A model generated the notes under the pieces. It was not told the DNA's origin and made no database searches. It saw only the letters and a list, made by a program, of their open reading frames with translations. The position numbers and the translations under genes were made by a program. Shown here piece by piece: positions 1 through 64,000 of a stretch of DNA of 64,000 nt (its first letter is position 1; each line of letters starts with the position of its first letter). Where the stretch lies: NCBI GenBank assembly GCA_950295325.1, contig OX485806.1, positions 15,500,001 through 15,564,000 of the forward strand. Reading direction: 5' to 3'. The DNA is from Polytrichum commune. Lineage: Eukaryota > Streptophyta > Polytrichopsida > Polytrichales > Polytrichaceae.

Positions 1-340
1 AGGGTTTGAAGGGGCTCTTTGGCAAACGAGCCAGACGACACTTCACCACAGCAGCAGAATGAATGGCATTTGCGAGGCAAAGGGGTTCCCTACCTGGCAG
101 ACTCAGAGGGCTTTCTGTTCCTTTCTCTTCTTTATTTTTCTCCGAATCTTAATTATTTCTAAGTTAAGGAGTTGCTCCCAAGTCCAGTTCATGGTGGTGA
201 AATCCATCCTCGACTTTAATAATACCCAAGAGAGCTCTCTATTATTCCCAAAAGAAGGAGACTAAACTTCTTCCTTCAAGTTCTGCCACGTGTCATGCTC
301 ACATTCGCTAACACTCCCTTGTATCCCATGTGGAGCCTAC
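1..340. other. Left edge, no gene recognised
   Basis: Only short open frames occur here and none resembles a known protein or has a convincing exon context. A G-box-like CACGTG core lies near 288 but there is no gene to attach it to. Confidence 0.4.
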
Positions 341-2180
341 AGTCTATATTGTATGTAGTGTCACATGATATTTTACGTCACTATGATAACTTTTCTAATG
401 ACACTTCTTATGAATAAGATTACAAGTATTGTCATAAATGAAAATAAGAAAAGAAAAGAAAAGATGAAATCCATGCCAACTAGTAGAAAAGTTTGGCATG
501 TTTTGCATCTAATATTTATGTAATGGAATATTGTCGTGAATGATTAAAAATTGAATGGAAAATCACTCTGTAAGTGACAGTGATTGCAACATTGTAAGTC
601 TACAATGTTGGTTTTTTTTTCTTACAATGATTGAAAAATAATGCTAAGTTTACAGTTAGTGTTGGGACCCTACACGGGTGGTTAACAACTAATACTAAGC
701 AATGAAGTATGAAATTAATATTGTCATGAATGATTGAAACTTGGATGAAAATCACTTAGCAAGTGACATGAATTGCAACATTGTGAATCTATTATGGATA
801 TTGCTTTTGTACCTATATTGAAGCATTGGAGTGAAGGCTTTCGCTTAGCTACATTGAATATTGTATTTAGTGTCACCAATTATATTTGTCTTGCTCAATA
901 CTAATTGTGAATTGCCCATGTAGTGTCACCGATACTAAATGTAAACCTAAACATTATTTGTGATTTCTTGGCCAAAAAAATGGCGTTACATATTTACAAT
1001 TTGCAATTACTATCACTTGGTAAGTAATTTTTCATCCAATTTCCAATCACCCATAACAACATTTCATTATGGAATTATTGGGATGCAAACTATACCAATT
1101 TTTTATCCCACCCACACTTACTGGTGGGTGTGGCCAACAAACAAACGATCAAACTCCATTCACTAGCATTTAGCAAGTGTATGTGTGATTCTCTTCACTA
1201 GCTTGTTTTTCTCTAGAAGACCTACATTGATTATCCCAATTAGTGTGTGTTATTATTTCAAATTATGTAGTGCTATAACTACTTAATGAGAATGTAATAT
1301 TTCATGAAGCAAAGTCATTTATGTTCTAACTTATACTATCTAAACAAATAGTAAATTTAACTTTTGAGTAAGACGTTCCATATTTACTATCAAAAGTTCA
1401 ATAGGTTATTTGGACATTATAAATTAGAACACAAATGACTTTGCTTGGTTTAGTATTACATTCTCAAATTTAGTGTCTTATGGTATTTAATGTCACTATG
1501 ATAACTTTTTGGATGACACTTGTTATAAATAGATTTGCAAATATTGTCATGGATGATGGCTGAGTTCATCCATTGGCCAAAACCCTACCTTCTTTTGTTA
1601 GTAACTTGTGATGAAATATTGTCATGGATGATTGAACTTTGGATGAAAATTCAGTTGGTAAGTGACAGTAACTGTAAATCTAAATCCCCCCCCCCAAATA
1701 TACAAGGAATGAAAAATAATGTTGGGTTAACAATTAATGTTGGTGGCACTATATCGCGGTTTACAATTAGTATTGAGCAAGACAATTAGAATTAGTGACA
1801 TGAAATATTATATTTAGTGTAGTTATTGCATTGTGTGACTCTAAATGGGATAATCAGTGTAGTACAAACCCTACAAATCAACCAATGTAATTACCCAATG
1901 TACTTACAAATGTTGCAATTACTATTACTTACTAAGTGACTTTTATCCCAAATTTCAATAATCTATGACAAAAATTATTATATATTTGTTAGAATGCATA
2001 ATATAAGTTATTGTGGTGATTTTTGTACTGACATCATTCCATGAACAACTTTACAAATGTTGTCATCACAACTTCCTTGCAAATCATCCAAATGCCGTAT
2101 ATTGATTATACACCATAAAATTGATAATCCAAATTTTTATTATCCATGACAATACTTGTAAACTTAATCACAAGGAGTGT
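340..2180. repeat. Nest of decayed inverted-repeat (MITE-like) sequences
   Basis: The same motifs recur in both orientations. The block 'atgaaaatcactta..aagtgaca...ttgcaacattgt' is seen near 540-600, 727-790 and 1620-1680, and in reverse near 1000-1060 and 1910-1975. Motifs of the form 'tatttagtgtcac' occur near 345-390, 858-925 and 1480-1510 and recur inside the MCCase gene at 49.46 and 52.27 kb. A foldback is visible with arms near 1284-1345 and 1415-1478, both containing 'aagcaaagtcattt' and 'gagaatgtaat'. I read this as several nested non-autonomous DNA transposons. Individual borders and target duplications are not resolved. Confidence 0.55.
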
Positions 2181-3690
2181 CCTTGACCATTAGAAGTAAA
2201 TTCCTAAATGACAAGATTTAGTGTAGTCTTACTTAAAAAGGTCAAGGATGTTATTTTTGAAACTTTTATAACAATCAACAGTACAAGAATACGAGATCCT
2301 TACAAAAGACTTATCCATGCCAAGACTCATCTTGACTTGAATGCACCACCCCTTGCTAATTACTTACGTGTGAAAGGGCATGCATGCCGGTACATTGTTG
2401 TTTTCATAACTAGGAACACTTGGTTGCCCATGTTGCAATAATATTAGTAGCTCTTGACAGCATGATGAGTTATTTCCTCTGGCAAACTTTCACTCATTAC
2501 CATTCTGTTGCCATAAATCATTAAGTGGAATCTTAGCAGATTCTGTCATACACCATAACATGCCTCAAGTGCCCATGGTGTTTGTAAGTGGGCTGTTTAT
2601 GTCAAAGAGTTAATTTTCCTTCCAAAATTCTCATCAGGGCAAATAAGTACTGTGTTTTTGCCATGATTGGCAGAGGAGTCAAGAAGATTGCAGCATGGAA
2701 TTATTATTTCATGGATCCAAGGAGCAAAGTCCAAACTGATGAAAAACAGATATCTAACGGATACATATTTCAACCATGAAACCCAGTATTCAATTGTTGA
2801 TCTTGAAACCTAAGAATGAGGCAAACCTGAGGTTTTTGCATTCAATGCACTTGTAAACCCTACACTTTACATAATTGACAAGCTTCAAATTGTCCATATA
2901 ATTTGCATTTGAATAGCTGATGGATCATGGACTGGGGATAAGAATCTCTGGCAGAAGAGCTTTGCATTCCGCAAAAAGTCTATGGAAAGATCAGTGGTTA
3001 TTGGCCATAGTGAATATCACAAGTTTTAATACTTCCATACCAATACGAGTTCCAAATCTATATACAAACAACTGCTCCCCAGGTGATTGGGCACCAACTA
3101 TTGAACTAAAGCTGGTTAAACTAGAGCTCCACAAATAATCGGCCCTCAGGAGGGTGTGGTCAGAGCAGGCAATATACCAGTCTATTCATGAATAAAATCA
3201 TGCAAGGAGTCAGAATTTCAATGGTTTCTCCAAGCTTCTACAAAGATCCACACATTATGATTAACTGCCAGTTCTAGTTGCCATTGCAGAACTGCCTCAG
3301 GTGTACAAAGACATGTTAATCAGCAAATGGAGGATACACAACTTGAACATATTGACATTTTGTAAAAAAGAAAATTGGGTTTGATATATCAACCAGTGAG
3401 TCTCTTGGCTAAATTTCACAACAATGGATGTACATCAAATGTGCCCACCTTTAACTTGTTAGGTTTTGTTGTAAATGTGGAAGATATATGATTCAAAGAT
3501 GCTCCTGAGAGCTTTTCACTGCTTGCTCCATAATTGAATGTCACATGACCATGGGAATGATCACTAGATAATGATGCAGTATGGAAGCTTTCTAAATTGC
3601 AAGCTTGAAGAAAAGGCCTTCTGTGTACTCACATAACCGGAACCCTTCTAGCAAAAAGAGAGCCAGGGGTGGACCCTGGCATACTCATGA
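2181..3690. other. Intergenic, no gene recognised
   Basis: AT-rich sequence without a supported coding region. It lies downstream of the minus-strand TOM5 gene, so its right end probably includes that gene's 3' UTR. Confidence 0.4.
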
Positions 3691-3695
3691 TCAAA

Positions 3696-4604
3696 TTATA
3701 TCGCCATCAGGTCACCAAAGTTTCTCATCAAGACAACAGACCCTGCAAAGAGGGCCATAGCTCGCAGAAGCCTCTGCATAAACCCAAGAGCCATATTAGC
3801 ACTCTCCAAAAATCTGGCAGGTAGGGGGCAGAGTTAACTACTGATCATTTGGAGCCTAGAAAGTACACGGAGAAACCAAAAACATGGCAAACTTTGACAA
3901 AATAAAGATTCAACAGGAACCTCCTGAGAACTCTAGAAATCGTCTCAATTCTTCAAATGTGCAACAAATCATTCAGAACAAACCCTGGATCCTTCCAGAA
4001 ACATTATAACCATAAGGTTGCTATGAGGTCATACAGGACCAGAAAATTATGCATTGCTAAGTTTCAGGAACCATGTGTGGAGCTCTTGTGAGGATAAAAA
4101 GTATGAGATACGTGAAAAGTCTGTGGGAACAGAATAGGGAATAGGGAATAAATAACACAACACGAGAGGAGAAATGCGGGAGAAGTTGACAACTGATCAT
4201 TAAAAGCCTAGAAAATACAGGGAGAAACCAAAACATGGCAAACTTTGACAAAATATAAATTCAACAGAAATGTTTAGAACCCTAGAAATTGTCTCAATTC
4301 TTTCTAATGTGCAACAAAGCATTCAAAGCAAACCCTACGCCCTTCCAAAAACATCATAACCATAACATTGCTATAGGTCATACATGGCCAGAAAATTAAA
4401 AATCAGGAACCATATGTGGAACTGATGCGAGGATTAAAAATTGAAGTCCGAAAAAATCAGTGAGAATTGCAAAAAAGGCAATGAAGTAACAGAGTCTGAA
4501 AGGAGAAATGCAGGAGGTGATACCAGATGTGCAGCGAGCTTCTCCTCATCTCTGGTTTCGTTAGCCCACTGGTTCTTCAGTTTCTGGAAAGTACTCTGCG
4601 CCAT
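3696..4604 (-). CDS. TOM5: TOM5-like subunit of the mitochondrial outer-membrane translocase
   Basis: Two minus-strand exons: 4604-4524 (27 codons, from an ATG) and 3773-3696 (25 codons plus TAA), joined in phase 0 across a 750-bp intron with GT donor and 'tttatgcag' acceptor. The 52-residue product matches plant TOM5 in length and plan: a short acidic/basic cytosolic head (FQKLKNQW, DEEKLAAHL), then a single membrane anchor reading RLLRAMALFAGSVVLMR and the conserved end FGDLM. TOM5 is a tail-anchored small Tom protein that stabilises the TOM complex and helps pass preproteins to TOM40. An upstream block at about 4960-5050 with a GT donor may be a 5' UTR exon. Both exons are too short to show up as long open frames; recognition rests on family memory. 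The intron is almost entirely a tandem duplication (separate entry). Confidence 0.87.
3835..4522. repeat. Tandem duplication (about 345 bp unit) in the TOM5 intron
   Basis: Unit 1 is about 3835-4183 and unit 2 about 4184-4522. Shared landmarks include 'actgatcatt', 'catggcaaactttgacaaa', 'attcaacag', 'ccagaaaatta', 'caggaaccat', and 'gagaaatgc.ggag' at each right end. The offset falls from about 352 to 340 bp along the unit, so indels have accumulated. Unit 2 stops at the splice donor of exon 1, so unit 1 is a decayed copy of donor-proximal intron. Confidence 0.85.
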
Positions 4605-5390
4605 CTTGTCTTTTCTTCCTTCCTTGCACTCCGATACACCTATTCCACCACCTGCACCGTCTTCCCAAGTCCTTCAGTACTACTAATTTCTCTGCTTCTC
4701 AAAAAACGAAGCATGATTGTTTGACCCAAGCATCATTTGCTCCCACAATTCCAGTAGAACCGCCCATCCGCGCGACCAAACCTATACCAAAAATGTACCT
4801 TCGATGTACCGGGACGAACATCCGAGCGCAGAATCTCAGAGTATGCAAAAGTAGGCAGCGTCAATGGAAACAATCTATCTATCTACGTTGTTACTTCATC
4901 ATTCCAGAAAGTGCTAAAAGCAGGAAATAAGCAGAAAAAGGGAAAGGAAATGCTGTGCTTACCGAGGGTACAGACGAGCCGAATGCTTGAGGTGGGGAAG
5001 TTGGGAAGCTTGGTCGATGTGGAAGACGAGGAGGTGTGACAATATTGGTAATAACCAATCGATCGAACAGCACGACACGGAAACCCTAATCGTTTGGAGC
5101 CTGGGCATGCCGAACCCTTTTCACACGGTCCCCGCACATTATTTACGGTGGGTTTACATTAGGGTCTAGTGTCCATGAAACCCTTAAATGCTCAAGCAAC
5201 CCAACATGGTTCACCACCTAATATTTTACTGTGGTTTCCAACCCACTAGGTGGTAATTTACTTGGATGGAAAGGTATTTATTGGTATGGGGCCGGTGTCC
5301 ACTACCATGTGGGTCAAAATCACATAAAAAAACCTCGTATTCCAAGCATGTAGGATTTTTTTGTTAGATTGGCATTGCTTGTTTTGAGAG

Positions 5391-5399
5391 GTGGTTTTA
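5391..5399. repeat. 9-bp target-site duplication, left copy
   Basis: The 9 bases gtggtttta abut the left inverted repeat. The identical 9 bases at 11599-11607 abut the right one. Nine-base duplications are typical of Mutator-like elements. Confidence 0.93.
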
Positions 5400-5454
5400 G
5401 GCGGACGTTAAAGTACCCCCTACGAACTTGTAGGGGGCATGTCAGACCAAAAAT
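5400..5454 (+). repeat. MULE left terminal inverted repeat
   Basis: Starts ggcggacgttaaagtacccc and matches the reverse complement of 11544-11598 with one mismatch. The arms ccccctac (5415-5422) and gtaggggg (5429-5436) inside it can pair as a small hairpin, which is conserved in the right copy. Confidence 0.93.
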
Positions 5455-5630
5455 TTGCCATGCCCGCCTGTCGACGACAATGACGTCAACAACAGAGTTT
5501 GTGATACTGTTCCGTCCACCATCCGTCCAACGAATGATGCAGGACGACACCAAAAGCCCTGCGCACGAAGCCCATGTCATTCACGATTAAGTCATTCAAG
5601 TCAATGTCCTTCCGCAAATATCGGATCTCA

Positions 5631-5638
5631 TATATAAA
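5631..5638 (+). promoter_or_regulatory. Possible TATA box of the MULE transposase
   Basis: The sequence tatataaa lies about 240 bp before the first transposase ATG (5877) and inside the element. The position is reasonable for a plant core promoter, but there is no transcript evidence. Confidence 0.35.
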
Positions 5639-5851
5639 CTTTTAGGGTTTCAGGGGGTAGCGAGTTTGTTCTTTGAATGTTGATTTCTGGTAGCTCCGAG
5701 ATGTATCTCTTCATGTCTATGCACACATTCTTGTTGAGCGAAGGACATCCTATTGAATGCTGCAGCATCTTCCCTCAGCTCCCACAATACACATAGCAGC
5801 AATTCGTTTTAAGTAGCTTGGACATGTATGTTGCTGATGGGTTGATGGTTG

Positions 5852-5868
5852 TTTAGGGTTTAGGGTTT
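5852..5868 (+). promoter_or_regulatory. Telobox-like (TTTAGGG) repeats
   Basis: Two adjoining tttaggg units precede the transposase start codon. Teloboxes are common in plant promoters and leaders, and two units are too few to argue for an internal telomere. Confidence 0.4.
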
Positions 5869-5876
5869 ATAGGATT

Positions 5877-8800
5877 ATGCATTGTGAAGTACCCATGGTT
5901 TCAACAACTCAAACTGTTTTGATTGAAGGATTGCCAATACCACAAGATGACTTTGAGAATACTGATCCACCAACATTCCAAGCACATCAAGCCGATCTCA
6001 TTATGGGCATGCGAGACAAACTTCAGGATCCTCCTCCTGCTGAGTTTAGGATGGAGGACTTAGTCTAGACAAATCATGTCACCAATGGGAAAGGTAGACA
6101 CAAGGGCTCAAGATTGGTTGTGATTCCATGGCATAGGTTGCAGGATTTCATATTAGGAGAGCAACATCACCCTGATTACCCATGCAGATTCAATCCTAAG
6201 GTCATTAAGCGCAACTTGCCTAACTCATTGAAATAACCATGTGCACACAGTCCGGCTCTTGTAGTAAGGTTTCTTTTTCTCCTCTCTCCTCCACTGGCTG
6301 TCGTTCATGATAGCTATCTATAATCCATGTAGTTCACATTAATTGTTCTTCAAGAAGTTTCTTCTGTATTTTAAACTTCAATCTATGTCATTATGTATCA
6401 TTCAAAGTTTGTGCTTCACATTTCAATGTGGGATTGTATGACTAGTAGATACCACTGCAATTTTGGGCCAGAGAACAAGTCTGATGTTGTCCCAGAGGAC
6501 ATGCAAACCCTTCTGAAATCCACCCAGAAACGAAGGATTAAAAAGAAACAAGCCAAACAGAAAAAATGGAAGAAGGTCATACCAGAGTATGACGCGTTCC
6601 CTCTAAACAAATCAATTGCTGCCAATGTTAAGCGTGTGGGCAAAACAGTTGGTGGTTTCTCCATTAAGAGGGGGTGCATGCGTTGTTTTGTTGCTAAACA
6701 ACTCTATCTGGATCCCACTTTGTGCATGTTGGTTTATGAGAACACCATGCACCTCAACGCACGCGATGAACATTGCCACGGATCAATGGTCAGTGGCTTC
6801 CGGTATGCATTGGGTGTTGGTATCTCAGATGAGATGAAATACAAAATAACTAAAATGCATGCTTTTGGGCTATCTCTGACATAAATTATGCAGCAACACA
6901 CCAAAGATGTCAGGGAATTGGCTTTGGTTAATGGCACTGTCACTCGCGATACGTTTTTGTTGCCTACAGATGTAAGGAATATTTGTCGCAGGCGTGCGGA
7001 AGAACTCTGGATGAAACACCTTTCTGATCCAATAAGCGTTCGTATGTGGACGCTAGAAAATCCTGATAATGTCTTCTATTATCAGGACATTCACTTATGG
7101 ACCTGAATTTTTCTACTCAGACTGATGCACCCTTCACACTTGGAATCCAAATTGCATGGCAACTGGAAATGATGGGAAAATTTGGTCACAACTGCGCACT
7201 CTCAATTGACGCAACATTTGGGACCACCCAAACACGGGTTCCACACACTTCCCTCTACATCCTTCACCTTTTATGCATGTCATTCACTATTTGTATGTCA
7301 GCACCTATGTCATGCACTGTCATTCCTATTCATAAGCTTTCATTAATGTCCTTGTTGGTTTAAGCTGGCAATTTACTTGTTTGTGACAGTATCCGCTATA
7401 CACTGTTATGGTTTTTGACGAATGGAGGAATGACATACCTGTGGTTTTCTTTGTTATCTCACGCACCCGCGAGCAGGACCTCATACTTGTTCTTCAAGCC
7501 CTCCACAATAAAGTTGCCGAGTACATGCCGAATTGGTGTCCTTCGTCCATCATAGTTGATAATGCCCAAGCTGAAATCAATACATTGAGGTATTGCCAAA
7601 TTTCAACCAAATTTTTCTTGTTATTTTCTACGAGTTACGGTTTAGGGATCCTTACAGTGTCATGCATGTGCATGCTTGTATGGCCGGATGCGAAGATCTT
7701 CCTTTGTCTTTGGCATGTTCGGAAGGCCTGGGCAGAAAATGCCATTAAAAAAATTCCCACACATGCAGAATGTGCTGCAGTCCTCCAGATGGTGGGTGAT
7801 ATTATGTATGGTAACGGATGTGGTGTGGATGATGACCCAATCCATTGGGCTCTAAAACAACTCGACATTATAACCAACACTAGATCACGATCAACCGCAT
7901 TCATGAGGTACATGAATGACAACTGGATAACAAAGGCACCGATGTGGTGTGTGGGTGCGAGAAGGATACCTCATGCTGGCCAAAACACTAATGCCGCCAT
8001 TGAGTCGTACCACTCTAACTTGAAAAGTATATTAACCTCTACAAAGGAGCGTTTCGTCGGGAGATACATGGATTGGCTCATCTACCATCTCACCGGTGAT
8101 GTGGTTACACATTACTGGTATGGAGTCCAATGCAAGGCATTTGGGTTTGTACGAAACAAACATCACGAAGGTATTGTATGTTTAGCCATCATTCGCGCAT
8201 CAAGAATATCAGATACTAATGTGTTGATCTGCATGGAGGACAACATAACATACGTTGGATCTGTGAATAATAGGCCCAAAGTATGGACCATACATTCACC
8301 TGATTCAGAATGGGCCCAGTGTGATTGTCCAATCGCACGGGAAGGTATGATATGCAAGCATACCATGAAGGTCTTTAAGATGCTCCACCCCGACATCCAA
8401 TATGGTGTCATTCTTAGGCAGGCAGGTACTCTGCACGGGGTTGATCGTAGCACTCCAATGTCTCAGTGTTATTCAAAGGTCCCACCGGTTGTCATTCGTG
8501 AAGGACACGCGCAACATGTTTCGGATACCTTCACAGACAATGTCACCAATGACATCGTGGATCTCCATACTGAAATCATTGGGTACATTGGTGGATCACA
8601 ACATCCAATGCTCATGGACGAAGAAAACACTCCCGAGATGTCATCTCATGTGTTGTTGGGCAATATTTCGACCTGTAATAAACTTTCCCAATACGACATT
8701 GGAAGTAGCCAGGCTGCGGCGGGAACAACAATTCATAATCTATACACGACATTGACGAAGAACGTTGATACTTACGCCGCTCTTCATGCTCATTTGCTTG

Positions 8801-8964
8801 CGGACTTGAAACACATCTATGGAAAGCAAACTGAGCTCATTGCTTGCGGTGACGCCATGTTGCAGTTGACATCCACACCCATGTCATTCCCTACACGAGA
8901 TGGTGATAACTCCCTCAAACGTCATCGGAGCTTTCTGGAAAATCCACCACCCAGAAAGAAGTAA
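5877..8964 (+). pseudogene. MURA-type transposase with SWIM zinc finger, frame broken
   Basis: Coding blocks can be followed at 5877-6235, 6393-about 6860, about 6895-7095, about 7097-7230, 7390-about 7590 and about 7657-8964. The N-terminal part has a Cys/His cluster (GCMRC ... DEHCHG, about 6673-6780). The DDE residues of the MULE catalytic fold are visible: Asp at 7208 (SIDATF), Asp at 7558 (IIVDNAQ) and Glu at 8002 (NAAIESYH). A SWIM zinc finger, CDC...CKH, lies at about 8321-8362. At the intron before 7390 the flanking frames join neatly (TTQTR|YPLYTVMVFDEW). Damage: an in-frame TAG at 6066 and a one-base frame change near 7090-7096, after VFYYQ. The catalytic residues survive, so decay looks recent. 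Confidence 0.85.
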
Positions 8965-9628
8965 ACAAATGATTAAATTCCCAGTTGTAGTACGTATTTA
9001 TTGTGAACAACGTTGTTTATGATTCATACATGTATAAGCTATTAGAACACGATGTAGCTAAGCATGTATAGATGTTTTACGTATAAAATAATTGATATAG
9101 TCAACTTACCAGTACATGTTTAGATGTCTTGAATATATTCATGGGTTCAACCATTTGGAAATATTTATGTAGGACTAGAATGACTGAAGTACATAGATTC
9201 AAATGAGTGTATTATTTATACAAACTAAAGGACCTTTTTATAAAGTCCTTAGTTGAACGACTCGATTATTGATTGACTAGATGACTATGTCTTCCAACAA
9301 GGCTAAACATGCGATTTGTGACATGATACCGCTGCAAAAGTTCATCATCCTAACATAGTTTGACTGAATGACTAAATGACCACATCACTACATGATCTCA
9401 CATCATTCACACTAACTACACTTGTTCTATATAACCCAAAACCATCATATGCATGACATCTTGTAAAATACCACAATGAAAAAAACTTCGCTTTGTATTA
9501 AGAAAGAGTGTACAATTTTCCAATCACTATACTGTAGTGATCATGTGTTGCTAATATACATTATGTACTAGGAGATGTATAATTACACAATACTACAAAT
9601 CGCCTTTCACAAAAATGCACCATCATCT
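8965..9628. other. MULE spacer between the convergent transposase and protease genes
   Basis: AT-rich, with no coding signal recognised. It lies between the transposase stop at 8964 and the putative stop of the minus-strand gene at 9629, so it probably holds both 3' UTRs. Confidence 0.5.
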
Positions 9629-11451
9629 TCAACCGTGCTGGCTAGTTAGACGGCGACGTTTTCTGTTGTTGCTCATTTGTGGCGTTCCCTTCTTCGTGGT
9701 CATTTTCACAGTCCATTCCGACCCCTCATGCATCCCAGTTGTCAAAACATCAAACAAAACATCACTTATGATTTGACGTTGCTTTATCATCTCACTCATT
9801 TCATAATGAAATACACAACCCTACACAATGAAGGACACATGACACAAGTCAGCACATACACTATGTTGCATAATATACAAACAAATACGGTGTTTTTATC
9901 ATCTATATTAATTTGTACTAGGTTATTCGATGCACGGAATCGCAACTGACCTCACATATGGTTTGGGGGTTATGTCTCAAGGCGTGAATATACTCCATTA
10001 TGTTCTTCAGAACATAATATCTACAGGCCCAACCAAAATTATGTTGTGGAATAGTTGGTTGGATCCAAACAGTCGGTGATTATGCATTTCGCCACATGAC
10101 CGATTGTTCAGCGTAGCCACCTCGCGTTGTCCACATCTTTGCTAACCGCTTGCGAATCTTTGAATCAAAATGTAGTCCAGCGTTGCTCATAGAATCAAAA
10201 TGAACAAAACCTTGATCCTCTAGACCATACATGGTACAGTGTTCCCACAAGTGTAGGGTACTAGGAGAGTTGTAATGTCCAACTCCAAAAAAATTGGATA
10301 CTTCTCATGGATGAACTCTATAAACACTTGTAAGCTCTCGGTCGGATGTAGGTGAAGAGAACCCGTTAAAATTGGAATGAGGTATGAACTACAAACATGA
10401 CACTTAACATCTTCAAGCTGTGGATTCAACCACGTCCTTATCCACTCCATCAAGTTGTTGGACACCTCACCGTATCTATATATTAATGGTTTTATATCAT
10501 ACATCTAGTCTAATATACAAAATTCACCCTTAAACGTAAATTTAAACGAAGGACTTACTGTCCCACCTGCATCGGCCACAATTGTATTGACTAGTTCTTC
10601 CAACCTGTACACCACAAATGTATATCCATCAGAGAACAATAAGACCATATACTATAAAAACAATTGTGTTTATCCACAAACAACATTGGACCTAACAACA
10701 TTGGACCTAACAACATTTAATTATTACCGTCCGTTGGACTTCTGAGACGTCCTAGAGATGACATCGTCGATTGTGTTATCCACAGGTTTTTTGCGATGTC
10801 CTTTAATTACTTCTGACATGATTGATGTACTCGGTGTTGTTGACAGATGACCTCCGCGTGTGCTCTTTGATCCAGAGTTGTCTTTGACACATGTGATGTC
10901 CTTCGCATTTCGTCGTTCGGTACAACCTAACGAGTTGTCGAAGCCATTACTAAAAGTTGGTGGTGATCCTAATCGGCGCGTGACTAAAATCGACGGAGGC
11001 GCTTCAATGATAGTCAACGCTGGAGTTCTTCAGAACCATGGTCCTTCACGTTTTTTTTTATGCAACTCTATTGTTGTGCTTGGCGATTTTGAATGCATCG
11101 TACAAAGCAGACCGTTGGGGGAAAGAGGCACCGGGGAAGTAACCGTTTTCACATATTTTTGCCTTGAATGTCCTTCAGGGTTTGCGTAAGGTCCCGGGTA
11201 TCACTGCTCTCTAAACCATCTACTTGCATTTTTAAAGGGAGTGGAACATCCTCAAGGCCTTCCAACCTTAGTGCATTCTGGACTTCAGTTACAAACCCTT
11301 TTGGAGTGTGCATCCCATCCTGCTGGGTTGGCTGTGTAAACTCACCCAATAATGTACGTGTAGCTGCCACATCCTCCGCAATGTCGTCGCTGGCCTCCTC
11401 CAACCCTAAACCAGTGTAAAGTATATTTAGTTGCTTGCGTCGCAACGCCAC
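9629..11451 (-). pseudogene. Ulp1-like (C48) protease gene carried by the MULE, decayed
   Basis: Minus-strand coding blocks appear at 11451-11149, 11017-10724, 10504-about 10080, about 10078-9940 and about 9790-9629. Reading 10290-10080 gives ...EHCTMYGLEDQGFVHFDSM. After an in-frame TAA comes VWIQPTIPQHNFGWACRYYV, with the Cys codon at 10025-10023. This resembles the His...Asp...Gln...Cys order of Ulp1/SENP proteases: EH or GH, HFDSM, PQ and WAC. The last block is basic (NRKRRR) and ends in TGA. The in-frame stop and uncertain His show this copy is damaged. Plant MULEs with Ulp1-like genes are known, which supports the assignment; the exact exon joins are inferred. Confidence 0.6.
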
Positions 11452-11479
11452 CAGAACTTCAATTGCCTCGGCAAGCCGT

Positions 11480-11529
11480 ATGACGAATATGAATGACGGC
11501 TACGGCAAGCCGTAGTTCATATTCGTCAT
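11480..11529. repeat. Subterminal hairpin at the MULE right end
   Basis: Arms atgacgaatatgaa (11480-11493) and ttcatattcgtcat (11516-11529) pair perfectly over 14 bp. An inner 6-bp stem (ctacgg 11500-11505, ccgtag 11510-11515) sits above a one-sided 6-base bulge. It lies just inside the right terminal repeat and I saw no equivalent at the left end. Confidence 0.85.
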
Positions 11530-11543
11530 TCATGCCCCCTCAT

Positions 11544-11598
11544 ATTTTTGGTCTGACATGCCCCCTACAAGTTTGTAGGGGGTACTTTAACGTCCGCC
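11544..11598 (-). repeat. MULE right terminal inverted repeat
   Basis: Reverse complement of 5400-5454 with one mismatch. It ends in cgtccgcc, directly followed by the target duplication. Confidence 0.93.
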
Positions 11599-11607
11599 GT
11601 GGTTTTA
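11599..11607. repeat. 9-bp target-site duplication, right copy
   Basis: The sequence gtggtttta is identical to 5391-5399. Confidence 0.93.
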
Positions 11608-12394
11608 AGTGTTGCTCAAATATAGGAGTTGATAGCTTTCACATATGATGCCCAATTTGGGTGGTTTTTCTCTTGTCCTGCCAACAGTGCCCCCCCCCTT
11701 CCCCCCTTAAGACAAGGTGACGGTTGTGCACAACTTGACTAAATGGATTTGGATAAAAACTTAGTGCATGAAAAAGGGGAAATCTCCCAAAATGACCTCA
11801 TGTGGCCCCTCCAACTTTGAGGGTTGACAGACTTCATCTAAATTTGCTCAAAAAAACCCAAACTTACAAGAGTAGCTTATTTTTCATCCACATGACATAT
11901 TATGGCAGAGTTCCAACTTTCTAGAATTTGTGGCATGACAAAATTGATCATGAAATGAAAAATTTCAAAGTTTTCTTTAGCTGCCCCCCGAATGAAGGCC
12001 CTATTCATATGTTAACCTAACCTAGCAAATGTGGTCCGATTGACTTCAAATTTTTAGAGTAATAATATAAGATAATATAGTTAACATCCGTACGGTTGGA
12101 TTTGAAGATTTATATATATATATAGCATAAACTTTTGGCACTGGTGCTGGAGGTGCCCAAAAATGGAATGTGAAGGCTTGAGCGTTTAGGAATTAAATAG
12201 ATTTTACTTTTGGATCCAAGCTTCGACTTGAAGGAGTATTCTCTTCAGTTGATCTTGAACATATTTGGCAAGAAATGATGCCATATTAACACCATTTCAA
12301 TGTTATTTCTTGGACTCGGACTCTATTGTAAAGTCCTTGGGTTTCAAATTTTGTTCTTGATTAAAAAAATCACTTGGTTTAGGAGTTTTTTTTT
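11608..12394. other. Intergenic, no gene recognised
   Basis: Non-coding AT-rich sequence with a C-run near 11690-11706 and a short (ta)n run near 12111-12122. Nothing else recognised. Confidence 0.4.
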
Positions 12395-12755
12395 GGTTTA
12401 GACCAATGTTGGTTTGGTACATAGGTGAAAGCATGGTATCACTAATCAAAATCTATAATGGTATGAAAGAGCCTACCTATAGGTATCATGATTGTATGTC
12501 GAGGTGAGAGAATATTTGTATACCCAAGTCATTATTTGATTCAATACCATTGTAAACCATATTGATACTAGGGTGATTTTTCCTCAGGTGGAAGGTTGAA
12601 ACATGGGATATAGACTTGAATAGTATTAAAAACAAAAATATTGTCAAATACTCATATGGGACCCGTCCCTATTAATATAAAAAGTGAAATCCTCATTATG
12701 GATATCCAAATGGCAACAACAAAAAATATGATACCATATCAACATTGGTTTGGAG
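12395..12755. mobile_element. MITE family A, copy 1
   Basis: Ends are inverted: gtttagaccaatgttg at the left and the complement of ccaaaccaatgttg at the right. Internal sequence is shared with 19038-19419 and 49890-50261, including the blocks 'gtgagagaat.tttgtat', 'ttctaaaccatattgata', 'gtcaaatac.cata' and 'gtgaaatcctcattat'. No transposase is present, so it is a non-autonomous DNA element about 360 bp long. Confidence 0.8.
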
Positions 12756-13780
12756 CCTGATGTAAACCCACCCTTAGGTCAATTTCCATGCAAGGAAGAG
12801 GGAGGCAAATCCTGTTTTTTTGGTTTTTTGGGGGGCCCTACATATATAAGTTTATTTTGACACACCTCACATGCTATCTAACACACATTTATGCCCATTC
12901 TTTTATTTTACATGTCACATGACATGAAACAAAAAAGAATTATCATACTACATAGTCATGTGCTGAGAGTATTCCTTACATGTACTAACAAATTAATTGA
13001 GATGTCGATTTGCAATTGTGTTACTTGATTAGGTAATGGGATTTGCATAGCCTCACAAAGTTGAATGCCAATAATCATATGTGGCATGAAGTACAAAATA
13101 GCACCAACCTAGCCGATCATAGTGATGGTGTAAGAAGAGGGGTTTTAGAGCACCAACTTTGGCAAATCATAATGGCTAATCCATAATCCACCCATTGAAT
13201 GGAGGCGGTGTAAGAAATGTTCAACAATAAGTGAATAACAAGTTATTCTCATTCAATACATGACTCTCATGTGTCACAAGGCCGATTTGTGATCATTCTC
13301 ATTGAACAATCCAACATCAATGGACTCCCCCTCCCAGGTGTTTAATGAAAATGTCTATTTCTCAAATAAAAAATTGTAAGTGACACATACAATTTTTTTG
13401 TGCAAACTCTTCACAATTTGAAGATCAATGAGGATTTTGGGGGAACCTTTTCCAAGCTGATTAACATGCATGAAAAGGTAAAAGTTGACGGAATCGTCAT
13501 TTTTGTGCACAAATTTATCCAAGCAAGTTTGATCAAATTCAAATTTGGTGTCTTGAGTAAAACCTTTGATCGGACTTCATCCAAAAGTGGACAACTCATC
13601 AACTTTTAGTTTTAGAATCACAAATCACCGGCAGATAGCCATATTAAAAAAACACTACACCCAATGGAGAATACCATTGGAAGGATCTACGTATTTAATT
13701 AAGAAACCAACAGACATGCTTTTTGTATAACCATAATAAAATTAAGGGAAATATGGTTTTCAATCCAATTTTTGTAGATG
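12756..13780. other. Intergenic, no gene recognised
   Basis: AT-rich. A small open frame at 13400-13609 exists on both strands but has no recognisable homology or exon context. Confidence 0.4.
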
Positions 13781-13796
13781 CTTCATCATAGATTGC

Positions 13797-13900
13797 TTAC
13801 ATAACATAAGTTTTGTTGTGTAAATCTAATCGGTAGAAGTTGGAGAACATGAAAACGAACCGAATAACACCCACACACCTTAGACATTAGGTTAACCATT
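13797..13900. repeat. Dispersed repeat shared with 61305-61430
   Basis: About 75 bp including 'gtaaatctaat.ggtaga' and 'cttggagaacatgaaaa' and 'acacccaca' recur near 61350-61430 in the same orientation with scattered mismatches. The family is unidentified. Confidence 0.65.
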
Positions 13901-14174
13901 TGAAGGGAATAACGAGGATGACCTAGATAGACTGCACGTGCTAGTGTACCCCCATACCCTGATGACAGGATATCAAAATGTTCGACAACTGTGATTCGCA
14001 CGCACGATGAAGCTGACCATATCGTCCCAAATTCTTGAAGAAACTGCAAATTCGGTGCAAAATTTGCGTCGTAAGCTTGATGGATCACTGCAGTAATTAG
14101 CGTTTCGCAGTTTCTCATATTCGTTTACAACAGTTGGTGCGAACTCCGTCGTATTCTTTTTCAGGAAGGAAGTC

Positions 14175-14194
14175 GGAGAGAGAGAGAGAGAGAA
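14175..14194 (+). promoter_or_regulatory. GA-repeat next to the IPK start codon
   Basis: A run of GA dinucleotides ends one base before the ATG context of the IPK gene (ATG at 14196). (GA)n tracts in plant leaders are the known targets of BBR/BPC proteins, one of which is encoded at 54.2-55.3 kb. Regulation by it is inference only. Confidence 0.5.
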
Positions 14195-14195
14195 A

Positions 14196-17100
14196 ATGGC
14201 AGGATCGCAGCAGGAAGCGCAAGCTCTCGAGGTTCTCACGAATCATTTCCCTTCGCTCGCCACCACACATCGGACCGTTCGCTGTATTGTGAAGCTAGGT
14301 GAGAAATTGACATTCTTTGTGGTGAAGTAAGTTCGTGAATGAAGTTTGTGCGCAAATTGGCCTTGCTTTTAATGATCCAAGCGAAGTGATCGATGCAATG
14401 CGATTGTGCATCAGGTGGAGCAGCGATCACAAGGAAAAGTGAATTCGAGACACTGAACGAGCCCGTATTGGCAGCTACAACCCTACACTTGAGAGATGCC
14501 ATGGGGCTACCTTATGGCTCTCTGTCGATGGATTGGAGTCGTAAGGACGAGGCTTCTTCAAGTGTGGATCCTCCGGCCAACTCTGGTGGTCTCGAATTAG
14601 ACTTCCCGCACGCCTTCATTGTGGTTCATGGTGCAGGTTGGTGAGTGCCTCCCTCTTTCGCTGTCTTTCACGAACTCAGCTCATGCCCTCACATGTCATT
14701 CTACTCCACCTTGGGAACTCTAATGATGGACTAGTATAAATCAATAACGAAGGGGTCTCTATACACCTCAAGGTCAAAGCGCCCAGCGCTTTATTTTCTT
14801 CAGGGACAGAATAATCAACTTGCGAAAGAGCAGGCAGAGAAGAAAAACCAAAATTTTGGCTTTTTCGTTGAGGCCGAAGGTTTTTGAAATTTGCAGCAAA
14901 TAAAAAGTAAAACTTTTCTCTCTATTCATCTATTTCTGTTCGTGTTCAGCAATTGCTGATGTGTTCGGGATGGAGTTTTGGCAGGTTCTTATGGTCACTT
15001 TCAAGCCAGCCGATCGGGAGTGAGTAAGGGTGACCTGAAGGCGTCATTTGTGAAGGCCGGATTTGTTGCCACTCGCATCTCTGTACGTGAATTTTTTGTA
15101 CCAGTCGTTGCTATCAAATCTCGATTAGATTTGATTTCCGTGATCTCAATTTCTCTGGAGCATTAGTCCTGAAAACATTTACACAGAAACACATGGTTTG
15201 ATAAGCTAATGGTTTGTGTAGGTAACCAAACTAAACCAGGAGGTCGTCCGGAGCTTTGCTTCAGGTGAGATTCAGCAGCGTCTTTCAATTCCATGTTGTC
15301 CTTGATTTTGAAAATATATTATTGTACAGGTCATAACCGTGTATTTGTGGTCTCAGAGGGCATTCCTGCTGTAGGCATTTCACCGTTTGCTGCAGGCTGG
15401 TCCACTCAAAAGAAACAGGTGTGTCCCATTTATGATCCAAGTGTAAGAATAGGACACTGAAATCAACTACTACTAGTATGCCTTGAAGCAGTGGTCTACT
15501 TTTTTATTTATTGCTAATTAGGTCAGGCATATCCATGTATGTTAACAACTGAAGATCCTTCAATGGGTTTTCTGTCTGACTGGGGCTGATTTTTGCTAGA
15601 TTTTGTTGAAGACTTGTGTTCCAAGCTATTAATGTATAGACTTACAATGCGTGCTCTTGCAATGCTTGCAGTTGAAACGGGATAATGTAAATGAGATACG
15701 GCGCATCTTAGCTGCAGGCTTGGTACCTGTATGTTACTTCTTACAACCTTCCTCACGCTCCATATCTTGAACTTGTGGAACCTCTTCTTTCTGATGTGAT
15801 GGGAAATATATTATTAACTCTTAAGTTTGACGGATGATGGATCCATTGACTGGCTCATTTGTGCCTTTGAACCTTGTAAGAGCACCAAAAGTGAAGCTGA
15901 ATATGTCTGATTTCTGGGGCACAGGTGCTGCATGGAGATGCCGTGCTGGACAGTTCCCAAGTAAGTAGTTTAATCAGTTTGCATTATAGGTTTTTAATTC
16001 CTGGTGCTTGCTCATTTCTTTTGTCACTCACGGTGACTATTCTGTAATGTTGTCTTTGCATTGTAGGGCTGCACAATCCTCAGTGGTGATGTCATCGTGA
16101 GCCGGCTTGCGCAAGTTGTAAAACCCACCTTTGTAGTGTTCCTGGTATCCTGCCATGGTTTTTTTTTACTATCTTCTGTTGCTTGTACAAGTTAGGCAGA
16201 TATCTATACAGGAATGAATTTGTGCAAACTTATTTTTGTAAAATAACCTTAGATGAGATCCAAAGACCAATGTGCCAGGCGTGTATGATCGTCCTCCTAC
16301 TGATCCTGATGCTACCCTCCTGAAAGAGATTGGTGAGTTTTGCTTCATAATCATCACTCCCTACCATTCCTGAGAACTGGATTAATCTTATTAGGTTCCC
16401 ATAGTAAACCAGGTGAAAGTGCAAACTTCTCATACTTTCTTGCCTTTGACCTTGTTCATTTTTGAGAACCTTTATTTGATTTTCAGGAGTACATTTTGGT
16501 CTCTTATATATTTTTGGCTTTGTAAAATTGGAATAGCTGAGTGTAATACGCAGTGTCAGTCTCTTATACGTATCATATTCCCAAACCTTCAAATGCAGCA
16601 CCTCGTTATCTTAATGAGATCTGGAATGTCTGGAGCCCACCACTGGAAGTGTACCACAAATTTATGCTGTTGTTGCTGTGTTGCAGTGGTGTTTGAAGAT
16701 TGCAGTTGGACAATAGTGGATCCCCCTTTCGGACTGAACAAGGGCTCAGGTATTTTTGTGAATACTGTTGGAATTTCCTGGGACTGTGATCCTTTCTTCA
16801 ATGCTTGTTCCATTGCAATTACTAGATTTGAAAGTGTTTTGATATAGTTTGTGTTCACATGTGTTGGTTTTACGGAAGCAGTACAGACAGCTGTTGCTGC
16901 ACATGACACGACTGGAGGCATGGCCACTAAAATTGCTGAAGCTGCGTCTATTGCTGCCATGGGCATTGATGTTTATGTTGTAGAGGTGATTTATACCATC
17001 TCTTTCCCTTCTTTTTCTTCACTTCAAGTTCTGACAGCAGTGCCACAAAAATTATCCAGACTTCCTGCATGTGTTTTTATAGAAGTTGTAGGATCCAGAT

Positions 17101-17436
17101 TATAATCACCAGGTCAATAATTCTCTTCCAGGAATGAATGCAAATCCTTTTGGCTGTGCCAACTTCACTATTTCTTAAGCTGTTGCATTGAGTAGTGTCT
17201 ACCATCCTGTATGTTCTCCCTTGTTAATTTGGCTGATAATTGTTAAACGTCAAGCATTTTATTGGGTAGGATCTGTGAAGTTCCTCTTCATTGTGATTTA
17301 AAAAAGAAATCTTTTGATTCTGCAGGCTGGAACGCCACATGCTTTAGAAGCCTTGAGAGGAAATGTGAAGAACCTGAAAAGTAAGAAAATGTGGATGGGT
17401 ACTCTAATCAGAAGTGCCCTTGGTCGGAGCTCATAA
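14196..17436 (+). CDS. IPK: Isopentenyl phosphate kinase
   Basis: Twelve exons: 14196-14298, 14415-14636, 14985-15082, 15222-15264, 15330-15418, 15672-15728, 15925-15960, 16067-16144, 16266-16332, 16687-16749, 16882-16985 and 17326-17436. All junctions follow GT-AG and keep frame, giving 356 residues ending in TAA. It belongs to the amino-acid kinase fold. Visible signatures are the N-terminal nucleotide loop VKLGGAAIT, the substrate loop VVHGAGSYGHFQASRSGV with the catalytic-type His, HGDAVLD, CTILSGDVI, the GVYDRPP stretch and AAHDTTGGMATKI near the end. The enzyme phosphorylates isopentenyl or dimethylallyl phosphate to the diphosphate in the cytosol, returning monophosphates to isoprenoid synthesis. 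No transit peptide is evident. Length and motif order match plant IPK, with no damage seen. A GA-repeat precedes the start. Confidence 0.95.
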
Positions 17437-19037
17437 CAGGGTGGGATGAATCTGCTGAAACCGAGAAACCTGGAGCTTTCAATGTATATCAATATTGGTG
17501 GGAGTTGTTACTGTAGATAGCGTTCTACAGGCCAGGAGATTGCTTGTAAGTGAAAGTATTTGGATTATTTAAAGCAGAGCAGATAATGGTAAGAGTATGT
17601 TGGTTCTACTTGCAAACTCAGACAATTTCTAATTGTATGAAGTTCTAAATATCTCTTCCAACACTTTTGACATAGAATTGTTCCTAGAAGTGACTATTTG
17701 ATGATGTTCATAAGTGTATGATGGTTTGGATCAACCCATCAAGTTGAAGATGTACACTTCTCCAATTTTGGGTTCACAACGGAAAACGAATTCATTTTAT
17801 AACCTAGACTCATTGACCCCAAAGCATGTAATTTTACTGACGCACATTAGGGAGAACCTAGTTTCAATCTTGCTTTTGTTTTAAAAATCCTTTGTTTACA
17901 GCTGTAGATAACTGTTTTTTTAGTATAATCGATGCTAAATTTTTGACTCGGCTTGAATATCATGAGGTGCTCCCATTTGTAGATTCACACTTGTGGACGA
18001 AGGGCTCCAATAAAACAAACTATCTAAAAGTTGAAGGTTGATTCTACAACATTGCTCAGACCGCCGAGCTTGCTATGTGGGCTGAACATTTTGAGTGCAG
18101 ATGCTTGGGGGAAAATGGCTGTGATACCAGACACACTCAAAATTCAGTCCAAGTCAATCTCACTATTTTGCCAAGTCTCAAAATTAGCGAGGGTTGAAAA
18201 TTTCACTGAGTGATACTAAACTCATGACTACATGCTCATGTACCATGCATTTCAAGAAAATTAGTGCATGCTCTAAGGTGCTTGCAGAGTGATAACAAAA
18301 AATAATCTATATGCAAACATATGCTTGTCCGTGAATAGTGCTGGTACTTTCACTAAATCATAGTGTTGCTATGAATAGTACCAGTGAATTGTGTTGACAT
18401 AAACAATGCTTCCTAGATCTTTTGGTGACACTAGTTTCGTAGTGTCAAGAAATTTAGCATCACTTTCACTAATTTCCCGCACGCACTATTCGCCCTCCCT
18501 CACTAATCGGGATTATCAGTGTTGGGATTATTATCAGTGTATTGTAGTTCACTACATCTTGTTTCTTTACATTCCTAATGGATGAATTTAACGATGGGAC
18601 CATGAAGTTGGTAGCCTAGCCTTGAAGTTGAGGGAATTCCGGCCACTTTTCAAGAGGCGTCTAATGAGCAAGTTAGGAGCATGGCCAACAGCAGAGAGGC
18701 ACATGGGAGAGTGTGGTTGAGGGGTCTGCCAGGTGGCGTCCTACCTGGCGCTACGAGATTGGTTGACGTGTTGCCAGGTGGGCCATTCTCCCGTCATGCC
18801 GAGTACCTGGGTGCAGTGAAAAGAAAAGAGGCTCTTTATGCTTGAAGAAGCATCCCGTGGAGGGCCGTGTTCTTTAGAACCACTAAAAGGCGATTGGAAA
18901 GGGCTATGTAGCTTTTAGTGTCCTTCGCAATGCCACTTTACTTTGGAGTTTGTGGATAATGAAAATGCCCAAATTGTGCGTGATTGAATGAAATTGTATT
19001 GACGGGCCGATCACACACAACTAACTCGAGTGGTTGG
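17437..19037. other. IPK 3' flank and intergenic sequence
   Basis: No gene recognised. A short inverted-repeat-rich stretch around 18240-18540 (repeated 'atagtg' and 'agtgtca' motifs) looks MITE-like, but its ends are not clear. Confidence 0.35.
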
Positions 19038-19419
19038 GGTTTACACCAATGTTGGACTGGTGTATAGGTAAATGTATAGGTATCGGTAATCAATATCAAT
19101 AATAATGTCAAAGAGTTTACCAGTGGGTATCGAAACTGTGATACCGATCACGTATTGATATTGGGCGAGTATGTCAAGGTGAGAGAATTCTTGTATGTTT
19201 GAGTTGTTGGTTGGATTGAGACTATTCTAAACCATATTGATAGTACGGCGTTTTTACCAGGTATGAAGTTTCTTGCATGGTATCTAGACCTGGATGTTAT
19301 TGGAAATATAACTACTGTCAAATACCCATACCCTATGGGTATCAAAGAAGGTGAAATCCTCATTATAGATACGTGGATGGTATCCAAAAAGACGACATCA
19401 TATCAATATTGGTTTACAC
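19038..19419. mobile_element. MITE family A, copy 2
   Basis: Best-defined ends of the family: gtttacaccaatgttgg at the left and the complement gtgtaaaccaatattgatat at the right. Internal blocks match the copies at 12395 and 49890. About 380 bp, with no coding capacity. Confidence 0.85.
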
Positions 19420-22400
19420 ATAAGGTGTATTAACTTTTGTAGTTGAAGAGTGAATTTGCCCTCGATTATTGTCCTTCCTATTGATGCAATTTGGGGAGTG
19501 GAAACAAATTGTTTATGGATTCTAGTGCAGAGTTTGTCTAGGAATAATTGTCTGTGTCAAATCTTCTCCAGCAAAATTTGATTGTAGTTTTGTGGGGGGT
19601 TCGGCTTTAAAGTCCTCTCTAGGGGGCCACACATACACGACTTACACAAGATGACTTACCAACTCAAAAGGGTGGTTGACAATGTAATTGATGTAATTGA
19701 TGTGTGGCTCTTCTTATTTTTAGTTTATGGTGGCTCAAGTTAGTCATCCCCAAATTCAAAGAATCTTATTTGATGGCGACCAACTTGAAATAGTCAACAT
19801 CTACCAAGAAAAACAAGTTATTTGAGAGACAATCATTGATCATGTTTTGGGTCACCATTTCGAGTTCACAAGCATGCTTATGCAAGTCTTGTATAGCAAC
19901 TACAAACACAATAGAGCCCATAACCACATTCTACTAAGGTAGAGGGTGCTTAAACCAACACTTTAAGCTATTGCACATACATATGGCTACCCAATTGATA
20001 AAAATAAAAATAAAAATCATACTAGCCTTTGTTTTAAACATAGGTATAAAGAAAGTGAAACATGCTTTTAGCCTCAATTAGATATTTGATGAATATTCGA
20101 AGTCAAGGCTACTAGTTTCCTTAAACCAATATATAGGTTCCGTGTATGACGACCTTGGATATGATGAGGACCCCCACCTTCATTGCCAAGAACCAACACA
20201 ACATGGTTGGGTACTAGACCCAAGCTAAATCAAAGACCAACTAGTAACGGTGCACAAAGCCATGTGGCCGCCTCCATGATCCCACCTAATTTGCTTGCAA
20301 AACCATCACCTTGCATCCTGGGTACCAACCCCCTTTGTGCTTTGTGGGCCTACCTCTGTGACTTTGTGAATAGAATGGCTATACACCCCCTGCAGTGTAT
20401 AGAATGGCTAGAATAGGCATTGACAAGCCACCCTAAACCCACCTTGAACCAACCCGAGATAGAGTGGAGCCTGTTACCTACCCTACATGCATGGAGGTAG
20501 TGGAGGTCGCTATGAGGTGGCGCTACTAATGGCAACCTAAAAGCGTCACTCCATGGGCCCATACACTCCTACACCATGGGGAATGCTTCAAAATAATAGA
20601 ATATTGGTGATTGAGAGACGTTTATAGATGTTGGTTTTGGGAGGGGTGTTGGTTTTTGCACCCTCATTTTCCTCCTTAACCATGATGGATATCATAGTTG
20701 AGGAAAAAGAGAACTAAACATATGGTTGTGGTTGTCATTCATCCATCTTATCTCTCTATATACTTTAAAAGATCGAGCCAAAGAAAAAGTGCTTGTCAAA
20801 ATCCAAGCATTTTGTTAAACAATTCTGGCACATGTGGACTAGCTCAACAAGTCTGAAGAATTATTACGATGGTGCTATTTAATTGCAAATTTCAATAAAG
20901 TAAGTTATATGCGAGAATAAGATTGTGAAGTCGCTCCACAACCTTGCATACGCTTTGACCACAAATCCATAAAGAGGGGAAAACATTTGGATTCAATTGG
21001 TGTTACCTTCTTATCCTATGGGGTACCACATGCCATGTTTTACTGCGGTGTCAAAAGCAACATGTCCAAGGGCCATGTCATAGATAGGGGTTACCAACCT
21101 ATAGCTCGTGAGAGGTTAACTTTCCTAAGGGTAGATGGTAAAAGAGATAAGGCTTGAACATGCTTAAGGTTTCTAGTCATTTCTTAAAGGAGCATTCATG
21201 CACCTTTATTGCAACAAGCGTGGTTTTGTATTCTTGATCAAATGTTAAATGATAAGCTAAAATGAAAGGGACGAGGATTTGACAAGATAAAATCTAGGGT
21301 TTCCCATAAAAGATTGGGACGGATAAGGATGGATGGAATCAAAATGACAAAGTGGGATCAAGTAGGCCTTTACCGTATTGTTGTCCCTCTCATATATGGA
21401 CATAACATGATTCAACCTCAGTGACCCGAGTACATGTGGGGCACGATGCCCACAAGATTCTTTTGCAACATCATAATGAACGTCGTCAATAAAGGTTCTC
21501 CTATCCTAGCTTGGGCTAAGGTGGAAAGATTTGATATAGGAAAAAGAATTCACACACATTTGAATAATGTCATGAACATTACTACCATGATCTTTAAGAA
21601 GAGTCAATGGTTTTATGAAGGGGTTAACTAACCTAAAGGATATTCTTAGGGTTTTGGTAAACCCTGTGAGCGACATGGCTCCAACTCTCATAGAAGATCA
21701 ATGCAACGACCTCCATGTTGAAATTAGCATATTCACAGTACACCAAAAATTTGATTAAAATTTTGGCCCACGCTATTCATCATCTACCCACAATAATTGT
21801 GTTGCATTCACTAGGCGGCAACTAGAGAGTGTCATACGACACTTGGTGCAACATGCCAAGTCATAGAGACCACTTTAAGCAACCCCTAAAGGCCCAAGCC
21901 CAAATCTCCCAAACTTGTCTTAAAAATGTCATTTCAATTCAATAGTATAGAAATACAAACCTTTTAATGATGGATCTACCTGTGCGCATGGCATGTTTAC
22001 AAAGTTAAGATTGTTCATTCAAAAAAAATTCAACTATCCACATGTCCCAATCCAAAAGATTATAGCATAAAGTTGCACATCTGTATGGACGGGTAGAGAT
22101 GGTAGCCTGGACCAACAAAAGGTCCCCCTCATGCCCCGATCACATCAAACTTTCCATCCGGTTCCAAGCATGAAATTTATGAGGATTATGTTGAGAAATA
22201 GATGCTGGCCCATCATTTTTCACCTTATTACAGCTGGAGATGCTGACAGATGGTGCCAAAAGTGGCTGGTGTGATCAACCCCTCAACCTTTACGGGTTAA
22301 CATGACACACCAATTTAAATGCCACACTAGATCAAGTGTTTAGGTAGTGGAACCGGTAAACCGCACATTTATAGATAGAGATGTGTGGGAGAGAGGGCTT

Positions 22401-24389
22401 GTAATACCCGCCTACTCATAAGGGCGCAACTTCGAATATTCAATTTTATTTTTGTTGCGAGTTTTTTTGAGAAAACACTGAGATCGGCAAAAGGGAAGAG
22501 GCCTAAGTCGGCAGATTACTTGTTTGAAGTTTTAGTTACTTGGTGGAACCAGTTGCCACTTTCTTGGCATAACATGTTTCCTCCTCCACAAGCATGGGTT
22601 TAAAAGAGTGACTCTTCAAATGGGTTTATGAGGGAGGATGCACCACAGTGACACAAATTAGGTTCCGAAATCTGGAACTTGTAATTCTTGAATGAATGCG
22701 ATCCTGGCAGTTCCATATCCATAAAACTATTCTCAGTTTAGAACTATGCATGCAAAGTTAATGATGAAATGTCTGGGTTAGGTTTTGAATGATGTAGTTT
22801 TCGTAGGGAATTTCAGTCATTTTCGCATATAGTGAGGTCTTTTACCCAATTCTGTGTGAAGTTGAGAAGCCTTAGCCTTGATATAGTGTTGCTGTGATAG
22901 GAGATGCAAATTGCAAGAAGTGCGTAGAAGCAAAAGAGATGGATCTAAGTTGTTTAAGCTTCTTTGATTGATTGATTGATTGACCTGAGTTTATCATGAA
23001 TGAGCAGAGAGAGATGCACTTCGTAAGAAAATTTTGTTTTGGAGTAACGATCAATATTTATTAACGTTGCCACTCGCCACTCTCAGAGTTTGAGCTAGGA
23101 TAAATTGTTGGGAGAACGCCTTTTGGTCACAGAGAGAGCTATTTAGCACTGTTCTCAAACCTTTACAACGTGACTCTTTTCTCACCTAACTCTATTGAGG
23201 AATGTAAGCAAAGAATTCCTGACGACAAGTTCCAAGATTCGGTATGTCAGTCCGAGCGGCGAGCTGGCCAGACTTTGAAGCGTTGGTCGGCCTTTTTGGA
23301 AGCCTTTACTGCGGCTCTTTTAAAAATTGTCCGAGATTGAATTTCGGAGAAGACAACAGCTAGGGGAAACAACAAATTAAAAATCAATCTGATGTTGGGG
23401 CCACAAAAGTGGAATGTTGAAGCCAGGTGGCATGCTGCCACTTCAGTCGCATGGTCCAAGCTCATCATCTTCCCGGCACCGTAGCATCGACCTTGTCGCG
23501 GCACCTGGTGGGTTAGGCCAATCGTCGCAATCTGCTTGGATGATTTCGGAGAAGAAGAATACACCGACCACCTAAAAAGAAAGAGAAGGGAGAAGAATTG
23601 CATGCAATCTTCATTCGTGGAGGGTGATGGGTGATGCAGGGCGACGACGACAACGGTAACAGTGTCCATCGTCTCCGGGCCTGCTCCCCATCCATCCATC
23701 CATCATCACTTCATTACTTTGATGTTGTTGCGCAATTCAGCAACAACAACTTAGACTTGTGGTTCGGTCAGTCGGGGTAGCATTCCTAGGATATTGTGGC
23801 AAGCCTTGAATGTCCTGGGTAGTTGAATTTTTTTTATGATAAAAAAATTTCAAATTTTGGGGCTAAGTAGTGAATGATAGCTTGGTGTGCTTGTGGATGC
23901 TTCAACTGTTGGTGAGTTGGATTAACTGGTTATAGGTCAATCCTGCGAAAGCATCTCAGGTTGCGCACTATATCAGATTTGGAGCCTTGAGTTCAATTTG
24001 TGTGTGGTTCGATCCAAACTTCTCCATAGTTTCTCTCTCAAATCCTCTTCACCTTCTTGGTCGGTCTCAGAATTTACTGTGAGTTTCGTAAGCTCTCTTC
24101 ATACCGAGGCAAATCACATACTACAACTACTGCATGGGTTTCCCAACAGATAGGATTTTTGGATCAAGCTCCCAACAGATTCAATCTCCTTCTAATTATG
24201 AGAAATAAGCGGGTATGCGTCAAAGGCAAAAGAATTCTAACAAATGAATTCTGAGCAGCAGCCTGATACGGCCAAATATCTCATCCTCACTAGAATTTGT
24301 TGTTTCCGGAGCTTCTACTAAATTTCTGATACCTTGTCTGAGCTGTGGATATTAAGGTCGAGTATAAGAAGAATCTGAGCCTCCCACGA
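19420..24389. other. Long intergenic region, no gene recognised
   Basis: I could not assign any coding sequence in about 5 kb. The open frame at 23247-23699 on the minus strand (150 codons) is the longest, but it resembles nothing I know. A gattgattgattgattga run lies at about 22967-22984. Motifs near 21757-21790 ('cattcatcatctaccca'-like) recur in MCCase introns near 46660 and 50730, so part of this region is old dispersed repeat. Confidence 0.35.
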
Positions 24390-27300
24390 ATGGCGACGAA
24401 TTCGTATGTATACGTGTTGATAGTGATCTTCGTCCTGCTGGTGCTGGGGCTCCTGGCATTATGCATCCTGACTTGCCTGGGAGTGCGGTGGTGCTGCCGA
24501 ATTGGCAACCCCAAGCCCAAAGTTCCCTATGTCCCACCTGGATTCTCTCTGCAACGACTAGACACCATCCGAGTCGAAACCCCTGAATACAGCGCCCAAA
24601 TTGCAGCCGAGAATGCCTTCCTGGACGCTCTACCTGGCCTCCCGCCAAGGTAACTGCTTGTTCCATCATCGCAACATCTCCAACTTCCTTTGCATCTTAG
24701 TAGGCGATTGCAAGCTTTATTTGTATATGTTGTTTTTGGGTGCAACAGGTTCAATTACCAGGAGTTGTACAATTCTGATAATTTTGGTTTATAATAATAA
24801 TAATAATTTTTGGGTTGATGTTGGTGGTGGTGCTACAACAGGTTCAATTACCAGGAGTTGTATGTGGCAACCGGTGGGTTCAAGACGAAGCTGGGAGAGG
24901 GAGGCTCCGGAGAAGTGTATGAGGGTTTGTTGCCCGGAGGAACGAAGGTGGCTGTCAAGAGGTTGCAAAATGCTAATCAAGGAGACAAGGAGTTTCGGAC
25001 TGAAGTTGCTACGATTGGGAACATCCATCACATCAATCTGGTGCGCTTGAAAGGATTCTGTCTCGGTGGGATCCACCGATTACTCGTCTACGAGTACATG
25101 GTATGCTCAAATTATCCCGGAGTCAAAACCAACTTTACTCCTCTTCATTACACTACCAGATGATGAGGTTTTGGAATTACTTCTCAACAGACTGCTCTCA
25201 TTGAATCAAATGGCAACATGGTGATGCTTGGGAAGAAACGGGAGAGAGAGACAGAGGGCATCGAGAGGAACCCATTCATTGATGATGACATCATTTGTGT
25301 CTGAATTAGTAGCAAAAGGTTTTACACTTTCGGATGTTAAAATTTTGGTGCTCGTGAGAAGGAATTCCTCTAAAGTGGCAGGGGTCACCATCCAGAATCT
25401 CTAGGTATTGTTTTTGACTTTTAAGAGAATTTCTAGATTTCTTTTGAGAATTTACACCTAATATGTAAAGGTATAAATCATCCGGGTACTAAGATATACC
25501 AATTGATAGATACCATCTGTGTATGATGATACACCTTCAACTGTCGATGTTTTTAAAGTTATGTAGAAGCATCCAAATCTCCCTAGCTATTTTTTATCAC
25601 TTCTAAGGAAATTCATACCATAAAATCACCAAGCAGCAAGTAGCTATTGTTGTTTCCACAAGAAAAGGAGGAATAATCTGAGCACATTACTTTTTTCTGT
25701 TTTTTCGAGCATTGCTTTAGTCTCTAGTGTTATGGTGATACGTGCCAAAAATCCAGTCCATTCTGTTTTATTTTTTATCCTAGTTTTTTTTAACACTTCA
25801 GGTTTACTTGTTTTGTTAGGTCTTGACTTTTTTGCTTTTGAGCACAACCCACTTTGGATTCCTGACATATTAATTTCCAAGCTGTAAAAGACACTTGGTT
25901 GTCCTATTTATCAATCTCTTACATCAAGGAAGGATCCTACAAACGAGATTCATTCCTTACTCGTGGCAACATATACTTTTTGTCAACACTGAAAATAGAA
26001 AAGAGATTGGACACATATTACGTACTTTAATTTAGTTAGTACCATGACTATAAAACTTCGTCAAATTTCAGTCTTAAAATTGCTTATATTACCTGGGCTT
26101 GAGTTCTCCTTATTAACAAAAAAAATCATCAATGTTCTCAAAATTAGGATGAAGTTATTATTATTATTATCATTATTATTATTATTATTGCTGGTCATGG
26201 TTGATATAACCTAGCTTTAATTCTTGTTGGAAACAGGTCAACGGTTCTCTTGATCAGTGGTTGTTCATGGATGACCCAAAGTCGACCAAATTTCTTGATT
26301 GGAAGACTCGATTTGGGATTGCAATCGGAACAGCAAAAGGGTTGGCGTATTTGCATCATGATTGTGAGGAAAGGATTGTCCACTTGGACATCAAGCCCCA
26401 AAACATTTTATTGGACGACAATTTCAATGCAAAGGTGTCAGATTTCGGTCTTGCAAAGCTTATGAACCGATCCGAGAGCCAGGTACAGAGTTGATGAGAA
26501 ACTGTGAGCACTCTCCCATGTAAACATGTTGATACTTGCTGTACATTTCAACAAATTCCAAAATAAAAATAAAATAAAAATCATAATGGCCTAAAGGTAT
26601 CACTATTATGGGGCTCTCCATTTCAAATTGATTAAATTTTGCTATAAAGTTGAAGTATTTGGAGCCGTCGGGTGGGTGTTTGTAAGCCGGCTTATCATAA
26701 GCGGGATATAAATGTTGAAAGTGTCTATTATGAAGTCCAAAAGTTCAATCACAAATCTCCATGAATGATTAGACTCTATACCCTAGGAAGTGGTCACATC
26801 ACATAAACTATTTTGACAATCTGGTCATTTATGCTTGCAACTTTTCATCAGCCCATGATATTTGTCGTTTTAGCCAATTAGGTAATGTTTTTCATGGTAA
26901 CACTGAGATTTGTGATGACTATGATGAATCTTTAACTTTCTCATTTCTAAGTCCATTATGAGAATAATCAAAAATTTACCTCAAATGTTTTTGGGTCATA
27001 AATCTAAGGAAAACCTTTGGCAATGTCATATGATGAACACATTTTAGAAATTCTTTGCCCCTCATATCTTTAAAGGCCAATTCTTTATTAACCAAATTCA
27101 CATCCTTGAGATACCTACATTATATATTTGATTTGCGTGTGACATTAAAATTGGTGTGACACGTTAATTAGAATAACCTCGATGAGTTGTCGTGTAACAA
27201 CAAGTGTCCCATGCCACCTACTTTGGGCACCACCCTAGTGAAAACAAGACCATTTTCACGGGCCAATGACAAATAGTGTGGACCGCACTCAATCAGATTT

Positions 27301-29596
27301 ATCGTGTAAATAGTTGTTGTGTTGCCAAACTTGTGAACTCTAGGTCCAAGGCAACCCTAAACTACCGGATGATGGTGGAGAGATACCCAAATCTCAAGGA
27401 AAAGGTTGGCGGTTTGATTCCCATATGTGAAATCTCCTCTCTACTTGATGAAAAACTTGCCAGGTGGTCAATTGCCTCATGTGCTTTGGCGCTGGCCTGT
27501 CCGCCTTCAGTCTCATATGAAAAGAAAAAAACAACAAACAAAACAAACAAAAACTTGTGAACTCATGATTTTCTGCGGCGGTTGGTGATTGTTTGTGAAT
27601 GATGGTTAGGTGGTGACACAAATGCGAGGAACCCCAGGCTACTTAGCCCCCGAGTGGCTCCTCCTCTCCGCCGTCACGGATAAGAGCGATGTGTACAGCT
27701 ATGGCATGGTGCTCCTCGAAATTTTGAGCGGCCGAAGAAACCTCAGCCTTGAAGAGAGCTGTGACCTTGACAAGCAGTACTTCCCGAGATGGGCGTGCCG
27801 GAAACTGGAGGAAGGGAGCAGCGTTTCGGAAATTATTGACCCCCGGCTCGTCCCCTTGAGTCCTTACGATTTGGAGCAAGCCGATCGAATGCTCCGAGTC
27901 GCATTTGTTTGCATCCAGGTACTCACTTTTGCCAGACTAGCTAGGTGTGGTGGCACTACAAGCAAATGAGACTTCGACAACTTCTCTTGCGTCGGTGAAA
28001 ACCGTCTTGCGTCATCGAAATCCAAACATTCTATCACCGTAGTAGATCTGCAAGAAAATTCACCTAGGTTTCATGTGCTTGTAGTGTGTCCCAGGTATCC
28101 CGGTTCATGGTCTAGGATGATTACCTATGTCTTTAACATTCATGAAGTATATTATGTGGGTGAGTTTACACGAGGGTCGTGGCAAGTTCGAAAAAAACTC
28201 CATATTAGAGCGGTCCTCTTGGTCGAGAGCATAATTGTGGACCCAAGAAGTCTACAGTAGGTTCGAGCTCCAAGGTGTGGAAGAATGAAGCCCTACAAGC
28301 ATCTGAGGCTTGAGCAACACGTCCTTTGTCGATGAATTTTTTCCTGCGTCATTGAAGAATCTGTAAATCTATCACCATGGGAGTTTTGTAGATTCTTCCA
28401 CCGATGTTGGATGTGGTGCCCAAGTCTCAAATGCTTATACTACAAGTGGAGCTAATGTGGCATCACTTTTCTGCCAAATCTCGCCTGTCCCCATTGAAGA
28501 AAATACTCTTCCTAGTTTGAGAACCTAGTTTGGAGTCCAAAAAGTAAGTCCATTAAGGGGTGTTGTGACCCAAGTTATTTGGAGCCAAACTTTGATGTAA
28601 ACCCACCCTTAAAAGCAATGAGACGATTGAGTGGCACAACAACTCTTGTATCCAACGAACCTTTATACATGCAAGTGACCAAGACACAAGCCAATCCCCA
28701 TAATATTTCGAATCTTATTGTGGAAGATGCAGATGTCAATGTACTGGTGAAATCTACAAAGGAAGCAAAAGAATATTGTTGTCTTTAGGGCTCTCAAAAC
28801 TACCTTTTTTTCACAGGCTCAAGGGTTTATACAAGGAGAGAACTTAGAGATTGACAACTAACATATGAATCCTCGGCAATTGTCCTACGTCTTTGGAAAT
28901 CTACCACAATGGTAGATTTGCTAGGACTCATAGGGCTTATATAGTGATTTGACATAGCAAAACTTCATCTCTCCATAGTGATAACAAGCACATGAGTCAA
29001 ACGCTAAAATACAACTTTCCACCCAGTTAGCGGGCCCCTTGCAACCCTCGACTGGGACTTCGAATAATTTGCACCAAATCCATTGAATGGTCTAGAAAAC
29101 ATTACAAGCATATGAGTCCTGAGCAATTGACATGCGTCGCTGAGAAATTGTCCTTTGTCACTTGAAAATTTGCACAGGTGGATTTGCATATATTTCTCAC
29201 CAGCGCAAGACGATTGCCTAGGACTCACAAGCTGGTATTGAAAGAAGCATTGACGGATTTTTTGGAGTCATGTCGACTGTTGGGATGAATATATTTCTGA
29301 TGTTGCGTTGTTGATACTCGCAGGAGGATATGATGGCAAGGCCATCCATGCCCATCGTGGTCCAAATGCTGGAAGGGATACTACAAATCCCACGGCCACC
29401 TCCCCTCCCCATGCGATTTGCGCTCAACACTCAATTTGCACGCATTTTGGATCTTGGAGGCGCTACCGAATCCATCCTCGAGTTTCCAGGAATTCAGATT
29501 TTGACAGAGTCGAACTCGACATTTGGAAATTCCAGGAACTCAAACTTTTCTTTCACGGATCCGAGCGCAAGTCCTTTACCAGCTAGTCCAAGGTGA
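24390..29596 (+). CDS. Receptor-like kinase without ectodomain (SD2/LRK-related)
   Basis: Five exons: 24390-24649, 24842-25100, 26237-26482, 27610-27918 and 29324-29596, giving 448 residues. The N-terminus is a few residues, then a hydrophobic span (about 8-33) and a Cys-rich juxtamembrane segment, so almost nothing is exposed outside the cell. The kinase starts with [13 protein letters not shown] (about 88). It has the Gly loop [10 protein letters not shown] (104-113), catalytic Lys126, the loop HLDIKPQN (His222, Asp224), DFG at 242-244 and [13 protein letters not shown] instead of HRD makes it a non-RD kinase, as seen in SD2 and LRK10-like groups. The tail is Ser/Pro-rich. The ligand is unknown and it may act as a co-receptor or cytosolic-side relay; that is inference. 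Introns are long (up to about 1.4 kb) and one acceptor is duplicated. Confidence 0.9.
24743..24862 (+). repeat. Duplicated splice acceptor of RLK exon 2
   Basis: The 27 bases starting caacaggttcaattacca occur at 24743-24769 and again at 24836-24862. The second copy is the real start of exon 2. Using the first would read [14 protein letters not shown] and then stop at TAA. An (aat)n run lies between them. Confidence 0.93.
26155..26191 (+). repeat. ATT microsatellite in RLK intron 2
   Basis: Near-perfect (att)n run with one cat interruption, about 45 bp before the exon 3 acceptor. Confidence 0.85.
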
Positions 29597-31611
29597 TTAA
29601 ACACACTTGTCAAAATGTACATAAATCTGAAGCGCTTTGCTGGTCTCCATAACTTTTAAAATGGACTGATGTACATCTACTTGGAAGTTCTTAACACTGT
29701 TTTTGTTGCACCCTTGAAGAAGAGAGGTGGTTAGGGCTCCAATTTATAGTTTATCCAGGTCCAAATAGTTTACTTAGAATGTCGGCAGATGAGGTTAATT
29801 AGTTTGTATCTGAATCCTCCAACAGTAATGAGAAGCAGAAGTTCACATCCATACCTTGTGCAGAAATCAATACCAAGTGATTTGCCAAGCCAAATTTGAG
29901 TTTTGATTATCGTGATGAGGTTATTCAGGTTTAAATTCAGTCAGATGTTGTGCCAGTCTTCCATACAGGCTTGTGGGTCATACGTTAGAGTTTGGTGCAG
30001 ATGAGCTTTCAGATGAAATTTAAGTTACAGTTACAATGTGCAAAGAGTGACATTTTCAAAGTTATTCAGATTAAGTTGCAAGGAGTGGCTTAAGTAGACG
30101 AAAAGTTTGGAGATTGGTATGAAGTTCAGATATAATTGCAAAATATGTGTGTGATTAAGATAGATTTCTGCTGACATCCTTGAACAGGCAAGATGACATC
30201 TTCCATGTCAGTAAGATCAGGTGAGGCCCGGTTGTTCATGTATTTAGGGGGAAATTACCACTTCAAAGACTAAACATGAATATTCTATCAAAGATGTTTT
30301 CTATCCTCCGTTTGTTCTTCTACAATATTTTTTCGCAATTGAGTACAATGTCGTCCAAAATTCTTAAACAAATCAATTACTTTGAGAATTTTCAAATTTT
30401 GATTTAAATAATTCCAATCTAGGTACCTAGTACAGTTGGTTACTTCCTCCAGGCTTGTGCAGAATTTGTCAATAAATTAGGAGGTGAAATTACAAATGCC
30501 TCGTTGTATCTTCAGAACCTGATCTCAATACATAATATATAAGTCACATGCTTGCAGTGTTTCCTAAGACACAAGAATTTCAGGCAGTAGCCCTCTTGTG
30601 AGTACCAACTCCACAAGCATTTATGGACGTTAGATCGGATTGGGGATTATTTCATTTAGTTAACGATTGTGAATCAAAAAGATTATCATTTCAAGTTTCA
30701 AACTCAAGAGTTGAGATGCAAAAGTTGTTGAATAAAGGTTGTTGCCACCCTCCAATTTTTATTTTTTCCCATTTGAATAAAAACCTCCATATGGGACATA
30801 AAAAGGGGTTAAAAAGAAAGAAAATCTTCAAAACAAGGTCTGACAACTTTTACGTGTCAACTCTGACAGATGGCATATCTGGCCAGATCACCTACTATGA
30901 ATGTTTGGTAGAATTTAGCAATGGTATTTGTATGCAATTGCTGAAAATGGCCAGTAACCCTGCAAATAGTTGTACATAGCTGAATGTCGTTTGGGCTCCA
31001 AATGCCGACCTCTGCAAAAATCCTCAGTGAACAAGTTATATCAGTGATACAATTTGCAAGTTGAAAACCAGAAAGTTCCCTAGTGCTAGGGATCCTTCAT
31101 ATTAAGGTAAAAAATCCCCTGACAGCCATCATGCGCAACATTTCGTAGTGTTTCTAGGTGACTAATTTCTGCCAATTTGTCTCATTGGCTCTTACAAAAC
31201 ACCACATGGATGGCATCAAAGTAGGGAGATAAAGTCTTAGGAATGAAAAGCATGTGCTGGTTGCAAAGCAAGGGACTTACTAATTGGGTAACTGGAGCCC
31301 ATGAAAATAGAGAAATAAAATTGTCTGTGATGATATCAATCCAAATAACTGCACAAACTTTCCTGGCAGCCTTTCATATCGTACCTGATACCAATGTGGA
31401 GAGACATTACACATTCACATGTACAGAGCAGTTAAGTAACAAAAGGTCAAACACTATATCTGTGCAATTAAAGAGTGAATATTTTTGCGCCAAATGAACC
31501 AAGAGATACTCATTTGCTCATAATGAGCTGAATGGAGTGCACATACATTAACTCCTAATTTTGTAGTAAAATAAGGTGGTGGCTACTTTCAAGCTCGAGT
31601 TGAATCAACCT
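29597..31611. other. Region between convergent genes, no gene recognised
   Basis: Lies between the 3' end of the plus-strand receptor kinase and the 3' end of the minus-strand gene at 31612. No supported coding sequence; one 118-codon open frame at 30623-30979 has no recognisable features. Confidence 0.4.
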
Positions 31612-34600
31612 TCATACCAAAAGAAAAAGGATCATGATAAATCCACCAATAGTAATCTCTGTGGGACCATATTGCAGCAGATGTGAATCAAACATGACCT
31701 GTATTGTCTGCAAAAATGGAATGGGTGAGCAATGATAGTTCTCGTTGTAGAGGGCTCCGCCAAACAATCATTTCCCAAGCCATGCGGTCAGGTGATGAGA
31801 ACAACAGCATCTGCTGTAAGTAAATTACTGAATTACAGAAATTCCAGGAGCTGTAGCTCTAACCGTACCTATTACAGATTCAGAGCTCACAAGTGTAAAC
31901 ATGTTGAGAAGTGTTAATGTGTCTTTTGTCTACTTACATTTTACAATGACCACTCATGGTGGTTCACCAAGAGCACTGAATAGTTGAAGACATATAGAAA
32001 CTGACTCATGTTCAGCAATTCAGTAGAGGGAGGTTTTAGGAGAAGGTTCTATTGGCGCAATTAGTTTTAGCTGTAGCATTGTAGTGAACGATTAGTTAGT
32101 TGGAACTTTCTAGTAAGATGAATTCTCTAGAAGTTACTCCGTTTAGGTTAAGTAGAACTCTCTAGAAGGCATCCCGTAGAACTCTCTGGAAGAGTCAGGT
32201 AGTTCGGTAGGATACTTAGGGTAGACCGTTTGAGTTTGTAGTTACTGTTGTAATTCTGGTAGGATCATCTGTAGTAAAGTTGAATTGAGAGAAGTTGAAT
32301 ACATGTGTTGTGTTGTTACGTGAGTGATGTCTGGTTGTTTGTCACAATAGGTTATGGGCCGCTGTACGTCGATTTGTTCTGCTGTACAATCCAGGACCAC
32401 AAGAGCGTTCGCAATTTCCATAGAGTTACTGAGGTTGTAGGTTTTGATTTAATTTTCAAATTCACCGAGAGGTTAACCAATATTTCATCATGATAGATGT
32501 TGGTGATATCCGCGAGTCTAACACAGTCGATAGGTATGATGGTTCAAATTTCTTGCTCTGGAAGATGCATATGCGCTTTATCTTCCAATCTCGTGATATG
32601 TACTCCATTGTCAATGGAACGCTCAAGAAGTCGTCTCTCTCAACTCCTGCTGAGCAGCTTCAGTGGGAGAAGCAAGACAAACATGCCATTGTCGCAATTC
32701 TTGGTACTCTTGACTCTTTCCATAAGCGAGAGGTTATAAATTGTTCTACCTCACATGAGATGTGGACACAGCTTCAGGCTTACCATGATCAGCATTCTGA
32801 AGAGTGCATCATTGCTCTTCAAGCTAAGTACTACAATTTTCGGTTAAATGAGGGAGAATCTATTGCTGTCTTCATTAGCACTCTTCAGCAGCTTGCTAAG
32901 CAACTCACTGATCTCGGTCAGACTATCACTGAACAGCAGTTGATCAGCAAGATCATCAGTGGTTTACCGTCCTCTTTTGATCCTTTACTTTTAGCCTGGG
33001 ACAATCTTCCGGCTGCGAATCAATCTCTTCTGGCGCTTCAGTCTCGGCTTTTCAAACTCCAAAGCAAGCTTCGTGATCGGGCTCAGCAGGTTGACACACC
33101 TGTTGATCGTGTTTTCTTCACCAAAGGAGGTCCATCTGCTGTTTCTCCGCCGGGATCCACTCCTACAGTTGAACAGAAAAAAGAACGTGCCGATAAGCTT
33201 GCAAGGCACAAGCGCCATGCACGATGCTATCAGTGTGGCCAGCGAGGCCACTTCGGCAAAGATTGCCCGAATGACTCGTCTACTTCGGATGATGTTGCTT
33301 CGAAACGCCCGCCTCCTCCACGTTTTACTCGCCGACAGTCATCTCAACGGCAACACAAGGGCAAGAAGAGCCAGGCTCACATTACTGCTAGTTCTATTCA
33401 TTCCGACACCGGTACTGACTGTTCCTCTGCGTCCAGTGAAGCTTACTGCGTCAACACGTCATCGGAAGATTCTGCCGAGGATCTCTTCTGGTTCGCTGAC
33501 TCTGGTGCCACCGAGCACATGACGGACAAGATCCAGTGGTTTACACATTTCCAACCTGTTGACGATGAGTGCTGGACAGTTACAGTGGCGGATAATAATG
33601 TTCTTTATGTACGAGGACTAGGCGATATTCCTGTTCAAGCAACTATTAACGGCGTTGTGACTTCCTTTCGTCTCAAAAACGTTCTGTATGTACCTCAGTT
33701 GCGTAGAAATCTTATTTCTACAGGACGTCTGACTGAGAATCATGTCGCCATTGTTCATCTGCGTGACCAATGCAAAATAATCACAGATGACGGCCATGGT
33801 CCTCTTCTAATGATCGGATCAAAATTCCATGTAAATTACTAATGATTTGTAGTTACTGTTGTAATTCTGGTAGGATCATCTGTAGTAAAGTTGAATTGAG
33901 AGAAGTTGAATACATGTGTTGTGTTGTTACGTGAGTGATGTCTGGTTGTTTGTCACAATAGGTTCAATAAAAAGGTCAAACTGAGTCAATTTTATGTAAA
34001 TAAATGGCGGATATTAACAACTTTCAAAGTGAGTAGCAGATGAGCTAGATAGAAATGCTCTGTTCTTAGAGATATCCTATCTCTTATCTGAAGCCTTGTG
34101 ACGGGTATATCTTCTTCCTATTTCCAGTGCACTCAGTTCTTATAATATCCAGGGTTGAGGAATAAGGCCGGGTTGAATGATCACCTGGGGCAACACGGAA
34201 AGGCCACCGATACCTGCTGCATCTTGCCACAGCTACAGAACTCTTGGACAGATGCATGTTCCATAGTTCTTGAGAACGAACTGACCACATACTGCTAGCC
34301 CAGTCACGACAATGACAAGAAGTGGCAAGCCTGGAGCATTCACTAGTTGTGCAAGAACTATTAATGTGCACACTACGCTCATTCCTTGCAGCACCACCAT
34401 CACTCTCTCCATCCTAGTATAATCATCGATATATGGTGCTAGGTATCCAGGAACTCCTCTTCCAAGCCCCTGCAACGGTTTATGTCAGGATGCATTCCTC
34501 ACACATCGAAGACACACGGAGATAAATCATAATCCAAGAAAATTGTAAATTTGAATTTATGAAGGATAGAGTTGAGTAGGACTGCTTAGAACAAATAGAA

Positions 34601-35371
34601 GCATTCACATCAGCAGTACCTAACTTTGCATTGATTTTGTCAATAGTAGTGGTAAGATAAACGCCTAGATCTATCGAAGAATCAAGGGGTGCATATTGGA
34701 ATATACAGAGTTTAAACTGTTTTCAGGTCCCTCATGATCCTATTTGTCATGTACATTCTTCCACACTTAATGAGATGACATACTGATTTGAAAATGCATT
34801 CTTTTCTGTCGCCACAACTGATCTCTTGATCTGCAGTCGTTTAATTACAATGACAGACTGACAATTTTGGGTAGGAACTATTGAAATTGCAAAACAGAGT
34901 GACATAATGCTATTGACGATAAGTGAAGAGTACGAGAGACACACACCTTCAGTCGAGTCTTTGTTTCAGTGTTCTTCTTCCCTGGAAATAATCTGTACCA
35001 ATCTATTTTCTTGTGACTTGCTTTCGTCTTCTTCAGTGACGGCGTCTTCTCCAATGATGGTTTTGTCTTTGGTGCGAAATCTCTTTGGTCATCTTGCATA
35101 TAATTACCCTTCATTTTCATCCGTAGCTTGCTCACATGCACCCGCAGTGAATATTGAACCACACTTGCACTATTTCTCGTAGGAGTTGCTGGACCCAATG
35201 CTTGAAGTAGGCCTAACTTGAAATATGCAGTGCACTGAGGGAGCCTGAAAGGTGGCGTACCTTGAGGACTGGAGAGGTGAAGAAATTCCCCTTCAGCCGC
35301 ACTTGGAGGTTGAATCCCTTTGCTTTCGCTCGTATGGAAATCTGAAAGCTATTCGCAGTTGAACTTCCCAT
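31612..35371 (-). CDS. Predicted small multi-span membrane protein, possibly plastid-targeted
   Basis: Four minus-strand exons are proposed: 35371-35261, 35216-34947, 34469-34293 and 31707-31612 (217 residues). The last three have good splice sites and joins (...KTRLK|GLGRGVPG..., ...VIVVTGLA|TIQVMFDSHLL...). The first intron would be only 44 bp, with an AAG acceptor, so the 5' end is doubtful. The protein has a basic, Ser-rich N-terminus of transit-peptide type, a Lys/Thr-rich middle, then three hydrophobic spans: VVLQGMSVVCTLIVLAQLV, LPLLVIVVTGL and ITIGGFIMILFLLV. I do not recognise the family. The 2.6-kb last intron contains a whole copia insertion, so the gene tolerates it only if the intron is still spliced. 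An acceptor-like 'ttttccag' upstream of the ATG suggests an additional 5' UTR exon. Confidence 0.55.
32045..32049. repeat. 5-bp target-site duplication of the copia element, left
   Basis: The sequence ggttc precedes the left LTR and is repeated at 33961-33965 after the right LTR. Confidence 0.85.
32050..32349 (+). repeat. Left LTR of the copia element, full length
   Basis: 300 bp, bounded by tattg/caata inverted ends. The U3 part holds four related units of gaactctctagaag type (32103-32117, 32119-32133, 32155-32168, 32179-32192). Confidence 0.88.
32350..32360 (+). promoter_or_regulatory. Primer-binding site, half-tRNA initiator-Met type
   Basis: The sequence ggttatgggcc abuts the left LTR. 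It is the complement of the GGCCCAUAACC anticodon-loop region of plant initiator tRNA, the site used when a cleaved half-tRNA primes reverse transcription. Confidence 0.75.
32490..33842 (+). CDS. Copia gag-protease polyprotein
   Basis: 450 codons from an ATG. The gag part has the usual copia start (YDGSNFLLWKMHMRF) and a helical capsid-like stretch with LISKIISGLP and FDPLLLAW. A CCHC zinc knuckle, CYQCGQRGHFGKDCP, is centred at about 33245. After a Ser-rich linker comes the pepsin-type protease with DSGATEHM at about 33501 and LKNVLYVPQLRRNLIS, typical of copia protease. The frame ends shortly after, where integrase should begin, so this is a truncated polyprotein. No internal stop is present. 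It could in principle still make capsids and process them, but cannot reverse-transcribe itself. Confidence 0.93.
   Translation: MIDVGDIRESNTVDRYDGSNFLLWKMHMRFIFQSRDMYSIVNGTLKKSSLSTPAEQLQWEKQDKHAIVAILGTLDSFHKREVINCSTSHEMWTQLQAYHDQHSEECIIALQAKYYNFRLNEGESIAVFISTLQQLAKQLTDLGQTITEQQLISKIISGLPSSFDPLLLAWDNLPAANQSLLALQSRLFKLQSKLRDRAQQVDTPVDRVFFTKGGPSAVSPPGSTPTVEQKKERADKLARHKRHARCYQCGQRGHFGKDCPNDSSTSDDVASKRPPPPRFTRRQSSQRQHKGKKSQAHITASSIHSDTGTDCSSASSEAYCVNTSSEDSAEDLFWFADSGATEHMTDKIQWFTHFQPVDDECWTVTVADNNVLYVRGLGDIPVQATINGVVTSFRLKNVLYVPQLRRNLISTGRLTENHVAIVHLRDQCKIITDDGHGPLLMIGSKFHVNY
33846..33960 (+). repeat. Right LTR of the copia element, truncated
   Basis: Only the last 115 of 300 LTR bases, no mismatch seen with 32235-32349. 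It begins four bases after the polyprotein stop codon. Confidence 0.9.
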
Positions 35372-36099
35372 GGTGCACACATGGGAAATTGGATGCTCAC
35401 AACTGGAAAACAACAGATATGTCTCTTGTTAAATATCTAACAGACACATGTCTTAATTTGTGGCAGATTCTCCTCCTTGCAGTTGTATTATGCATGTATA
35501 GCAAGTTCCATGGCCAGTGCGTGGATCGTCATCACTCTTATTGGCGCAGAATCCAGCAAGAAATGACCGCCACGGGGACCAAATGCAATCAAGAACACTC
35601 TACCGCGCGTCAGAGGTTCCATCTTCGGCCGCTGTGTGATTATTCATCGGCCATTATCTCCTAGCTAGGCACTTCTGAATTGATCTCCGAAGCTGTATGT
35701 TGGCTCAAACTGAACAATCTCTACCACTCTTTGGTCCAACTTGTTAGAAGGATTGAATTCACATCGTCCCTCCAACACTCTCGAGTCTGAAACTCTCGGA
35801 GGACTTGGTAGCTTCGTTCGGATGCTGAGTTGACCCCTTGCTCTACCGACACATTAATTGTTCAGTATGATTGTCGGCATGAGCGATGCGTGAAATCGTT
35901 GCAAGAAGGGAGTACAGTCAGCTGCCAGATCAGCTCACAACCCTCTGCGTCAGCGAGCAATGGATAGACGATCGTGCCTTGTCAGAGTAAGATTGTCCAC
36001 GTCATCTTCTCAAAAACAACTAGGTGGCAAACAAAGAGACAGCCCGTCCAACCCATGCTTTCAAAGCGATTGTTGAGAGGCCCAGCAAAATTATTATAT
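35372..36099. other. 5' flank of the predicted membrane protein gene
   Basis: No complete gene seen. On the minus strand near 35610 an ATG opens a 44-codon frame (MEPLTRGRVFLIAFGPRGGH...), which may belong to a leader exon; I could not join it in frame to the next exon. Confidence 0.35.
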
Positions 36100-38335
36100 T
36101 GTTAAAAACCCAAGTCACTCGGACAATATTTCAAGAACACTTTCAAGAAAAAATTACACAATGATTCATGATAAGAAACACTATTATTTGGAGCGCAAAC
36201 AAAAGGAACTACGTCTTTTGTTAAAAAGTCGTCTAAAAGTTTTTTGGAAGAGTTTTGAAGAAGAAAAATACAATTTGACTCCCATTTCCGCCACAAGAAG
36301 CAGTAGATTATTGCACAAAACTATGCATCTCAAGAGAAAGTACCAATGATCATTTTGTTTCAAACACTCAGCTTTCAAATGTTTTTACAGATGTCAACAT
36401 ATGGACCAATATGAAAAATTTAGAAAATCAGAAGGCAGGAGAATTTTATGGGTTAAAAACCTGAGTTTCTAAAATGGGCCTGCAAATGAACTGTGTGAGC
36501 CAATCACAAAACTATTTAATTTAGTGGCTAGAGAGGGGTTCTAGGCTACCAACATTAATCAAATGATCTTCAAATCTGGAGAAAGAAACTTCCTTGGGAA
36601 TGCTAGGCACAATCTTCAGCAAGCTCCATGGCTCTGTTTTAGAAGACATAAGTAATCGATGGGTGGAATTGAAAGGGGTTAGAGCGAGAGGACAAGCGTG
36701 TTTTAGGGAAGGTAGACCGACTTCTGGACCACACCCTTACAATACGTACTTTAATTTGACAAGAGGTATTTGCAAGCCGATGTCTTTATTCATGTTGTTG
36801 TTTTCAAAAAAAGCTTTCAACACAATTCCATAGGACAAGCTTTGGGAACACCTCCAATGATTTGGCGTGCTACTTCATTTACAACAAGTTGTAAAAGCCA
36901 TGTACACCATTATCTATGCAAGAGTACTAATCGATGGTGGCACACATGGTGAAGTAATATTCAACATTGTGTTAGACAAAGATGTCCGCTTTCTCCCACA
37001 CTATTCGGCTTGTATATTGATAAATTTGAAACATGTTTGGATTTAACATGGTGATTGCCATTCTTCTTTATGTTGACGATGTTGTTATGCTCTCTAAATC
37101 AAGAGCAAGCTTACAAGGACTTTTGAGCAAGCTATATGCCTTTGTAGTCAATTTATCTAAGACCAAACATGATCTTTGGTTGTAATGAAAGGAAACTCAA
37201 CCAAGAGGCATTTTACTTAGACAAAAACCAAATTGAGATAACTTATAAATATAAATACCTTGGGATTGATATCTATTCACATGGTTACTTTGAGCCATTG
37301 AGTAAAAGGCAAAGCATTACAAGTATGAAAAGCCTTGATGGGCATGTCCTTAAGGAAAGAAGCAATTGTCGGAGTCACATGTTGGGCACTCAAATCCCAT
37401 CTATTCAAGGCTTTGATGCTTCCAACTTTCACATACGGTATTGAAATTTGGAGAGGCAACCTAAAAACCATCATTTGAAGGTTTTTGAGCAGGGCATGAA
37501 CATACATATGATATCTCGTGTCAAAGTGTGTTTTTCGACAACCTATCATATTTTGTTGGCCAAATTTGGAGAACTTCCCATGGAATTATACGCTCTTAAG
37601 ATCACTGTGGATTTTCAACAACGGCTTGCCCACTTGGTTACTTAGTCATGTAGCCTCACTATCCCGATTTAACACCTAGTACAAATTGATAACCATGTAG
37701 AAGGCATCGTGGGGTCTATCTCATTGGGAAGCCATACAACCCAACAACATCAAAAATTGCATTTGATGATATCAAGGAGGCTTTCTCTTGCTGAGGAGTT
37801 CCACTCTTTCCATCTCTTAGGGAAGAAACAAAATTACCTCCACCTGAAGAATTTTCTCAAATATGAATGTGAATTATACTTATAGCAACCATTGACACCA
37901 CCACAATGCAAGATCATTGTTGCTTACCGCACCTCGAATCCTAGACTTGCAATTGAAATTGGAAGGTGGTTGACTATCTCTCTCTCTCTAGAGAAAATAG
38001 ATTATGCCACTTTTGCTCTTATAACATGGTTGAAATCGAGGCACACTTTGTGTTGGGGTGTCCTCTATATAACCCCATTAAAGATTATGTAGTATTAGGG
38101 AGCCCCAAGTTATTCTTTCAATTGGACCATCAAGTTGACATTGGCCTCTATCTCACGGAGGCTACCGCACTCCACCACTCTAGGGAATTAGCGGGTTTGA
38201 ACCATCCTAATATATTGTTAGTCCCATTAGCTCTTTTGGCTTCATGGACTTCAAATCAATTTCAATTCATTTCTTTGATGTGGCACCTTGACCAATAAAA
38301 AATTTAAATTAAATTAAAAACACACACACACACAA
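36100..38335 (+). mobile_element. Degenerate LINE (non-LTR retrotransposon)
   Basis: Coding traces run in one direction with many stops. Near 36161-36349 is a basic helical block (ERKQKELRLLLKSRLKVFWKSFEEE) typical of the linker before reverse transcriptase. Near 36795-36830 is SKKAFNTIP, then DKLWEHLQ. Around 36960-37020 is a decayed QGCPLSP-like stretch (DVRFLPHYSACILIN). At 37068-37098 is YVDDVVML, the reverse transcriptase active site with the YxDD pair of aspartates. Downstream are VNLSKTK and, near 38000-38080, a Cys/His end motif CHFC...AHFVLGCPLY. The 3' end is A-rich followed by an (ac)n run at 38320-38334. The endonuclease was not identified. Clearly dead. Confidence 0.8.
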
Positions 38336-38938
38336 TTTATGTACATATATTTATTGGAGCATGTTCAACTACACTACCTTGACTTCAACTTTTCCGAATG
38401 GTTTTTTATCATCTATCAATCAAACATTGAACCCTCATGACTTTTGCATATGGTCTTTCAATTGCTAACAAGAAGCATTTGGAATTTGATCAATTTAAGC
38501 AATCATAGCTATACTCAATACTTTAAAGTGACAATTATAGCATTGCCTCCCTTGGGATCCTCATTCCATGTCAACATTGAATCGAATAATTATTCTGAGG
38601 AGGTTATCACTGGCACCTTCTGAAAATGAAACCAAACCTCACACAAGAAGAATGTTGAAGTTTTGATGTACAATGTCGACTAATTTTTGTGAAGAAAGTC
38701 AAGATGAACCCACCTACCATAAGGATAGATAGTAAACCCTACCACTATAAGAAGCAAACTCTTAAACAGAGTAGGGCCAACGGCTCCAATTCACGTCGGT
38801 GGAAACACAAATGTTAAATTCTCGTCTCTCTTCTCTTGTGAAGGAAGTAAACTTCTCGTGCACGTCAGAAAACCTTCAATCTCATGGCCGTGTTTTGCAG
38901 GTTGGTACCCCTTGTGAAGTTGATTGAAAGACACACAA
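38336..38938. other. Intergenic, no gene recognised
   Basis: AT-rich spacer between the LINE tail and the Harbinger-like MITE. Nothing supported. Confidence 0.4.
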
Positions 38939-38941
38939 TTA

Positions 38942-39542
38942 GGGCCACTTCACACATGAGCCAAGAGCCGTGACCTTGTAATGGTGAGGACCCTTGACTC
39001 TCATCCAAAGGCCGTACCATGGGTGTTGGGAAAGCCATGTTATGTAGTCTTGGGCCCTCAAGCATAGTGTGAAGTGAGAATGAACCATGTTGCGGGACCA
39101 TTGCATATTTTGTTGGCAGATAAAGAGGGGAGGATTTGGTTTAATATAATATGTCTCCAAGTTTATCAATTTAAGATAATTACTTGGTGTTGTTTGTCTG
39201 TCCTAGAATCTGTCCTAGAATATGTCATGGAATATGCCATGCAGTTTGTCCTGAAATTTGTCTTGCTGGAAAAAATATTTAAAAAGTCATGGTCTCCCGG
39301 AATTTGTGTCAAGCCCACCTCTTGGAGGTGGGTCTTACACAAATTCCGGTAGACCATGCACCCTTATTCACAACTTGCCATGTAGGACTCCATGTAGACT
39401 TTTCATCCACGAACTTTTCTTTGGGCCTTTAGGCCTTCACCTCCTAGTGTGAAGTGAACTTGGACGGGTCCGCCTTTTCGACCAATGAGAGCTCTTACAT
39501 TGCCATGGTCAAGGGCCTTCAGCCTTGTGTGTGAAGTGGCCC
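38942..39542. mobile_element. PIF/Harbinger (Tourist-like) MITE, 601 bp
   Basis: Inverted ends gggccacttcacaca (38942-38956) and its exact complement (39528-39542), flanked on both sides by TTA (38939-38941, 39543-39545). A 3-bp TTA/TAA duplication with GGGCC-type ends is the hallmark of PIF/Harbinger elements. Internally the halves remain partly complementary, and a strong central hairpin has arms at about 39288-39321 and 39325-39358 (catggtctcccggaatttgt and its near complement). No transposase is encoded. Confidence 0.88.
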
Positions 39543-39545
39543 TTA

Positions 39546-41097
39546 GCTACTACCAAGTGCAAGAATTCGAGTCCGTTTTTCGTGGTAAATAAAGCAGAGT
39601 TGAACATGCGTTGTATGATCAAAGTTATCAAAGATTTATGCTTTAGAAAGCTGATGCTTCGTCAAAGTTCTGGTGCATGGGAGTGAAAACGCATAAGCCC
39701 TTAGCCCATATTAAGCACCATGGACACATCAGAAGCACGGCATCTGCACATTCAATCTTATCTTGTCTTGCCTGGTGCAGGAATCCAAGGTAATGTGGGC
39801 CTCATGTGGTCGCTTCTCTTGATTGAACACCCATATTTGAGAGGTTTATGACAAGGTTTGTTGTATTGTAAAGGTTGCAGCAAAATTAAGCCAAAACCAT
39901 TTAAAATTATTTAGTTTAATTCAACAGCTTATCAAAGAAAATATGTATCTTTGGTGGTGGAGTTGATTGTGCAAATGACAATCTTTGTGAAATTAGGATT
40001 ATTCACACAAGCTTCCAACCGATCACGTGTCCAAAACTAAAAGATTATAATGTTACAATTGTATGTTGGTAAGGTCAGGCATAGGTGAGTGTTTGGACAA
40101 ACAAAAAAATAAAAACTTTCTTAGACTTTGACCCCTAAGTACATACCCATGTGCTTGAATTCAAGCACATGATTCATTTCCAAATGACCCATGTGCTTGA
40201 ATTCAATTTTGCATTTTGGGCACTCAATTTTCAATTTCCTCAACGTTGTAGAATCTACAAATTACGTGTATCTCTCAATCCCAATAGTCACATAACATTA
40301 TTCAACTGCATGGTTGTGTTTCGTTTTATATTTAGCATCCGCCATGGGCCTCCCTATCTTACCCGGATGGGAAGAAACTTAGAAAATAGGAAGAAATGGA
40401 TGCCGGTACAAATAATATGAATATTGTGAACAATGCCTAATGTGACAAAAACCCAATCCAATCCAATCCAAACAAATGGCAAAAATTGCACATGGAGTTG
40501 GAAGTACCGACCATAGGGTCACTTAACGTGTCTACAGTTGGCATGAATGAGAGATGCTTCACTCTTGATACGCCCAAGGGTTGAGAATAAACATGTTGTG
40601 ATTTTCAAAAAAACAACTGTCTAAGTCTTGTTGCTCATGACAAAGCCCTTATGGAACATGACATCTATTCTATTTAGAACAAGTGAGGCTTAATGTAATG
40701 AGTGTAATTTTACTTATCAATCGAAACAACCGTTCATGATATTACTCAACCATATGGTTGAGTTTAATTTCTATATTTAGCATATGACATGGCCTACATC
40801 ATCTTACCTTCATGGAAAGAAACTTAGACAATAGGAAAAAACTAGCGTTGGTATGAATTAGTGAATATGTTGGGATAAACAATGTTTCCTATGAATATTG
40901 TAGGGATTATAACTCCACCCAAATGTCAGCATGTGTGTATGAACAATAAATTAAATAGTACTACTTTCAAGTTCATGGGAACCCACAAAATATGATTACT
41001 TTATTCTAAGGTGCAGTGAACTGACCCAAATGGCTGAGTAATGTTATAAGTTGGGTTTGAAACATAAAAAGCAAAGACAATATAAAAAGATGATATA
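39546..41097. other. Intergenic with a duplicated segment and a palindrome
   Basis: No gene recognised. A perfect 24-bp palindrome (left half catgtgcttgaa) lies at 40148-40171, with half of it repeated from about 40188. Segments about 40303-40440 and 40735-40885 are diverged direct copies sharing 'atatttagcat', 'gaaacttag.aaatagga' and 'gtgaa.a'. These look like remains of old repeats. Confidence 0.5.
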
Positions 41098-42171
41098 CAG
41101 TCTAACCTTGATAATGTCACCCTTGTTAATAGAACACCTTGATATTGTCACCTAAAAGTTTGAAACCGATTTTCATAGTGTAAAACTCCCTCGTTATTAT
41201 CCCTATCACCCTTGATAATGTCACTATTTTTTTTCAAAATCCGTAGTGTAAATGTGATAATATCAAGTATGGATGGATTGTATGGGTGGGCATGGGTTCG
41301 ATATTATAATGGGTGGGCATGGGTTCGATATTATTGTTCATGGGTGAGCATGGGCTAAAGCAAAGCATATTGGGGGTCATTGAATGAGCTCTCATTCAAT
41401 GCTTTCGGCATAGTGGGATGCCTTGTGTAATTTCAAATTTGGTACGTGTTTCGGAGTCCAAATGCAATCCAAAATGGAGGAAGCAACTTTGGAATTGGGT
41501 AGACTCATCGCCGCATTAAATTTGGGTTTGGATGTTGAAGGCAAGCTTGTAGAAAAGCTTTGTCCTTTGGAGTACATAAACATGGAAGGTGAAGATGATT
41601 TTGAGGTGGAATTTTCTACTGAGGAGCTTGTGCAATTAGTGCAAGATGGCGAACAGGTTCTTGATTCCATGGAGGTGGACCCATTGATTGTTGATAGCAG
41701 TGATGATGAGTCTAAAGTAGTGAAGCTAAGTGATGCACAAAAATATGCTAAAGATGTTTTGAATTTTATGGCTAGCCAAGGTTCTCAGATTTTCAGCACT
41801 CATGAGTTGTTAGAAATGGAAAAAATCCATGACAAACTCATTAGAATTGGTGTTGCACATTTAACATCAACAAAACAATGTGACATTAGAAGCTTCTTTG
41901 TCTCTAGTGAGAGGTCTTTACCTAATCTCAATGACACATTATGATGTGCTCTTGTTGTTATTCACAATTTTGAATTAGATTTTACATTCAAAAACATTGA
42001 AGTCTCGTATTTGTTTTTTTAATAAAAAATTGTAATTATATTTTGATTTTCTACATATTTTTTGATAATATCACATTATGCACAAAATGTGACATTATCA
42101 AGTATGTCACACCTTGTTTATATCACACTTTTTGGTGAAACGGAGGGTGTGACATTATCAAGGTTAGGGTG
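41098..42171 (+). mobile_element. Tc1/mariner-pogo-type element, deletion derivative, 1,074 bp
   Basis: Ends are ta|cagtctaaccttgataatgtcac and, in complement, ta|caccctaaccttgataatgtcac; the TA pairs at 41096-41097 and 42172-42173 fit a TA target duplication. The core gataatgtcac recurs inside the element near both ends (about 41143, 41215, 42067-42105), as expected of transposase-binding repeats. The only reading frame is a C-terminal transposase remnant, so this is a shortened, non-autonomous copy. A 26-bp direct repeat (tgggtgggcatgggttcgat...) lies at about 41284-41335. Confidence 0.87.
41471..41944 (+). pseudogene. C-terminal remnant of a pogo/Tigger-like transposase
   Basis: The frame gives an acidic stretch (EGEDDFEVEFSTEE, DSSDDESK) followed by a helical end with LSDAQKYAKDVLNFMASQGS and LLEMEKIHDKL, like the tail that follows the DDE domain in plant pogo/Tigger (CENP-B-like) transposases. 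The DNA-binding and DDE parts are missing, and the frame has no clear start. Its position inside TA-flanked pogo-type ends supports the reading. Confidence 0.65.
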
Positions 42172-42173
42172 TA

Positions 42174-44104
42174 GGTGTGTTTACCAATTTAGTGATTGCT
42201 TTGGAAGCGGAATGTGCTCTCTTAAAGTCCTCGTGGGTGGGCTTCATGGACACGTCAGCACCAATCCACCTCATCATCCTACCCTGCTTCTAGCCTTTTG
42301 TATACTTCATTCTCGAGTCGCCCTCTCTCTGATTCTTCATAACTTATGCTTTCTCCTTCGATGCTGGAAGTTGTCTCGAATTCTCTTGCTAATTCAAACC
42401 TATCAGACCTCTCATACACAACTTGCCTGCTTAGATCAGTATTTGTAAGTTCTTTTAATTTCTTCAAGAGCTTCGGCCATGGCTACCACTTGTTTGGCGT
42501 GACCCTCCATCGCCGCCTCACGCTTCAGGTACGGTTTGTTGGCTCGCATTTCCCTCTTGTAAGAATCTGTTTGCTATCAATTCTGTGTTCTTCAAAAAAA
42601 TTGATGCTCTACTAGCCAGGTTGCATCGTAATTAGTCTTGTCGATTTGGGGAGTTGTTAAAGATACTTTTGCAATACTGGATCGCATCCTCTCTTCCATA
42701 CAAATAACCGCGTGGTTTTTTCATACTTTGCTTTGACACCCACTCTAATTGGCATCAAAGCTGGACTTTGTTGTGGTGTTCGTTTTGATGGGTTTCTTTA
42801 TACGCCCGGTGGTGGGTGGTTTCCACAGATTTTCGAAGAGGAGGACCACAGATGTTAGTTGAATTCCCCACCTCCACTACTCGGACAAAAACTTGGACAT
42901 CGCCACATTAATTGTCTATATTACCGGTTCTTGGGGAGGTACTCTTTTCTTTCCCTTCACCCAATCTCTAGCTATGTCTAACCATAGCCAGAGGAATTTG
43001 ACATAATTCTTGGCTAGTGAAAAAGATATCCCTCCACTAGCATTGATCATTGCCAAATTCTTAGTGTTGGCAACAGGGCCAAGTTAGTACCCCTCACACC
43101 TTTCAAGAATCTCGAGTCATGGACTTCATGCTCGTAGGACTAGAACAAAGTACCAAAATACATGTGCATTTGATTTAGTCATTGTGTAAGGTTGTTATAG
43201 CTTGAGTCTAGGGTTTTCGTTGATCCAGTTGATCTTTGAGAATTCAAGAATTGTGTTGTGAGTCTCTCAATTGGAAATTTTTGGGTCTTTATGGGCCTGG
43301 ATTTCTCGTTTTTAAGCTTTTGGTCTTTCACATGGTAAACCAATCAGGTTAGAATCTTCTAAAGATTCTAGCCCTGGTCGTGGCCTGTGGACTCAAATGC
43401 AAGTGACCAGCGTTTAATGTTGGGTCGGTGTTGATACACACATATCTGGGTATTAATATTCGTTTGGGTCTTGCAATTGTAAAAGAATAGAAGAACAAGA
43501 GTGAATTTGCAATCCTATTTTAGGTAGGCATTGATTCAATGTTGCAGCTTGATGTGATTGAGTCAATCTGAAGTCAGTGTTGATGATAAGTGAACTTAGA
43601 GGTTTGTAATGTAGTATTGATTTTTGATATCTCTCAGAGAAGTAATTTCTGTCTGATCTTTTGCAGTTCTCGCCTGTGATTGAGATTTTCCAATGCCTTC
43701 TCAGTGCTAACTTGACATTTAGCTAATGATTCATTCATCATTGGTTCAACTCATCATTGTATCTTTAAGGTCTTGCAACTGTAGGATAATAGAAACTAAA
43801 GATATATTTTGCAACCCTACGTTTGTTAGGCATTGATTCAACGTTGTAATTTGATGTGATTGAATCAATGTGAACTGAGTGTTGATGCTATGTGAATTTA
43901 GAGCATGATGATTTTTTATATTCTGAATTATTATTTTTAATTTAATAAATTTGATTGATGGATTAATTAATTAATTAATAATTAAAATTTTGATCCATCT
44001 CTTAGATAAGCAATCTCTGTGTGGTCTTTCTGCAGCTCTTGCCTGTGATTGAGCTTTTCCAACACAGAATTTCCCCCTCATAATATGTGATTGGTACACC
44101 TACC
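42174..44104 (+). other. Upstream region and possible leader intron of MCCase beta
   Basis: A block around 42300-42440 opening atgctttctccttcg and ending in a donor-like gtaagttc, or the 'cttcag|gtacgg' near 42527, could be a 5' UTR exon. Acceptor-like 'ctttctgcag' at about 44024-44035 precedes the start codon by about 70 bp. This is inference. The intron-like part contains a tandem duplication (separate entry) and an (aatt)n stretch near 43958-43985. Confidence 0.4.
43450..44060. repeat. Tandem duplication before the MCCase start, includes an acceptor-like site
   Basis: Unit 1 (about 43450-43693) and unit 2 (about 43750-44060) share 'ggtcttgcaa.tgta', 'aggcattgattcaa.gttg', 'ttgatgtgattga.tcaa' and 'gcagttctcgcctgtgattg' / 'gcagctcttgcctgtgattg'. 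The offset grows from about 302 to 369 bp through an AT-rich insertion in unit 2. Each unit ends in a T-rich tract with AG. Confidence 0.8.
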
Positions 44105-47100
44105 ATGGCCCAGATTGTTCGGAAGAAAAGTGTCCAGTGGTCATACAAAATATGGGGAGATTGTACCACTTTTGTCTGTCGACCTCTCGCATCAACGCCA
44201 GGAGAATGGTTTTTGTCACAAGATCGAGGAGTAGTTCCTTCAAGCAAAAATATGGAGCTAAAGAAATTGGTGCTTCCAAGGAGCACTTCACACTATAATG
44301 TCAGGGGCACAATGAAAGTCCAAAACCTTAAGGGACTGCAAAGGATCACTGCAAATAATGATGGCCTTGGTTTTAAAACCTTTCCTGCCACCTTGACACC
44401 GTTCACGACTTTGGGGAGTGGTTCCTACAAATTGGAACATTCAAGGGGCTTTATAAGCCTGGATCATGGGCTTAATGTACTAAAAGATGATGTTGACAAC
44501 CAAAGCTTGGATTTTATTGAGAATCGCAGGGCGATGGATGAACTCCTGCTTGACCTTCAGAAAAAAGTGGAGAAGGTAAGAGAAAGGGGATCTATAGGTT
44601 TCATGAGAGTGCAAAATATGAACTGTCCATTTTGTGTGAGAAGCAAATCACGATTAAAGTTATCCTTAATTCAACTGAAGTTTTGGTCGAAAGTTGGTCG
44701 TTTTGCATACAATACTTTCCATATTTGGTAAGTTTTCAGTGCATGTTTGGAGTCGGTGTAGAGGTTTGAACAAAGAATGTTCTATATGGGTTCATTGAGG
44801 GGCAAACTCGATTTGTCATGCCAACTCCACACCAACTCCAAGCATACACCGAGAACTTACCAAACATGGAAAGTTTTATATTATGCAAAACAACACCTGA
44901 CCAGAATTCTGGTTGAATTAAAGGATACCTCTATTGTCCATCAATTTATACTTCGTTCATGTGTCTCTGCATTTCCAGCCTCGTACTCTGGAACTCTTGC
45001 TGTTTGGACTTGGGTACCAGGACCCTCCAATCCAAGAGCAAATTTTTGGGACACTGATCCAAATTTGCAACCTGTAGTTTTTGATGACAAATTTATTGAG
45101 TTTCCACCAACATTATTAGTTGATGTGGTGAATGATGAGCAGGTGCGGCTTGGGGGTGGAGTAAAGGCGGTAGAGCGGCACAAAAGGCGGAATAAATATC
45201 TACCTCGTGAGCGCATTGACCACCTCCTCGACCTGGGCTCTCCATTTTTGGAACTCTCTCAGGTATATTTCCTACTTTGTGCTGATGTCCATCTTTATAT
45301 CTCAATAAAATTCAATCTGTTGAATTCTGCACGACATGCTCAAGTCCTCCCTTGCACATGTTTGTTGTTATCTTTTGCTTTCAATGCTCTTGGTAAGAGC
45401 ATGCAAGTTGTGTGTGCATGTATGATACATAGAAAATGTGTAATTATGCTATGAATGATGAGGGACGTCCATACTTATGGTATGGTGGCTGTAATGTAGG
45501 ACAAGTCAATTGGTTGAATCATTCTTTTGAAAATTACTTACATTGTAGTCTAATGGTTTGCATTCGCATTACCGTACGTTCAGGTCAGGTTGGGCAAAAT
45601 TTTGCCTATCGTTTAATTTTGTGAGACCTAGGTGACTTAGGCACCTTGTTCGAAATATTTTTGTACTCTTGGTAACTCACGCATCATACGCATTATTTGA
45701 ATATGTTCTTATCTTAGACATGATGAACATGTAAAATTGTGGTGTGGGATGGTTAGAGGGCAAGCTGGTTGTTTCTAGTAGTTTTTAACATGTATTTAAA
45801 TGCCATGTAGTGTTTGATACATGTAATTCACGCATTTGTTTATGGATATTGGTTCTTTTACAGAAAATCCTCAATATTAGGCAAAATTTCTTATAAAATT
45901 TCTTCAAGATTTCCCAAAGATTTCAACAATAGAGAAACAATCAATCTACCTGTGCATAGGGTATGCTTATGTTGTTGTGTTGCACTTATGTACTGTTTGG
46001 TGATTTTTTGCCCTTACTTTGATGAAGGGAACTGAATAGTGGTGAATGTGATTATGGAGGTAGCTTGCAGGGCACAACTTATACACGGATGACCTGCCCT
46101 CAGGTGGCATCGTGACAGGAATCGGCTCTGTCCATGGCCGGCTGTGCATGTTGGTTGCAAATGACCCCACTGTCAAAGGGGGTACCTATTACCCAATTAC
46201 TGTGAAAAAACATCTACGAGCACAGGAAATAGCAGCTCAATGCAAGCTACCATGCATATATCTTGTTGATAGTGGTGGAGCTAATCTCCCTCGACAGGCA
46301 GATGTTTTTCCAGACAGAGACCATTTTGGTCGTATTTTTTACAACCAGGCTCAGATGTCAGAAGCAGGAATACCGCAGATTGCTCTGGTTTTAGGATCAT
46401 GCACTGCTGGGGGTGCGTATGTGCCCGCCATGGCAGATGAAAGTGTGATTGTGAATGGAAATGGTACAATTTTCCTTGCTGGCCCACCCTTGGTGAAGGT
46501 AAGGGTATTTCTCCCTGATGTATGTCTTTGCTGCTTCTAAGTGATGACCTGGAAAAAAATACCTAGCGTTTTTTGGAGTTCACTCACTTACTTTATATTG
46601 TTTACAAAGGTAGTGGTCGAGTTTGGTACATTAACATCTGATTTAGTGTGGCCACACTATCCATCATCTACCCATGACAATGAACATTAAACTAATGATC
46701 GTGGGCCACATTACTTTCTAGGATCTCCTTAATGTCTATTATCGCTGGCCACATGATATACCATGAATATAGATTAACGTGGGTCAGTTAATTATGACAA
46801 GTGGCATAGACAATGTGGCAGATGGCTCAAGGATATGAGGCTTCAGTAATTTGTAACAAGACACCACATCAATTGTAGAAAGTTTGAAGATTAATGTCGC
46901 CCATGATAAATATGTAGCACATTAATCTATTGCCATGTGAATTCAAATACTTTGTGTAGAAATTATGTAAGCCAGAGTAGAACCTACTACAGATCAACGA
47001 AATAAGCAGTAGTCTCAAATATGAGATACATTGCAGACTACTTTATGGGTTTATGAGTAAAAGAGAGGATGTAATACAATTAAATATGTTGCTAAGAATC

Positions 47101-50100
47101 TCTTTAGTAATGAGTTGTTGGTGTTGCAGGCCGCAACTGGAGAAGAAGTGAGTGCAGAGGATTTAGGAGGTGCAACATTACATTGTAAAGTGTCTGGAGT
47201 TTCTGACCACTTTGCAACTGGTACTATTACTCCACTGGCTCAATATTATTATCTCCTTTGGATTTCCTTAACTCGAATTCTGCACGTTCCATATGACTAT
47301 TCGAAAAGGAACAATAGTCTTATCCTTTAACTCAACATTATTTTTGGTTGGGAGTTGTTGTTTTGCATACAATAACTTCCATGTTCTGTAATTTTTTGGT
47401 GCATGCTTGGAGGTAGTGTGGAGGTTTGAATGAAGAGCATCATCCTATATCGGTTCATTAGGGGTCAAACTCATTTTGGCATGCCAAAAGGTGCCAACAT
47501 GAGTTTGGTCCCCAATGAACCAAAATAGGTTGCTCTTCATGCAAATTCAATCACTACCTCCGGGCATGCACCATGGCAAGTGAAAAGATTTTTTTGATAT
47601 TGAATGCAAAACAACCAGTGGAAAACCATAGGGGACCAACTCCCGACAAAAATCCCCATTGAGTTGATGGATAGCTGTTAATGTCCAGCAAGATGGCTGG
47701 CTAAAAAACACACATCGCTCGTTATGTGTTGGTTATGTGTATGTTTTTTTCAGTTCATCCTGACATGTCTAGAGTAACATCTGCAACTGTCTGCTGTACA
47801 TTTGTCCATATCTTTTGTCTAAATTAAGATATAGATGTTTCTCCTAAACTTCCTAATAAAATACCAAAATTCTTGCTCTTTGACAGATGAGCTGCACGCC
47901 CTAGCTATTGGTCGTAAGATAGTCCGGAATTTGCACCTAGCAGGCATTTTCAACAGAGCTTCTGGGATGTCTACAAGAGAAGAAGTGAGGGAGCCTATCT
48001 ACAGCCCCGAGGAGCTTCGAGGCATTGTTCCAGTCGATCCACGGAAATCCTATGACATTCGTTCTGTGATTTCTCGCATAGTCGATGGCAGTGAGTTCGA
48101 TGAATTCAAAAAACTCTACGGTCCCGTAAGTTCCTGACCAGGGTGGGCGGACTTGCAGATTTTGTTTGTTTGCATGTACTGTATGGTTAGATCTGATTTG
48201 GGCAAGTCTCTGCCTAAATCCAACCTCCACATCATCTTTTGTGGTGTTTCAACCACTTACATGATGACATGTGGTAATTTTCTGGTCCATAAATCTACAC
48301 CTAATCTGACTTCTGCAGAGTTTGTGTATCCTATATCAATTTGTGTGCATTTTCTACACTGACAGTTTCTAGGACTCTGGGTGATTCACATGCTGATGAA
48401 TTGTATGTGCATTTCGAACAGACTTTGGTGACAGGATTTGCCAGAATAATGGGGCAGCCGGTGGGCATTATTGGCAACAATGGCATTCTCTTCACGGAAT
48501 CTGCACTGAAAGGGGCACACTTCATTGAGCTTTGTGCTCAGCGCCACATTCCACTTATCTTTCTCCAGAACATCACAGGTTTCATGGTTAGTATTTTGAG
48601 TCCGCTTGTAAAGTTGAGTCTCGTTGTTAGAATGATCCTTTCATGCCATGAATTGTACATTAAAATAAATGTGTAATTAGTGGGATGAGAAATCAAGTGG
48701 ATCACACCATATATTTTTCTCCAATGGAAATCAGAGTAGATGGAAAGTGAAAACCTTGACAGGTGCCCACTCTAATGGTTAATTCTGTTATTTACTAATC
48801 TAAATTTTTATGCTCCTGATTAAACTACACTAAATAGGTAGATTAGTGTTAGATGAAGATTAGTGTTAGAGCCAATAGTTACCCAAAACACTAAATGTCA
48901 CTTGAAAGTACAATTAGTGTTACAATATCCTTTGTCTTTATTTTGCATTGTCAAAGTTGAGTTCCATTAAGTTCAAATTTTGTAATATCAAATTCCTAGC
49001 ATATTACATTTTCTATGAGGCTCACATATTCTACCTCCAATTCTTCATTTGAAGATCTACAAAAAAATGTCATCTAACACTAAATGCGCTTTTGTAAATA
49101 TTCAAAGTTACTAATTGGTACAAATAGTGTTAGAGTTGACATTTAGTGTTCTAACACTATGAAGACAATTGACATTTAGCGTTTTCGTCAACTATTAGTG
49201 TTTCCAACACTAATCTACCTATTTAGTGTAGTTTCATTTCAACATCTATCATGGTGTATGGCAGGTGGGATCCAGATCAGAGGCAAGTGGCATCGCAAAG
49301 GCAGGTGCCAAAATGGTTATGGCTGTTGCTTGTGCTAAGGTACTTATCCACACCATGTTATTGAAATAAAGACACAGATTGTTCAGCTTCAATTACATGG
49401 TTTTACTATTTTTCAGAGATCGTAATGCTCACATGTTCAATTTTGATCAAAACATATCTAGTACACCGTCTATGGTATTTAGTGTCACTAACTATTTGGA
49501 ATTACGCAAGGTTATAACTTCTAACACATTTCATTTGTTACCAACAAAGATCAAAACAAAGCCATATGGACAATACGCAACATAGATGACTTTTACTTGG
49601 TAAAAAGCTATATTCTTAGCAAAAATTTATAGCACTGCGTAACTATGTGACGCTAAATATCATAAACAATGCAGCAACAATTAGTAAAGTCCAATGATGG
49701 GGTACTTTGCGTCTGCCGGGAGTCGAACCCGGGTCTATTGCTTGGAAGGCAATTATCCTAACCGTTGGACTACAGACGCTCACATACACGGCACGTACAT
49801 TATGAGACCCTGGTTCACGTCACATCCTACGTGTATTCTCTGGATGGGCTTGGGCTGTTGTTGGTAAAAAGATGAAAATTCACATAGATGGTTTCAAACA
49901 AAGCTGGACCGGTATGAAGGTGAATGAATGGTACTGATAATCAAGATTAAAAATGATATCAAAGAACCTACCCGTGGGATATTACTAGTCAAATATCGAT
50001 ATTTGGTGAGTATCTCAAGGTGTGAGAATCTTTGTATACCTGAGTTATTAATTGGGTCACTACCATTCTAAACCATATTGATATGAGGGCGATTTTACCT

Positions 50101-52998
50101 AGGTGTGAAGGGTCTTGCAAGGTACATAGACCTGAATGGTATTGAAAATAAAAATAATGTTAAATACCCATACCCTACTGGTATCAAAAAATGTGAAATC
50201 CTCAATATGGGATTTTGAATGGTATCAAGAAAAGATGGTATTAGTCCAACACTGGTTTCAACATTCACATGGTTAACTATATTTTTCCTGGTACCCATTT
50301 CTTGTTCAGGTGCCAAAGATCACAGTACTTGTGGGGGGTAGTTATGGAGCTGGAAACTATGGGATGTGTGGAAGGGCATACAGCCCCAACTTTCTCTTTA
50401 TGTGGCCCAATGCTCGCATTTCTGTCATGGGTGGCACTCAGGTGAACAAATTGTTGGGCACGCTCACTTTGATGTTCCCTCAATTCAAAAGGTTTTTGTT
50501 GTGTAGAATTAACTAGAATTTGAAGCCATACTGGACTTAGCTAGAATTAGCAATAGGTAAGCATACCAAAACTGACCTTGTTTTCAAGCTCTCTGGCTGA
50601 TATGCCATGAGAAAATTTAGAACCTAACTAGACTACTGTAGTGAAGGTAAGAGGTGAGTTAATTACTGTCAGTGTGGCCATGAAACTAATACACTAAACA
50701 TCTGATTTCGTGTGGCCTGCATTATTCATCATCAACCCAGGTAAATTATCTTGTAGTCACTGGTTGGCAACGAAAGGTATCATGGGACACTTAATGGCTA
50801 CTCTAATCAACACAACAGATCAATGTTAATGCCATGCTCAATAAGATATTCTAAACAATATAATGAGTGTAGTTGAATCTGGTTGAGCTAACATATCTCC
50901 CTTGCACTCCTTAACATTGACTAAACTTAACTGGCCCGGTGACCAGGGCCTTAAGTGGGAGAAAGGAATGATATGGCTCATGTGTTGCTCAATGCAAGAA
51001 CTGGAAAGGCATGTATAGTGTAGTTTCTCAAGTAATTACTTAGATATGGGGTTGAGCTGTAGGTACTATTCTGTCATACAGACATGAGCATATAAAGTTG
51101 TCCTTCCAAACATGAGGGTCAAGATGCTGGTGTGATGTTAAACATAACTTAACATTTGTCAAAGTTTCAGAACAGATTGGGCACACCAAGTTTATCATTT
51201 TCCTCACTTCATGTGACATCTTTATATGCGTATACTCACATAATATAATGTAGGGTACATGCAGCGGGACAACATTCTTAACTTGGTCATAGTTGCACTT
51301 GACAGGCTGCAGGAGTTTTGGCACAGGTTGAGACAGATAAACGGACTCGTGATGGAAATCCGGTTAGTTTCTCTCATCCTCTTATGAAATCTGGTCACTT
51401 GTCATTAAGGTAGATGTGCCTAAACCGAGCACAACAATAACCTGGACTCCTATATTTGAGTGGTATGTGGCTAGGTATGGATCTAAGAACTGGCACCAAA
51501 AATACATGTGTTTATAAGAGATTGGAGTACATGCTCTTCAACATGTTTGTTGGAGGGGGGGGGAATGTGGTTCCTATATGACCACTCAATGAGCACGGGA
51601 ATCGTCACCTTCATAATGAATAAGATATTCAAATGAGATCGGAAAATCATGAGGCAAATGGCTACAGGCATGTTTTGAATTTGCTAATTATCTTGCACTA
51701 ATTGTGTGTTTCATATCCTACGAGAAGTGGGTACAAAGAAAAAAGTATCCATCTAAGGCATGTATACCTTATAGGATTCATACCCCCAGTTCTCTTCTTT
51801 GTGTGCAAGGCTCTCCAAAGAAGCGACCAATGAGCTTCCCAGGAGAAATCATCATACATAGTAGTAACATTCAAATCCGAATGTCACCTAGTTGCTCAAT
51901 CTAGGCGGAACCTCAGTATTGGAAGCTTAAAAACACTAGTGACGAGTGTGGACTTCTTGATGTACGCAGTGACAATCATCCCAGAACTTTGATGAAACAA
52001 TTAGAAACCTTGCATAATCTGGTTCTGAAAGCGATTTCACCTCTGCGTAAAGTTCTTAAGAAGGAATGTTTACTGGAGAGCCGGACAGTCAGAATATAGG
52101 AGCACCTACTTAAGCTCCATGTGTTGAATCAATAACACTGTTGCTTTGAAACATACCCAAATTTCAGATCCTACCCACAATATGCAGCTTCCTGTTATTT
52201 TGTGACCTCAGTGAAATGATTGATTTTGAATGGGGATTAAAGTCGCAATAGGTTCATTGGTTTCGTATTAGACCACACTGTTTATGGTATGCAGTGCCAC
52301 TGACTATATGGAGTTACACTGTGCTTTCACCTTTTTACTTAGAATGTAACCTTACACCAAGTAAAGTATTTTATGTTCTCTATCTATAATTTTTCTTTTA
52401 GCAAATAAAATCCATAGTCTATAGCATAGTTTATAGTATTGCGTAGTTACCAAACATTAAGGGGAAATGAACACCATAAACTATGCCGCTTAATAGAAAT
52501 GATTGTTTTCCGCACAATTACACTAACTTCTAGATTAATTACGAGTTAAGTTATACTTGCCATGATCTGCAAAGATTCGAGTTTAGAAAAGTGCCCTGAG
52601 AGACAGAAGCAAGCGTTTGTAGTCCAACGGTTAGGATAATTGCCTTCCAAGCAATAGACCCGGGTTCGACTCCCGGCAGACGCACGCAGGGGGTAACTTC
52701 TGTGCGGCTGTTTTATTTTCTTTCTTTCTGAAAAGCCTATGTAATGATGCCTAATATGTGAGAACTGACTTTTTTTAGCCTGTGCATTTCACAGTGGAGC
52801 AAGGAAGAGGAAGAGGAGTTCAAGGAGACCGTGATGGAAGGTTACGACCGGGAAGGGCACCCGTATTACGCGAGTGCACGGCTATGGGATGACGGCATAA
52901 TTGACCCGGTAGACACTCGCAAAGTGTTGGCATTGTGCCTGGAGGCTTCTCTGCAAAGTGCTCCTAGGAAGACCAGTTATGGTGTTTTCCGCATGTGA
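44105..52998 (+). CDS. MCCB: 3-methylcrotonyl-CoA carboxylase beta subunit, mitochondrial
   Basis: Ten exons: 44105-44575, 45143-45262, 46064-46498, 47130-47220, 47887-48125, 48422-48586, 49265-49339, 50310-50441, 51306-51362 and 52795-52998, in frame for 662 residues. After a long N-terminal extension of about 110 residues (presumed mitochondrial targeting) the whole carboxyltransferase is present: [130 protein letters not shown] and the final YGVFRM. With the biotin-carrying alpha subunit it carboxylates 3-methylcrotonyl-CoA in leucine breakdown. The protein is longer than the roughly 590-residue angiosperm form because of the N-terminus. Introns hold MITEs and two tRNA genes, yet every exon is intact. 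Confidence 0.95.
44661..44926. mobile_element. MITE family B (foldback), copy 1, MCCB intron 1
   Basis: Arms are long and complementary: tatccttaattcaac..., 'cgttttgcatacaata', 'ctttccatatttggtaag' and 'gcatgtttggagtcggtgta' on the left, with matching complements on the right ending ...gttgaattaaaggata. About 266 bp, nearly all inverted repeat. It is related to the element at 47321. Confidence 0.83.
46500..47129 (+). other. MCCB intron 3 with dispersed-repeat traces
   Basis: A segment near 46630-46690 ('acatctgatttagtgtggcc', 'catcatctaccca') is repeated with changes near 50695-50745 in intron 8 and partly near 21760. The family is unnamed. Confidence 0.45.
47321..47673. mobile_element. MITE family B (foldback), copy 2, MCCB intron 4
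   Basis: Starts tatcctttaactcaac and ends with the diverged complement gagttgatggata. Inside, 'gttgttttgcatacaata', 'ggtgcatgcttggaggtagtg' and their complements form the arms. The end sequence and inner motifs match the copy in intron 1, so one family has inserted twice in this gene. About 353 bp. Confidence 0.8.
48822..49234. mobile_element. MITE family C with perfect 29-bp inverted ends, MCCB intron 6
   Basis: The 29 bases 48822-48850 (start aaactacactaaataggtag) are the exact reverse complement of 49206-49234. Variants of 'agtgttag' and 'acactaaatgtca' repeat several times inside. 413 bp, no coding capacity. I see no convincing target duplication. Confidence 0.88.
49463..49673. mobile_element. 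MITE family D, copy 1, MCCB intron 7
   Basis: Ends accgtctatggtatttagtg and, in complement, tgtttatgatatttagcgtc. About 210 bp. Related to 52274-52489 and to fragments in the first 2 kb of the window. It ends about 35 bp before the first tRNA gene. Confidence 0.7.
49708..49779 (-). tRNA. trnG-UCC: tRNA-Gly (UCC)
   Basis: A 72-nt cloverleaf on the minus strand: acceptor stem gcgtctg/cagacgc, a D arm with agtccaacggttagga, anticodon loop cttccaa (anticodon TCC), T arm ccgggttcgactcccgg, discriminator A, CCA not encoded. A and B box promoters are intact. It is a nuclear-type tRNA gene inside intron 7 of MCCB, antisense to it. Confidence 0.97.
49890..50261. mobile_element. MITE family A, copy 3, MCCB intron 7
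   Basis: Begins near gtttcaaacaaagctgg and ends near the complement of gaaaccagtgttgg. Interior blocks ('ttctaaaccatattgatat', 'taaatacccataccct', 'gtgaaatcctcaatatgg') match the copies at 12395 and 19038. About 370 bp, ending about 50 bp before exon 8. Confidence 0.82.
51450..51565. repeat. Dispersed repeat shared with about 61465-61565
   Basis: Blocks 'atatttgagtggt', 'gg.catggatc.aagaac' and 'agtgattgga.ta.atg.tc' occur in both places in the same order. MCCB intron 9; the family is unidentified. Confidence 0.55.
52274..52489. mobile_element. MITE family D, copy 2, MCCB intron 9
   Basis: Ends cactgtttatggtatgcagtg and, in complement, gcatagtttatggtgttc. Interior 'gtcacta.ctat.tggagttac' and 'tatag.attgcgtagtta' match copy 1. 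About 120 bp before the second tRNA gene. Confidence 0.65.
52613..52684 (+). tRNA. trnG-UCC: tRNA-Gly (UCC)
   Basis: Same 72-nt tRNA as at 49708 but on the plus strand. The only difference seen is a C to T change in the 5' acceptor strand (gcgtttg), which gives a T-G wobble pair and leaves the stem intact. Anticodon TCC. A T-run (ttttattttc) about 25 bp downstream can end Pol III transcription. It lies in intron 9 of MCCB, sense to it. Confidence 0.96.
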
Positions 52999-54247
52999 AA
53001 AACCTAAACTGAGGCTTTTGACAAACTTTCCAGGGTTGCAACCTTGTTTAACTTGTATCTTTTTGCACATACATTAAACATTCAATTGTATATATGAAGT
53101 TCTGCTGCACAATGTGATCAACATTTGTGGCTTCTGTCTTCCTGTCTACCCCCAAGTAGCTTTTTGAAGAACTGTCACTTTCCCCAGCCTCATGGTTCAC
53201 CTCAAGTCTTTAAGGCATGGGGGTGTTATTCCAGTCAGTTTTCTTGTTCTCTATCTCTTATTGATCAGATTTATGTCTTTAAATTTGTGCTGCATTAGCA
53301 AATATGTGATGAAACAAACACCAGATTGAAATTTGGACTTCCTACGATTTTGTTATGGTTATGGGAAGTGCATGTTTGTTGATTCTTTAATTAACTATAC
53401 AGGTCCTCCCAATTGTGTTCACTATTGAGTGTGGAGTAGTTAATTAAAATTGAAAACGGAGTCCAATCTCTTAGAGCATGTGTCTTTATGGTGTCCATTC
53501 TTTGATCCTCACCTAATCAAACACCAATCTTTTCCACACAAGACATAATATTCTTTGGGCCATATGTATCTTCACAAAATTAGGAAGGTGTTACAAAATA
53601 TCCATTATCAAATTAGTGGATATGATAACAATTGAAGATATAGGTGTATACAAAGAGGGCCTGATTACAAAAGATGAGCAAAGAGATCATGATAGTACCT
53701 CAATTCAATTTTTGTGGATTCAGAATTGTAACCACTGTCAATATACCATTGAGTACCGTGTCAGTCCCATACACATTCCAAGACCGTCAGTGTAAGGAAA
53801 ACCTCTAAAGGGGATAGGAGAACCTTATAAATGGTGATGCAAAAAACTGACACATGATTCTAATCCTTCCACACCTCATCTCTTTTTAGACAAGGTAAAC
53901 CATAGCATATGAAGCTTTCAGACATCTGAAAGTAGCCAAAATACAGATGTTCCTGTTGCTGTACAGACAATTTCCAAACTGTCATAAGCCAGAGTCAGGG
54001 TTGCTGCTTCCATTGGTAAGCAGGACTACCCAAATGTACATATTCTAACATGATTCACATTAGAGTTGAGATACTTTTCTTCAGCTAGTGTCCTGCTCCT
54101 TTTTCATATCCATCACTCTACCCTAAGGACATAGCTGACCTTAACTTCCTGCAATAAAAGTGTGAAGTCCAGCTAACAAACTTCAAAGTGGGATGGATGC
54201 CTAATACACCACCATCATCAGATATGGATCAATCACCTCTGCAAAAG
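52999..54247. other. Convergent 3' flanks of MCCB and the BPC gene
   Basis: No gene recognised. It should contain the 3' UTRs of the plus-strand MCCB and the minus-strand BPC gene. I looked for the conserved tail of GCK-type kinases (a GRFKVT-type motif) here and did not see it. Confidence 0.45.
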
Positions 54248-55267
54248 CTATCGTAGGGTGACATAGCGATTAGTGCCATGCTTGGCCCAATGCTCCCTAA
54301 GATCCACTGGATGGCTAATGTTAACACCTTCTAAGACAAGTTTCTCAAGAAGCTTTTCAAAAGCTCCAGCACTCATCTTGCGCCCTGCAAGGCGTGAACC
54401 CCGTTTCTTGGGATTCATGGGCAGAGGAAACATTGATATCATTGTAGTGCAACACGCAGACTGCCAGCCACCATTCCCCCATCTATAACATTGTTGATTC
54501 AAGCCGGTGCAGGAGCAGTAGGGGATAGGAGTGTTCAAATAAACCCTACTTTTCAGAAGCTCAGGCTCACGAATTTGCCCTTCTTCTTCCTCGTCATCAA
54601 CCTGTGTCACACCTTCCGGGTGATGCCCAGGCTGCTGCTGCCCTTGATGTGTTAATGGCCAGTTCCGTGATTTCTTGGGTGGTGGCTGTGAGTGTTTACC
54701 CCTAACAGTAACATCTGTCAAATTTGCACCTTTTCTTTTGGTTCGTACATAAATCTCAATATCGGGTTCTTTGTCCCTACCAAACCTATGAATTCCTGCT
54801 TGACAATGAGTAGACTCCGCATCCAACACCATGATACCTGAATGAGACGCATGGCCTGCACTCGGGTGACATTCAGATGCCAGTGAACAATTTTCCGTCA
54901 GCTCTACCCTTTGCAACATTTTAGTCCCATGCATGAGTCCATCTTGTGGTGACTGCGGTTTCTTTCGGCTCCGCCCTGCTGCTTTCCGCTCCAATCTCGC
55001 CAGTGTGGCAATCGCTGCATCCCGGCTTAAAATGGCAGCATCTCGATCCACAAGGGCAAGGTCCCGCTGCATAATTGCGTTGTCGCGCTCTTGGTAGGCG
55101 GCCATCTTCTCAGTGAGAGCGATGCTCTTCTCCAAAACTGCCGCATCCCTTTCTGCAATGATGTCAATGACCTCTAATGAGCAGCTGCTTTTGCGTTGTA
55201 TACAATAATCACCCCTATCCAACTCCGCTTGCGCATCTATGTCAGATGGGTCCCCTCCGCATGTCAC
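54248..55267 (-). CDS. BPC: BBR/BPC (BASIC PENTACYSTEINE) GAGA-binding factor exon
   Basis: A single 339-codon exon from the acceptor 'ggggcag|gtg' at 55267 to TAG at 54248. An N-terminal acidic stretch ([12 protein letters not shown]) leads into a coiled coil of repeated ERDAA/RDAAI units, as in group II BPC proteins. Then follow a basic region ([19 protein letters not shown]) and the diagnostic C-terminal domain with five spaced cysteines ([23 protein letters not shown]), [16 protein letters not shown] and [16 protein letters not shown] proteins bind GA-rich DNA and recruit chromatin regulators. Odd: the frame has no ATG before the coiled coil and an in-frame TAA lies at 55393-55391, so coding must come from an upstream exon. 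The nearest in-phase one is exon 9 of the kinase at 55867-55935. Confidence 0.92.
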
Positions 55268-55866
55268 CTGCCCCAAATGCCTTTCAGTACATCTGTGCAG
55301 AAGAAATACCCAAACCCCAAGGATTGTGCAGGTTCTTGTTGCAAAGTGAACATCTCTACAAGCACCTTGAGTGTCACACAAAATAAAACCTTAAAAAGAC
55401 AGGCATTGTGTTTATACATGATACGTGACGACTTATACAAACCCCCAACAAGTATTAAAATAATATTGAATCCATATTTAGCAAACACTATTAGATAGAG
55501 GAAGAGAAAATAAAGTCATTGTGACAGTGGTGATTAGATATGTGGGAAGTGAGTCTAGGTCAAATCTCAAATTTATATGAACTTAAATTTCATCATTATT
55601 TATTTTATATAAATGTATGCTCCAAATGAGTAATGCAGTATACAAATAACCTAATAGGGTCTCTTTTATCACTTTTATATTAGAATATTAGGTACAAGAA
55701 GTCGTCTTAGCCCCACCATATGACACCAAAAGGGCCACTTGAACCTTTGAGGAATAACACAAAATTCTTTTTCATATTTTTTCACAGTTTACATGCATCA
55801 CAAGACACTCGTAGAAAGACAATTGAGTAGGTGGACAAACATGGAAGTCAATGTGAATGAACTTAC
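55268..55866 (-). other. Intron or gap between kinase exon 9 and the BPC exon
   Basis: 599 bp with a good donor at the kinase side (actgcg|gtaagt) and an acceptor at the BPC side. No minus-strand ATG exon with a donor joining the BPC exon in frame was found when I read the stretch by eye, and no clear promoter was seen. Confidence 0.5.
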
Positions 55867-58800
55867 CGCAGTGCCTTCAGCCTTCACATCTTCTACATGG
55901 AAATTCCACTTGCTTACTTCCCTCTTGTATTCAGTCTGCAAATTTAAAGATAGCATAGTTAGGAGAGCTATCTAACCAAATGGTGATGAACTAGCTATGA
56001 TTCAGAAAAATACTGAAAACTGTGGCAACAGTGCATCTATTGAATATACAAGAACAAATCCTATGCCAACCTGTAGCTTATCCACACTGAATGAAGTTCT
56101 TTTAAGTGCAAGTCGAGCAGCGTCAATGATCTGTAAAAGAGTTCACATGAACTGGATGAATATGCGACATCGTGATGGCAATCAAATATTGCATACACAC
56201 TGACTACCCCAAGCAATCTTACTACTTGCAACATTAGGCAGCCTCAACTCAGGTAAAGGTAAACAGCTAATTCAGGATAAACTACATTGGTCACCTTCAA
56301 TTGTTTGGCACGTTCGGCTAATGGTGGAAGGCCATCTAGAACATTTTGACATATAAAATCATAAGTTTGAGCACTCTTGAAAAACGGATGACTCAGTAGC
56401 TGTTCAGCAGTTGGTCGCTTTGCAGGATCCTTGACAAGACATATTGCAACCATCTCCTTGAAAGACTGCAACATGGCCAGTACAAAACCAATCTTAAAAC
56501 TGCAGAATATTGGATTAAAATGCAAGAAAAATCAAAATCAAAATCAAACAACACCCTGTCCGATCATATCCGATCACAAGCTCACTAAAGTAACTCACAC
56601 TGGAGCAGCTCTTTGCACATGTCTCATCCAACAATGAAAGGCAGGAATGGAAGGTCAATAGAAAATCCTGTAATACCAACAAACCCAAGTCACAACAGAG
56701 GTCAACATCCAATTTAATTTCAAATCTATCAAGGTATTTTTGTCCCTTCTTCTGAAATGTATGTAAACATGCACACTCAAATGCGGAAGAGTATTTGCCT
56801 TCACATGAAAGGTTGATAATGATATGAGTAAATAAATTATGTTGCATAACAACAACCATGCAGTAAACTGTGTCTGGCTTGTTCATGCTTGATTTGTTCA
56901 TTTTCAATTAAGCCAACATCAGACACGTTATGGACAAAAAAGGAACTTCCTGTTGCCTCTATTAAAATACCTCATAATTGCACAGAATGGCTCGGTATTA
57001 TCAGGGGTCAAGATTTTCATTCGGGCAACTTTTGTCTCCAATGAACATGTTCAATTAGTATGCTTTGGGTTTTTTCAAAGGTTCATTAATCACATGATTA
57101 TTCTGAGACTTGATGCATAGGTACCATTCTCCACCTTTCTTCAGCTTTGTCTCATTATGAGTAATGTTTGAAGGTATCATGAAGACGATACTTACAGATC
57201 ACAGTAATTAAAGATGAGGGATTTAACAACAATGGAATAGGTAGACATCTTTTAGAGTACCTTTGAAGGAGGATACTTAGAAAAGGGTGTACGGCCATGT
57301 GCAAGCTCCAGAGCAGCAATCCCAAAAGACCAGATATCAGCTCTGCCAACATTACAAACTCAAAGGTTGGTCCTCTAATCCACTTTCTAGCCACTCATGT
57401 GCAGATTAGACATGGTAACTTAAAACAAATGGGAGAATAATCAGTGCAGTGACAATAACTTACCTGGAATCATACCCATGAAGCTGTTCCATGACTTCTG
57501 GAGCCATCCTACACATATATGATGTAAAACCATAAGTATTCCAGCTATCGGGGTATAAAAGTTACCAACATACTCTGATGAATCCATGGACAGACTTTAT
57601 TACACCTAAAAAACAACTTAAGACCAGTCTGAAGCAAAATTAAATAAAACATTCAATTGAACCACAATGATCATACAAGCTAATTACATGACAATCCTTC
57701 AGCATCCTTCAGCAGACAGCAATTATCAACTAACTTCATTGGTTATTACATCCTCCGTTACTTCACCTCCCCCAAACTGCTTGCAACAGTTTGAAGATGT
57801 TGTTGTACAATCCCTCAAGTACCACTCATATTCAACTAGTTGTAGGCCAATTTTTACTGCAACTTTCAGCAGGCCAAACGTAGGACCAGAATATAGATAG
57901 AGGAACTAGTATACTTACAAGTAGGCAAGGCAGACTTTAGAATGATACATCAGGATATCTTCATACTATTGGAGGAGATTTTAATCCCCATTTTCACATG
58001 CACCTCGCTATAAGACGCACTATGAGTCACATTCACCTACAGGCAGCCTAGACAAACCCACCATTTATGAAATCCAACAAATGAGACACTTCATCCACAT
58101 GGATGAGAGGTGAAGACTGCACACCAGTAGCGAGTCCCTTCAAAATCATTTCTTGGTTGTCGAAGGTCACCCATGTCTGGTATGGATGCAGATATACCAA
58201 GGTCCCCAAGCTTGACCACTCCATTTTCATCTATGAGAATATTTCGAGCCTGAATACCAGGAAGCAGAAAATTAATTAAGAAAGAAATACTGCAACATGC
58301 TACACAAAACAGACAACAGGTCAGTGTGGAGAGATAACAGGACAATGCTTCATCACATCAACAGTCTTTACTCCCTGCACATTTGGCAGAGTATGTATCC
58401 ATATACAACATCTTGGTATCAGAAGGCACAGGTTTGGGTTGTTTTTAATAAAACAGTGTTCTGTTACAATATTTCTGTAAAAGAAGGCAGGGGTTTGAAT
58501 TGTTTGTAGTAAAAGATTGTTCTGTTTCAATGTTTTTATAACAAAAGGCTAGTGCACGTCAAACCAAAGGAGAACAGGACCTCTTGAGATTGCGACTTAA
58601 GCCCCAGGGTAAGATGTCTTTGTAACAATGCCACCAAGAGCCTACACAAATCGTTAGATCGCCATGCTGGGCAAGACATGCTAAACACAGGTTTCTAAGC
58701 AAATATCCTCACTGGCAAGTCAAGTTCTACCAAGTGCTGCACTTTCAAACTCAGGTAACAACTCACCTTGACATCCCTGTGGATGTGACCATGTTGATGC

Positions 58801-60696
58801 AGGTAATTAAGAGCCTTGAGAGTCTCCTTCAGAATAGTAGCAATCACAGGCTCCTCAAAACCATCTGGAAAAGCTGCCTTCATGATATGTACACATGACC
58901 CACCAGCCATGTATGGCATCACAACCCAAAGACTATTTTTTGCAACGAAGGAGCAATACGCCCTCAAGACATTCGGATGACTTATCAAGCTCATTGCTGT
59001 TGCTTCTGCACGTACTTGATCCTGCACACAGAAGTAGCAATTAAAACCCTACAACTTTTTGTAGAGCCCATAAAAATCCTTGCTGTGGTCTCATATATTG
59101 AGTTGCATTTCTCCTTGTTGACTTCACCTTGACACATCATTCACCAACTCCAAGGCAAAAGCAGCAAGGTCATGGGAACTCCTTATATTCTCATTCCAAG
59201 ACTAACCGTCCATATAAGTTCTTCCTCTTTAGGGTATAATGGCATCCTTATGCAAAGTTAATACAGAAAGTCACATAGCAGACTAATGACACATCACAGA
59301 GTGTAACCCAATTGCAGACATCACCAAGGCCAGTCAATACGTAAATGCTTCCTAGTTCAAGAAGTGAGACACACTGACTCGACCATGATGAACAATTTGA
59401 GCTGGAAATTACTGGATGAGTTACCCTATGTTAAGCATGGAGCACGACCAAGAGAATGTCATAATGTTATGCCTGATGGTGAATGTTATGCCCAGTAATG
59501 AGCACTCGAAGTGTAAAATATGTAAGAGATTCTCCAGAACTCCACCTCCAACTTAAAACCCTAACAATTTCCTCTCTCCAACTAGATTACAAGAATCTCC
59601 AGCAGGTTCCTTAAGAACCTGGCATTTCAAACGCCATCCCAATTGCACCCGGATGCAAGCCATGACACAGTACATAGTAGCTGATGTTTCTTGTCCCCAT
59701 TTCTCCAACGTCATTACTCATAATACAATCGATTGGTGAAAATTCCAAATACGAGAATCTGTTAGACTCAAAGTGCTTAATTCCCAAGAATGTTCATCTC
59801 CATAATTCAATTCACGGGAGATCATCATCGAAACTTAGGGTTGCAAATTCAACTTGAGCTCCCACACACAGAACTCCCTACTAATACCGACCTTCACCAC
59901 CACCGCCCTGCCTTTCAGCCACGATATACTGCACCAAGAGTTTCACCATGCCCAACCCCTCATCCCCAGCATTTCCAGAGAGAGAGAGGACACAGGAGCG
60001 CGCGAGAGAGAGAGAGTGGGAAAACAGAGTTAAGGAAATTGAGAAAAGGAGGGGGACATACTAGAATGACACAGAATGACAGCCATGACCCACAGAATTT
60101 ACACTCGGATATTCCTCCTCGCCATTTCCTCAACCACATTACGTTTGGTGCAGTTGATTGGTGAACATGGGTTACAAACACGAGAACCCTTCAGACTACT
60201 TTAAATTCCCAAGGAGGTTCAATTCAACTCTACCATAATTCAGTCACGAGAGATCACCATGGCAACTTAAGGTGCACTTTCAATTGGAGCTCCCACACAG
60301 AGAAAAATGCTTGCCCCTTTCAGCCGCGAAATACATGCACCAAGGGTTTCACCATGCCCAAACCCTCATCCCCTGCATTTGCAGAGTCCGAGGGGACAGA
60401 GGAGGAGCTCGCTAGAGAGAGATTGGGAAAAACAGGAGGTAAGGTAAGGTAAGGTAAGGCAAGGCAAAATGGAGACATACTAGAGTCCGGTGGCAGGTGG
60501 CCGGATCCAGGCATTTGATTGCGACCACTTCATTGTTGGGAAGGCAGATTGCGCGGAAGACGATGCTGCTGCCGTTCGCACCGTGGCCTATCTCCTCCAG
60601 CAGCTGGTAGTCGGTTTCGAAGAGCGGGTAGCCACGGTGGTGGCCGGCAGCGCGCTCGTCGTTGCCGCCGTGATCGGTGGTGCGCGGGCCCTCCAT
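55867..60696 (-). CDS. GCK/STE20-type protein kinase (BLUS1/SPAK-like), 364 codons before the junction
   Basis: Nine minus-strand exons, all in phase: 60696-60481, 59021-58767, 58249-58125, 57508-57464, 57342-57261, 56667-56599, 56465-56295, 56130-56071 and 55935-55867. The first ATG is at 60696. Signatures: [15 protein letters not shown], Lys61 in [34 protein letters not shown] (Asp155), [33 protein letters not shown] and [15 protein letters not shown], then [19 protein letters not shown], which in relatives opens the regulatory tail. The group phosphorylates targets in stress, light and ion-transport signalling. Oddities: DLG at 173-175 replaces DFG, the Gly loop ([11 protein letters not shown]) has two extra residues, and exon 6 is poorly conserved. 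The usual tail was not found; the next in-phase exon encodes BPC. Confidence 0.9.
59976..60018. repeat. GA-repeat tracts in kinase intron 1
   Basis: Two (ga)n runs separated by gacacaggagcgcgc. On the transcribed strand of the kinase they read as (ct)n. They are potential GAGA-factor sites. Confidence 0.6.
60434..60466 (+). repeat. 5-bp (aaggt/aaggc)n tandem repeat beside the exon 1 donor
   Basis: Six consecutive 5-bp units starting ggtaaggtaagg, about 15 bp inside the intron from the donor at 60480. On the minus strand they form a pyrimidine-rich run. Confidence 0.85.
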
Positions 60697-60699
60697 GGC

Positions 60700-61300
60700 A
60701 CCATGCCCATCCAGCAGCAAGCCAACCCTTAGGGTTTCAACCTCTGTTCGCTCTGCCAAGCCCCGCCCTCCAAGCCCTCCTGTGTGCAGAGTAACTTAAC
60801 CAACAAGACCAACAAGACGAAGAAAAGAGGGTGAGTCGCACCTTGAAGCACAAAAAGGCTCAACGAAGGGTGAGCGTGCGCACGAGGTGGAAGACGCCGA
60901 CTGAGCCTCGCAACCTTCGAGGCCTATCCCCCCTGGGCCCTTCCCCTCCCTCCCTTGTGCCAAAAAACCAACACGGTCAGGACAGGACCTATGGCCGTGC
61001 CCGAGGAATTGCTGCCAACGTGGTTTTGTACCAAGGTAGACGATGGGTTCCAAGCGCCTCCTTTTCTCAATCAGACCCCTATAGCCGATTGGTATGTGCT
61101 TCGCCGAGGATCAAACAGCAAACATCATAAAGACAGGTGTTTAAAAGAGATTGGACCACAGTACGTCTTCAAATGTTTCTAATTACTCTACACTCAAACA
61201 GTGAACGCAATTGGGAGGACCTCTGCATCCAACTAAGAAATTAAGAAACATGCACTTCCGATGACCGTAACTAAATCAAGGGAAGTCCGATTTCCAATCG
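60700..61300. promoter_or_regulatory. Upstream region of the kinase gene
   Basis: GC-richer than its surroundings. A telobox pair, aacccttagggtt, at about 60724-60736 lies about 30 bp upstream of the kinase ATG. Open frames here on both strands resemble nothing known; I treat them as non-coding. Confidence 0.4.
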
Positions 61301-61304
61301 AGTT

Positions 61305-61565
61305 GTTGCATAATATGTTTCTTGGTAGATTTGCTAATGTCACGCAATTTTTGTGGAGTAAATCTAATTGGTAGAACTTGGAGAACATGAAAAACAAACC
61401 AAATGACACCCACATACTTTTCAGGGAGGTGTGCCTAATTCCGTGCCTTGTCTTAAACAGAAACCCATATTTGAGTGGTGAATGGTTGGGCATGGATCCA
61501 AGAACAAACACCAAATTGACAAGTGTTCAAAAGTGATTGGACTAGATGTTCATAATTTGTTGACC
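61305..61565. repeat. Dispersed repeats shared with 13.8 kb and 51.5 kb
   Basis: The left part (about 61305-61430) matches 13797-13900. The right part (about 61465-61565) matches about 51450-51565. The two sit together here but apart elsewhere, so they could be two pieces of one larger unidentified element. Confidence 0.6.
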
Positions 61566-63868
61566 ATTCTAGATGCAATAATCAACAAAATTGTAGGGAG
61601 CTATATGATCATGTCAACGATTATGAGATGGTGAGCGCTACATAACATGTAAGGTCCTATAGACAAGACATTCCTTGAACAAGGGTCCGCTTGAGGGTTG
61701 GCTTGTATTGACAAAATGCCCATCCCGAGGGCCTTATTGGAATATGCCAGGACATGAAGTTAAAACCGTTAGATCGTGAATTATATCAATTGTTTAAAGT
61801 TTGTTACGTAGAATCTCCCACTATAATCCATGAAGACATATATGCAATGTAAGCATCCTGATGTTTGCACAATGCACTTCGTGCTAGGAAATTACATGAT
61901 AGATTAGGCCCTAGGGATGGAGCATGCTAAATTTGAGGGCTCATATGAGGGTGAGAGCTAAAGGCCCCAGATTGAGGGCTTTATTGTGTGTAAATCTCTC
62001 TAGAGAATTTTCTATTGCACACTCAAGGATATGATTAATGGCTCATGGTTAGTTCTCTTAAATTATCCTTTGATTTTGATGGTTGGTCCTTTATGGAGTG
62101 TAAGGTGCCCACTGTTGGCATTACGAATTTAACTTATATTTAAGTAATTACATAATTTCAAATAATCTAGAATTATGCAAGCATTGTATGAAAACAAACA
62201 AAAACATATTGCTCACACACAATTATATGGTCGTAAATGCATGATAATAAATCAATAGAAGCCACACAAAGTTGTGGGAAGATTTTGAAGGACGATGTCA
62301 ACAACTGGTTTTGTCCATAATTGAATTACATAAATACAAGTGATTCATTAAAGGGCTCCCAAAAGGCTTTATGCCTAGGGTTGCATTGGATATTTGCACA
62401 TACAACACCTAGGTGCTTAAAAGGGGTATCAATTATGAACTTATGGTTTACAACTTGTACATAGGGCTATGGCATCATTTTTGTTGGCAATGTATGTAAA
62501 ATATGGATATATTATGCTTTATAGAACATTGAACCCATATGTACATTTACAACAAGGGTGTTTGTATATAAGAGACTATAAAAAGTTAGGTAAGGCTTAA
62601 GATGGAGATTTTCATCCAACATTTCCATAATTTATCCAGTGTATGGTTGGCTCATTGTCATCGTAAATCATGAAGGCCATTAGTCACCAAGAGTTATTAT
62701 TTTGGAAGCATATATAGGATGTGTCAAAAGATGGCAAATAGGTGGGTAGAGTATAAAGACCCAACCTTCAAATTACATGGAAATAGGGTTATGTTAGTAT
62801 CAAAAGTTAAGTGGTTCAATTTGTGAACTAGTGATTTAATCGATCACATCAAGGTAAACGTGAAAGTGGTAATTGCATTGGCTATAATGGCATAAATGGT
62901 AGGAGCTAGTTTGTATGTATCGCATTCAAAGGTGAAAGAGTCTTCTATGACTTCATTGAGCATTAATGAAGTATTTTCCCATTAACATTTTGGAAGCCTA
63001 TTTTTTGCAAGTTTTTTTTTGGGGTTCACATAGGGTATCGTACTACCTTCTTTATTAATTTTTTGTACCATACATGTATGTATGTATTTTTAATTTTATG
63101 TATGCATCCATATCTATGACAATCTATTTCTTAGCTATCATTTTGTATGTATGCCTTCTTTTTATATCCGCCAAAAAATCAAACATAGGTATTATAAAGT
63201 AAAGGCGATGCACACATGTAATGTACACGCTTTTAGTGAAAGGTGCACCCCCAGGGCTTCATGTCTCAAAAAATGCTTTAGTGTATTATAAATTAGGTAG
63301 GTGATGGATTTCGTTTCACAACACCTACCCATGAGAAATAATAAAAAGCATACATATTATGAGTTTGTTGTTGTTTCGCCCCAATTTAAGCTCTTTAGAT
63401 TGATCATAATCTTTGACCCCAATTTAGAGCTTAATTCAAGTAAAAAAACATCAACATCAGGGTCTATGATAATAGTTAGTGTTCTCATCCTCCCCTCCAC
63501 AATTTTGGCCTCCATTCATTAGATGTCACTTCATATAAGTGACGCCCATGTCCTAGAGTGTCACCAAAAGCTTCAACAAGTGATTATGTTCAGTAATAAA
63601 GTTATTCTCCAACTAATCATGTGTTTGGGATGAAATTCAACCAGGAGTTATTCAACCGGCCTTAGTTTGAAAAGTACCTGTTGATTATGCCTACTCATGG
63701 TTGACCAAATAAATAGACGGTTGACCTTTGAAAATCCAAGGTGAGGAAAGGGCATGGGCTACAGTGGCCCACCCGATTCTCATATTTAGACCCATGCTAG
63801 ATGGCCACAATTTGTGGATGATGTCATCGGCTAATGTCATCACATGGGGGCGGCAAAGCCTAAATATG
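61566..63868. other. Intergenic, no gene recognised
   Basis: AT-rich, short open frames only. A (tatg)n stretch lies near 63075-63090. Confidence 0.4.
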
Positions 63869-63869
63869 G

Positions 63870-64000
63870 GCGTTTCCAATGACAAATAAGCGTTCTCACA
63901 TGACTTGACAATGTTTCATTGAGTTTTCAGCATTCTCACAAACTTTCTAGCGTTTCCACATTACAAAATCAACGTTCTGGGTGACATCTCAACGTTCCCA
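63870..64000. repeat. Degenerate tandem repeat with 20-bp period, cut by window edge
   Basis: A motif close to gcgttctcaca starts at 63870, 63890, 63910, 63930, 63950, 63971 and 63991 (gcgtttccaa, gcgttctcac, aatgtttcat, gcattctcac, gcgtttccac, aacgttctgg, aacgttccca), followed each time by about 10 variable bases. The array continues past the window. Confidence 0.8.

Follow-up and report, generated by a model that had tools for sequence, protein, structure and literature searches.

A putative BBR/BPC GAGA-factor gene directly downstream of a MAP4K-like kinase gene lacking its tail in Polytrichum commune: probably two neighbouring genes

The closest described relatives of the locus reported here belong to two protein families. 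For the BBR/BPC (BASIC PENTACYSTEINE) GAGA factors, the cited part of PMC6477699 reports BPC domains from land plants only, with five cysteines and WAR/KHGTN as the motif of the domain and TIR/K at the C-terminus of almost all members. It also describes 5'UTR introns in all BBR/BPC genes studied, several 5'UTR introns and exons in the Physcomitrella BPC gene, and a coding sequence interrupted in group II only. In Marchantia, a non-flowering land plant, BPCU (Feminizer) and BPCV are U/V-linked gametologs in sex determination, and the cited parts of PMC10721683 and PMC13182070 mention no neighbouring kinase for them. For the plant MAP4Ks, whose clade III includes BLUS1 and MAP4K4, the cited part of PMC8415026 gives the signature GTPyWMAPEv in 94% of the green-lineage members, an S(G/A)WNF motif in 64% of clade III, and a long disordered C-terminal half of 300-600 aa in almost 70% of MAP4Ks. 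Some plant MAP4Ks are recorded there as partly or wholly without this half, so that tail loss as such is already known. No kinase-BPC fusion was present among the literature matches listed.

The window, i.e. the whole stretch of 64,000 nt that was analysed (C4:15500001-15564000), comes from a 408-Mb assembly of 64 contigs, seven of which are at least 42 Mb long. On its minus strand a kinase gene lies about 600 bases upstream of a BPC/GAGA-factor gene, and the initial annotation had proposed that the two might be spliced into one fusion gene. The plus strand of the window carries exons that encode a carboxyl transferase domain (Pfam Carboxyl_trans) at 46064-48673, which we take to be perhaps those of methylcrotonoyl-CoA carboxylase beta. 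Pfam also detected mobile-element frames with a MULE transposase domain and copia-type gag/pol (7387-8961 and 32448-33839), and fragments of another protein kinase gene (24819-25160 and 27610-27966), which is unrelated and looks receptor-like on inspection, all on this strand.

The BPC frame from 55267 to 54248 encodes 339 aa and was matched by GAGA_bind (PF06217) with an E value of 1.4e-70 over residues 24-339 of 339 (profile 22-284 of 284), the match starting at nt 55198. It shares with BBR/BPC proteins this domain, N-terminal ERD repeats (54989..55171, minus strand), which resemble the alanine-zipper coiled coil of the family and are named by the published description, and a C-terminal BPC domain (54248..54526, minus strand) with cysteines at residues 251, 253, 260, 272 and 273 and WAKHGTN at 54289-54269 (PMC6477699, in the part cited). 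It differs from them in a main exon whose frame has no ATG ahead of the coiled coil, in the kinase gene directly upstream, and in a C-terminus that reads TLR followed by the stop codon and not TIR/K; the last is a conservative change and was not taken as exclusion from the family. The protein is probably to be placed as a putative basal group IV member. Unlike the Marchantia gametologs it was found as one copy, on a 59-Mb contig, and is not known to be sex-linked; searches of the whole genome with Pfam GAGA_bind and with the protein gave a single match at E ≤0.001, and a PDB sequence search with the BPC protein gave no match at E 0.01.

Two earlier observations on this exon were borne out, namely that no ATG precedes the coiled coil and that an in-frame TAA at 55393-55391 closes the frame upstream. 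The first in-frame ATG, at 55105, lies within the ERD repeats and downstream of the start of the GAGA_bind homology, and four out-of-frame ATGs (55292, 55262, 55236 and 55146) precede it in the exon. As the first ATG falls inside the repeats and the homology begins at 55198, the coding start should lie upstream of the exon or at a non-ATG codon; the earlier conclusion that an upstream exon is needed was right.

The kinase gene comprises nine exons from 60696-60481 to 55935-55867, with 364 codons, GT-AG introns and no stop. On the minus strand, exon 1 (60481..60696) bears the start ATG, exon 2 (58767..59021) HRDVK, exon 3 (58125..58249) GTRYW and DLG in place of DFG, and exon 4 (57464..57508) MAPEV. 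They are followed by exon 5 (57261..57342), exon 6 (56599..56667), which has the length of its counterparts in the paralogs and a much altered sequence, exon 7 (56295..56465), exon 8 (56071..56130) and exon 9 (55867..55935), whose donor at 55867 is in phase 0. The kinase domain is of the STE20 type (Pfam Pkinase, E 8.1e-59), and a PDB sequence search gave SPAK (E 4.7e-81) and OSR1 as the best matches; an NCBIfam search gave matches only far below the cut-offs. The protein resembles plant MAP4Ks of clade III (PMC8415026, in the part cited) and SPAK-OSR1 in its kinase domain and in a WNF motif after it, and differs from the former in the absence of a tail and in the motif changes given below.

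Side features were found in the introns of this gene. Intron 1 contains a tandem duplication (60447-60156 and 60038-59731) with 71.9% identity over 324 aligned positions, and intron 2 a 61-bp tandem repeat of 2.1 copies (58421-58549). The minus strand of the window contains seven (CT)4-or-longer runs, and three of these (60421, 60016 and 59988) fall within intron 1, two of them as near neighbours in a single copy of the duplication. Since GAGA/TCTC is the BPC binding motif (PMC6477699, in the part cited), the BPC protein may act on the kinase unit.

The two best kinase paralogs, L001 and L002, are on the same contig as the window kinase. Exons 2-9 have equal lengths in all three genes, except that exon 8 of the window kinase is 6 nt shorter than that of either paralog; for exon 1 the comparison is with L001 alone. 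The intron positions of the window kinase, including the splice position at the end of exon 9, are common to both paralogs; in these, exon 9 is followed by tail exons, which tblastx aligned with one another (L001rc 5056-5193, 6548-6799 and 8170-8277). The same tblastx search recognised no such tail exons on the window's minus strand and gave scattered short matches, none of which fell in the interval from exon 9 to the BPC exon; the comparison of L001 with L002 served as positive control, and a fast-evolving tail could escape this search. The earlier statement that the kinase has no tail in the window was thus confirmed, and its alternative, a tail that had been overlooked, found no support in the search with the paralog tails. 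As judged from these alignments, the tail is really missing.

By synonymous distance L002 is nearest to the window kinase (dS 1.04, against 1.55 and 1.58 for the other two pairs). The window kinase has accumulated 78 unique amino-acid changes, compared with 11 and 4 in the paralogs, and its branch omega is about 0.39 (dS about 0.50), compared with 0.05 for L002 and 0.04 for L001, i.e. about 8 times that of the nearest paralog; these values are rough, being derived from pairwise Nei-Gojobori values near saturation. HRD and VAIK are retained, while DFG has become DLG and the glycine loop contains a 2-residue insert relative to L001 and SPAK. GTRYWMAPEV replaces the GTPCWMAPEV of both paralogs and deviates from the family signature, and SKWNF replaces their SSWNF and deviates from the clade III motif. 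These changes suggest altered or lost catalysis. One reading of them is a decaying locus, in which the kinase is turning into a pseudogene and translation of BPC now begins at the internal ATG (55105), leaving a shorter coiled coil. The altered glycine loop, DLG, GTRYW and exon 6 would fit such decay, as would the 78 unique changes, but the frame runs through 364 codons without stop or frameshift and eight introns are intact, which speaks against a pseudogene. The branch omega likewise argues for constraint on the kinase frame at this synonymous distance, and a start at 55105 would have to follow four out-of-frame ATGs and discard the GAGA_bind homology upstream of it. We regard decay as very unlikely. 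The kinase is most likely a truncated clade-III-like MAP4K paralog that ends in or just after intron 9.

The proposed fusion depends on a splice from 55867 to 55267, and both sites were scored with matrices from three related kinase genes (26 acceptors and 25 donors), a small set. The acceptor at 55292 (TGGGTATTTCTTCTGCACAG|A) scored 7.67, which is reached by 1.3% of the AGs on the minus strand of the window, and the acceptor at 55267 (CTGAAAGGCATTTGGGGCAG|G) scored -0.88, which is reached by 21%. With more pseudocounts the scores were 7.85 and 1.52, respectively, and 2 of the 26 true acceptors fell below 55267 in a leave-one-out calculation. A matrix from the 18 paralog acceptors gave 8.17 and 1.84; the eight acceptors of the window kinase scored between 4.8 and 16.0 with it, so that 55292 is inside their range and 55267 below all eight. 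The stronger site is 25 nt upstream of the weaker one and exceeds it by 6 to 8.5 bits. Among the 26 known acceptors, 3 are preceded within 40 nt by an AG with a better score, at distances of 29, 31 and 40 nt, and none within 28 nt. The splice favoured by these scores thus uses 55292 and not 55267, and the BPC exon entered there would extend over 54248..55292 on the minus strand (first base 55292, or 55267 via the weaker acceptor).

Joined to 55292, exon 9 reads ATG TAC TGA and the kinase ends as EGTA-M-Y-stop after 366 aa; the join to 55267 is not the one favoured, contrary to the first proposal. Of that proposal, the joint frame remains: exon 9 joined to 55267 is open over 703 codons without inner stop, in line with the length first stated, and 55267 is an AG that provides this frame, although not the best acceptor. 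The donor at 55867 was likewise judged correctly as to its phase 0. Its intron side is GTAAGT, but its whole score of 3.1 is below 4.46, the 5th percentile among the 25 donors used for training; the paralog donors at the equivalent position score 4.4 and 6.7. The agreement in phase carries little weight in favour of a fusion. Among the 13 AGs in the open BPC frame (55390-55199) two are in phase 0, namely 55267 and a very poor one at 55222, and 55267 ranks third by score, so the match at 55267 is unremarkable.

A true fusion gene, in which the main or a regulated transcript is spliced from 55867 to 55267 and encodes a 703-aa protein with an N-terminal kinase and a C-terminal GAGA-binding domain, would account for the open joint frame, for a kinase without a tail of its own and for a BPC exon without an early ATG. 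No better BPC start exon was found in intron 9, and 55267 is within the range of real acceptors by the leave-one-out comparison. The much stronger acceptor that leads into a stop, the modest phase match and the low donor score nevertheless make this reading unlikely. Small chances are also given to a switch within one kinase-BPC transcription unit that would encode the sole GAGA factor found, the choice between 55292 (stop) and 55267 (fusion) yielding either the kinase without a tail or a kinase of 703 residues carried to chromatin at GAGA elements.

Entry at 55292 requires the exon that precedes the BPC frame to end after the second base of a codon, and the donor of exon 9 does not suit this. 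The donor of exon 4 at 57464 (score 10.9) is in frame with 55292, and such a transcript, skipping exons 5-9, would encode 561 aa. It is conceivable that kinase and BPC exons form a single transcription unit without a fusion protein. Kinase transcripts would then be spliced to 55292 and stop at M-Y, the BPC exon would be mostly 3' UTR, and BPC would be made from other starts or by exon 4-to-55292 skipping. The strong in-frame donor of exon 4 and the gap of only 574 bp between kinase exon 9 and the BPC exon entered at 55292 favour this, and by analogy the several 5'UTR exons of the Physcomitrella BPC gene (PMC6477699, in the part cited) could belong to a gene further upstream. To skip five exons would be unusual, however, nothing points to common transcripts, and the TATA boxes and AATAAA of intron 9 allow separate genes; a shared unit is therefore considered doubtful.

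This intervening region (intron 9 or intergenic, 55293..55866, minus strand) may hold both the end of the kinase gene and the BPC promoter. Reading through past exon 9 adds 22 codons before a stop and gives a kinase of 386 aa. Two TATAAA[AG] boxes, at 55679 and 55609, compare with 0.18 expected, and one AATAAA, at 55604, with 0.47 expected. A search of intron 9 for a BPC first exon with the phase of 55292 and a donor score of at least 4 gave two candidates on the minus strand (55390..55406 and 55775-55717), neither of them above chance; random sequence contained a mean of 1.5 such candidates, and 65% of 1000 draws had one or more. The longest open frame of intron 9 (74 codons) was discarded as a candidate, its length being attained by 18.8% of random sequences, and a bacterial-type promoter and terminator scan was uninformative for a plant. 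The codon score in the BPC frame was -4.6 over 55381-55292 and +4.1 over 55291-55202; it is a weak measure, as the other frames of 55291-55202 scored +2.0 and +2.2 and two of the nine true kinase exons scored below 0.

The reading we favour, with some reserve, is that of a tail-less MAP4K paralog and a separate BPC gene with its own 5' exon, two products encoded on one strand. It had been named at the outset as an alternative with a small or distant first exon, and it fits better than the fusion, although that exon was not found. The upstream gene would be a duplicate of a plant MAP4K (SPAK/OSR1-like) gene that lost its tail after exon 9 and then evolved fast. Its transcripts might end by read-through into intron 9 (386 aa) or by the splice from 55867 to 55292 with Met-Tyr-stop (366 aa). 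A 5' exon belonging to the BPC gene itself, either small or far away, would end after the second base of a codon and be spliced to the BPC coding exon at 55292; the promoter of this gene plausibly lies within intron 9. This reading is preferred because 55292 outscores 55267, exon 9 joined to 55292 stops, the codon score changes sign at 55292, TATA boxes are present in intron 9, the paralogs have tails and the kinase frame is intact. The universal 5'UTR introns of BBR/BPC genes and the several leader exons in Physcomitrella also favour a separate BPC leader. Against it count the missing first exon in intron 9, the small splice model, the weak codon score and the restriction of coding interruptions to group II, at odds with a coding BPC first exon at this locus.

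A fusion, if real, would link a signalling kinase with GAGA elements within a Polycomb-recruiting family of factors (PMC6477699, in the part cited), to which the liverwort sex-determining factor also belongs (PMC10721683, in the part cited). If they are not fused, the locus is an annotation trap, in which automatic pipelines could print a false kinase-BPC chimera, and it holds a MAP4K paralog that has kept an intact frame after the loss of its tail.
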